DNA from: Candidatus Fermentithermobacillaceae bacterium | Lineage (GTDB): Bacteria; Bacillota; Sulfobacillia; Fermentithermobacillales; Fermentithermobacillaceae | Length of the DNA stretch: 36,715 nucleotides | NCBI GenBank assembly: GCA_012842425.1 | Contig: DUSU01000029.1 | Location: 1 to 36,715 of the forward strand | Direction of reading: 5' to 3' | Shown here: piece after piece, positions 1-36,715 of the stretch | How positions within the stretch are numbered: the stretch's first letter is position 1 | Layout: each line of letters opens with the position of its first letter | Notes under the pieces: generated by a model | What the model saw: the letters and a program-made list of their open reading frames with translations, nothing else | Database searches by the model: none | What the model was told of the DNA's origin: nothing | Translations under genes and position numbers: made by a program

Positions 1-1
1 C

Positions 2-934
2 CCTACCGTAAACAAGCTGGAAGAGATGGCGGCCGAGAAGGTGGGCAAGGAAGCCGCCGTGTACGTGCCCACCGGGACGATGGGAAACCAGACGGCGATC
101 ATGGCGTGGACTTCCCGTGGCGACGAGATCGTCGTTGAGGAGCAAGCCCATATCTACATGTACGAGGTCGGGGGCCCTGCGGTGTTGTCCGGAGTGCAGG
201 TCAGGCCTATTCGCGGGCGGCTCGGCATCATGGACCCTGCCGACGTAAAGGCGGCCATTAGGGCGGAGAACATCCACTTCCCCAAGACCAGCCTCATCTG
301 TATCGAGAACACCCACAACAGGTCCGGCGGGTGCATTGTGCCGCTCGACAACATGAAGGCGATATACGAAGTTGCCCATGAGGCCGGGGCAAAGGTCCAC
401 CTTGACGGTGCCCGCGTCTTCAATGCCGCTATCGGCCTCGGAGTCGACGTGAAGGAGATAACGAAGTACGCCGATTCCGTGCAGTTCTGCCTGTCCAAAG
501 GACTATGCGCGCCCATGGGTTCCATAGTTGCGGGACCCAAGGACTTCGTGAGCCGTGTTCGCAAGTACCGGAAACTCCTGGGTGGCGGGATGAGGCAGGT
601 CGGAGTAGTCGCCGCGGCAGGTATCGTTGCCCTTACTAAGATGGTGGACCGGCTCGCCGAAGACCATGCCAACGCCAAGAGGCTAGCCGAAGGCATAAAC
701 AAGATCCCGGGCCTCACGGTGGAGATGGAGACGGTGCAGACCAACATGGTAGCCGTCCACACCAGGGGCCTTGCGATGGATGGCCCCGACTTCCAGAAAC
801 TTATGAAGTCCCACGGCGTGCTCTTCAACGCAGACTTGCCCTACAGGGTAAGGATGGTCACCCACAACGATGTGACGGCGGCGGATATCGATGAGGCCCT
901 TGAGCGCATCGCCCAAGCGGTGAGGAACAGGTAA
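2..934 (+). CDS. ltaE: Low-specificity L-threonine aldolase, 5'-truncated by the window edge
   Basis: PLP-dependent lyase of fold type I that cleaves L-threonine or L-allo-threonine to glycine and acetaldehyde in the cytosol. The frame is open from base 2, upstream of the first internal ATG at 26, so the gene starts outside the window; 310 residues are present and roughly 30 N-terminal residues are missing compared with the usual length of about 340. Visible family signatures are the [13 protein letters not shown] stretch, the IENTHN and [11 protein letters not shown] motifs (the Asp that contacts the PLP ring), and [16 protein letters not shown], whose Lys (codon 497-499) should form the Schiff base. 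The ending matches the family C-terminus. A long antisense frame covers it but has no family resemblance. Identification is secure; substrate stereospecificity cannot be read from sequence. Confidence 0.93.
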
Positions 935-1067
935 CCGCGCATAACTGCATGTGGTGCAGGCGACTGTAGGTAAGGCAACTGCAGATAGCTGACGATAACC
1001 GAAGGTTACCCGAGGAAGAGCAGTTGAAGGAGCAGATTAATCAGAGAGAATCAGCAAGGTGAACGAT

Positions 1068-2507
1068 ATGAGCCAGATGGGGCTATTCGGAAAGGTCGAG
1101 GAAGACCGGCGGACCGCGGGCAATGCGGGTTCCAAAGAAGCCGTCGAACATCCGGGGAGAGGTCAGGCCGGCGAAGAGGTATCCGCCCTTCTGGTAATAC
1201 CGCCCGATGCCCCTCTGGCCCTACGCATGACCCCCCGCTCTTTCGATGAGTTCGTCGGCCAGGAAGACGTTGTCGGCCCCGGCAAGGCCCTCAGAAAGGC
1301 CATTGAAGGAGACAGGATACCCTCCATGCTCTTCTGGGGACCGCCGGGCACGGGCAAGACATGCCTCGCGAGGCTCGTCGCAATGAAGACGAAGTCTGTC
1401 TTCAGGGAGCTCTCGGCGGTGACTTCCGGCGTCCAGGATGTGCGAAACGTAGTCGCGGAAGCCCGAAAGAACAGGGAGCGGGGGAAGCGGACCATACTCT
1501 TCCTGGATGAAATCCATCGCTTCAACAAAGCCCAGCAAGACGCCCTTCTGCCCCATGTCGAGAAGGGAACCATAGCCCTCATAGGTGCGACCACCGAGAA
1601 CCCGTACTTCGCGGTGAACCCGGCACTTCTCTCGAGGATGCAGATCTTCTCCTTCAAGCACCTTGAGCCGCGCCATATTGAGGAGATAGTCAAGCGGGCG
1701 GTGGAAGATAGCGAAAGGGGACTGGCCGCAGGTGGAACCGGTGAGGCGGGCCCGGAGGGCGAAGCCGGAGAGAGAGTCCAACTGGGCACAGGAGTCCTCG
1801 AGCATATCGTGACCTTCTCTAAAGGTGACGGCCGCGTGGCTCTGAACCTGCTCGAAGCGTTGTACAATGTCTCGAAGGCTCAGGAAGGGCAAGACGGAAA
1901 GGTGGTCCTAACCCTTGAGCGGGCGCTTGAGATAACCCAGAGCCCACGACTCTTCTACGACAAACTGGGCGACCAGCACTACGACATAATCTCCGCCTTC
2001 ATAAAGAGCATGAGAGGCAGCGACCCGGATGCCACTGTCTATTGGCTGGCCCGAATGCTCGAATCCGGAGAAGACCCGAGGTTCGTTGCCCGGCGCATAG
2101 TCATCTGCGCGTCCGAGGATGTTGGGCTTGCCGATCCAATGGCGCTTTTGGTCGCCGAAGCGGCTTTCAGGGCATCGGAACACATAGGGATGCCCGAGGC
2201 GCAGATTCCCCTTGCTCATGCGGCCCTGTATGTGGCTCTTGCCCCGAAGTCCAACTCAGCCTGGGCTGCTCTTGATGCCGCCATAGGGGCGGTGCGCGAG
2301 AAACCCGCGTATCCCGTCCCGCCTCACCTGCGAGGCACTGGGTATTCGGGCGCCCAGAAGCTGGGCCACGGAGTGGGCTACAAGTACGCCCACAATTACC
2401 CCGGGCATTGGGTAGACCAGCAGTACCTCCCAGATGAACTCCAAGGCACGACCTTCTACAAGAAAGGCGAGCACGATATCGAAAACAGGGGTAGACCCCG
2501 GACGTAA
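1068..2507 (+). CDS. rarA: Replication-associated recombination protein A (RarA/MgsA AAA+ ATPase)
   Basis: AAA+ clamp-loader-like ATPase that acts at stalled replication forks. The 479-residue product has the N-terminal RMTPRSFDEFVGQEDVVGPG segment, Walker A GPPGTGKT, Walker B FLDEIHRF, sensor GATTENPYFAVNPALLSR, and the C-terminal RarA tetramerisation part (DQHYDIISAFIKSMRGSD, and near the end HNYPGHWVDQQYLPDEL). An in-frame GTG at 1059 lies inside AAGGTG (1056-1061), which is well placed as the ribosome binding site for ATG 1068, so I take 1068 as the start. An insert rich in Gly and Glu around bases 1720-1785 lengthens the lid region. It follows the threonine aldolase after 133 bases that hold only short weak hairpins. 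It may head a run of same-strand genes to 5.0 kb. Confidence 0.95.
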   Translation: MSQMGLFGKVEEDRRTAGNAGSKEAVEHPGRGQAGEEVSALLVIPPDAPLALRMTPRSFDEFVGQEDVVGPGKALRKAIEGDRIPSMLFWGPPGTGKTCLARLVAMKTKSVFRELSAVTSGVQDVRNVVAEARKNRERGKRTILFLDEIHRFNKAQQDALLPHVEKGTIALIGATTENPYFAVNPALLSRMQIFSFKHLEPRHIEEIVKRAVEDSERGLAAGGTGEAGPEGEAGERVQLGTGVLEHIVTFSKGDGRVALNLLEALYNVSKAQEGQDGKVVLTLERALEITQSPRLFYDKLGDQHYDIISAFIKSMRGSDPDATVYWLARMLESGEDPRFVARRIVICASEDVGLADPMALLVAEAAFRASEHIGMPEAQIPLAHAALYVALAPKSNSAWAALDAAIGAVREKPAYPVPPHLRGTGYSGAQKLGHGVGYKYAHNYPGHWVDQQYLPDELQGTTFYKKGEHDIENRGRPRT

Positions 2508-2568
2508 CCAATAAGCAGGTATCTCTTTCCCCTCTTTCGGGCAGAATCCAGTCGGGAGGCGTTAGCAC

Positions 2569-2862
2569 TTGATCTGTCCGAAATGCCGGTCTAGAGCGAC
2601 CGGGAGGATTGGCCAAAACCAGTACTACTGCTGGGACTGCAGCATTGAGTTCGTCCCCACGGGGGACGGTTTCCGGATGTACCGCTTGGAGCCTGACGGC
2701 ACCACGGTCCTAGACTCCCTTGAGGCTGTTAGCCCCCGCGACCAAGTATTGGGAGACGGGATGTTGACCGGTACCGTCATTGATGGCGTGCCGCCGGGAG
2801 AAACTGAAGACATGAAGGTCGCCGGCCAAGTCCCGGGGCTTAACGGCAAGAGTCCGGCGTAG
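2569..2862 (+). CDS. Small zinc-ribbon protein, function unknown
   Basis: A 97-residue protein starting at TTG 2569, nine bases after GGGAGG (2554-2559). The N-terminus has two cysteine pairs, CPKC (residues 3-6) and CWDC, about 15 residues apart and separated by RIGQNQYY, the layout of a rubredoxin/TFIIB-like zinc ribbon. The remainder is acidic and probably flexible. Its stop codon directly abuts the next ORF, and it sits between rarA and the small membrane protein, so co-transcription is likely. The family looks like the small zinc-ribbon proteins common in Clostridia; no function can be assigned. The coding call rests on the Cys pattern, the ribosome binding site and the tight packing. 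Confidence 0.75.
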   Translation: MICPKCRSRATGRIGQNQYYCWDCSIEFVPTGDGFRMYRLEPDGTTVLDSLEAVSPRDQVLGDGMLTGTVIDGVPPGETEDMKVAGQVPGLNGKSPA

Positions 2863-2895
2863 ATGCAGCTGTTCGCAGGGGAGGGACAGAGACTC

Positions 2896-3096
2896 ATGAA
2901 AAACCGCTCTTTCTGGGATGGCTTAGCAATGGGAACCGCAGCAGGGCTTATGCTCAGCATGGTTATGCTCATGACCAGGAGGCGCGAGATGTCTCCCATG
3001 GAGCGTACCAGGATGGTTGTCGGGCGAACCGCAAGGCAGGCAGCAAGACGGGCTCGCGGCGTATTGAGCGATATGGCGGGAAGGTTCTCTGGCTAA
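2896..3096 (+). CDS. Small single-pass membrane protein, YtxH-like in layout
   Basis: About 66 residues: a short polar N-terminus (MKNRSFWDGLAMG), one hydrophobic segment rich in Ala, Gly, Leu and Met (about residues 9-27), then a strongly basic tail with many Arg residues. This resembles small YtxH-type proteins, but similarity is too weak to name it. The frame is open from ATG 2863, directly after the stop of the zinc-ribbon gene, but GGGGAGGG (2877-2884) favours ATG 2896. It ends 10 bases before the next gene. No function assigned. Confidence 0.6.
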   Translation: MKNRSFWDGLAMGTAAGLMLSMVMLMTRRREMSPMERTRMVVGRTARQAARRARGVLSDMAGRFSG

Positions 3097-3106
3097 CCCT
3101 AATGCT

Positions 3107-4120
3107 TTGAAAAGGGCACTGGTAAGTGCCCTTTTCCTTTCCCTCGGAGCGCTTTTCCTCTTTGCGGTCCGGCAGGTCCTGCCGCCCTTTATCATAGCGG
3201 CCTTTCTGAGCTACATCCTGGAGCCGGTGGTTAGCGCCGTGCAAGGTCAAGGCCTCTCCCGCACGAGGAGCATACTGCTGGTCTATTTCTTACTGGCCTG
3301 TCTATTGGGCATTCTCGTTATCTTCTTCATACCGGCCTTCGTGAAAGACATCCAGGGGCTCGCCGCTCAGATCCCCAGAGTGATCGGCTTGGTCCAAGCC
3401 CATGCCCTGAGCGCCAAAGAGATAGTCATTAGGTACAACCTTCCTGCGGGGATCGAGCGGGGCGTCATCGACTCTCTGCTTAAGGCCGAAGAGTTCCTCG
3501 GAAACATAGGCAGCAACGCGTTTGCCTACTTCCTATCGTCGGCGACAGCGGTGTCTTACATGGTGGTGGCCCCGATCATCAGCTACTACATGCTGAGGGA
3601 TCTGAACCAGTGGCGGCGCCGCGCCCTCGTGGCCATGGCCCGCTATCCACTTCCCTATGTCGACCTACTTACGGATATTGACCGCGTGATCACCGGTTTT
3701 GTCCGCGGCCAGACCATAGTGGCTGCTGTTGTCGCTGCCCTGGTGTCTATGGCGGCCCACATCCTCGGGCTGAGGTACGGGGTTGTGCTGGGACTCGTGG
3801 CCGGACTCGGCGAGTTCGTACCTATTTTTGGTCCTCTCTTTGCCTCGATTCCCGTCATCCTGGCGGGGCTCATGAAGTCATTCTCCACCGGTGTCTGGGC
3901 GCTTGTGATCGTGGTGGTGATCCAGTGGTTTGACGCCAACATCGTGGTGCCCAGGGTCACCGGAGCGCGCGTAGGCCTGCATCCCCTGTGGATCCTCTTT
4001 TCTCTCATGGCCAGCGGGAAGCTCTTGGGCTTCTGGGGTCTCTTTCTCGGCGTCCCTATAGCAGGAATGCTGTCCGCCTTTTTCCGCTTCCTGAGGGCCC
4101 TCTATTCCCGGGAGGCGTGA
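3107..4120 (+). CDS. AI-2E family transporter (PerM/YtvI-type permease)
   Basis: Polytopic inner-membrane protein of 337 residues, a normal length for the family. Hydrophobic segments come in the family order: two at the N-terminus (residues about 5-35), one near 60-80, a soluble stretch with amphipathic helices, then several segments from about residue 145 to the end. Family signatures are PFIIAAFLSYILEPVV near the start, and GLVAGLGEFVPIFGP followed by IQWFDANIVVPRVTGARVGLHPLWIL in the second half. The family includes AI-2 exporters, Na+(Li+)/H+ antiporters and sporulation-linked members such as YtvI, so the substrate cannot be stated. The start is a TTG 10 bases after the previous stop with no strong ribosome site, which suggests translational coupling. 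Confidence 0.88.
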   Translation: MKRALVSALFLSLGALFLFAVRQVLPPFIIAAFLSYILEPVVSAVQGQGLSRTRSILLVYFLLACLLGILVIFFIPAFVKDIQGLAAQIPRVIGLVQAHALSAKEIVIRYNLPAGIERGVIDSLLKAEEFLGNIGSNAFAYFLSSATAVSYMVVAPIISYYMLRDLNQWRRRALVAMARYPLPYVDLLTDIDRVITGFVRGQTIVAAVVAALVSMAAHILGLRYGVVLGLVAGLGEFVPIFGPLFASIPVILAGLMKSFSTGVWALVIVVVIQWFDANIVVPRVTGARVGLHPLWILFSLMASGKLLGFWGLFLGVPIAGMLSAFFRFLRALYSREA

Positions 4121-4176
4121 AACTTCCGGAGGATTTGGCCGGGCGAAGGAGAAGCTTTCCTTTGGAGGGGATGGAA

Positions 4177-5028
4177 ATGGCGCCTTATATTGGAGTCATT
4201 GGAGCAGGTACGATGGGACGTGGGATCGCCGAAGCAGCACTGGTTTCCGGGTTTTCCGTGATCCTGCTCGACACATCGGAGGAACTGGCCGGGAGAGGTG
4301 TGTCGGCCATCAAGAAAAGCCTTGAGCGCGGAGTCGAGAAAGGAAGGATAACCGCCGAGTCTATGGAGGAGATGATGGGCCGGCTCACATCCGGACAGGA
4401 ATACTCGCTCCTCAAGGACTGCAGCGTGGTCATCGAGGCCGTATACGAAGACCTTGACGTAAAGTGTTCGGTCCTGTCGGCCGTTTCACGTGTCGTAGGA
4501 CCCGAGACTCTCATAGGGACCAATACATCATCTCTTTCGGTCTCGAAGATGGCTGATGCGGTAGCTCTTCCCGAGCGGTTCGTTGGGATCCACTTCTTCA
4601 ACCCCGTGCCCGTCATGAAACTGGTTGAGATCGTTCCCGGCGAGAGCACGACCGCGAGCACTCTTGAGCGTGCCCGGGAATTTGCTCAGCACATGGGAAA
4701 GACCCCGGTGGTCGTAAAAGAGTCTCCGGGCTTTGTGGTGAACAGGCTCCTGTGCCCTCTCATGAATGAGGCCGCATACCTGCTTATGGAGGGCGTGGCC
4801 TCCGCCGAGGACATCGACACGGCCATGAAACTCGGGGCGAATCATCCGATCGGCCCTCTCGCACTGGCAGACCTGGTGGGCATAGACGTATTGTTGGCCA
4901 TCATGGAGGTCCTTCACTCCGAGATAGGTGACGAGAAGTACAAGCCTTGCCCGCTGCTACGCGAGATGGTGGAGAAAGGGCATCTCGGCAGAAAGACGGG
5001 CCAAGGCTTTTTCACGTACGCCAGGTAG
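4177..5028 (+). CDS. hbd: 3-hydroxybutyryl-CoA dehydrogenase
   Basis: NAD(P)-dependent oxidoreductase that interconverts acetoacetyl-CoA and 3-hydroxybutyryl-CoA in butyrate-type metabolism or beta-oxidation. The 283-residue product matches the stand-alone clostridial enzyme (about 282). Visible are the N-terminal Rossmann motif IGVIGAGTMGRGIA, the catalytic-region signature GIHFFNPVPVMKLVEIV (catalytic His), VVKESPGFVVNRLL, and the C-terminal dimerisation domain ending KTGQGFFTYAR. The frame is open far upstream, overlapping the permease gene, but GGAGGGG at 4164-4170 sits 6 bases before ATG 4177; ATG 4171 would directly abut it. No other butyrate-pathway gene lies nearby. It converges on the next gene. 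Confidence 0.93.
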   Translation: MAPYIGVIGAGTMGRGIAEAALVSGFSVILLDTSEELAGRGVSAIKKSLERGVEKGRITAESMEEMMGRLTSGQEYSLLKDCSVVIEAVYEDLDVKCSVLSAVSRVVGPETLIGTNTSSLSVSKMADAVALPERFVGIHFFNPVPVMKLVEIVPGESTTASTLERAREFAQHMGKTPVVVKESPGFVVNRLLCPLMNEAAYLLMEGVASAEDIDTAMKLGANHPIGPLALADLVGIDVLLAIMEVLHSEIGDEKYKPCPLLREMVEKGHLGRKTGQGFFTYAR

Positions 5029-5060
5029 AACGCTCCCGGATTTCGGAATGCACCTAGAGC

Positions 5061-5549
5061 CTAGAGCTTGTAGCCGATCTTCCTGAGGAACGAATGGCGC
5101 CACTCGATTCCTTCGGGGCCTTCGACACCTTTGGGCGGGTAGCCGTCGATGACGCCCATGATGCCCCGGCCTTGTTCTGACTTGGCCACCACTACTTGGA
5201 CGGGGTTGGCCGTGGCGCAGAAGATGGAGACTACCTCGGGAACGGCTTGGATATTGCGGAGCACGTTAATGGGGAAGCCATTTTCCATGAAGATGAGGAA
5301 CGCATGCCCGGTCCCAAGCGCCAGGGCATTTTTCTTTGCCAGGTCAATGAGCTTGTCATCATTGCCGCTGGCCCTTACCAGGCACTCCCCGCTGGCTTCC
5401 AGGAACGCAATGCCGAACTTGATCCCGCCACCGGCGTTGGCCATCGCCTCGTGGAGGTCTTCCACCGTCTTTATGAAATGTGACTGGCCGATGATCACGT
5501 TTAGGTTCTCCGGCTTTTCGATCTTGACCAGTTCGAACTCGAGAGACAT
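5061..5549 (-). CDS. Adenosine-specific kinase family protein (PF04008)
   Basis: A 162-residue cytosolic protein that begins MSLEFELVKIEKPENLNVI and carries the conserved stretches IIGQSHFIKTVEDLHEAMA, GIKFGIAFLEASG and GTGHAFLIFMENGFPINVL, typical of the small family annotated as adenosine-specific kinase in archaea and thermophilic bacteria. The family name comes from structural and ligand data, and physiological evidence is thin. The start at 5549 is chosen for AAGGAGG eight bases upstream; a longer open frame to 5702 overlaps the PIN-domain gene and is not supported. It lies directly downstream of the AbrB/PIN pair on the same strand and converges with hbd. Confidence 0.85.
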   Translation of the reverse strand: MSLEFELVKIEKPENLNVIIGQSHFIKTVEDLHEAMANAGGGIKFGIAFLEASGECLVRASGNDDKLIDLAKKNALALGTGHAFLIFMENGFPINVLRNIQAVPEVVSIFCATANPVQVVVAKSEQGRGIMGVIDGYPPKGVEGPEGIEWRHSFLRKIGYKL

Positions 5550-5562
5550 CCCTCTTGCCTCC

Positions 5563-6033
5563 TTATGGGTGAGATCCCTGTTGGAATTCAGGGATCTCTT
5601 CGCTATTTCCTTCATGGGGCTTTGGGCCGACGTACAGACAAGGAACCAGCGAAGCCTGCAGCGGGTCTGCTGTGACGAGCGTGGCGCCCCTTTCCCGGGC
5701 AAGCACTACCGCGGATGATGCCGCTTTCCTGAGGCCCGGGCATCCGGCCAGCACCCTGGCGGAGAGCATGGCGAGATCTTGCGTAAGGGGCTCTATCGAA
5801 ACCGGCAGCTGGTCAATGAGCGACGCCAGTTCCTCCAGGGAAGAGGCCATCCCCGAAACCGCCGCCGCATATACCTCAAGTAGCCCGTCTCCTGTTATCT
5901 CAACCTGGGTGCCGCAATCCGCGCACTGTTTGAGGACACGTTGGACGAGCGCACCTCCCGGTGCGCCTTCCAAGAACGCAAGGAGCGCACTGGCATCCAT
6001 CACAAAGGCCGTTTCCTTTCCCGCTTCAGGCAA
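5563..6033 (-). CDS. PIN-domain protein, probable VapC-like toxin nuclease
   Basis: A 156-residue PIN-fold protein. The acidic residues of the metal-dependent RNase site are recognisable: Asp in VMDASALLAFLEG at the N-terminus, Glu in GLLEVYAAA, Asp in LTQDLAMLSA, and Asp in ATLVTADPLQA near the C-terminus. VapC-type toxins with this layout cleave RNA and are neutralised by an antitoxin encoded just upstream. Here the TTG start at 6033 overlaps the stop of the AbrB-type gene by 8 bases, the usual arrangement of such modules. The tail after the last Asp is about 30 residues longer than in a minimal VapC. RNA target unknown; a non-toxic PIN role cannot be excluded. Confidence 0.82.
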   Translation of the reverse strand: MPEAGKETAFVMDASALLAFLEGAPGGALVQRVLKQCADCGTQVEITGDGLLEVYAAAVSGMASSLEELASLIDQLPVSIEPLTQDLAMLSARVLAGCPGLRKAASSAVVLARERGATLVTADPLQASLVPCLYVGPKPHEGNSEEIPEFQQGSHP

Positions 6034-6256
6034 TGCCTTGGGCCCCTTCCTTCGCGCCGCCTTCGTCGTCCCGGGTCTTCTCCTTCTTAAGAAACCCGAG
6101 GCCGGCCGATAGTGGGTCCTCGATCTCGGGCACCAGGACGATTTTCCCGTCTCCGTCGTAAACTCTGAGAAGCGTACCTGCCTTGAGGGCCAGCTTGCGA
6201 CGCACCTCGGCCGGGATCACGATCTGGCCCTTTGCCGACATAGTCACTTTGAGCAA
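6026..6256 (-). CDS. AbrB/SpoVT-type swapped-hairpin DNA-binding protein, probable antitoxin
   Basis: A 76-residue protein whose N-terminal half is a classic AbrB fold: VTMSAKGQIVIPAEVRRKL followed by LKAGTLLRVYDGDGKIVLVPEI. The C-terminal tail is charged (KKEKTRDDEGG) and likely disordered until bound to its partner, as in antitoxins. AAAGGAGG (6268-6275) lies 11 bases before TTG 6256; GTG 6247 and ATG 6241 are alternatives. Longer open frames toward 6382 lack support. Overlap with the PIN gene argues for a toxin-antitoxin operon, probably autorepressed. AbrB-type antitoxins are paired with PIN toxins in many bacteria. Confidence 0.85.
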   Translation of the reverse strand: MLKVTMSAKGQIVIPAEVRRKLALKAGTLLRVYDGDGKIVLVPEIEDPLSAGLGFLKKEKTRDDEGGAKEGAQGIA

Positions 6257-6467
6257 ACTAGTATCCGCCTCCTTTGCCGTAGGTGGGGACCTCTTTCTAA
6301 GTATCTGCAGCGCTCCCCGCCGCAACCGCCCCGGGACGACGAAACCATGCACATACGTGTAAATTGGCCTCTTGGGACGCAAGATGACTCCTGTTGAGGT
6401 TGAAATTCATATGTTTCTAGTCAGAAGATATCTCTAGAGGCGAAAGGATACTGTAGGGGGTTAGATG

Positions 6468-6707
6468 ATGGCCGAGCACAACGTCAAGGTTTACTCAACG
6501 CCCAGCTGCCCGTGGTGTGTGAGGGCTAAGGCCTATCTGCAGGAGAACGGCATACCGTTTACCGAGGTAGATGTCTCTCAAGACATATCGTCCGCCCGGG
6601 AGATGGTGAAGATCTCAGGCCAGATGGGAGTCCCAGTCATCACGATCGACGGAAATGTGGTAGTCGGTTTCGACAAGAAGCGCATCGATCAGCTCCTAGG
6701 TCTGTAA
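6468..6707 (+). CDS. Glutaredoxin-like thiol-disulfide oxidoreductase
   Basis: A 79-residue single-domain glutaredoxin/NrdH-like protein. It has the N-terminal beta strand VKVYSTPSCPWCVRAKAYL with a CPWC dithiol active site, the cis-proline segment GVPVITIDG and the closing VVVGFDKKRIDQLL. Such proteins in anaerobes reduce disulfides with electrons from thioredoxin reductase-like enzymes. AGGGGG (6455-6460) lies 7 bases before ATG 6468 and only 4 before ATG 6465, so 6468 is slightly preferred. It is transcribed divergently from the AbrB/PIN pair and is followed by two hairpins before the MATE gene. Confidence 0.93.
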   Translation: MAEHNVKVYSTPSCPWCVRAKAYLQENGIPFTEVDVSQDISSAREMVKISGQMGVPVITIDGNVVVGFDKKRIDQLLGL

Positions 6708-6739
6708 GTTTCACAAGTTCTGCGGGTCGATAGGAATCG

Positions 6740-6768
6740 GTCAAGGTACCTGCCTGGTTTACCTTGAC
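6740..6768. repeat. Perfect 9-bp inverted repeat downstream of the glutaredoxin gene
   Basis: GTCAAGGTA (6740-6748) and TACCTTGAC (6760-6768) are exact reverse complements separated by 11 bases. No T-run follows, so it is not a typical intrinsic terminator. It could be an operator for a dimeric regulator or part of a structured leader. Confidence 0.5.
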
Positions 6769-6782
6769 ATCCTCTCTATCCG

Positions 6783-6816
6783 GACGAGAGGGCCCCGGGG
6801 TGGGTCCTCTCGTCTT
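6783..6816 (+). terminator. Hairpin between the glutaredoxin and MATE genes, probable terminator
   Basis: GACGAGAGG (6783-6791) pairs perfectly with CCTCTCGTC (6806-6814). Three further G-C pairs and one G-T extend the stem to about 13 bp with a six-base loop. Only a short broken T-rich stretch follows, so termination would be weak; attenuation in a MATE leader is an alternative. Confidence 0.45.
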
Positions 6817-6832
6817 GTACTTCAGTTTGACG

Positions 6833-6838
6833 TATAAT
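6833..6838 (+). promoter_or_regulatory. Candidate -10 element upstream of the MATE gene
   Basis: A perfect TATAAT stands about 80 bases before the chosen MATE start, after the hairpin. No good -35 hexamer is present at 16-18 bases, so this is only a candidate. Confidence 0.3.
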
Positions 6839-6916
6839 TCAGTAGGCGAAATAACTCCAGTAACTCATCAGCCACATCAAAAAAGATGCAGAGCCCGCCG
6901 TAGGGGCGGACGTGCA

Positions 6917-8413
6917 ATGGGCGGAGGTGGCCTCTTGGGAGCGGTGAGACCGGAGCCGGATGCAAGACAAACTGAGGGAGAAGCGCTCAAGTCATATCCG
7001 GAGTCCAGTAAAGAACATGAGTTTCAACATCAATCGGCTCTTTCCCGCTTAATCGGGCGGCTCTTTGGCGCCGACGCGCAGTCTAGGCTTATCTTGGCCC
7101 GGACATGGGCGCTTGCTTGGCCCGTGGTACTCGAGCAGGCACTTGCCATGGTGGGACAAGTTATCGACATGGCGATGCTGGGAAGGCTGGGCAAGGAGGC
7201 AGTGGCCGCAGTCGGGCTCAGTATGCAGCCGTTCCAGCTAATTCAGGCGACTTTCATGGGGCTTTCGGTAGGCACGACGGCGCTGGTTGCCCGCGCCACG
7301 GGTGCCGGAAACAGGGAAGAAGCGGGACAGGTTGCAGGCCAGGCCCTGATAGTCGCGTTCATCTTCGGGCTCGCCATAAGCCTAATAGGCATTACAAACG
7401 CCGATTGGATAGTCACCTTCATGAAAGCGGAGGAGCCTGTCCGGATAGTGGGCCGCGAGTACGTCAGGATGATGATGCCCGGCATGCTCCTGTTTTTTGT
7501 CTTCACTATCGCCACAGGTGCCCTTCGCGGCGCCGGCGATACGAGGACGCCGATGATCATTAACGTCAGCCTTAACGCGCTCAAGGCTACCAGCAACTAC
7601 CTTCTCATCTTTGGAAACCTTGGGTTCCCCGAGATGGGAGTCGCCGGAGCGGGGTTATCAACAACCATTGCCCGATCTCTGGGCGGGATCGCCATCCTTG
7701 TCGCGTTGTCGCGCAAGAGCAGCAAGCTGCCCGTGAACTGGAAACGAGTGTTTTCCAATTTCGACCTGAGGCTGTTCGGACGCATCCTGAACATAGGCGT
7801 ACCGGCCATGGCAGAGAGGGTCCTGACCTCATCCGGGCAGATCGCTTATGCCAGGCAAGTAGCCGGTCTGGGGACGGAAGCGTATGCCGCCCACTCTTTG
7901 TCGCTTAACGTGGAGTCCTTCTCGTACATGCCCGGCATGGGCTTCGCTACGTCGGCTACCGCCCTTGTGGGACAGCGGTTGGGAGCGAAAGACCCGGAAG
8001 GAGCCGAAAAGAGCGCCATTATCGCGATGAAGATGGGCGTCTTGACGATGGGCACGATGGGGGTCCTCTTCTTCCTGTTCCCCGCCCAATTCCTCAGCAT
8101 TTTCACCAACGATGCCGGCGTTATCGCTAGAGGTGTCCCGCTGGTGCGGATCGTTGCGTTTACGCAGTTTCCGGAGGCATTGGGATTTGTGATCCCCGGT
8201 GCGCTGCGAGGCGCCGGAGACACCCGCATCGCCATGTATGTGACGGTCGCGGGTGTCTGGTGCGTGAGGCTTGGGCTTACCTATGTCCTCATGAACTTCT
8301 TCAACGTTGGCCTCACCGCAGCCTGGTTCGCCATGTTCGCCGACTGGGTCGTCCGCTCGTCCCTTTACTGGGTGAGGCTCAAGAGGGGCAAGTGGAAGGA
8401 GATCAAAGTCTAG
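6917..8413 (+). CDS. MATE family multidrug/toxin exporter
   Basis: Twelve-helix inner-membrane antiporter of the NorM/DinF/MatE superfamily, coupling export of organic cations or other compounds to Na+ or H+. Two homologous halves are visible: each has an ALAWPVVLEQ- or GVPAMAERV-type first helix and a GALRGAGDTRT- or GALRGAGDTRI-type motif (near bases 7522-7550 and 8200-8228). From ATG 6917 the product is 498 residues, including a poorly conserved polar N-terminus of about 55 residues before the first helix. The frame is open from 6764, but that would run through the hairpin and the TATAAT; GTG 6944 is another possible start. Substrate unknown. It ends just before the thiamine riboswitch. 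Confidence 0.9.
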   Translation: MGGGGLLGAVRPEPDARQTEGEALKSYPESSKEHEFQHQSALSRLIGRLFGADAQSRLILARTWALAWPVVLEQALAMVGQVIDMAMLGRLGKEAVAAVGLSMQPFQLIQATFMGLSVGTTALVARATGAGNREEAGQVAGQALIVAFIFGLAISLIGITNADWIVTFMKAEEPVRIVGREYVRMMMPGMLLFFVFTIATGALRGAGDTRTPMIINVSLNALKATSNYLLIFGNLGFPEMGVAGAGLSTTIARSLGGIAILVALSRKSSKLPVNWKRVFSNFDLRLFGRILNIGVPAMAERVLTSSGQIAYARQVAGLGTEAYAAHSLSLNVESFSYMPGMGFATSATALVGQRLGAKDPEGAEKSAIIAMKMGVLTMGTMGVLFFLFPAQFLSIFTNDAGVIARGVPLVRIVAFTQFPEALGFVIPGALRGAGDTRIAMYVTVAGVWCVRLGLTYVLMNFFNVGLTAAWFAMFADWVVRSSLYWVRLKRGKWKEIKV

Positions 8414-8444
8414 AGACAATACGGGATATGTGATACCATCTAAC

Positions 8445-8535
8445 CAAACGGGGAGCCGCTGTGAAGCGGCTGAGAAAGGGCTTATAGCACCTGACCCTTG
8501 GAACCTGTGGGGTAATGCCCGCGTAGGGAAATCCG
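8445..8535 (+). promoter_or_regulatory. TPP riboswitch (THI element) controlling thiT-thiN
   Basis: The conserved THI-box core is unmistakable: a GGGGAGCCGC...GCGGCTGAGA helix (about 8450-8475), then GACCCTTGGAACCTG and the pyrophosphate-sensor stretch GGGTAATGCCCGCGTAGGGAA (split here as GGGTAATGCC and GCGTAGGGAA, about 8510-8530). In known THI elements, binding of thiamine pyrophosphate stabilises this fold and shuts off downstream expression. A GC-rich hairpin follows directly. Exact P1 boundaries are estimated. Confidence 0.95.
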
Positions 8536-8544
8536 AGTCAGACA

Positions 8545-8572
8545 GCCCGCACTCCCGTGCGGGCAATTTGTT
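8545..8572 (+). terminator. Riboswitch-linked terminator hairpin
   Basis: GCCCGCAC (8545-8552) pairs exactly with GTGCGGGC (8557-8564) around a TCCC loop, followed by AATTTGTT. It lies between the riboswitch and the thiT ribosome site, the place expected for ligand-induced termination. The T-tract is weak. Confidence 0.7.
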
Positions 8573-8607
8573 GCCCTTCCCGGATCCGGAGGGAGTGTTC
8601 AGCAAGA

Positions 8608-9111
8608 ATGCGCGACAGAAATGTAAAGATCCTGGTAGAAGGCGCCATGATGGTGGCCATCACGTTCGTCCTGCACCTACTCAAGATCTACCAGGCGCCT
8701 TACGGCGGTTCGGTCACTTTGGGGAGCATGGTCCCGATCCTTCTCTTCGCCTTCCGTTACGGCGCAGGCCCCGGCATTCTGGTTGGCAGCGCTTACGGCA
8801 TACTGGACTACATCGTGAACCCGTACTTTGTGCACCCTGCCCAGGTCATCTTGGATTACCCCCTTGCCTACGGTCTCCTGGGGCTCGCGGGGTTCTTTAG
8901 GCGCAACATATACGTCGGTTCGGCAGTAGGGATCCTGGGACGTTTGGTGTCCCACTTTCTCTCGGGCGTCATATTCTTCGCAGAGTACGCAGAGGGGAAC
9001 GTATACCTGTATTCCCTCGTGTACAACGCCCAGTACCTTGTACCCGAACTCATAATCGCCTTGGTAGTACTGCGGTTTGCCTTGAGGCGGCTACTGGAAG
9101 TTAAGGTGTAA
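8608..9111 (+). CDS. thiT: ECF-type thiamine transporter S component
   Basis: Substrate-binding membrane subunit of an energy-coupling-factor vitamin transporter; it pairs with shared EcfT and EcfA/A' ATPases encoded elsewhere. The product is 167 residues with about six hydrophobic segments. Helix 1 contains AMMVA, matching the AxxxA motif by which S components contact EcfT. The segment YIVNPYFVHPAQVILDYPLA and the late YNAQYLVPELI are typical of ThiT. ATG 8608 follows GGAGGGAG (8588-8595), spacing 12; the open frame begins at 8557, inside the terminator hairpin, and is unlikely. Position behind a TPP riboswitch and in front of thiN confirms thiamine as ligand. Confidence 0.93.
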   Translation: MRDRNVKILVEGAMMVAITFVLHLLKIYQAPYGGSVTLGSMVPILLFAFRYGAGPGILVGSAYGILDYIVNPYFVHPAQVILDYPLAYGLLGLAGFFRRNIYVGSAVGILGRLVSHFLSGVIFFAEYAEGNVYLYSLVYNAQYLVPELIIALVVLRFALRRLLEVKV

Positions 9112-9139
9112 GATAAGAGCGGAGCGAGGGGGCGAAGCG

Positions 9140-9814
9140 TTGGAAGTAAGCCTAAAGGGTGAGTACGCCGCGATAGTGGGCGGCGGAGACGTTTCGCCCC
9201 GTCTTGCCTACTACCTGAAGAAAGCCTCCCTGGTTGTGGCCGCTGATTCGGGCGCGGAGTTCCTTTTTGCCCAAGGGATCAGGGTGGACGTCCTGGTTGG
9301 CGATTTTGACTCGTGCGACCCTGCCGCCCTAAAGGGCGTTACCGGCACAGGGTGCAGGGTGGTTGAACTCCCGGTCAGGAAAGACGTCACGGACACAGAA
9401 GCGGCCCTCGACTTTGTGCTCCGCGAAGGCTACCCGTCCGTCCTCATGGCCGGTTCCATGGGCGGGAAGAGGGTAGACCACGAGATCGCCAACTTCTTCC
9501 TGGTCGAACGGTTTGCCCGGCGCGGGCTGGATGTTGTCCTCATATCGCCCAGGTCCGTGCTCTGCCACGTAAGCGGCCCGGGTTACATGGGCATCGGCGA
9601 GCGGACGCTCACCGGAAAGGCAGGCGACTGGGTGTCTCTCTTCCCGGTTACCGAAAAGGTACGAGGAGTAACCATCGACGGACTAGAGTACCCGCTTCAT
9701 GATGCCGTCTTGGAGAGAGGGGCGACGCTGGGCGTGTCCAACCGGATGACCGGCGAAGAGGCCCGCGTCGCCGTAAGAGACGGCTTCTTAATGGTCGTCG
9801 TCACCAGAGAGTAG
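9140..9814 (+). CDS. thiN: Thiamine pyrophosphokinase
   Basis: Transfers pyrophosphate from ATP to thiamine, giving thiamine diphosphate in the cytosol. The 224-residue product carries the catalytic-domain motifs VVAADSGAEFL, VLVGDFDSCDP, KDVTDTEAALDFVL and MGGKRVDHEIANFFL in order, and a C-terminal thiamine-binding beta domain (WVSLFPVT, GVTIDGLEYPL, TLGVSNR). The start is TTG 9140, seven bases after AGGGGG (9127-9132). It lies 28 bases after thiT and so should share its TPP riboswitch, making a two-gene uptake-and-activation unit that the end product turns off. It converges with pdaB without an obvious terminator in the 51-base gap. Confidence 0.95.
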   Translation: MEVSLKGEYAAIVGGGDVSPRLAYYLKKASLVVAADSGAEFLFAQGIRVDVLVGDFDSCDPAALKGVTGTGCRVVELPVRKDVTDTEAALDFVLREGYPSVLMAGSMGGKRVDHEIANFFLVERFARRGLDVVLISPRSVLCHVSGPGYMGIGERTLTGKAGDWVSLFPVTEKVRGVTIDGLEYPLHDAVLERGATLGVSNRMTGEEARVAVRDGFLMVVVTRE

Positions 9815-9865
9815 ATTGTACAGGTAATGCCCGGCGGTCCTGCGAGACCCTTGCTGCTTGTCTTG

Positions 9866-10660
9866 CTACCTCGGGAGTTCCGACTCCGGCCTGCCCCGCG
9901 GGTCATCCCGGGCCGGGGTGCCGAGGCTCATGAGCTCTCCCAGCGGCATAATCTCGTATCCTGCGGTCTTTAGGTTCGCGAGGACCATAGGCAGTGCCCC
10001 GGGAGTGTCGGGAGCCGAATCAGATGCGTGGAAGAGGAGGATGGCCCCTCTGAAGGCGTACCGTGAGACCCTCTCAACGATGTAGCTTACCCCGGGCCTC
10101 TGCCAGTCCCTGCTGTCGACAGACCATATTATCGTCTCATACCCGAGTTCCCTGGCGGTGAGCACGACCAGGTCGTTGTAGTCGCCGTTGGGGGGCCTGA
10201 AGTACTTGGGGCTCACGCCGCTCACGTTTACGAGGATGTCATGGGCCGACTGGATGTTCTCGCTTATCTCCTTTTTCGAGAGATGGCTCAGGTTGTCGTG
10301 CTCCTGACCGTGGCTTGCTATCTCGTGGCCTTCATCGACTATCCGTCTCACGATATCCTTGTAGTGCTTCGCCCACGGGCCCGAGAGGAAAAACGTGGCC
10401 TTTTGGTTGTGTTCCTTGAGGACATCGAGGACCTTGTCGGGCATCTCTTCGCCCCAGGAGATGTCGAACGTAAGCGCCACCGCCTTCCGTTCGGTATCAA
10501 CGTAGAACACGGGCATTTGGATATTTTGGGCCCCGGCAGTCGTGAGGTCGTACATGTCGACTACGGGCTTCACGGCGCGAGTCTTGAGCGCGATGAAAGC
10601 TGCCGCCACCCATAGGATAACGAGCAAACAGAGCAGAACCGTCCGCTTCTTTATAATCAT
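9866..10660 (-). CDS. pdaB: Polysaccharide deacetylase, PdaB-type sporulation protein
   Basis: NodB-homology carbohydrate esterase (CE4), 264 residues, with one N-terminal membrane anchor (residues about 7-26) placing the catalytic domain outside. Motifs in order: ALTFDISWGEEMPDKVL, where the usual TFDDGP is TFDISWG as in PdaB/YbaN; ATFFLSGPWAK; HEIASHGQEHDNL (metal-binding His pair); YFRPPNGDYND; and near the end ILLFHASDS with the catalytic-region His. PdaB is needed for spore cortex maintenance in Bacillus, so this gene supports a spore-forming host. The ATG is preceded by a G-rich run (GGGGGG, 9 bases upstream). The C-terminal 20 residues are polar and not conserved. Substrate is inferred from the family only. 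Confidence 0.88.
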   Translation of the reverse strand: MIIKKRTVLLCLLVILWVAAAFIALKTRAVKPVVDMYDLTTAGAQNIQMPVFYVDTERKAVALTFDISWGEEMPDKVLDVLKEHNQKATFFLSGPWAKHYKDIVRRIVDEGHEIASHGQEHDNLSHLSKKEISENIQSAHDILVNVSGVSPKYFRPPNGDYNDLVVLTARELGYETIIWSVDSRDWQRPGVSYIVERVSRYAFRGAILLFHASDSAPDTPGALPMVLANLKTAGYEIMPLGELMSLGTPARDDPRGRPESELPR

Positions 10661-10685
10661 CCCCGGCTACCCCCCGTGACCGACG

Positions 10686-10705
10686 AAGCGGGAAAAAGCT
10701 TCGAG
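10686..10705. repeat. Short hairpin in the pdaB upstream region
   Basis: CGAAGC and GCTTCG flank GGGAAAAA, a 6-bp perfect stem. It lies between pdaB and the terminator of the neighbouring operon; role unknown. The rest of this 161-base gap (10661-10821) shows no gene. Confidence 0.35.
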
Positions 10706-10761
10706 CGTTCTTTCCGGATTCCTTCAGAAAATCATAGTCCCGTACCGGGGGTGATATGCCC

Positions 10762-10794
10762 TTAGAAAAGCAAAGACCCGGACAATGTCCGGGC
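10762..10794 (-). terminator. Intrinsic terminator of the 10.8-12.7 kb operon
   Basis: On the minus strand CCCGGAC-ATT-GTCCGGG (10777-10793) forms a perfect 7-bp stem with a three-base loop, followed by TCTTTGCTTTTCT. Stem, tight loop and T-rich tail directly after the last gene fit a rho-independent terminator. Confidence 0.85.
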
Positions 10795-10821
10795 TATGCA
10801 TTGTGGCGGCGCATCGGGGCG

Positions 10822-11730
10822 CTACTTTGAAACTTCTTCCGCACGCTTCCGGTAGATGCCGAGGCCGGGCTTGTGATAGAGCCGCTCTCTGGGTTGTTTT
10901 TTTGTCTTGGGAATGACCACCGTCTTTCCGTCCGGCGTGACGGTCACTTCCGCGTCGACGACGCCCGACCTGGAACCCGACGCAGCCCGACTCTCGTAGG
11001 GTTGGTTTTTCTCGCTCTGGGCTTGGGATGCGTTTCTGGCCTTCATTATGTCGGCCAGCACGTTTAGCGCCAGCGTGATTATCCGTGGGTCTATGCCGAG
11101 TATCTGCTGAAACGGTGACGTAGGAGACTGTCCCGTAGGTTGGGCCGTCTGGTGCGAAGAGGCGCCCTCGGCGGTCTTCCTCTCGCCGCGGCCAGTCTCC
11201 TCACCGGAGGCCTTTTCTTCGGCGGATTCGGTGTCGCCCTGGGACTCTCCGCGGCCGGGCGCTTCTGCATCGGTGCTTCCGGTTCCTGCGTCATCTTGGC
11301 TGCCCGCGCCCCGAGTGCCGGAGGGCGAAGTGGCAGGTTCAGGCGTGGAGACGGACGGTCTGGATGATGCGGCCCTCGCCATTGTAAGCGCCGACAGTGA
11401 TCCCATGAGGGTGCCGATCAAGGACGGATCGATCCCGCCTTGCCCCTGGGTCCCTCCGAGAAGCTTTCCGGCCAAAGATATGATGGACGACATGAGGTCC
11501 GGCTCTTTGGGTTTTTCCGCCGCAGGCGTTCCTGAAGCGAGTGCCAAGGAACTAAGGAGGCCCATTGACGACTGGGCGCCCTGAGTGTCGCCGTAGAAGG
11601 AGAGGACGATCCCCAGGAGGTTCAGAAGTGCCAGGATACCGGCCTTTTCCCTCAGGGCCTTCTGATCTGATTCGGGACTGGAGAAAAGCACCGACCTGGC
11701 GATCTCTGATAGGGTCTTCTCAGTGTCCAT
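10822..11730 (-). CDS. Uncharacterised protein with long low-complexity acidic middle
   Basis: 302 residues, family not recognised. Residues about 1-125 are helical and Leu/Ala-rich, with hydrophobic segments AGILALLNLLGIVLSF and MGLLSSLALASG that could be membrane-associated or packed helices. Residues about 125-210 are low complexity (Ser, Glu, Gly, Thr, Ala). A second helical segment, ILGIDPRIITLALNVLADIMK, echoes an earlier one, GGIDPSLIGTLMGSLSALTM, suggesting a duplicated element. The tail is basic (LYHKPGLGIYRKRAEE). The start overlaps the stop of the YbaB-like gene by 11 bases, so the two are translationally coupled, and an intrinsic terminator follows. It is the last gene of a four-gene operon. 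A sporulation-related role is possible but not shown. Confidence 0.75.
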   Translation of the reverse strand: MDTEKTLSEIARSVLFSSPESDQKALREKAGILALLNLLGIVLSFYGDTQGAQSSMGLLSSLALASGTPAAEKPKEPDLMSSIISLAGKLLGGTQGQGGIDPSLIGTLMGSLSALTMARAASSRPSVSTPEPATSPSGTRGAGSQDDAGTGSTDAEAPGRGESQGDTESAEEKASGEETGRGERKTAEGASSHQTAQPTGQSPTSPFQQILGIDPRIITLALNVLADIMKARNASQAQSEKNQPYESRAASGSRSGVVDAEVTVTPDGKTVVIPKTKKQPRERLYHKPGLGIYRKRAEEVSK

Positions 11731-12070
11731 TGCCTTCAGTCCGTCCGAAGAAGTTCGCGAACTCAGGGGGGACCTGGCCTCCTATGACACCGCCCAGCTC
11801 GGTCTTCAGTATCTTCCTCGCTTCTTTAATGGCGCCGTTCACTGCCTCCACGATTAGTGATTCCAGCGTTCCGAGGTCGTAGGTTTTTTCTGACAGTTTT
11901 TCCCTGTCGATGTGGATTGAACGAATGTTGAACCAAATATCCCCCGTGGCCGTGACGAGGCCTCCGCCTGATTCTCCTTGCACCAACCTGTTTCTTAGCC
12001 CCGTAAGACGCGAGCTCACTTCGGACTCGATTCTCTCCATCTGCATAAGCAGGGCAGCCAGGTTTTGCAC
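11720..12070 (-). CDS. Divergent YbaB/EbfC-like nucleoid-associated family protein
   Basis: 116 residues: an N-terminal coiled helix (MQNLAALLMQMERIESEVSS), then a strand pair with VTATGDIWFNIRSIHIDREKL and a C-terminal helix LESLIVEAVNGAIKEARKIL. This is the layout of YbaB, where a V.G.G-type hairpin is followed by VxID and a helix with AVN.A..KA. It differs from ordinary YbaB by location (no dnaX or recR nearby) and by sequence, so a paralogue with a specialised role is likely. The start is GTG 12070, eight bases after GGAGGGG. It overlaps the next gene. DNA binding is inferred from the fold only. Confidence 0.7.
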   Translation of the reverse strand: MQNLAALLMQMERIESEVSSRLTGLRNRLVQGESGGGLVTATGDIWFNIRSIHIDREKLSEKTYDLGTLESLIVEAVNGAIKEARKILKTELGGVIGGQVPPEFANFFGRTEGNGH

Positions 12071-12138
12071 TTATTTACCCCTCCAGTCCTCACTACTTCA
12101 GCATCTTATGCGTGGACTCTCGGGAGGGGTGATACGGA

Positions 12139-12420
12139 TCATCTCCCTAGGGGCATCACTTTCGGAAGTGAAACTGCCAGTTCGCGCCGCAGCCTGATGC
12201 GCTTTCCAATGGGACTTCTGCCTAGCAAGATCCGGGGGCCTCCCCTTCTCTGGAAAAGCGGCTTTGCGGTCCAGTCCTGCCACAGGCCTTGCTTTTTGGG
12301 GGAATCCCCGGCTTCAGATGATACCGTCTTTGGGTCGAACGATCCGTTGGCAGCCAGAAGGAGAATCAAGATAAGGAACAGAGAAAACGGATTTGTGGCG
12401 TCGAAACCCAGTATCTTCAC
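12139..12420 (-). CDS. Small membrane-anchored protein with basic tail
   Basis: 93 residues starting at GTG 12420, whose GTGA overlaps the stop of the upstream gene by four bases. After MKILGFDATNPF comes one hydrophobic stretch, SLFLILILLLAA, then a basic hydrophilic tail. Short proteins with an NPF-plus-LFLILILLL core occur near sporulation genes in Clostridia; this is recollection, not a search result. The tail from about residue 55 is Arg-rich and of uncertain fold. Coding is supported mainly by the translational overlap. A 68-base gap with the ribosome site of the YbaB-like gene follows. Confidence 0.6.
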   Translation of the reverse strand: MKILGFDATNPFSLFLILILLLAANGSFDPKTVSSEAGDSPKKQGLWQDWTAKPLFQRRGGPRILLGRSPIGKRIRLRRELAVSLPKVMPLGR

Positions 12421-12719
12421 TCTGTTCCCCTCCCTATGCCGCCGGTCTCTGCCATTCTCTTGGCCAGGTAGTTCTCGAACTTAGCGCCCAGCCACGTGGC
12501 GGCGAGGATGAGCGACAGCGATACCGCTGAATCAAGCCTCTCGGCCAGGAGGCTCTGTGCTTTCTCGGCCATGGTCTCGATCTCGAGGGATTCGACCATC
12601 CCGCTCGTCTGCGAAAGATCCAGGAGCGTGTCTATTAGTTTCTGGCCTCTCTCGGCCGTAAAGGGCCTAAGCGCCGCGATTAGGTCCAAGATCTCTTTGG
12701 TAACCAGCCCGCTTGACAC
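12417..12719 (-). CDS. Uncharacterised small helical protein, first gene of a four-gene operon
   Basis: 100 residues, all-helical by appearance: EILDLIAALRPFTAERGQKL and IDTLLDLSQTSGMVESLEIE, then a more hydrophobic helix AVSLSLILAATWLGAKFENYL. No family recognised. GTG 12719 is chosen because a GGGGG run (12725-12729) lies five bases upstream; ATG 12749 has no ribosome site. Its stop overlaps the start of the next gene (GTGA). It is transcribed divergently from the dipeptidase gene across about 190 bases, which hold the presumed promoter; no convincing consensus was found there. Confidence 0.7.
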   Translation of the reverse strand: MSSGLVTKEILDLIAALRPFTAERGQKLIDTLLDLSQTSGMVESLEIETMAEKAQSLLAERLDSAVSLSLILAATWLGAKFENYLAKRMAETGGIGRGTE

Positions 12720-12907
12720 TGTTACCCCCTCTTCCTTCGTCGTGATCATGACATAATATGACCTCACCCCTAAAACGTTCCGTTGCCTCTGCCTGTATGA
12801 TGATGCCTTGAGGCAAACACGAGGGATCAAAAGGTAAACTCCTTCCAGGGGGAGAAACTAGGGAGGAGACGTGCGGCCTATTACGCGGTAAGAGAGGTGT
12901 TCCTTGT

Positions 12908-13951
12908 ATGGACCTGAAGTCTGCCTTGACCCTTAACAGGAAGAAAGAGGAGACCGCAGAGGACCAAGAGCTCCTTAAGGAGCGAGCCCGCGAGATCCAT
13001 GCGGAATCCATCGTGGTTGACGGCCATATTGGCACTTTGATCGATGTGCTCACCAAGAGCCGGGAGTTCGGAGAGAAGTCGGAAAAAGGACATGTGGACC
13101 TCCCGCGCCTCAAGGACGGCGGGGTGAAATGCGTTGTCCTTAGTGCCTTCCCCTTTGACCGCTCCTATCCCATAAGAGGAGTAAGAGCCGGTTTAGAGTA
13201 CGTGGACGCGTACAGGTCGCTGGCGGCGCTGCCGGGCATGGTCCTCGCCGAAAGCGGAACGCAAGTTGAGTCCGCGGCGAAGGAAGGAAATCTGGCCGCT
13301 CTCTTGTCCTTTGAAGGCGGCGAGTTCCTGGACGGAAGTATCGAGAGCCTCCGGATGTTCCACAGGCTCGGACTCAGGCTCCTTGGGCTCACTTGGAACG
13401 AGAGAAACGCTCTGGCAGACGGCGCAGCAGAGTCCGGCACGAGGGGAGGGCTCACCCGGTTCGGGCGCCAGGTCGTCAAGGAATGCGGACATCTGGGAGT
13501 AATCGTCGATGTATCCCACATCTCCGAGGCCGGGTTTTGGGACGTGGTGGAGATGACCGAACACCCCGTCGTAGCCAGCCACTCAAATTGCCACAGGCTT
13601 TACGCTCATCCCAGGAACCTCACGGACGACCAGATCCGCGCTGTGGCCGAGACCGGGGGAGTTGTCGCGGTAAGCTTCAACCCGGATTACATGGCCGGAG
13701 ATGAGGCCGAGGTCACCATGGATACGGTGTGCGACCACATCATGCATGTACTGGAGGTAGGCGGCGAAGGGACGGCAGCCATTGGATCCGACTTCGACAG
13801 CTTCAGGGGGAGAGAGCCCAAGCCCCTAACGTCGGCTGAGCATCTCCCGCTTCTCACCGAAGCGCTCTTGAGGCGCGGCGTGTCGGGGAAAACCATCTCT
13901 TTGGTACTCGGGGGAAACTGGCTGAGAGTCATGCGCGCCGTGTTGGGATAG
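12908..13951 (+). CDS. Membrane-dipeptidase (M19) family protein with an altered metal site
   Basis: 347-residue M19 renal-dipeptidase-like protein, cytosolic (no signal peptide). Family motifs: VVDGHIGTLIDVL near residue 40, LLSFEGGEFLDG (bridging Glu), VIVDVSHISEAGFWDVV and PVVASHSNCHRL (two metal-binding His), and AIGSDFDSF (catalytic-region Asp). In the first motif the usual H-x-D pair is H40-x-G42, so one Zn ligand is missing; either a nearby Asp substitutes or activity is altered. The family cleaves dipeptides, often with D-residues. ATG 12908 follows GAGAGGTG. The gene is packed two bases ahead of the glycerate kinase fusion, suggesting one operon. Confidence 0.88.
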   Translation: MDLKSALTLNRKKEETAEDQELLKERAREIHAESIVVDGHIGTLIDVLTKSREFGEKSEKGHVDLPRLKDGGVKCVVLSAFPFDRSYPIRGVRAGLEYVDAYRSLAALPGMVLAESGTQVESAAKEGNLAALLSFEGGEFLDGSIESLRMFHRLGLRLLGLTWNERNALADGAAESGTRGGLTRFGRQVVKECGHLGVIVDVSHISEAGFWDVVEMTEHPVVASHSNCHRLYAHPRNLTDDQIRAVAETGGVVAVSFNPDYMAGDEAEVTMDTVCDHIMHVLEVGGEGTAAIGSDFDSFRGREPKPLTSAEHLPLLTEALLRRGVSGKTISLVLGGNWLRVMRAVLG

Positions 13952-13953
13952 TT

Positions 13954-15528
13954 ATGAGAATTCTAGTGGCGATGAACGCATTTAAGGGGAGCCTCTCCGC
14001 AAGGGAGGCTTCATCGATTGTGGCCGGGGGGCTCCGAAAAGGATTTCGTGAAGCCAAGGTCATCGAGATGCCGCTGGCCGACGGCGGCGACGGGACCGTC
14101 CAGGTCTTGTGCGGGGGTCCAGCAGGCGAGATTGCTGAGGTAGAGGTAACGGGCCCTCTGGGGAAGCCGGTCAAGGCAGAGGTGGGCCTCTTGGATGGAG
14201 GGAAGACGGCGGTCATCGAGAGCGCCCAGGCTTGTGGCCTTGCCCTTCTCGTCGATGGACAACGGGATGTCCGCAGGGCCCAAAGCACGGGTGTCGGCGA
14301 ACTGATGCTCTGGGCCGTCCGGCGGGGAGCCAGGCGCCTGGTAGTAGGCATCGGCGGGACGGCCATGAACGACGGAGGCATCGGAGCCGTCCAGGCCGCG
14401 GGAGGAAAGGTCCTCGACGCGGACGGGCGTCAGGTGGGGCCCGGCATTACAGGACTCCTGGACGTTTCTTCTGTCTCGCGGGGCTCAATCCCTGAGGATT
14501 TCAAGGGCGTTGAGGTCATCGCGATAACCGATGTTCGTAATCCACTGGTCGGTCCCCATGGGGCGACCCGCGTCTACGGTCCTCAGAAGGGACTGGCGAG
14601 CGACGAGATCGAGGAAGTTGACGAAGCCATGCGCCGGTACGCAGCCATTTTGGGAAGGGACTTGGGCCAGGACCCATCCGACCTGCCGGGAGCAGGTGCC
14701 GGCGGTGGGCTTGCGGCCGCAATGGCAGCGTTCTTCGGGGCGAGATTTGAAAGCGGCTCTTGCTTTGTCATGAAGGAAACCGGCTTCTTCGAAGAACTCG
14801 GCTGCGCCGACCTTGTGGTCACGGGCGAAGGTTCCATTGACTCCCAAACGGTGCAGGGCAAAGTACCGTTTGCGGTTGCGGAAGCGGCTTATTGGATGGG
14901 AGTGCCCGTCATCGCGTTGGGAGGAGGCCTTGCCAGGGACGTGCTCTCGGGCTATCCTCCGGAGTTCGCGGCCTTGTTTTCGACAACGCTCCGGCCGGAA
15001 GGACTAAGTGAGGCGATGGCGAGCGCCCGGGAAAACCTCTTCTTCGCCGCGGAGCAGATCGGCAAGGCAGGCAGGGTGTTCGCTTCGTCGCGGGCGAGGC
15101 GGCAGGACTTCGCGGTAGGAGGCATTGTCGTAAGGGAGTCCGGAAGTGGACTTGAGGTGCTCCTCATCGAGGACCGCTGGGGGATGGTCGCGCCGCCTAA
15201 GGGCCATATGGAACCGGGAGAGACTCCCGAAGAGGCGGCGACGCGCGAGGTATATGAGGAAACGGGGATCCGTGTAGCGGTCGCAGGAGATGTAGGAGAG
15301 GTCAAGTACCGCTTTTTCGCTCAAGACGGAGAGGTAGTGGAGAAAGCCGTCAGGTACTTCCTGATGACTCCGGTGGGCGGCGAGCCCAGGCCTCAAGAAG
15401 GGGAAACCCAGAGAGTCATGTGGGTGAGCGCGAGAGATCTGCCCGGAATGAGGTGTTACAGGGACACTCTCGCCATAGTCAGGCGGGGGCTCAAAGTCTT
15501 CCGCGCCGGACAGGATTCGACTTTCTGA
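13954..15528 (+). CDS. Glycerate kinase fused to a C-terminal NUDIX hydrolase domain
   Basis: 524 residues in one open frame. Residues 1 to about 375 are a type-1 glycerate kinase (GlxK/GarK, PF02595): MRILVAMNAFKGSLSAREAS, MPLADGGDGTVQVL, GIGGTAMNDGGIGAVQAAG, GAGAGGGLAAAMAAFFGA and TGEGSIDSQTVQGKVPFAVA. It phosphorylates D-glycerate with ATP, usually at the 2-hydroxyl in this family. From about residue 385 begins a NUDIX fold, FAVGGIVVRESGSGLEVLLI, with a complete Nudix box (G-x5-E-x7-REVYEETGI, near bases 15204-15270) preceded by PPKGHMEPG, resembling diadenosine-polyphosphate and MutT-type hydrolases. Each part matches the usual length of its family, so this is a true fusion and not readthrough of a short linker. 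It starts two bases after the dipeptidase stop. Confidence 0.92.
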   Translation: MRILVAMNAFKGSLSAREASSIVAGGLRKGFREAKVIEMPLADGGDGTVQVLCGGPAGEIAEVEVTGPLGKPVKAEVGLLDGGKTAVIESAQACGLALLVDGQRDVRRAQSTGVGELMLWAVRRGARRLVVGIGGTAMNDGGIGAVQAAGGKVLDADGRQVGPGITGLLDVSSVSRGSIPEDFKGVEVIAITDVRNPLVGPHGATRVYGPQKGLASDEIEEVDEAMRRYAAILGRDLGQDPSDLPGAGAGGGLAAAMAAFFGARFESGSCFVMKETGFFEELGCADLVVTGEGSIDSQTVQGKVPFAVAEAAYWMGVPVIALGGGLARDVLSGYPPEFAALFSTTLRPEGLSEAMASARENLFFAAEQIGKAGRVFASSRARRQDFAVGGIVVRESGSGLEVLLIEDRWGMVAPPKGHMEPGETPEEAATREVYEETGIRVAVAGDVGEVKYRFFAQDGEVVEKAVRYFLMTPVGGEPRPQEGETQRVMWVSARDLPGMRCYRDTLAIVRRGLKVFRAGQDSTF

Positions 15529-15559
15529 CGGGCTCTAGTCTGGTAAATTGTGGGTGAAA

Positions 15560-15610
15560 GGGACCCGGTGGCGTGCTCCGTGAGGGAAGCGCCGCGGGTC
15601 TCTGTGTGTT
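15560..15610 (+). terminator. Strong hairpin after the glycerate kinase fusion, possible terminator
   Basis: Bases 15560-15573 pair with 15590-15602 through about 13 bp with one bulged G, around a 16-base loop; TGTGTGTTT follows. The stem is strong and the T-tract is interrupted. The surrounding 185-base gap holds no convincing gene. Confidence 0.45.
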
Positions 15611-15722
15611 TGAGTATGGGTGAATGCAAGCTATATGTCTGGCCGGAGCCGGGAGTTCCCGGGGCGCTCCTCAGCGGTTACAAGATGCGCGTGCAAATAC
15701 GTAGTGAAGGAGCGTGCCGGAT

Positions 15723-16484
15723 TTGGTCTACCGGGAACGTATGTTGGCGAGGCTACCCCGGCGGGTGGGCGTAAGCGTCTTCGTGAGTCGCCTTTTCTCC
15801 GGAGGCGTACGTGTTCTTGCAATCCCGCTGCTTACCTTGTTTATCGGCTGGTCTGCCTTATTTGCGATCCATGCCTACCAATACAGAGAAGAGTTCGTCT
15901 TCGTTACGATTGAGGAGTCCTCGTCCCAAGCCCTCGCGGCGTTGCCCCTTGGTTTGGAGAGGCTCACAGGGGTCTTCGTAGACTGTGAGAAAAGGTGCCT
16001 AGAACTCGAGAAAAAACCCCGGCTTTGGGGCGTTTCACTCGGAGCCTACTATTCGGCGTCTTCGCAAGGGATAGAGTTTGAGGAGTCCATCGACTTCTCA
16101 AGAGGAGGCAAGGTCACCATTCCGTTGGGCCGTCCCGTTTCCGTGCCTCTGCGGGACCTCTCCGGGAACATCGTGGAGCTCGTAGACAACTCGGCGAGGG
16201 TTGCAAGGGGCGATCTGGTCATTGAGGGTACGGAAAGGTCGGGCGTTGTCCGTTTCAGGTATGGGGGCGAATGCTTCTCTCTGGCGCCCGGCGAATCGTG
16301 GGCCGAACTCCTGGCCTTGGTGGACGGGACCGTGACCGAAGTGGACGAAGAGTCCTGGGAAGGCGCCGTCCAGGAGTACCTGGCTTCAGGGGTGCCGGTA
16401 ACCAGGATTGCTGTGTGCAACCGCGGGTTTTGGCCCAAGGCAGGCGTGCGCGCGCATGATAGCCGGGGAGGGGAGGTGTGGTGA
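15723..16484 (+). CDS. Uncharacterised single-pass membrane protein coupled to the pseudo-lipase gene
   Basis: About 253 residues: a basic N-terminus, one hydrophobic segment (VLAIPLLTLFIGWSALFAIH, about residues 30-49), and an extracytoplasmic domain of about 200 residues rich in beta-prone sequence, for example GKVTIPLGRPVSVPLRDLSG and SGVVRFRYGGECFSLAPGE. A Cys pair (DCEKRCLELEKK) and later single Cys residues may form disulfides outside the cell. No family recognised. The start is uncertain: AAGGAG (15707-15712) best suits TTG 15723, while GTG 15714 and ATG 15741 are alternatives. The stop overlaps the GTG of the next gene by four bases, so the two are very likely partners. Confidence 0.75.
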   Translation: MVYRERMLARLPRRVGVSVFVSRLFSGGVRVLAIPLLTLFIGWSALFAIHAYQYREEFVFVTIEESSSQALAALPLGLERLTGVFVDCEKRCLELEKKPRLWGVSLGAYYSASSQGIEFEESIDFSRGGKVTIPLGRPVSVPLRDLSGNIVELVDNSARVARGDLVIEGTERSGVVRFRYGGECFSLAPGESWAELLALVDGTVTEVDEESWEGAVQEYLASGVPVTRIAVCNRGFWPKAGVRAHDSRGGEVW

Positions 16485-19147
16485 GACTCCGTGTGAGACT
16501 ATGCTGCGTTCTCTTCATCGCCCTTGTGCTGGCTTTAGGCGGGGTCCCTGCCGGGGCACGCGGGGCTATTTCGCCGGGGCTCATCCGAGCGAGTGAAGCC
16601 TGCGCCAAGGCCGTCATGGCAGAAGCCCGAGTGGAGCCCAGGCCTGTCGTCATAATAGACGGGCCCTCCTTGGCCCGATACCTTGAAACGGTGGGATACA
16701 CGAGGGGTAAGGACCTCTTCGAGGTAAGCGTGGGCGAACTGAATGACCTGGAGAGCGGAGCCCTGCACGTTTCAGTAGCCATTAGGGAAGCGCTCTCCGG
16801 GGCGGGGCCGGGAAAAGCCGGCGCTGAAGTCGAATGCGACATCGTGGCCGCCGGGCTGCCGGGCGTGGTTGTCAGGTACGCCTTGGAAAAGGGCTACCTC
16901 AGCGACCTCAGAGTGGTGAATCTCGTCATGGCGGCGTCCCCAAACCGGGGCACCTTCCTTGCCGGAGTCCTGAAATCAGCCCTCGAGCTGGCGCGCCAGG
17001 AATCCATCCTCGAGCGACAGACGCGTGCCGAGAGGTTCCTGCCTTCGCTCAAGGACATGTTCGGTGACGGCGAGGGGCCCGTTTCACTTAAGGAGCTGAC
17101 CAAAGCCCAGTCCCTGAAGCCTCCCGAGTGGGAAGATGAGGCTTCCTGGATCTCCACGAGGTCCACTACCCTATGGGAACCGTTGTACGCAGAATACGTG
17201 AAAAACCGTTTCCTAGCGCTTCCCTATGTACCCGCCCAGTCGCCGAAAGAGACGTTCGCGGGTTGGGTGAGGAGAACCCTGCCGGATGTCTGGAAGCGGC
17301 TTATCGTCGAGGCCGAATGGCCGGCGTCCAAAGCGCAGAGGCTCTCTCTGCCTTACTACGAGTGCCTGGCTATGGAGGTGGCCAGGAACCAGTATGTCAT
17401 GAGGACGGCATCAAAAGGCAGCTTAGTGTCGAGCCTTCTCAAGGACCCCATCATTCCGAAGGACTGGAGAGAAGCGGTGGTCCACTACGGGACGAAACTC
17501 CTCATGCACTACGCCGGGAAAGCCCTCATCACGCTTAAGGCCTACGTCCAGGAGCTCATCGCTCGTGAAGCGGTCGAACTCACAGGGCTGGGTTCCGGAC
17601 CTGATTCTCCCCTTCTATCGGGGCTTATCAAAGAAGACATTCTCATAAACCTCGGCACATCTTCGTCCAAGCGATTTGAGCGCATCCCGGCCAACCTGGC
17701 GCTTCAGGAGCTCAACCGCTCGTCTCAAGCTTCCGCCAACCGGCGAGATACCAGGTATGTGTCGGTCCTGTCCAAACTCGCCAACCCTTGGGCCCTCATT
17801 TGGCCCGAGCTCGGGCCCAACGACAGCCTCCTTGAAGTAGACTGTGGCGTCCCTCCGGCGGGCACCAAAGACCTAATATTCGTCCTGAGCGGCGTATTGA
17901 GGCTTCCCGGAAAGCACGTGCTGGATGACCAGAAAGCCCAGGAGTATGTGGCAAAGGTGCTGCTGGAAGACGTTGAGACAAGACCTTCGCAGGCTTCTTC
18001 GCTATCCGCCGTCTATGTCTCAAGCTGGAGACCCGCCTACTGCGATGTCCGGGGAGCCTCAAAGGTGACTCTCGGTATAACTGAACTCCCACCAGGGTGG
18101 CAGTGCCAGGTGTGGGAGGAGTCCTATGGGACTTTCCAGACAGGCGAAGAAGCAGCGAGGTGTGTTCAAGGGGTCATGAGGGGGTTCGACCGCGGAGGCA
18201 CTCATCTGGTGCACCTCACCCCGGGCACCGAACGCTTGGGTTTTCGTCTTGTGAGGAGCGGTCCCCCAAATCCGGTCGCAGGCAATACGGTGACGTCGGC
18301 TTTCGCTCAAGAGGTGCTCGTCAGGGTGTTCGTGTCGGCGTCCGGTGGAAATGCGCCTGAGACAGGGGAAGAAGGAGATCCTCCCGGACAGGAAGGGCCT
18401 CCAGAGCCGGAAGACCCACCGGAAGACCCAAGAGAAACGCAGTCGCCCGGTCAGGGCGGGCTTCCAGGACCGGAAGAGGAGGCTGAGCTGCCCGATGAAC
18501 CTCCTGAGGAGTTGCCTGGCGGGTTCTCGGGTGAGCTTCCCGGGGACTCGCCCGAGGAGTTTCCTGAGGACTTGCCGACCGTCCGGGTTGTATACCGGTC
18601 CAAGCACACGACGCTGAAGAAACCGAAAGAAACCTTCCACGATCACTGGATCCTGGATTACGGCGACGAGTTGCGGGAGACAATCCCCGGTCATGTGTCG
18701 CTGGCCGCCGACCACACGTTTGAGTCGCCGGGGAGTTACTCTGTAACTGCAGAGTCGTATACAGGAGAGGGCAAACTCTTGTACCGGAAGACGTGGCACG
18801 TAAGCGTTGTACTCTCCGGGGAGACGCACAGGTTTGAGTGTCAAAGCGTAGCTCCCGTAGGCGTCGAGATTGCGGTCACAGGCCCAAAGAAATGGGTTAC
18901 GGGGAAAGTCGCGGTCTTCTCGGTGGGAGCCAAAATCGACCTTCCTCCCAACGCCGAACTCGTATCGGTCAAGTTCGACCCGGGCGAGATGTTCGGAGTC
19001 ATATGGGAGCGGGCGGGAGATTTTATAGTGGGAGCCGCGGCTTCAATCATTGTTAAATACTCATTGGAGGATGCTTGTATAGAAATAGAGAACGTTTTCC
19101 TGAAAGAAGTGCCTGTTACGGTGCTCACAACTGGTGTGACTATGTAG
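16481..19147 (+). CDS. Secreted lipase-like protein lacking the catalytic serine, with Pro/Glu-rich linker and PKD-like domain
   Basis: 888 residues. An N-terminal signal peptide (RLRVRL then CCVLFIALVLALGGVPAGARG) indicates export. Residues about 55-170 trace the start of an alpha/beta-hydrolase of the lipase/PGAP1 type: PVVIIDGPSLARYLETVGY in place of PVVxxHG..., and CDIVAAGLPGVVVRYALEKG aligned with the usual D-x-V-x-HSMGG-x-VARY, followed by NLVMAASPNRGT. The nucleophile position is G125 instead of Ser. A large helical middle region of unknown type follows. Residues about 622-700 are a Pro/Glu/Gly-rich linker. Residues about 703-780 resemble a PKD domain (WILDYGDEL, HTFESPGSYSVTAESYT). 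GTG 16481 overlaps the previous stop and follows a GGGGAGGGGAGG run. Confidence 0.8.
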   Translation: MRLRVRLCCVLFIALVLALGGVPAGARGAISPGLIRASEACAKAVMAEARVEPRPVVIIDGPSLARYLETVGYTRGKDLFEVSVGELNDLESGALHVSVAIREALSGAGPGKAGAEVECDIVAAGLPGVVVRYALEKGYLSDLRVVNLVMAASPNRGTFLAGVLKSALELARQESILERQTRAERFLPSLKDMFGDGEGPVSLKELTKAQSLKPPEWEDEASWISTRSTTLWEPLYAEYVKNRFLALPYVPAQSPKETFAGWVRRTLPDVWKRLIVEAEWPASKAQRLSLPYYECLAMEVARNQYVMRTASKGSLVSSLLKDPIIPKDWREAVVHYGTKLLMHYAGKALITLKAYVQELIAREAVELTGLGSGPDSPLLSGLIKEDILINLGTSSSKRFERIPANLALQELNRSSQASANRRDTRYVSVLSKLANPWALIWPELGPNDSLLEVDCGVPPAGTKDLIFVLSGVLRLPGKHVLDDQKAQEYVAKVLLEDVETRPSQASSLSAVYVSSWRPAYCDVRGASKVTLGITELPPGWQCQVWEESYGTFQTGEEAARCVQGVMRGFDRGGTHLVHLTPGTERLGFRLVRSGPPNPVAGNTVTSAFAQEVLVRVFVSASGGNAPETGEEGDPPGQEGPPEPEDPPEDPRETQSPGQGGLPGPEEEAELPDEPPEELPGGFSGELPGDSPEEFPEDLPTVRVVYRSKHTTLKKPKETFHDHWILDYGDELRETIPGHVSLAADHTFESPGSYSVTAESYTGEGKLLYRKTWHVSVVLSGETHRFECQSVAPVGVEIAVTGPKKWVTGKVAVFSVGAKIDLPPNAELVSVKFDPGEMFGVIWERAGDFIVGAAASIIVKYSLEDACIEIENVFLKEVPVTVLTTGVTM

Positions 19148-19159
19148 ATGAGCGGGATA

Positions 19160-19196
19160 GGGAGGAGTCGGGGCGGAACCTGCCTCCTCCCGCCCC
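19160..19196 (+). repeat. Two mutually exclusive GC-rich stems upstream of the ABC ATPase
   Basis: GGGAGGAG (19160-19167) can pair with CTCCTCCC (19184-19191), or GGGGCGG (19170-19176) with CCGCCCC (19190-19196); the right arms overlap. No T-tract follows. It may end the preceding transcript or modulate the ATPase gene. Confidence 0.35.
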
Positions 19197-19247
19197 CGTC
19201 AAAGCGGAATAGTGTCCTCACAAAGCATGGGAGACGGAGGGATTCGG

Positions 19248-19994
19248 GTGTCTGCGCCTGTCATCCAAATTCAGGGATTACACAAGGAATACAGCATGGG
19301 CAAGGTGAAGGTTCCCGCACTAAAGGGTGTAGACCTTGAGGTCCCCACCGGTCAGTTCCTCGCGATCATGGGGCCTTCCGGCTCGGGAAAGTCGACCCTC
19401 ATGAACATCTTGGGGTGCCTGGATAGGCCCACAAAAGGTACTTACCTACTGGACGGAGCCGACGTAAGCCGGAAGAGCGACAACGAGCTGGCCGACATAA
19501 GGAACAAGTTCATCGGGTTCATCTTCCAGACGTTCAACCTTCTGTCGAGGACCAACGCGCTGGCCAACGTGGAACTGCCTCTTGTCTACAGGGGCATGGC
19601 GGCTGGAGAGCGGCGCAAGAGGGCCGTCAGGGCCCTGGAATCTGTTGGTCTAGCAGGCCGGATGACTCACAAACCCAACGAGATGTCAGGCGGAGAGCAG
19701 CAGCGAGTGGCCATCGCCAGAGCGATTGCCGGAGACCCCAAGGTGATCCTGGCCGACGAACCAACCGGCAACCTTGATTCAAGGTCCGGCGAGGAGGTCA
19801 TGTCGATATTCCAGGACCTCCATGAGAAGGGGATTACCTTGATACTCGTAACCCATGACCCTGACATCGCGCGGCACGCTGAGCGGATAATATCGGTGAA
19901 AGACGGCAGGATCATATCCGACGTCATGGTCGAAGACAGGCTGGACGCCAAGAAACTGCTCGCAGAGATGCCTGCTCACGAAGAACCGGCCTGA
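19248..19994 (+). CDS. ABC transporter ATP-binding protein, MacB/LolD type
   Basis: 248-residue nucleotide-binding subunit. Motifs: Walker [21 protein letters not shown]-loop [25 protein letters not shown] (split at IFQ), signature [15 protein letters not shown], Walker [14 protein letters not shown] and H-loop LVTHDPDIA. The [13 protein letters not shown]-like and [16 protein letters not shown] features place it in the LolD/MacB/FtsE-like group that pairs with FtsX-fold permeases. GTG 19248, six bases after GGAGGG (19236-19241), is preferred over ATG 19227 and GTG 19212. No permease gene is adjacent; two orphan MacB-type permeases lie about 9.3 kb downstream. Alternatively it serves the secreted-protein system just upstream. 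Confidence 0.92.
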
Positions 19995-19996
19995 AA

Positions 19997-20407
19997 CTAG
20001 GGTGAGAGTACTTCCCTGGCGATGTTCTTGAGAAGTTCCTTGCCCTCGGGACTCGTCAGGAAGGATTCTATCACTTCACTGAGGAGCTTTCGGAACTCAG
20101 ACGACTCCGCGGCTTGCCTCAGAAGGTCGTCAAACATGTCCCGTGAGGGGCCCTTTACGAGGTCTGTGATTATGGCCTTTCCCTGGTCAGATGCAAGGAT
20201 GTCGCCTACGATAGCCCTGACTTGAGAGGGGTCTATCTCAATACCCAGGGTGTCGGCAACCGACTTCTCCGATCCGCCCAACTTCCTCAAATACCAGACT
20301 GCCAGGTCGGGGGCGTACTCTCTTACTCCGTAGTAGGAACCGATAGTGAGTCCTATACCGAGAGCCATTCCGAGAAGTATGAGCGCGACGTAACGCGAGG
20401 TGTTCAA
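19997..20407 (-). CDS. Small membrane-anchored protein of unknown function
   Basis: About 136 residues with an N-terminal membrane segment (YVALILLGMALGIGLTIGSYYG) and an exterior or cytosolic helical domain: VADTLGIEIDPSQVRAIVGD, GPSRDMFDDLLRQAAES, SEFRKLLSEVIESFL, SPEGKELLKNIAREVL. Repeated short amphipathic helices suggest a helical bundle. TTG 20407 is ten bases after GAGGAGGG (20418-20425); ATG 20437 is the longer alternative without a clear site. It converges with the ABC ATPase, three bases apart, and is divergent from lgt. Family not recognised. Confidence 0.7.
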   Translation of the reverse strand: MNTSRYVALILLGMALGIGLTIGSYYGVREYAPDLAVWYLRKLGGSEKSVADTLGIEIDPSQVRAIVGDILASDQGKAIITDLVKGPSRDMFDDLLRQAAESSEFRKLLSEVIESFLTSPEGKELLKNIAREVLSP

Positions 20408-20492
20408 TCTGGAAAATCCCTCCTCGTGGCCTAGCATGCATTTATTGGTATGTGGTTATTCAGTCGTGTTATCATTGTGAAAAGGTGATCTC

Positions 20493-21230
20493 ATGCATCC
20501 GGTACTGTTCCGAATAGGAAGTCTGACTTTCTACACATACGGGATCATGCTCGGGCTGGGGTTTGCCGCAGGTGTGTACGTGGCCTCAAAGAGGGCCGAG
20601 AAACAGGGCGTGGATCCAGACTCGCTCTTTTGGTTTTTCATAGCCCTTTTGGCCGGAGGAGTCATAGGTGGACGGATCACACATGTAGCGCTAAACCTAA
20701 GGTACTATACTGATTTCCTCTCTGTCTTGGATACTCGCGAAGGCGGCCTTGCCATCCACGGCGTGCTCATAGGAGGCGCTATTGCGGCTCTCATATACGC
20801 GAGGGCAAAGAAAATGCCTTTCCTCGGTCTCATGGACATAATTGCTCCGTCGGTAGCCCTTGGGCAGGGGATAGGCCGTATAGGATGTTTCTTCTCAGGT
20901 TGCTGCTACGGCATCCTAACGTCCGGAAGTTGGGGATTCGAGACCCGCTACGCCCCAGGCCTTAGGCACCCATACCAGCTTTATGAAAGCGTGCTCGACC
21001 TCGCCTTGTTTGCGGCGCTTCTCTACCTCTCCTCCCGGATAAACACCCCCGGCGGCCTTTTCACGGTCTACGCGGGGGGTTACTCAGCGATCCGCTTCCT
21101 TCTCGAGTTCTTCCGTGAGAACGACAGCTACTTCTTGAGGCTCAGCTTTGGACAATGGTTCTCCCTTGTGGCTCTAATAGTCGCCGCAGCAACCTACATG
21201 GGACTTCAAAGGACGGACCGAGCCCACTAA
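20493..21230 (+). CDS. lgt: Phosphatidylglycerol:prolipoprotein diacylglyceryl transferase
   Basis: Membrane enzyme that adds diacylglycerol to the lipobox Cys of prolipoproteins. The product is 245 residues with seven predicted membrane segments. Diagnostic motifs: YTYGIMLGLGFAAGVYVA, GGVIGGRITHV, REGGLAIHGVLIGG, and the Lgt signature GQGIGRIGCFFSGCCYG. Near the end RFLLEFFREND is the usual late motif. ATG 20493 has AAAGGTGA five bases upstream. It is divergent from the small anchored protein; the 85-base gap includes a weak TATCAT. It is followed 52 bases later by the c-di-GMP protein. Confidence 0.95.
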   Translation: MHPVLFRIGSLTFYTYGIMLGLGFAAGVYVASKRAEKQGVDPDSLFWFFIALLAGGVIGGRITHVALNLRYYTDFLSVLDTREGGLAIHGVLIGGAIAALIYARAKKMPFLGLMDIIAPSVALGQGIGRIGCFFSGCCYGILTSGSWGFETRYAPGLRHPYQLYESVLDLALFAALLYLSSRINTPGGLFTVYAGGYSAIRFLLEFFRENDSYFLRLSFGQWFSLVALIVAAATYMGLQRTDRAH

Positions 21231-21282
21231 AGCAACCGGTTGTCTGTAACGAGAAATATAGAGATGGGGAGGGGAGCGCATC

Positions 21283-23883
21283 GTGGTAGCTTGTGTATCC
21301 TCAGTGCTGAACGCCATGGATGGCGGCGTCGTATTGACCGATGCGGAAGGTGTTATCAAAGACGTCAATGAACGTGCTTCCCACTATCTGGGGTGTTCAC
21401 CTCAAGAACTGAAAGGAGAGGACCTGGGAAAAACCTTTACGAGATGTCTTGTGCCGCGACTTAAGGACCCCGCGCCGTTTAACGAATGGATGGAGATGGC
21501 AGGCGCGCTGCTCGACTTCTCAATGGGGAGTTCCCTTATTGACAACACCTGTGAGGTAGTCTGGCGGGAGCAGGAAGAAGAGCGCTATCTCGTCGTTTCC
21601 GCTTCTCCGGTAGTGGAGCCGGACGGCAAGCGTTCGGGAGCGCTTTACGTACTAAAAGATGTCACTCAAGCTCGAATAACTCAAAACACTCTTCAGGCAG
21701 TGTCTGACGCTGCGCGAGAGATAAACTCAGACCTCAAGATCGAAGAGATGATGCCGGGACTTTTCCGTATCGTTGCGGCCCGTGTTCCCTTGGACGGGAT
21801 GGCCATCCTGTCCATCAAGGATAACGGCAAGGCAGTCGTGAACGGCGCGATCCCCCGTGGCTTCATGGGAGGTGTTGGAGCCAGCGGCTCTGTACCGGTT
21901 ACCCCCGCGTCTTACAATATCCTTATAGACATTGTGACGGACATAGAAAAAAGTCTTCAGGCAGATGAAAAGAGCCACGAGAGGTCGCTTTTCTCCCGCG
22001 CTTTTCTAGAAAAACTCTACGAGCAGGGAATGTCTTCGGCCGTCGCGCTTCCGCTTACACTGCCGGGCCAGCTCACCGGCATATGGGTGCTTGCCAGCAG
22101 GGAGGAGAAAAGTTACAGCCACGCCGACATGGCTTTCCTGGAGCCGGTATCGGGCCACCTGGCCGCAGCAGTAAAGAACGCCACGCTCTTCGAGGAGACA
22201 AGGGAGATGTACTCAGCGGCGGTCCGGGCCCTGGCCGCGGCCGTTGACCTGCGCGACAGCTCCACCATGCATCACTCCGAGCATGTGGCGGTAATAGCGC
22301 GGCAAATAGCGCTGGAGATGGGTCTTTCAAACGACGAGGTCGAGGTCATCGAGCTTGCCGGATTGGTCCACGATATCGGCAAAGTCGGCATACCGGATTC
22401 GGTCCTGCAGAAACCGGGGCCGCTCTGTCCCGCCGAGAGGGCGGTAATGACAAACCATTCCCTTTTGGGCGCCACGATCCTTGAGAGAGCAGGCATGTTG
22501 GCAGATTTGGCTCCACTTGTCCTGCACCACCATGAGTGGCACAACGGCTCAGGATATCCGGGCAGGCTGGGAGGACAGGAGATCCCTGTCGGAGCCGCGA
22601 TATTGGCGGTCGCCGACGCCTTCGATACCATGATATCCGACCGTCCCTACAGGACCGGCATGACGGTCAAAGAAGCGCGCGAGGAGCTCCTGAAGTGCTC
22701 GGGCAGCCAGTTCAGACCGGACGTGGTCATGGCGCTGGAACGGGCCATTGAGAAAGCCGTTGCTAACCAAGAGGCGTGGTTCCTCGAGATAAGCGGCGAA
22801 TCCGGCTTTCCCTCAAGGACTACGGGGACGCCCGAGCCTAGGACTCTAGTAGACCAGGGCGACCTCACGGAGAAGGCTATCACGTCAAAAGAACTGGAAG
22901 TGCTCTTCCGCATCGCCCAGGAGATGAAGAAGCTTCTAGACCTCCAGGAGATGCTCAAACATACTATCCGGATCGTGGCGGAAGAGATGGGATATGCAGA
23001 CTGCGCAATCTTGATCCCGGACGAAGAAGGCAAGAACTTGATCATCTCCGCAGGTACCGGTGTTTCAGAGAAGTCCATTGGCAAGGCGGTGCCCCAGGGC
23101 GAGGGGGTCGCCTGGTGGGTCATGAACAACGGCATACCGCAGAACATCCCCGACGTCGAGCTTGACGACAGGTACTTCAGCGTATCTGACGGAGTCGGTT
23201 CCGAGCTGCATATTCCCCTGGAGGTAAGGGGCAGGCGCCTTGGTGTACTCGCCATCCAGAAGGCCGAGAAGGGCGGGTTTACCACATCGGATATCCGCAT
23301 GCTAATGGCGGTAGCCGGGCATATCGCATCCGCGTTGGAAGTCGCCCAACTGCACGAGCAGGTAAAGAAGGCGGCCGACTGCGACTCCCTTACGGGGCTT
23401 TACAACAGGCGGGTCTTCCTGAGTACTCTGGACTCCAGCATCAAGGCCGCGTCGTATCCGCAGTCAGACGCGGTGGTGTCGGTGGCCATTGTTGATGTGG
23501 ATGACTTAAAAATCGTGAACGATATGCACGGACATCTCACCGGAGATAGCGTCCTCGCCAAGATAGGGACTTACCTTAAGGACGGGTTCCGTTCCATTGA
23601 TGTGGTCGCACGCTACGGCGGAGATGAGTTCGTGATCCTCCTTCCCGGGATGACTCGCTCCCAGGCAGAAAAGCGGATCAGGGATGTGGTGGATCTCTGG
23701 CTCCAGGACAGCGTGACCGATAACGCAGGCAATGCGGTCCCGATGCCCGGTGCTTCGATCGGCGTCGCGACGTATCCCGAAGACGGCGAAGAAGCCCGCA
23801 TTGTCCTTGCTGCCGCCGACGACAGGTTAAGGCGAGCTAAGGTAAGCAAAATCACAAGGGCACACAGAAAAGCCTCTTCTTAG
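21283..23883 (+). CDS. PAS-GAF-(HD-GYP)-GAF-GGDEF cyclic-di-GMP signalling protein
   Basis: 866 residues, cytosolic. Domains in order: PAS (about 1-120), GAF (about 140-300), HD-GYP (about 305-490), second GAF (about 535-690) and GGDEF (about 700-860). The phosphodiesterase looks intact: HDIGK at 363-367, HHHE at 415-418 and GSGYP ending at 426. The cyclase also looks intact: GGDEF at 779-783, with an RxxD inhibitory site RSID at 770-773. So both synthesis and breakdown of c-di-GMP are possible, gated by two GAF sensors and a PAS. GTG 21283 follows GGGGAGGGGAG. No membrane segment is seen. Which activity dominates cannot be told from sequence. Confidence 0.93.
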   Translation: MVACVSSVLNAMDGGVVLTDAEGVIKDVNERASHYLGCSPQELKGEDLGKTFTRCLVPRLKDPAPFNEWMEMAGALLDFSMGSSLIDNTCEVVWREQEEERYLVVSASPVVEPDGKRSGALYVLKDVTQARITQNTLQAVSDAAREINSDLKIEEMMPGLFRIVAARVPLDGMAILSIKDNGKAVVNGAIPRGFMGGVGASGSVPVTPASYNILIDIVTDIEKSLQADEKSHERSLFSRAFLEKLYEQGMSSAVALPLTLPGQLTGIWVLASREEKSYSHADMAFLEPVSGHLAAAVKNATLFEETREMYSAAVRALAAAVDLRDSSTMHHSEHVAVIARQIALEMGLSNDEVEVIELAGLVHDIGKVGIPDSVLQKPGPLCPAERAVMTNHSLLGATILERAGMLADLAPLVLHHHEWHNGSGYPGRLGGQEIPVGAAILAVADAFDTMISDRPYRTGMTVKEAREELLKCSGSQFRPDVVMALERAIEKAVANQEAWFLEISGESGFPSRTTGTPEPRTLVDQGDLTEKAITSKELEVLFRIAQEMKKLLDLQEMLKHTIRIVAEEMGYADCAILIPDEEGKNLIISAGTGVSEKSIGKAVPQGEGVAWWVMNNGIPQNIPDVELDDRYFSVSDGVGSELHIPLEVRGRRLGVLAIQKAEKGGFTTSDIRMLMAVAGHIASALEVAQLHEQVKKAADCDSLTGLYNRRVFLSTLDSSIKAASYPQSDAVVSVAIVDVDDLKIVNDMHGHLTGDSVLAKIGTYLKDGFRSIDVVARYGGDEFVILLPGMTRSQAEKRIRDVVDLWLQDSVTDNAGNAVPMPGASIGVATYPEDGEEARIVLAAADDRLRRAKVSKITRAHRKASS

Positions 23884-23900
23884 GCCCTTGAGCAGTATCA

Positions 23901-23909
23901 TGCTATAAT
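23901..23909 (+). promoter_or_regulatory. Extended -10 promoter, predicting a leaderless transcript
   Basis: TGCTATAAT is a perfect extended -10 element. It ends 6 bases before ATG 23916, so transcription would begin at or next to the start codon. No Shine-Dalgarno sequence is present and the -35 region is poor (TTAGGC at 18 bases), as is common with extended -10 promoters. Confidence 0.6.
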
Positions 23910-23915
23910 GCGGTC

Positions 23916-24446
23916 ATGAGCCGTGTGAACACACTCACGAAGGTCTCAATACTAGTTGCCTTGGCCAGCGCGCTTCATGCGGTCGAGGCCCTTATTCCTT
24001 TACCGTTTATCATTGTTCCGGGAGCCAAGTTGGGACTCGCCAACATCGTGGCCCTTTACGCGGTTCAGACCATGGGTCTCGGCCAGGCGCTTGCCATAAG
24101 CTTTCTGAGAACGCTCCTGGGCGGCCTTCTGGGCGGTACCTTCTTGAACGTGGGTTACTACCTTTCTACCTCCGGGGCCCTTGCTTCGACCCTCGTCATG
24201 TACGGGGTGTCCCGGTCGGCTCGCGGGCGGATTTCGGTGGTTGGGGTGAGCGTCTCAGGCGCTTTCACCCATAATCTGACACAGCTCGCGGTTGCCTCGG
24301 TGCTGCTTAAGTCCCTGGGAGTCCTATTTTACCTCCCGTATCTCTTGGTCCTAGCGGTCCCAACGGGAATCTTTGTAGGGCTTCTGGCAGGAAGGATAAT
24401 CAGAATCTCCCCCGAAAGATCACAGAATAGGAGCGGTAGGCAATAA
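23916..24446 (+). CDS. Gx transporter family protein (annotated as heptaprenyl diphosphate synthase component I)
   Basis: 176-residue polytopic membrane protein with about five hydrophobic segments. Family stretches: LVALASALHAVEALIPLPF, PGAKLGLANIVALYAVQ, LRTLLGGLLGGTFLNVGY and GAFTHNLTQLAVASVLL. PF07456 members are often annotated as HepS component I from an early assignment, but they look like ECF S-like or Gx transporters and commonly sit near NusG-like and ApbE genes; none is found here. The gene appears to have its own promoter and no ribosome site. Substrate unknown. Confidence 0.85.
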   Translation: MSRVNTLTKVSILVALASALHAVEALIPLPFIIVPGAKLGLANIVALYAVQTMGLGQALAISFLRTLLGGLLGGTFLNVGYYLSTSGALASTLVMYGVSRSARGRISVVGVSVSGAFTHNLTQLAVASVLLKSLGVLFYLPYLLVLAVPTGIFVGLLAGRIIRISPERSQNRSGRQ

Positions 24447-24493
24447 ATCCCATCTACCCCGGCAAAATAGACTAGATATCAGGGGGTCTGACA

Positions 24494-25126
24494 GTGATTC
24501 GCAACAGAATTCCAGATGTGGTGGTGAAGCGCCTGGTCACATATCTGAGTGTGCTCTTGCACTCAGATTTTGAAGATGGCGATTTCGTCTCTTCGGCACA
24601 GCTGGGTGACCTTGCCGCCGTCAACGGAGCTCAAGTCCGGAAGGATCTTGCGCTTTTCGGAGAGTTCGGGAAGCAGGGAGTCGGCTATCCGGTCAAAGCT
24701 CTCAGGGAGCAGATCACCAAGATCCTTGGTGCGGACAGGGAAATGCCCCTTTCCGTATTCGGGATCGGCGAACTTGGTACGGCCATAGTCCGCTATATCG
24801 CCGGTCGTAGGCGTTCCGACCCTAACTACCGTTTTTGGCCGGTCGCGCTATTTGACGAGGATCCGCGCAAGATCGGTACATCCGTGGAGGGTATCGTGAT
24901 CCATCCCCTCTCGGACATGGAAACGGTGCTCAAAGAACTGGATGTCAAGATCGGGATCATCGCAGTGCCTGCTTCCGCGGCCCAGAGCGTTGTGGACAGG
25001 GCCGTGGCTTCAGGGGTAAAGGGGTTTCTGAATTTCGCTCCCACGAAGCTGAAGGTTCCTCCCGGAGTGCGCGTCCACTACACCGACGTAACTCTAGAGC
25101 TCCAAGAACTGGCCTTCTACATCTAG
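24494..25126 (+). CDS. rex: Redox-sensing transcriptional repressor Rex
   Basis: 210-residue dimeric repressor that senses the NADH/NAD+ ratio. The N-terminal winged helix includes IPDVVVKRLVTYLSVLL, FVSSAQLGDLAAVNGAQVRKDLA (split: SSAQLGDL and AQVRKDLA) and FGEFGKQGVGYPV. The Rossmann domain has SVFGIGELGTAIVRYIA, with Glu in place of the usual Asn of GIGNLG, then VALFDEDPRKIG, and the C-terminal domain-swapped helix TDVTLELQELAFYI. GTG 24494 follows AGGGGG by seven bases. No full TTGTGA-N6-TCACAA operator was found in the window. The carboxyl transferase operon starts 219 bases downstream and is a plausible but unproven target. Confidence 0.95.
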   Translation: MIRNRIPDVVVKRLVTYLSVLLHSDFEDGDFVSSAQLGDLAAVNGAQVRKDLALFGEFGKQGVGYPVKALREQITKILGADREMPLSVFGIGELGTAIVRYIAGRRRSDPNYRFWPVALFDEDPRKIGTSVEGIVIHPLSDMETVLKELDVKIGIIAVPASAAQSVVDRAVASGVKGFLNFAPTKLKVPPGVRVHYTDVTLELQELAFYI

Positions 25127-25132
25127 GACCCT

Positions 25133-25154
25133 GATCCATTCGGCCGAGTGGATC
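25133..25154. repeat. Near-perfect palindrome after rex
   Basis: GATCCATTC and GAGTGGATC pair over 9 positions (one T-G) around GGCC. It lies just after the rex stop. It may be an operator or an RNA hairpin; no T-run follows. Confidence 0.4.
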
Positions 25155-25192
25155 TGTATTGGATCCTAAGGGTGATCCGTTATAAGCGATTG

Positions 25193-25230
25193 CGGCTCTG
25201 CCACTCCACGAGGGAAGAGCCGTTCTTGCT
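25193..25230 (+). terminator. Probable rex terminator
   Basis: CGGCTCT (25193-25199) pairs with AGAGCCG (25216-25222) over a 16-base loop, followed by TTCTTGCT. Plausible weak intrinsic terminator in the 219-base gap before the carboxyl transferase; the rest of the gap (25231-25345) shows no gene and only weak -10-like TATGAT at 25258. Confidence 0.5.
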
Positions 25231-25345
25231 ATCTTCCACATTCACAAGGCTCGATGGTATGATATCGTTTGTGGGATAGTGTTGTTGCGGATTGGTTGGT
25301 CCATAGGTCCTTTTAGGTACATAACTCCTCCCGGAGGTGAAACGG

Positions 25346-26911
25346 TTGCCCGAAACTGTGTCGCAACTGGAAGAGAAACTCAGAGAACTACGGAAACGCC
25401 GGGAAGCAGTAATTCAAGGTGGCGGAGCTCAGAGGATCGAGCGTCAGCACAAAGCAGGTAAGATGACCGCTCGCGAGCGCATCGCCGCCTTTTTTGATCC
25501 CGGCACCTTCATGGAGATCGATGCCTTCGTAACCCACAGAGCCAAGGAGTTTGGGATGGACAAGGTCGAAGCCCCCGGCGAAGGTGTGGTTACGGGCTAC
25601 GGTCTGGTCAACGGAAGGGCGGTCTGCGTGGCATCCCAGGACTTCACCGTGATCGGTGGCTCCCTCGGCGAGATGCACGCGGCCAAGATCGTGAAGGCCA
25701 TGGAAATGGCCGCTAAGGTCGGCGTGCCCTTCGTGTTCTTGAATGACTCGGGCGGCGCCCGCATTCAGGAAGGTGTGGACGCGCTCCGGGGGTACGGGGA
25801 CGTGTTCTTCAGGAACGTCCAGTACTCGGGCGTGGTTCCCCAGATCTCCGTCATTCTCGGCCCGTGCGCGGGAGGAGCCGTGTACTCTCCGGCCCTAACC
25901 GACTTCTGTTTCATGGTACAGGGCACGGCCAACATGTTTATCACCGGTCCACAGGTCATCAAGGCCGTAACCGGTGAGGAAGTATCCATGGAGCAGCTGG
26001 GTGGCGCGGCGGTCCACAGCCAGATCAGCGGAAACGCCCACTTCGTGGCGGCAGACGAAGCTTCCTGTCTCGAGATGGTCAAAGCCCTCTTGGACTACCT
26101 GCCGTCCAACAATCAGGAAGATCCGCCCTATTTCCCACCCGCCGACGACCCGGCCAGGATAGATCCTGAACTCGCCCAAGTAGTACCTGCGGAACAGAAC
26201 CGGAGCTATGATATGCACCAGGTCATCTACTCCTTGGTGGACGACGGCATATTCATGGAAGTCCAGAGAGACTGGGCGACCAACATCATAGTAGGGTTTG
26301 CCAGGCTGAACGGCCGGTCAGTGGGAATAGTCGCCTCTCAGCCCCAGGTGAAGGCGGGATGCTTGGACATCAACGCGTCCGATAAAGCATCGAGGTTCGT
26401 GCGGTTCTGCGATGCTTTCAACATACCTCTCGTTACTTTGGTCGACGTACCGGGTTACCTGCCCGGAGTGGACCAGGAGTACGGCGGGATCATCCGGCAC
26501 GGCGCGAAGCTGCTTTACGCTTACGCCGAAGCGACGGTCCCCAAGATCACCGTCATAACGAGGAAGGCTTACGGTGGAGCTTACATAGCAATGTGCTCTC
26601 GCCACCTCGGCGCCGATATGGTCTTCGCTTTCCCCACAGCGGAGATTGCGGTCATGGGTCCCGAAGGCGCCGCCAACGTCGTCTTCAGGGATGAGATCGC
26701 GAAGGCAGAGAATCCCGAGGCCAAACGCCAGGAGAAGATCAAAGAGTTCCGCGACGTGTTCGCCAACCCGTACGTCGCTGCGAGCAGGGGATATATCGAC
26801 GACGTTATTGAGCCTCAGGAACTCCGTCCGAAGGTCATCTCGGCCCTGGAGCTCATGATCACGAAGAAAGCCGAGTATCTACCGAAGAAGCATGGCAACA
26901 TGCCGGTGTAA
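25346..26911 (+). CDS. mmdA: Acyl-CoA carboxylase carboxyltransferase subunit, methylmalonyl-CoA decarboxylase alpha/propionyl-CoA carboxylase beta type
   Basis: 521-residue biotin-dependent carboxyl transferase with both crotonase-like halves. N-half: TVIGGSLGEMHAAKIVKAME, FVFLNDSGGARIQEGVDAL, LGPCAGGAVYSPALTDF and FITGPQVIKAVTGE. C-half: IVASQPQVKAGCLDINASDK, LVDVPGYLPGVDQEYGGIIR, KITVITRKAYGGAYIAM and FPTAEIAVMGPEGAANV. It moves CO2 between methylmalonyl-CoA (or propionyl-CoA) and carboxybiotin. TTG 25346 lies six bases after GGAGGTG; GTG 25337 overlaps that site. The gene heads a run with a small subunit, biotin carrier, mutase B12 subunit and MeaB. Whether the complex decarboxylates (Na+ pump) or carboxylates is open, because no clear OadB-type membrane subunit is in the window. 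Confidence 0.92.
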   Translation: MPETVSQLEEKLRELRKRREAVIQGGGAQRIERQHKAGKMTARERIAAFFDPGTFMEIDAFVTHRAKEFGMDKVEAPGEGVVTGYGLVNGRAVCVASQDFTVIGGSLGEMHAAKIVKAMEMAAKVGVPFVFLNDSGGARIQEGVDALRGYGDVFFRNVQYSGVVPQISVILGPCAGGAVYSPALTDFCFMVQGTANMFITGPQVIKAVTGEEVSMEQLGGAAVHSQISGNAHFVAADEASCLEMVKALLDYLPSNNQEDPPYFPPADDPARIDPELAQVVPAEQNRSYDMHQVIYSLVDDGIFMEVQRDWATNIIVGFARLNGRSVGIVASQPQVKAGCLDINASDKASRFVRFCDAFNIPLVTLVDVPGYLPGVDQEYGGIIRHGAKLLYAYAEATVPKITVITRKAYGGAYIAMCSRHLGADMVFAFPTAEIAVMGPEGAANVVFRDEIAKAENPEAKRQEKIKEFRDVFANPYVAASRGYIDDVIEPQELRPKVISALELMITKKAEYLPKKHGNMPV

Positions 26912-26940
26912 GGTACCGGCGAGCCCAGGAGGTAAGCGAC

Positions 26941-27171
26941 GTGGCCGAGCTTGATAGTGTGAAAAAAGCGGTGATAGCAGCCGCCATTTCTGCCTACCTG
27001 TCGGATGAAGGCGTAGGTGTGAGGGTGTTCCGCCCCAACATGTTCCTGCGCGACGTTGAGGGGTCGGGAGCATGGGGGAAGCTATCCCGCAAGACCTACG
27101 GAGGTACCAACGAATATCGCAGCGGGGGACTAAGTGCCGGGCGGATGTTCTTTGGAGACACCCAGAAGTGA
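26941..27171 (+). CDS. Small subunit-like protein of the carboxyl transferase operon
   Basis: 76 residues starting at GTG 26941, seven bases after AGGAGGT. The N-terminal helix VKKAVIAAAISAYLSDEG resembles the AVIAAAVAAYL-type helix found in small gamma/delta/epsilon subunits of biotin-dependent decarboxylases, and GSGAWGKLSRKTY recalls their C-terminal W-x-x-x-GR-type element. There is no membrane helix, unlike OadG/MmdD. It sits between mmdA and the biotin carrier, where such subunits are encoded. Assignment is by position and faint similarity. Confidence 0.6.
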   Translation: MAELDSVKKAVIAAAISAYLSDEGVGVRVFRPNMFLRDVEGSGAWGKLSRKTYGGTNEYRSGGLSAGRMFFGDTQK

Positions 27172-27231
27172 CTCGGGACCATCTAGCCTCTGGTCATGTA
27201 TGATCTCGCGCTCCATAAGGAGGAAAAAGCC

Positions 27232-27669
27232 GTGCGTCGGTTCAAGGTCAAGATAAATGACGAGATTTTTGAGGTTGAAGTCGAAGAAGTAGGCCGGGAA
27301 GTTAGGGCTGCCAGACCTGTGGTTGCGCCCCCGCCGGCCCAACCCGTGCAGGTAGCGGCGCCCGCCCCGAAGGCTCCGGTCGCGGCTCCTGCTCCGGCCG
27401 CTCCCAAGCCGGCTACTCCCAGCCCGGCGCCTGCAGCCGGTGCCCAGGGTGATGGCGACGCAGTCCGCGCGCCTATTCCCGGAGTCGTCAGCGCCATCAA
27501 GGTATCCGCCGGCAATCAGGTGAAGAGAGGTCAAGTGCTCCTCATCCTGGAAGCCATGAAGATGCAGAACGAGATCCTTGCTCCGTTTGACGGGACCGTG
27601 ACCAGCGTACCCGTAAGCCAGGGGGCTTCCGTACAGACCGGAGACGTCTTGGTGACGCTGAGTCGCTAA
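27232..27669 (+). CDS. Biotin carboxyl carrier protein of the methylmalonyl-CoA module
   Basis: 145 residues: an N-terminal strand region RRFKVKINDEIFEVEVEEV, a Pro/Ala-rich flexible linker (about residues 28-75), and a C-terminal biotinyl domain with APIPGVVSAIKVSAGNQVKRG, the biotinylation motif EAMKM (Lys110) and ending SVQTGDVLVTLSR. The Lys is biotinylated by BirA, and the carrier swings carboxyl groups to MmdA. AAGGAGG seven bases before GTG 27232 sets the start; an earlier ATG at 27196 has none. The long Ala-Pro linker is typical of MmdC-type carriers. Confidence 0.93.
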   Translation: MRRFKVKINDEIFEVEVEEVGREVRAARPVVAPPPAQPVQVAAPAPKAPVAAPAPAAPKPATPSPAPAAGAQGDGDAVRAPIPGVVSAIKVSAGNQVKRGQVLLILEAMKMQNEILAPFDGTVTSVPVSQGASVQTGDVLVTLSR

Positions 27670-27744
27670 GTCACACACGGGCACACACTGCCTTGTGTAA
27701 TCGGGTTTCGGCGGCATTGGTTACTGGGTTATGGAGGGGATTTC

Positions 27745-28158
27745 ATGAGTGGCAAAATCCGGGTTCTAGTCGGAAAGCCCGGCCTTGACGGACATGACAG
27801 GGGCGCCAAGGTCATCGCGAGGGCCTATCGAGACGCGGGCATGGAGGTTATTTACACCGGTCTGCACCGTACCCCTGAAGAGCTGGCCAGGATGGCTGTT
27901 GAAGAGGACGTCGATGTCGTAGCCCTATCCATCCTTTCGGGCGCCCACGGAACCTTGATCCCCAGGTTCATAGACTGCTTCAAGAAAGAAAAGGGTACCC
28001 AGGATCTTGACGTGCTAATCCTAGCCGGAGGCATCATCCCGGAAGAGGATATCCCTGCCCTCAAGACGGCGGGAGTGGATGAAGTCTTTGGTCCGGGAAC
28101 GAGCACCGAGACCATCGTGGACTACACCAGGTCTCACCTTAAGAGACCGGTAGCCTGA
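27745..28158 (+). CDS. Methylmalonyl-CoA mutase small (B12-binding) subunit
   Basis: 137-residue stand-alone cobalamin-binding domain. It has [19 protein letters not shown] with the DxHxxG motif (D15, H17, G20), His17 being the lower axial Co ligand, then [36 protein letters not shown] (the SxL motif) and [12 protein letters not shown] (the GG motif). In split mutases of Clostridia and archaea this chain joins a separate catalytic subunit of about 550 residues, which is not in the window. An ATG with GGAGGGG upstream (27732-27739 region) supports the start. MeaB follows 33 bases later. Confidence 0.93.
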
Positions 28159-28191
28159 CGGCCTGTTCAGTTACTCCTGAGGAATGTCACG

Positions 28192-29232
28192 GTGAGCTTC
28201 GAGCGGCCCCTTCCGGGGCCGGCTCGAAGCCTCTACTTCCGCTTACCTGAGGACGGTGTCTATATCGTGGGCGATCATGCTGCTCAGTCAGCTCTTGAGC
28301 TGTTTGAGGGACTCATTCAAGGAAGCCGGCCCCACCTTTCGAGGGCCATTTCTGTTGTGGAAAACGGCGCGCCGGGTGCTGCCGAGCTCCTCTCACATGC
28401 ATATAAGGCGCGAAAGGGCGCCCACATAACCGGAATTACCGGTTCACCGGGTGTCGGGAAGTCCACTCTGGTGGACGGCATCGTGAGAGAAATGCGTAAA
28501 GCAGGGCAGACAGTGGGCATCATTGCCGTGGACCCGTCCTCGCCGTTCACAGGCGGAGCCATCCTTGGAGACCGCGTACGGATGGGACAAGGCCATGCCT
28601 TGGACGAAGGGGTGTTCTTCCGGAGCCTCGCCACGAGGGGCCACCTGGGAGGGCTGTCCAGGCACACGGGCGACGTGATCGCACTCCTCGACGCTTTCGG
28701 CTTCGACCAAATAGTGGTTGAGACCGTGGGAGCAGGGCAGTCAGAGGTAGACATCATGAAGTACGCTCACACGGTCGTTGTTGCCCTGGCCCCCGGGCTG
28801 GGAGACGACATGCAGGCCATAAAGGCCGGCATCCTCGAGATTGGAGATATCTTCTGCGTCAACAAGGCCGACCTGCCAGGTGCCGAAAGGACACGGCGTG
28901 ATATAGAGATGATGCTCGACATGAAAGAACCGGCAGGGTGGAGGCCCCCGGTTGTCCGAGCGATAGCGGTAAACGGCGAGGGACTTGGCGACCTGGTCTC
29001 CGAGATATTCAGGCACCGGTCTTACCTCGTTGCATCGGATACTCTGAAGGAAAAAAAGCGCTGGAGCTATACAGCCGTCCTCGAAGAATACTTGCGGCTC
29101 CTCACGGTGGCGAAAGTGCTGGAATCAGCCGCTCGGGACGGAAGTCTGGATGCCGCATTGGACGACCTCATGCATGGGAAGGCGGGTCCTATGGAGGCGG
29201 CCCTAAATCTTCTAAACAAATACCGGACCTAG
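28192..29232 (+). CDS. meaB: Methylmalonyl-CoA mutase-associated G-protein chaperone MeaB
   Basis: 346-residue G3E-family P-loop GTPase that loads and protects the B12 cofactor of methylmalonyl-CoA mutase. Motifs: RAISVVENGAPGAAELL, P-loop ITGSPGVGKSTLVDGIV (residues 84-91), VGIIAVDPSSPFTGGAILGD, RVRMGQ, FFRSLATRGHLGGLS, VETVGAGQSEVDI (base-2/switch region), and NKADLPGAE (guanine specificity). About 35 extra N-terminal residues precede the conserved part. GTG 28192 lies about nine bases after TGAGGA. Context with the B12 subunit makes the mutase, not an arginine/ornithine transporter, the client. Confidence 0.94.
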   Translation: MSFERPLPGPARSLYFRLPEDGVYIVGDHAAQSALELFEGLIQGSRPHLSRAISVVENGAPGAAELLSHAYKARKGAHITGITGSPGVGKSTLVDGIVREMRKAGQTVGIIAVDPSSPFTGGAILGDRVRMGQGHALDEGVFFRSLATRGHLGGLSRHTGDVIALLDAFGFDQIVVETVGAGQSEVDIMKYAHTVVVALAPGLGDDMQAIKAGILEIGDIFCVNKADLPGAERTRRDIEMMLDMKEPAGWRPPVVRAIAVNGEGLGDLVSEIFRHRSYLVASDTLKEKKRWSYTAVLEEYLRLLTVAKVLESAARDGSLDAALDDLMHGKAGPMEAALNLLNKYRT

Positions 29233-29305
29233 GCCGGAAGGATACTTCTCAGTTCAGACCGAAATCATCCTGAACCGGGAAGAACCCGCAGGGAGGTCCC
29301 AATAA

Positions 29306-30673
29306 ATGTTCGTAGCCCTCGGACTAAAGAACGCATGGCGCAACCGCGGCAGGACGGCCCTGGGCATCATAAGCATGGCTGTTGCAGCCGTCATTTTCAT
29401 GTCGGGATCCACTTTGAGCAGGGGTTATCCGGCGGGAGCCTACTGGGAAGCCAGGCAGCTCGTCGGCGGCGAAATCCTCATGCTTCCCGAGAAGATAACT
29501 CTCTCTACGGATACGCTCGCGACCGGCGAGTATACTTGGAAGTTCGAGAAGAGAAGTTACGACAAGCCAAACCTCCTCATGGGTTTTGATTCCTCTCCGT
29601 ACCGATATGGATTTATGCGGGGAGTGCCTTCCGGCGGTGAAGAAGAGTCGGTACTCCCCAGGATTCACGAAGTGGCAGCAGAACTCCGTGCCGAGTCTTT
29701 TGTGGCAGGAGTGATGGTGCGCGAGGCCCTGCCTTTCTTGAGACAAACACAAGACAAGGATGCCCTTTACTATTACGAATACGGATTTGTGGAGCCCCGC
29801 GACGTCGTAAGCGACAAAGAGCGCTACAAGATAGAGGAAGCGCTTACTTCCGGGTGGGATCGCTACTTGAACGAGGGCGAGATGATGACCGGAGTCGAAT
29901 GCTTGTGGCAGAACCTATCTGCCTTCGGTGACCTTCTGTTTCCCAGCATGTCCGAGGCCGGCTACGACTATGAGAACTCAGTCGCCATACGCCTGGACAT
30001 AGTGGGAGAAGTCAGCTTCCGCGGCCCCAACCCGGCCCTTCCCGCTTACGCGAACCCCGTGGTGTTTGTGACGCCCGAGACTTTTTCAGCGCTCAAGGAA
30101 GCCACGGGAGTCCCTGATTCGATGACTACCTGGGGGATAAGCGTCTCGGTCGATAACATGGCCGATCTGGAGAGTTACATCGCGCTGCTCAGGAGGAAGT
30201 ACCCCGACTTCACCGTATACGGGATCCCACAGCTTGCGGCTGCGGCTTCGAACAGGGAATCCGTTGCAAGCGGCGTGCCGATGGACATGCGGCGGGTGAC
30301 CGAGGCCCTCTCTTTCATGGTAGCCGCTCTCCTCTCGGCGACCAATTTGTCCATCCTTATGCTGGCTAGGAAAAACGAGATCGGGATCCTCAGGGCCCTG
30401 GGAGCCACGAGATGGAACATCACCTGCATGGTGCTTTCCGAGTCGCTCTGGATTGCCTTCCTGGGGTCACTGATAGGGAGCCTGCTGACACAGCCCGCAG
30501 TCCTGTACCAGCTTATGTCCAACAGGCTGCCGTCGCAGACCGTCATCTCTACAGTTGGCGTAAACCTCGGGAAATCGCTGGGCTTCTCTCTCTGCGCAGC
30601 AGTGCTTTTTGGGTTCCTGCCTGTGGCCAAGGCCCTTAGGGTTACTCCGGCCCAAGTCATGAGAGGCGAGTGA
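29306..30673 (+). CDS. ABC transporter permease, MacB/FtsX type (first of a pair)
   Basis: 455 residues with the MacB topology: one N-terminal membrane helix (LGIISMAVAAVIFMSGST), a large extracytoplasmic domain of about 280 residues, and three C-terminal helices. The FtsX-domain signature RKNEIGILRALGATRWNITC lies between helices 2 and 3, and the tail reads PVAKALRVTPAQVMRGE. Such proteins use an ATPase for mechanotransmission, releasing lipoproteins, peptides or drugs. ATG 29306 follows AGGGAGG. The stop overlaps the next permease (GTGA). No ATPase is next to it. Confidence 0.9.
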   Translation: MFVALGLKNAWRNRGRTALGIISMAVAAVIFMSGSTLSRGYPAGAYWEARQLVGGEILMLPEKITLSTDTLATGEYTWKFEKRSYDKPNLLMGFDSSPYRYGFMRGVPSGGEEESVLPRIHEVAAELRAESFVAGVMVREALPFLRQTQDKDALYYYEYGFVEPRDVVSDKERYKIEEALTSGWDRYLNEGEMMTGVECLWQNLSAFGDLLFPSMSEAGYDYENSVAIRLDIVGEVSFRGPNPALPAYANPVVFVTPETFSALKEATGVPDSMTTWGISVSVDNMADLESYIALLRRKYPDFTVYGIPQLAAAASNRESVASGVPMDMRRVTEALSFMVAALLSATNLSILMLARKNEIGILRALGATRWNITCMVLSESLWIAFLGSLIGSLLTQPAVLYQLMSNRLPSQTVISTVGVNLGKSLGFSLCAAVLFGFLPVAKALRVTPAQVMRGE

Positions 30674-31998
30674 GGTATCAAGAGACTATGAGGGATGTCA
30701 TTGATCTTGCACGGGCCGGGTTCAGGCAGAAACTCGGGACATATCTGGTTATGACCCTCCTCGTCGCCGTTACCGTGGCCGGGTACCTTGTGGTGAGTTC
30801 CTACTGGCAGGACGCCGCCGAGGTTTCCACGGGTACTGCAGAGCCGCTCAACTTCCCGTACATCAAAGCACACGTGGTACATGCGTACTTGTCCAATCCG
30901 CCGGTGAGCAGAGACCCTGAAGTGCCCGCGCCGCCGCGTAAGTACGTCCCGCTCTTTAACGACAAGGAACTTGAGAAGATAACGAAGATAAACAATGTGG
31001 AGTCGCTCAGCGTTGCCCTTTCTCAGGACAGTTTTTCGCGCTTCGGACACCTCGAGTATTTGTCGATAGAGACAGGTAACCCGCTGTGGGAGGATTTGGA
31101 CCTGCGGGAGGGCAGGCTTCCTGAGAACTCCGGGGAAATACTGATACCCGATACCATCCCGGATGCTTCCTCCTACATAGGCCAGGTGATCCGCTTGCGG
31201 GTTACCCGGGCCATCGTTCCCCAGTCGTTCTGGAAGGACCCCCTCCTTAAAGACGCCCCAGATCCTGAAACTACGAAGGACCTCCAAGTGGTGGGCGTTT
31301 ACCGTCCATCCAGCCAAATGCTATCCGGTCTCGTAGGTTGGCTTGAGGTGAGGAGGGTGGATGACTACCCCGAGCGCGATCCCGACAATGTACCTATGGA
31401 CTGGCCTGTGCCCAACACCCTGTTTCTAAAGCTTGACGATCCGACCAAAGCCCATTCTGTTTCCCTCTCCTGGCGGGTTCTCTATCCGGAGATGCCCGAG
31501 GCACCTTATCCCATGATCCCGCCGTCGAAGGTGGAATGGTACCCCGATATCCCGGAGACCATGATGAAACAGGCCACGCAAGAGGTCGCCATGCCCATGT
31601 TCGCCAACACGTTGAACGCTTTTTCCCTGAGCGCCATCGGGATTTTCGCGGGCATGTTCATGTCCTTCCTTGATCGGCGAAAAGAGCTCGGCATCATGAA
31701 GACGGTCGGGATTGAAAGCTCCCGGATCGCGGCGACCATAAGCACCGAAGTGATCTTCTGCGGTGTCCTGGGCACTGTGGCCGGCGCTCTGATTGCCGGC
31801 GCAGTTACTACCTATTTGGTGACGGGCATTTCGGGCAATCCAATAGCCATACCTTGGACCGCCCTCTTGCGCGGGGTTTCGGTGGCAGCGATCATCTTGG
31901 CGGCTGCCACATATATCCCCAATGCTATGGCCCGTCAGGGGACCGTGATGGAGCTACTCTACGGGCGGCCAATACCCATCGTCAGGAAGAGAAGCTGA
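30670..31998 (+). CDS. ABC transporter permease, MacB/FtsX type (second of a pair)
   Basis: 442 residues with the same layout: N-terminal helix TYLVMTLLVAVTVAGYLVV, an outer domain of about 270 residues with LREGRLPENSGEILIPDT (typical MacB_PCD strand), then helices near 315-340, 355-385 and 400-420. The loop DRRKELGIMKTVGIESSRI matches the FtsX-domain signature. The start is GTG 30670 overlapping the previous stop by four bases, so the two permeases should form a heterodimer. The substrate is not evident. The nearest suitable ATPase gene in the window is at 19.2-20.0 kb. Confidence 0.9.
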   Translation: MRYQETMRDVIDLARAGFRQKLGTYLVMTLLVAVTVAGYLVVSSYWQDAAEVSTGTAEPLNFPYIKAHVVHAYLSNPPVSRDPEVPAPPRKYVPLFNDKELEKITKINNVESLSVALSQDSFSRFGHLEYLSIETGNPLWEDLDLREGRLPENSGEILIPDTIPDASSYIGQVIRLRVTRAIVPQSFWKDPLLKDAPDPETTKDLQVVGVYRPSSQMLSGLVGWLEVRRVDDYPERDPDNVPMDWPVPNTLFLKLDDPTKAHSVSLSWRVLYPEMPEAPYPMIPPSKVEWYPDIPETMMKQATQEVAMPMFANTLNAFSLSAIGIFAGMFMSFLDRRKELGIMKTVGIESSRIAATISTEVIFCGVLGTVAGALIAGAVTTYLVTGISGNPIAIPWTALLRGVSVAAIILAAATYIPNAMARQGTVMELLYGRPIPIVRKRS

Positions 31999-32196
31999 GC
32001 CTTGTACCGGTCTCGGGTGGCGACTTCTTTGCCGGTCCCTGAAAGGCGTTGGCACCTGCGGTGGCATCCGGCTATCGGTCCTTGGACTGACCCTGGCTGA
32101 CGCTCTCGGTTTTCGGTCCCGGCTCTGGGGTCTGCCTAGCCTAAGTCTGGCCGGACCGGTCCTCTCCAATTGACCTCTCAACTCTAGGTAAGAAAC

Positions 32197-32225
32197 TTGA
32201 CTCTGCTTCATAGGATAATTATCAT
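32197..32225 (+). promoter_or_regulatory. Sigma-A-type promoter of the hspR-like gene
   Basis: TTGACT (32197-32202) and TATCAT (32220-32225) are separated by 17 bases, each one mismatch from consensus. It lies about 65 bases before the regulator start. The 292-base gap before it otherwise shows only a GGACCGGTCC palindrome (32153-32162) and no gene. No perfect HAIR or CIRCE element was seen. Confidence 0.65.
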
Positions 32226-32290
32226 GGCCCGTGAGGATACTTATCACTGGCCAATAACTTTCTTGTTTGGAACCGGGGGAGGTGAGACAT

Positions 32291-32665
32291 GTGGTCTTCC
32301 ACGGTCCAAAGGAACCTGTGTATACCATCAGCGTTGCAGCGAGGCTATTGGGCGTTAGCCCGCAGTTCCTGCGGCAGGTGGAGAACGAGGGTCTGATCTC
32401 TCCGTCTAGAACCGAATCCAACATCCGTCTTTACTCCGATGACGATCTCCGACTTCTCTCCAGAATTGTCTACTTGTGCAGGGTGAGAGGTGTGAACCTC
32501 CAGGGTGTCAGAGTGATCTTGGCTATGGAGGAAGGTGAGCGCGGAAGGCCGGATGAAGGCCCGGACCGTTACTCCGGTGGAGGAGCCTCAGGCGAGTGGG
32601 ACGGTGTCCGGGGGTTCTGCAGAGACGGGCGCAGCCGATCTGAGCCCTCGAGCCGGAAGACCTGA
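32291..32665 (+). CDS. hspR: MerR-family regulator, HspR-like
   Basis: 124-residue winged-helix regulator: VYTISVAARLLGVSPQFLRQ, VENEGLISPSRTESNIRLYS and DDDLRLLSRIVYLCRVRGVN then LQGVRVILAME match HspR closely. In Actinobacteria HspR represses dnaK operons with DnaK as co-repressor. The C-terminal 40 residues are charged and not conserved. GTG 32291 is chosen for GGGGGAGGTGA just upstream; the frame is open from 32267. It lies 74 bases before dnaK, so control of dnaK-grpE is the likely job. Confidence 0.85.
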   Translation: MVFHGPKEPVYTISVAARLLGVSPQFLRQVENEGLISPSRTESNIRLYSDDDLRLLSRIVYLCRVRGVNLQGVRVILAMEEGERGRPDEGPDRYSGGGASGEWDGVRGFCRDGRSRSEPSSRKT

Positions 32666-32739
32666 TTTCCTTGGGTTTGGTTGAGATACCACTTTGGTTT
32701 TCATGGTAAAGAGTAGCGGCAGTTCACGGAGGTGCGTTT

Positions 32740-34677
32740 ATGGGCAAGGTTGTCGGCATAGACTTGGGGACCACCAACTCGGTTATCGCTGTGATGGAGG
32801 GGTCTGAACCTACCGTAATCATCAGTTCGGAAGGTTCTAGGGTTACCCCTTCTGTGGTCGGGTTCTCCAAGAAAGGCGAGAAGATGGTCGGACAGCTGGC
32901 GAAGCGCCAGGCAGTCCTGAACCCCGAGAACACTGTCTTCTCGATCAAGAGGTTCATGGGCAGAAGGTACGATGAGGTTGAGGTCGAGAGAAGCAGGATC
33001 CCGTACCAGATCCGTAGAGGCAAGCACGATGAGGTGCGGGTCTACCTCCCGGCTATCGACAACGAGATAACCCCCGAAGAGATCTCTGCTCACATACTTC
33101 GAAAGCTCAAAGAGGACGCGGAGAAATACCTGGGCGAACCGGTCACCCAAGCGGTGATCACCGTTCCGGCCTACTTCAATGACGCCCAGCGTCAGGCCAC
33201 AAAGGACGCCGGCCGGATAGCGGGCCTGGAAGTCTTGAGGATCATCAACGAGCCGACCGCGGCGTCCCTCGCTTATGGGATCGACAAGAAGAAGAACCAG
33301 AAGATCCTCGTGTGGGACCTTGGAGGCGGTACTTTCGACGTATCACTCCTGGAAGTCGGCGACGGCGTGCTTGAGGTCCTCGCTACTGCCGGCGACACCC
33401 ACCTGGGTGGCGATGACTACGACCAGAGGATCGTCGACTACGTGGCCGGAGAGTTCCAGAAAGAGTACGGCGTGGACCTCCGCAAAGATAGACGGGCCCT
33501 CCAGAGGCTCATAGAGGCTTCTGAGAAAGCCAAAGTAGAGCTGTCCCAGGTGCTTGAGACCACGGTCAGCCTGCCGTTCATTTCGGCCGACAGGGAAGGG
33601 CAGCCGCTCCACCTGGAAGTCCGCATCACGAGGGCCAAGTTTGAAGAGATCACCGCGGACCTGACCGAGAGGTGCGTGAAGCCCTTCCGCCAGGTCTTGA
33701 GCGACGCTAAACTAGACGTTAAGGACCTGGATGAGGTCATCTTGGTCGGCGGATCCACACGCATGCCCAGGATCCAGGAGCTCGTCAGGTCTCTCACAGG
33801 CAAAGAGCCCAACCGCAGCGTAAACCCGGACGAGGTTGTCGCCGTTGGAGCGGCCATCCAGGGCGGAGTCCTTGCCGGAGACGTGAAAGACATCGTCCTC
33901 CTGGACGTAACTCCGCTTACGCTCGGCGTTGAGACTTACGGCGGAGTCATGACGCCGCTCATCAATAGGAACACGACCATCCCCGTCCGCAAGAGCCAGC
34001 TATTCTCGACCACGGCCGACTTCCAGACGCAAGTAGAGATCCACGTGCTGCAGGGCGAGAGGCCGATGGCAAGGGACAACAGGTCGCTGGGACGCTTCAT
34101 GTTGACCGGTATCCCGCCTGCCCCGAGGGGAGTGCCGCAGATCGAGGTCGCCTTCGACATCGATGCCAACGGCATCCTGAAAGTGTCGGCCAAAGACATG
34201 GGCACGGGCAAGGAGCAGAACATAACCATCAAGGCATCGACCCAGCTCCCGAGGGAAGAGGTCGACAGGCTGGTCGAAGAAGCCCAGAGGCACGCCGAGG
34301 AAGACAAGAAGCAGCGTGAGGCCGTAGAGGCCAAGAACAACCTGGAGCACCTTATCTACACCGTAGAGAAGAGCCTCAAGGATGCGGATGACAAGGTTTC
34401 CGCCGACGAGAAGGCCAAGGTCGAGAAGGCCCTCGAGGGCGCCAAGGAGACCCTGAAGACCGGTTCCACCGAGGAACTTAAGAAAGCAGCCGATGACCTG
34501 AGGGACGCCGCAGCCAAACTGGCGGAGGAGCTCTACAGGCAGACAGCGGCCAATCAAGGCGGAGCCCAGGGGCCCACAGGTCCGGATCCGGGTTCAACCG
34601 GTCAAGACGGGAGGCCCAAGGGCGAAGTTTACGACGCCGACTTCAAGGAGAGAGACAAAGAAGACCCGAAGCACTAG
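32740..34677 (+). CDS. dnaK: Chaperone protein DnaK (Hsp70)
   Basis: 645-residue Hsp70. The nucleotide-binding domain has [70 protein letters not shown] and [17 protein letters not shown]. The [14 protein letters not shown] linker leads into the substrate domain and a helical lid. The tail [16 protein letters not shown] is the usual acidic EEVD-like end region. It folds and protects proteins together with DnaJ and GrpE. ATG 32740 has GGAGG eight bases upstream. grpE follows 18 bases later; dnaJ is not in the window. Confidence 0.97.
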
Positions 34678-34695
34678 TCGAAAGGGCGGTACGCA

Positions 34696-35403
34696 GTGGA
34701 AAAGAAGCCAGTTGACGATAGGGAGAATAGGCCACAGGAAAGCGCCTGCCCTGAAGATGTGACCACTCAAGACGCAGGGGAAGTGCCCGGAGCTTCGGAG
34801 GAGCGAGAAGCGCCTCAAGAGGGTCTGGACACTGCTTCTCAAGTTGAGGAACTCTCTGCCAAGGTGGCCGGGCTTTCTACTAGAGTGGCCGAACTGGAGG
34901 AACGGCTTGCCGGTGCCGCCTCGGAGATTGAGCGAATTGCCTCAGAGCGCGACACGTGGCAGTCCAAAGCAACAGCCCTTTTTGACCAGTACAACCGGGT
35001 GAGGGCCGACTTCGACGGGTTCAGGAAAAGGACCGTGAGGGATTTCGAAGACCGCCTCATCAGGGAAAAGGGTGAGTTCATAAGGGAACTGCTCGAAGTC
35101 ATGGACAACTTCGAGCGGTTCCTGAAGGCTTCTGAGAAAGGGCTCGCCTCAGGCGACAAAAACTTCGAGGCCTTTCATAAGGGCGTGGTCATGATCGAGA
35201 GGCAGCTCATGGATGTGCTGCTTCGAGAGGGAGTCACGCCCATTGAATCACCGGTTGGGAAACCAATGGACCCGGAGTACCACGACGCGGTCGCTGCCCA
35301 GGACGGCGGCGGCGAACACGGGACCGTGGTCGAGGAACTCCAGACGGGCTACATGTACAAGGGGACCGTCCTCCGGCCCACGAGGGTGAAGGTCATAAGG
35401 TAG
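34696..35403 (+). CDS. grpE: DnaK nucleotide-exchange factor GrpE
   Basis: 235-residue GrpE. An acidic disordered N-terminus is followed by a long coiled-coil (VEELSAKVAGLSTRVAELEE and ASEIERIASERDTWQSKA), the central FDQYNRVRADFDGFRKRT, and EVMDNFERFLKASEKG, and the beta-wing domain with PVGKPMDPEYHDAVAA and GTVVEELQTGYMYKGTVLRP. It releases ADP from DnaK. The start is GTG 34696. The order dnaK-grpE is the reverse of the common Bacillota order (hrcA-grpE-dnaK-dnaJ). A long perfect hairpin follows. Confidence 0.96.
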   Translation: MEKKPVDDRENRPQESACPEDVTTQDAGEVPGASEEREAPQEGLDTASQVEELSAKVAGLSTRVAELEERLAGAASEIERIASERDTWQSKATALFDQYNRVRADFDGFRKRTVRDFEDRLIREKGEFIRELLEVMDNFERFLKASEKGLASGDKNFEAFHKGVVMIERQLMDVLLREGVTPIESPVGKPMDPEYHDAVAAQDGGGEHGTVVEELQTGYMYKGTVLRPTRVKVIR

Positions 35404-35456
35404 GACTGTGGGCTTCGGGATAGGGTCTTAGGACGGCAGGGTGAGGTATGAAATAT

Positions 35457-35501
35457 GAAAGCTGATTTCTGCGGCGCTGCACTCCGCAGAAATCAGCTTT
35501 C
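35457..35501. terminator. Perfect 18-bp inverted repeat between convergent grpE and BadF-type kinase
   Basis: Bases 35457-35474 are the exact reverse complement of 35484-35501, with a nine-base loop. It stands between two converging genes, so it most likely works as a bidirectional terminator. T-runs are short on both sides (CCGTTTATG; on the minus strand ATATTTCAT). Confidence 0.8.
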
Positions 35502-35550
35502 CGTTTATGCCTCCTAGACTTCCCCGGCACGTCTTCCGGGCCAGAGCAAA

Positions 35551-36636
35551 CTAGAGGGCCTTCATCTTCTCGCCCAGGCTCTCGATGACCGTCCGCCTGA
35601 CCGTTTTCCCGCCGGGCTCCCCGACTGTCTGCCCGACTGTCTTCACCCCGGGCTCCCCGCTCTGCATTCCGGAGATCTGTCCCACGGTATCTCCCCGTAT
35701 CCCCATGTTCTCGAGCGCCATAAGGAACGCTCCGCCCGCAGGCTCCATCTCGACCACGCGGAACTCCGCAAGCGGTACGGAGCGCTGACATGCCGTTTTC
35801 ATGGCCGATATCATCAGGGGACACACGCCTTTGGTGAACATGCTCCCGACCAGCACCACGTCGGCGGGGATGAGACCCATCCCGAGGTTATTCATGAGCC
35901 CCCCGATGATCTCACCCATGGCCGTGCCCGTCCGCACGAGGATATCCTGGGACACGGCGTCACCTTGCAGCGCCAGCTGGAAGAGGGCCGGCACTATCTG
36001 GGCGGCTTTCGTGAATATCTGCCCGAACCGTCCCTGGTGTTCGTACATGTACAGGGAAAGGTCGTCGTAGCTCGGAAATCCGAGGAGGCTTAGCACCGCT
36101 TCCTCGAGGCCGGTCTTGGGACCCGTGCCGTCATGAGACCGGAACGCATGGTGGACAGCATCGCGGATAAGAAGGCCCGCTCCACCTGCCGATCCCCATT
36201 CGTATCCCATCCCGCGGCCCGTTATCTTCCTGCCGTCAGGCGCAGCGGCGGCGTAATTCGCCCCCGTACCCGCGATAACGACTCCTCCGTACGAAGCCTC
36301 AGTCCCTGCCCGGAAACCGACCCAGGTGTCATTTGTCACCTGGAACGTAAGCCCGGGGTAGAGTGAGGAGATCCCCTTGTTGAAGTTCTCAAAGTCAATG
36401 GGGAAGTCCGCGCCCGCCATGCCGAAAACGGCGTGGCTTATGGACTCAATGCCCAGTCCCGCCATGGACAGGGCGGCTCCAACGGCGACCGACAGGTTTT
36501 GCATGGCCACTTCCAGGCCGGTCATCTGGTAGTTGGTGGGGCCTCCCAGACCAACTCCCAGCACGCGACCGGACTCATCGCCGACGACCGCCAGAGTCTT
36601 TGTAGCTCCTCCGTCAACACCCAGAGCGTATCTCAT
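35551..36636 (-). CDS. BadF/BadG/BcrA/BcrD-type ATPase, N-acetylglucosamine kinase-like
   Basis: 361-residue ASKHA-fold kinase: MRYALGVDGGATKTLAVVGD (phosphate-1), HAVFGMAGADFPID, QVTNDTWVGFRAGTEASYG, GVVIAGTGANYAAA (phosphate-2), MGYEWGSAGGAGLLIRDAV, and DVVLVGSMFTKGV (adenosine). Members phosphorylate GlcNAc and related amino sugars; the BadF label covers unrelated activators, and this single-domain form fits the sugar kinases better. ATG 36636 follows TAGGAGGGAG. The C-terminal extension carries two 12-residue tandem repeats (GEPGVKTVGQTV and GEPGGKTVRRTV). Confidence 0.88.
   Translation of the reverse strand: MRYALGVDGGATKTLAVVGDESGRVLGVGLGGPTNYQMTGLEVAMQNLSVAVGAALSMAGLGIESISHAVFGMAGADFPIDFENFNKGISSLYPGLTFQVTNDTWVGFRAGTEASYGGVVIAGTGANYAAAAPDGRKITGRGMGYEWGSAGGAGLLIRDAVHHAFRSHDGTGPKTGLEEAVLSLLGFPSYDDLSLYMYEHQGRFGQIFTKAAQIVPALFQLALQGDAVSQDILVRTGTAMGEIIGGLMNNLGMGLIPADVVLVGSMFTKGVCPLMISAMKTACQRSVPLAEFRVVEMEPAGGAFLMALENMGIRGDTVGQISGMQSGEPGVKTVGQTVGEPGGKTVRRTVIESLGEKMKAL
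35587..35658. repeat. Two tandem 36-base in-frame repeats in the BadF-type kinase tail
   Basis: 35587-35622 and 35623-35658 encode, on the minus strand, GEPGGKTVRRTV and GEPGVKTVGQTV. The units share GGGCTCCCC at one end and differ at several bases. Confidence 0.7.
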
Positions 36637-36662
36637 TCTGCTCCCTCCTAGCAGATCTCGTT

Positions 36663-36713
36663 TCACAACGACTTCCCGGCAAACTGGGGCAAGTAGTCTT
36701 TGTTTGCGTCCAG
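36663..36713 (-). CDS. C-terminal end of an upstream gene cut by the window edge
   Basis: Reading leftward from 36713, the frame LDANKDYLPQFAGKSL ends in TGA at 36665-36663, 27 bases before the BadF-type kinase start. The composition looks coding and the spacing suggests an operon with the kinase. Too short to identify. Confidence 0.4.
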   Translation of the reverse strand: MDANKDYLPQFAGKSL

Positions 36714-36715
36714 GA

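Follow-up and report, generated by a model that had tools for sequence, protein, structure and literature searches.

A four-gene operon of Fermentithermobacillales with a second, divergent YbaB-like protein, and its link to sporulation

The locus and its conservation within the order

The window, a 36,715-nucleotide stretch of Candidatus Fermentithermobacillaceae DNA (contig DUSU01000029.1), contains a compact operon of four minus-strand genes, here called g1 to g4. Gene g1 (12417..12719) starts with GTG and encodes 100 residues. Its open reading frame, called mechanically, extends to 12830, but a start is found at 12719 in 14/14 orthologues. It overlaps g2 (12139..12420, 93 residues) by 4 bases, and a gap of 68 bases separates g2 from g3 (11720..12070, 116 residues), which in turn overlaps g4 (10822..11730, 302 residues) by 11 bases. 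An intrinsic-terminator-like hairpin with a T tract, on the same strand, lies 3' of g4 (10776..10794). This layout, with its two overlaps and its terminator, had been described in the first-pass annotation of the sequence and was borne out. Downstream lies a gene for a PdaB-like polysaccharide deacetylase (9866..10660, minus strand), which scores 225.2 bits against TIGR02764, slightly below the cut-off of 237.4. The upstream flank is a divergent gene for an M19 membrane dipeptidase (PF01244; 12908..13951, plus strand). It is followed by a single open reading frame of 524 residues (13954-15528), a fusion of glycerate kinase with a C-terminal NUDIX domain, and then by two adjacent, overlapping frames of 256 and 889 residues (15714-16484 and 16478-19147) that have no Pfam match at 1e-5. 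An Rfam search of the whole window gave no match.

The g3 protein was used as a query against 61 genomes, including 17 of the order Fermentithermobacillales. Within the order, 14 of the 17 genomes gave strong matches, with at least 61% identity. At all 14 loci g1, g3 and g4 were recovered by tblastn, pdaB is the next gene downstream and the M19 gene is divergent upstream. The g2 gene was recovered by tblastn in 6 of the 14 loci at E <=0.01 (a search of the same type on another data set adds L007, at 0.004) and was assigned in all 14 by its position and motif. The order and strand of all four genes are kept throughout. Purifying selection acts on each of the four, with dN/dS between 0.02 and 0.34 in 20 pairwise comparisons, in some of which dS is saturated. 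Because of the synteny in 14/14 loci and the purifying selection, the operon is taken to be more than a chance arrangement.

The element TCATATTATG (12752..12761, minus strand) is identical in the 14 orthologous loci and is the sole 10-mer common to all 14 regions upstream of g1. It is a palindrome with an odd centre, CATA-T-TATG, and could be promoter-like or operator-like; a standard sigma-70 promoter scan gave no match. The element is rare: the four whole genomes searched contain 2, 3, 4 and 1 copies of it and none of the reversed control. Its invariance, palindromic form and rarity are what would be expected if the operon were a regulatory module in which g3 controls its own divergent promoter by binding specifically to TCATATTATG. 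This is very improbable, however: the element could just as well serve a sporulation sigma factor as its -10 element, and its other genomic copies, read by eye, have no common spore-gene context.

A divergent YbaB and its partner proteins

The product of g3 shares its fold, its family score and the AxNxA core with the YbaB/EbfC family, in agreement with the original YbaB-like call. It matches PF02575 with an E value of 3.3e-13 and 50.1 bits, which passes the cut-off of 25.5. Its score against the NCBIfam equivalog TIGR00103, 43.0 bits, is below the cut-off of 49.45, and the protein is therefore not filed as a YbaB/EbfC equivalog. The AlphaFold model (pLDDT 83) has the alpha-beta-beta-beta-alpha fold of the YbaB tweezer subunit. 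The best Foldseek matches of this model in the Protein Data Bank, 1j8b, 1ybx and 1pug, are YbaB structures, and profile searches match the same entries.

Unlike an ordinary member of the family, g3 lies away from dnaX-recR, as the first-pass annotation had noticed, and is placed between the M19 gene and pdaB. A canonical dnaX-ybaB-recR arrangement, in which the genes beside ybaB are presumably dnaX and recR, as named from their sequences, is present on contig C22 of the same genome. The canonical copy is a distinct gene, which rules out that g3 is simply the dnaX-linked YbaB. A PF02575 search of 24 genomes found exactly two copies in 18 of them. This search can miss copies, as a control with Bacillus subtilis, which has a YbaB, gave no match. 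Only the canonical copy was found in G005, a non-sporulating relative. In five genomes (G030, G041, G388, G411 and G496) the module copy alone was detected; the canonical one may have been missed by the search, lie on contigs absent from the assembly or have been truly lost.

One branch, with support 89/90, parts 32 canonical from 32 module YbaBs in an unrooted tree built from 64 sequences over 111 columns; several module rows are long, so that a long-branch effect is possible. The AxNxA core residues are retained in the module YbaBs, and helix 1 has diverged. Two lysines of helix 1, each conserved in 91% of the canonical proteins, are found in 3% and 28% of the module proteins, and a glutamine present in all canonical copies is kept in 28%. 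A lysine in the C-terminal helix falls from 84% to 16%. Helix 3 is less acidic in the module copies, with a mean charge of -0.66 compared to -3.12 in the canonical ones. In Borrelia EbfC, according to a review, mutations in helix 1 or helix 3 abolish DNA binding, and N77 matters for dimerization (PMC9610160). With most of these conserved basic and polar helix-1 residues gone, DNA binding by g3 is not to be assumed. Judged from its sequence, g3 would be a retained dimer with an altered arm surface, which probably binds g4, membrane partners or both.

A different role would follow if g3 still bound DNA. Together with g4, g1 and g2 it could then tether or compact the chromosome at the inner spore membrane, as an organizer of the forespore nucleoid. 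YbaB/EbfC proteins bind and compact DNA, as described in PMC8581549, the reduced acidity of helix 3 would suit such a role, and the module is linked to sporulation, as described below. Nevertheless, an organizer of this kind is unlikely, given that the canonical helix-1 lysines and glutamine and the C-terminal-helix lysine are mostly lost, and that the recurrent neighbors of the module are envelope and germination genes. The first-pass annotation had put forward, as a hypothesis, a link between a nucleoid-type protein and a membrane-associated partner.

The three partner proteins g1, g2 and g4 have no acceptable match in Pfam or NCBIfam. The g1 product is a small helical protein with an 'ALRPF' motif and a hydrophobic C-terminal segment, a weak one in the protein encoded by the window. 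The g2 product has an N-terminal hydrophobic core, NPFSLFLILILLLAA. The suggestion that the operon encodes a small anchored protein holds well for g2, for which 14/14 orthologues pass the KD19 threshold of 1.6, and less well for g1, for which 9/14 do. The first helix of g4 is also hydrophobic in 12/14 orthologues. YhaL and YjcZ are examples of tiny hydrophobic spore proteins. Like them, g2 is very short, has a single hydrophobic core and belongs to a sporulation locus; unlike them, g2 and its relatives match no family. Other proteins of 35-57 residues with a single hydrophobic core are found around the module in other genomes (L191, L192, L193, L198, L206 and L207), with no confident family match; one such tiny neighbor has a sub-threshold match to Spore_YhaL, with an E value of 0.053.

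The g4 product has a C-terminal HKPGxGI motif and is predicted, at low confidence (mean pLDDT 53), to consist of separate helices around a disordered, low-complexity middle. Searches of Protein Data Bank sequences with g1 or g4 gave only weak matches and matches to designed repeat proteins; the strongest, of g4 with an engineered protein at 1.3e-7, was taken to reflect composition. Homology between g1 and g4 was also considered and is not supported by hhalign, although local matches to a g4 profile occur in some g1 genes from other families.

The hydrophobic segments of g1 and g2 would also fit a role of g3, by analogy, as a helper for making or inserting membrane proteins during sporulation, either g1 and g2 themselves or germinant receptors. 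The review cited above reports that E. coli YbaB raises the yields of co-expressed membrane proteins (PMC9610160). Such a helper would leave g4 unexplained, and we regard it as distinctly unlikely.

Relatives of the module in other families

A profile of g1 found relatives in 20/154 genomes of the class, of which six are not members of the order, whereas the order-specific g4 profile, A4, matched 14/154. Five of the six loci outside the order have both a YbaB gene and a g4-like gene as neighbors; the sixth, in G061, has g4 and no YbaB was seen there. In most of these loci the g1 protein carries NA[FY]xLFLILILLLL at its C-terminal end, a core that in the order belongs to the separate g2 protein. 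Among 398 phylum genomes, the extended g1 profile matched 76. The module had been proposed to be conserved, and its genes do co-occur elsewhere, both at the 14 loci of the order and at module loci of other families. The operon is not, therefore, a curiosity of one lineage, since the g1 profile reached other families in which a YbaB and a g4-like gene lie at the locus.

Forty-six distant loci were compared, of which 39 come from the 73 phylum matches not in the order, six are the class loci described above and one is from G024; these loci are mutually related. A YbaB gene is present in 29 of them and a g4 gene in 35. Where YbaB is present, g4 follows it directly on the same strand in 27 of 29 loci. 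YbaB is absent from 17/46 loci and is therefore not obligatory for the module. A profile of the distant g4 genes, A7, matches g4 in 4 of the 14 genomes of the order, with E values of 3e-4 to 2e-3, and hhalign aligned A4 with A7 over 21 columns with a probability of 90.8. These sequence comparisons give moderate support to homology between the g4 of the order and the distant g4.

Association with sporulation and a possible role

In the order, the module is found in all 14 SpoIVA-positive genomes and in none of the three that are SpoIVA-negative. In one module-bearing genome, G001, SpoIVA is a contig-end fragment below the cut-off. SpoIIIAE is present in 13 of these 14 genomes, with none in G012, which is 80% complete. 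The three genomes that lack the module have no SpoIVA, no SpoIIIAE and no match to the window's PdaB, the presence of which was checked by query in 3 of the 14 module-bearing genomes. The three belong to one genus and so probably represent one loss. Candidatus F. carboniphilus, a close relative, was predicted to sporulate by its describers (PMC10215811).

The same association extends outwards. All 20 g1-bearing genomes of the class are SpoIVA-positive, compared to 137/154 overall. In the phylum sample, SpoIVA was found in 73 of 76 g1-bearing genomes and in 263 of the remaining 322 (Fisher p 0.0012, from counts tallied by eye and with a test that ignores kinship). The module appears to be nearly restricted to spore-formers. 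Two of the three g1-bearing genomes without SpoIVA are 75% and 61% complete, and in the third the g1 match is borderline, with an E value of 0.0092. In most SpoIVA-positive genomes the phylum profile search detected no g1.

The neighbors of the module point in the same direction. The genes sleB and/or ypeB are found near the module in 18 of the 46 distant loci, in eight families, and in none of 20 control loci, which are the surroundings of canonical ybaB (p 0.0006). Any of the markers SleB, YpeB, GerA, GerC, SpoIIR and SPOCS is found in 26/46 distant loci and 1/20 controls; these markers were picked after the first 26 of the 46 loci had been viewed. In the second batch of 20 loci, fetched after the choice of markers and from families largely already met, sleB/ypeB are present in 10 and any marker in 13. 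Pfam searches on chosen neighbors confirmed SleB, YpeB, SpoIIR, SipL/SPOCS, GerA, a spore permease and GerAC. Three control loci had given SipL profile matches; the one in L283 is LysM plus M23 by Pfam, and SipL was recounted without LysM. The module proteins have no visible sequence relation to the SleB-YpeB cortex-lysis pair, and the neighbor in the window is PdaB-like rather than sleB/ypeB. Genes for spore cortex lysis and for germinant receptors, SpoIIR and SipL-type coat proteins are repeatedly found beside the module. A guess made from the single locus, that the operon might be linked to sporulation, is supported, and the link to the spore is strong.

These data bear on whether g3 is an ordinary housekeeping YbaB paralog that merely lies near spore genes. 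Such a paralog would pass PF02575 and have the YbaB fold, as g3 does. It is hardly probable, however, because the module copy was lost along with sporulation in one genus (genus g3) while G005 keeps the canonical copy, because the module YbaBs are split from the canonical ones in the tree, and because module and spore genes recur together in several families.

We tentatively favor the reading in which the operon represents, in the Fermentithermobacillales, an old and undescribed sporulation or germination module of this phylum, built on a repurposed YbaB dimer and probably located at a spore membrane. The gene content, the synteny, the near-restriction to spore-formers and the recurrent spore-gene neighbors are its observed part. 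As for the mechanism, we infer that expression of the module would take place in the spore as it develops. The YbaB-like protein would be a dimer that has departed from its housekeeping role, and g4, with its many helices and partial disorder, may be its partner, as the g4 gene almost always lies directly after the YbaB gene. The hydrophobic segments of g1 and g2 would place the assembly at a spore membrane, where it might help to assemble or position the machinery of spore maturation or germination. It is conceivable, if rather doubtful, that an ancient YbaB duplicate was recruited with the three unnamed families into a spore-membrane scaffold, possibly one tethering the chromosome, that sets up cortex lysis or germination in this phylum.

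The YbaB fold was known already; the new part is a sporulation-linked YbaB lineage with three unnamed partner families. The literature on YbaB/EbfC, on sporulation, on sleB/ypeB neighborhoods and on the spore proteomes of Moorella and Desulfotomaculum, surveyed by titles and abstract openings, showed no sporulation-linked second YbaB. A text look-up for ybaB, yaaK and ebfC in PMC3533761 found none, and the word 'paralog' was not found in the EbfC/YbaB review (PMC9610160). It is of significance that the module recurs over many families of a spore-forming phylum and that three of its protein families are nameless in Pfam and NCBIfam. Should the module act in the spore, some of the sporulation or germination program of bacteria other than the model organisms would still lack names. 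YbaB, the role of which is unsettled, would gain a setting specific to this lineage, apart from the dnaX-recR copy, in which the phenotypes of spore formation, heat resistance and germination can be tested.

Several other families occur beside the module in the distant loci. One, unnamed and without a Pfam match, has a motif like YNPFSQR or YSNPxNQR and travels with the module in L146 (6281-6754) and L204 (5943-6341). Across L143-L148, L191-L210 and L251-L270, trypsin-like proteases are found beside the module in 16/46 loci and S8 subtilases in 7/46, with 0/20 in the control loci. Patatin-like phospholipases lie there in 17/46 loci and in 0/20 control loci.

Follow-up and report, generated by a model that had tools for sequence, protein, structure and literature searches.

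A conserved gene pair of Candidatus Fermentithermobacillaceae encodes an exported pseudo-lipase and a membrane protein that may tether it

Two overlapping genes encode a single-pass membrane protein (P2) and a large exported protein of lipase ancestry (P1) in the window, as we call the whole stretch of 36,715 nucleotides that was analysed (contig 11 of a genome of 1.68 Mb, 84% complete). On balance we favour, with a little better than even confidence, the view that the two proteins form a maintained, non-catalytic binding or scaffold complex tethered to the membrane, with P2 as the tether and the C-terminal domains of P1 facing outward. In such a complex, P1 would be exported with its hydrolase scaffold kept and would work through binding and not hydrolysis. 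The outer domain of P2 would hold the hydrolase-like domain of P1 at the outer face of the membrane, and the flexible linker, the PKD domain and the C-terminal beta domain would extend into the wall or surface layer. P1 and P2 would dock directly, and the domain type and export of P1 suggest a surface or wall ligand.

The checkable description of the sequence in the initial annotation was right on every point, including the four-base stop/start overlap that joins the two genes. The bases GTGA at 16481-16484 hold both the start codon of P1 (GTG, from 16481) and the stop codon of P2 (TGA, 16482-16484). For P2, a TTG start at 15723 is plausible from the sequence, because TTG or GTG is conserved at this place in the genus; the stretch AAGGAGCGTGC..TTG is kept in two relatives, and a third has GTG instead. 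In most loci a P2 homologue immediately precedes P1, commonly with an overlap. The pair is beyond chance, since it is conserved across one bacterial class. Among named genomes, the nearest are assemblies from metagenomes, assigned to Candidatus Fermentithermobacillaceae (Bacillota).

Table 1. Features of the P2-P1 gene pair (window positions; residue numbers are those of the encoded protein).
Feature	Position	Strand	Basis
P2, single-pass membrane protein, 253 aa	15723..16484	+	homologues directly 5' of P1 in most loci
P2 transmembrane helix (predicted), approximate coding region	15810..15880	+	model helix residues 17-53; hydrophobic stretch
Shine-Dalgarno-like GGGGAGG for P1, inside the end of P2	16466..16475	+	sequence reading
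P1, exported pseudo-lipase, 888 aa	16481..19147	+	sequence, alignment, model, fold comparison
P1 signal sequence, residues ~1-28	16481..16564	+	sequence reading; weakly constrained within genus
Hydrolase core, first part, residues ~53-165 (strands, nucleophile elbow, SPNRGT)	16637..16975	+	model pLDDT mostly 79-86
D60-G61, oxyanion motif (HG in most Ser-bearing relatives)	16658..16663	+	alignment
Gly125 (GGG), lipase nucleophile position	16853..16855	+	alignment
Helical insertion in hydrolase domain, residues ~166-400 (~235 residues)	16976..17680	+	low-confidence model
Hydrolase core, last part, residues ~401-500	17681..17980	+	alignment, model, fold comparison
Asp448 (GPND), catalytic Asp position	17822..17824	+	by alignment
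Gly477 (RLPGKH), catalytic His position of relatives	17909..17911	+	alignment
Pro/Glu/Gly-rich linker, residues ~616-698	18326..18574	+	sequence; pLDDT <50; fast-evolving
PKD domain, residues ~699-780	18575..18820	+	PKD models, profile to ColH, ColG PKD match
C-terminal beta domain, residues ~781-888	18821..19144	+	model, conservation

P1 has the length first ascribed to it and an N-terminal signal sequence. The signal is followed by the hydrolase domain (within the first ~500 residues), a beta region, the linker, the PKD domain and the C-terminal beta domain, and both DIVAAGLPGVVVRYAL and SPNRGT are found in the protein. The Pro/Glu linker and the PKD-like domain after it are both present, as the initial annotation had them; the helical insertion, the second beta domain, at the C-terminus, and the loss of the catalytic His are features absent from it. 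A fold model of 861 residues, built on an alignment of 12 sequences, reached a mean pLDDT of 62. Confidence was mostly 79-86 in the hydrolase core and mostly 80-90 in the PKD and C-terminal beta part, which is the best conserved part of P1 across the class; the helical insertion was modelled poorly, with much of it below 50, and the linker was unstructured.

Comparison of the modelled fold with known lipases, a check proposed at the outset, recovered an alpha/beta-hydrolase fold in residues 24-471, which matched LipA-type lipases with Z scores of 14-16 (2.2-3.1 Å over 147-190 residues). In a structural re-alignment, a Streptomyces lipase scored Z 16.2 and structures of Bacillus LipA scored 14-15. 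The ranks in plain Foldseek searches were weak, as expected for a long, multidomain model, and these searches also retrieved the PKD domain of ColG (E 0.0025). A family profile of 22 members led to LipA/EstA (E about 1e-12) and to the PKD region of ColH (E 4e-7). Among the same 22 members, Pfam detected PKD models in 16 to 18, DUF7379 in 12, Lipase_2 in seven and PGAP1 in five (E up to 0.01). Neither P1 nor P2 of the window matched a Pfam or NCBIfam family above cut-off. P1 alone had no match to Pfam PKD models or to PGAP1 (PF07819), and its similarity to DUF7379 (PF24096, a domain of unknown function) covered residues 113-162 with E 0.0045 and 17.4 bits, below the curated cut-off of 33. Scans with the single proteins were thus nearly blank, and the kinship with lipases and PKD domains was seen only through the profile and members of the 22-sequence set. 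For the DNA scan, a closer set of sequences served as the query, because the 22-member alignment had no sufficiently conserved stretch. Of the lipase/PGAP1-like scaffold originally described, the lipase part stands on the Z scores and the profile match, and the PGAP1 part found no Pfam match in the P1 of the window.

P1 shares the alpha/beta-hydrolase core and the order of motifs with true lipases of the Bacillus LipA type (Lipase_2, PF01674), and it has an Asp at the catalytic Asp position (Asp448, placed by alignment only). In contrast with these lipases, it lacks the nucleophile Ser, the catalytic His and the HG motif, and it adds the helical insertion, the linker, the PKD domain, the C-terminal beta domain and a dedicated membrane partner. 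The C-terminal third shares the PKD fold and motif with the clostridial collagenases ColG and ColH; unlike these, P1 has no peptidase domain, and a further conserved beta domain follows its PKD domain.

The replacements noted initially in the lipase motifs are present: the codon at the nucleophile position encodes a Gly that aligns with the lipase Ser, and residues 60-61 are DG in place of HG. The conservation of the nucleophile position was then followed in 60 hydrolase-bearing homologues, which have Gly in 41 cases, Ser in 17, Asp in one and Thr in one, so that Ser is retained in 17/60 and replaced in 43/60; the members of the window's order that were examined have Gly alone. Manual scoring of the alignment showed the catalytic His to be retained in all 15 scorable Ser forms and in 17 of the 43 non-Ser forms and lost in the other 26, and the HG motif occurs in 14/17 Ser forms and 8/43 non-Ser forms, all of these being raw counts that ignore kinship. 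A phylogenetic paired test for links between Ser and either His or HG had too little power, with three pairs on well-supported independent branches. The P1 of the window is very unlikely to be a classical serine hydrolase.

The non-Ser state appears, from the sequences, to have arisen more than once, nearly always as Gly. The best tree has ten state changes at the nucleophile, three of which are forced by well-supported branches, and placing all non-Ser sequences on one side of the tree was rejected (p-AU 1.7e-75, on a quick tree in which some end branches are long). Since true lipases outside the family have Ser, this residue is taken as ancestral, and the direction of change would be from Ser to non-Ser. 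Backbone angles at the nucleophile elbow are strained, and glycine is the residue best able to adopt them, which suggests why Gly would be favoured there once selection for catalysis had ended. Some Ser-bearing relatives keep HG, Asp and His together with the same P2 partner, which argues that inactivity is not what defines the pair. Such relatives are presumably active esterases or lipases, from which the inactive forms would have arisen more than once.

Within the genus, dN/dS is 0.15-0.19 for P1 and 0.16-0.24 for P2. This indicates that P1 is maintained by purifying selection. The insertion (0.09-0.12) and the PKD and C-terminal part (0.12-0.14) have the lowest values among the domains of P1, and the signal sequence and the linker have the highest; the strongest constraint lies away from the former catalytic elbow. 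P1 shows the marks of a pseudoenzyme, namely homology with enzymes, loss of catalytic residues and purifying selection.

P2 has one predicted transmembrane helix and an outer domain of ~200 residues that was modelled as beta-rich, in keeping with the single-pass protein first described. No significant match was found in Pfam, NCBIfam or the PDB. A P2 profile found no PDB chain up to E 10, a result still compatible with distant kinship to Lif, the lipase foldase discussed below, and a fold search of the PDB and of viral models gave no convincing match (best Z 4.8, to the helix alone). These failed fold searches do not establish P2 as a new fold.

The distribution of the two proteins was surveyed in 137 genomes of the class, at least 85% complete except for the window's own. 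P1 with its hydrolase domain occurs in 62 of these, and 61 of the 62 have a P2 match; the remaining genome (G061) has a divergent P2-like gene upstream of P1, judged by eye. In two genomes (G018 and G044), P2 lies apart from P1, elsewhere in the genome. Eight genomes of the class have the PKD and C-terminal part only, and P2 occurs in none of them. A single genome (G099) has a P2 match without P1, and this match is weak (E 4e-5). The formal p value for co-occurrence across the 137 genomes, 7e-37, overstates the evidence because the genomes are related. Given 61/62 against 0/8, P2 accompanies the hydrolase-like domain in its Ser and non-Ser forms alike, a nearly exceptionless pattern that bears out the proposed tie of P1 to a membrane partner. 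Since the C-terminal part occurs in eight genomes that lack the hydrolase domain, the two halves of P1 may have separate jobs. Proteins of this shorter kind are encoded at L036 9417-10943, L126 4584-6320, L129 4067-5128 and L140 3784-4548, in genomes where P2 was not found. Upstream of the only Asp-type P1 is a gene for a 573-aa protein (L109 5441-7162, minus strand), the first half of which resembles a very divergent P2 and which carries a long extension. Outside the class but in the same phylum, almost all matches were ordinary lipases that matched the first domain only, and one genome (G161) was the sole one there with the C-terminal part of P1.

Upstream of the pair, a glycerate kinase-NUDIX fusion occupies a single 524-aa frame (window 13954-15528), and its place next to the pair is conserved in the bacterial family. 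Between it and P2 lies a stem-loop (window 15559-15603; −31.4 kcal/mol, z −4.0) that is kept in the four genus members, and L044 has a hairpin with a T-rich tail at the same place. An RNA element was considered here; Rfam gave no match, and the stem-loop is probably the terminator of the upstream gene. Because that gene ends in a hairpin, the pair is probably transcribed from a separate promoter; a search of the coding strand gave no sigma-70-like site. Two further genes of the window encode proteins with no Pfam match: a 146-aa protein (19997-20437, minus strand), conserved between the ATPase gene that follows P1 and the Lgt gene in most loci of the order, and a 302-aa protein (10822-11730, minus strand), which adjoins a polysaccharide deacetylase gene and is conserved in many loci of the order. 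LpxC was found in 1/137 genomes of the class and Omp85 in 0/137, counts that give no support to an outer membrane of that kind or to an outer-membrane role for the pair. An identification of the class with Limnochordia was set aside, as the outer membranes published for that group (PMC11456536) do not match these counts.

The layout of the pair also recalls lipases with dedicated foldases. The main rival reading, possible if unlikely, is that P2 is a membrane-anchored foldase for the hydrolase-like domain and that P1 is released after folding and acts away from the membrane. LipA-type lipases, to which the closest structural matches of P1 belong, need no foldase, and Lif is helical, whereas P2 is beta-rich in the model and its profile had no match in the PDB up to E 10. 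On the other hand, the LipH/Lif foldase that serves Pseudomonas and Burkholderia lipases (LipH is described in PMC13381987) is likewise a single-pass protein with an outer domain, adjoining and tied to a lipase-fold gene. The foldase-dependent lipase 2es4 is among the structural matches of P1, and the strict tie of P2 to the hydrolase domain, with or without Ser, fits a foldase equally well. P2 differs from LipH/Lif in having no sequence or fold match and, in the window, a catalytically dead client. We regard it as improbable that the pair works with the neighbouring ATPase as the outer portion of a LolD/MacB-like machine for export or extraction. A LolD/MacB-like ABC ATPase is encoded right after P1 (window 19212-19994), as it is in 16/16 loci of the order that were examined and in one other family, and it has no adjoining permease. 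Further along the window, 10 kb downstream, are two FtsX-like permease genes that overlap (29306-30673 and 30670-31998), and their products may form one transporter with the ATPase. However, a hairpin separates P1 from the ATPase gene, and other orders carry different genes after P1 (FeoB-like, DUF1405-like membrane protein and others).

A sporulation gene pair would agree with the presence of SpoIVA, a sporulation marker, in 122/137 genomes of the class, including the window's. Many SpoIVA-positive genomes lack the pair, and ten genomes without a SpoIVA match keep it (G005, G010, G033, G045, G085, G086, G087, G091, G138 and G140), which speaks against a function limited to sporulation and makes this reading very doubtful. 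We find it similarly hard to credit that P1 has remained an enzyme, with water or a different nucleophile in place of Ser. In the window's genus, where Ser and the catalytic His are both absent, Asp448 persists and a His (His479) is found two residues past the usual His position, and certain Gly forms retain Asp and His; yet relatives in the same bacterial family have lost the Asp (PNN) and the His (SPSY). Moreover, no Ser, Cys or Thr is invariant in the hydrolase domain of the 22 diverse members. The loss of catalytic residues might also be that of a decaying pseudogene, an idea refuted, to near certainty, by the dN/dS of P1 and by frames that are intact in every genome of the window's genus.

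The reading we favour is that of a membrane-tethered, non-catalytic complex of P1 and P2. The initial annotation had proposed a non-catalytic binding or scaffold protein, a view that is supported in part: the kept lipase scaffold, the loss of Ser and His and the tie to P2 have held up. Neuroligins are cholinesterase-like proteins that, having lost the triad, use the scaffold for adhesion (PMC13404110). Like P1, they have an alpha/beta-hydrolase scaffold with a degenerate triad, and they bind at the cell surface; unlike P1, they are eukaryotic, belong to another branch of the fold and carry the transmembrane segment in the same chain, so that the likeness is one of analogy and not kinship. Since dead proteins of hydrolase fold are already known from neuroligins, the surprise is limited. 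A search of the literature on inactive bacterial lipases found nothing relevant. The chances seem even that the family is an undescribed two-protein surface complex with serine-bearing and dead forms across the class, the dead ones having arisen repeatedly, nearly always through Gly, and been kept for binding. P2 matches nothing known in the libraries searched. The occurrence of Ser and Gly forms with the same partner offers a natural experiment in the passage from enzyme to binding protein, and the pair is also a starting point, open to testing, for work on the cell envelope in a branch of the Bacillota that is little studied and for the most part uncultured.
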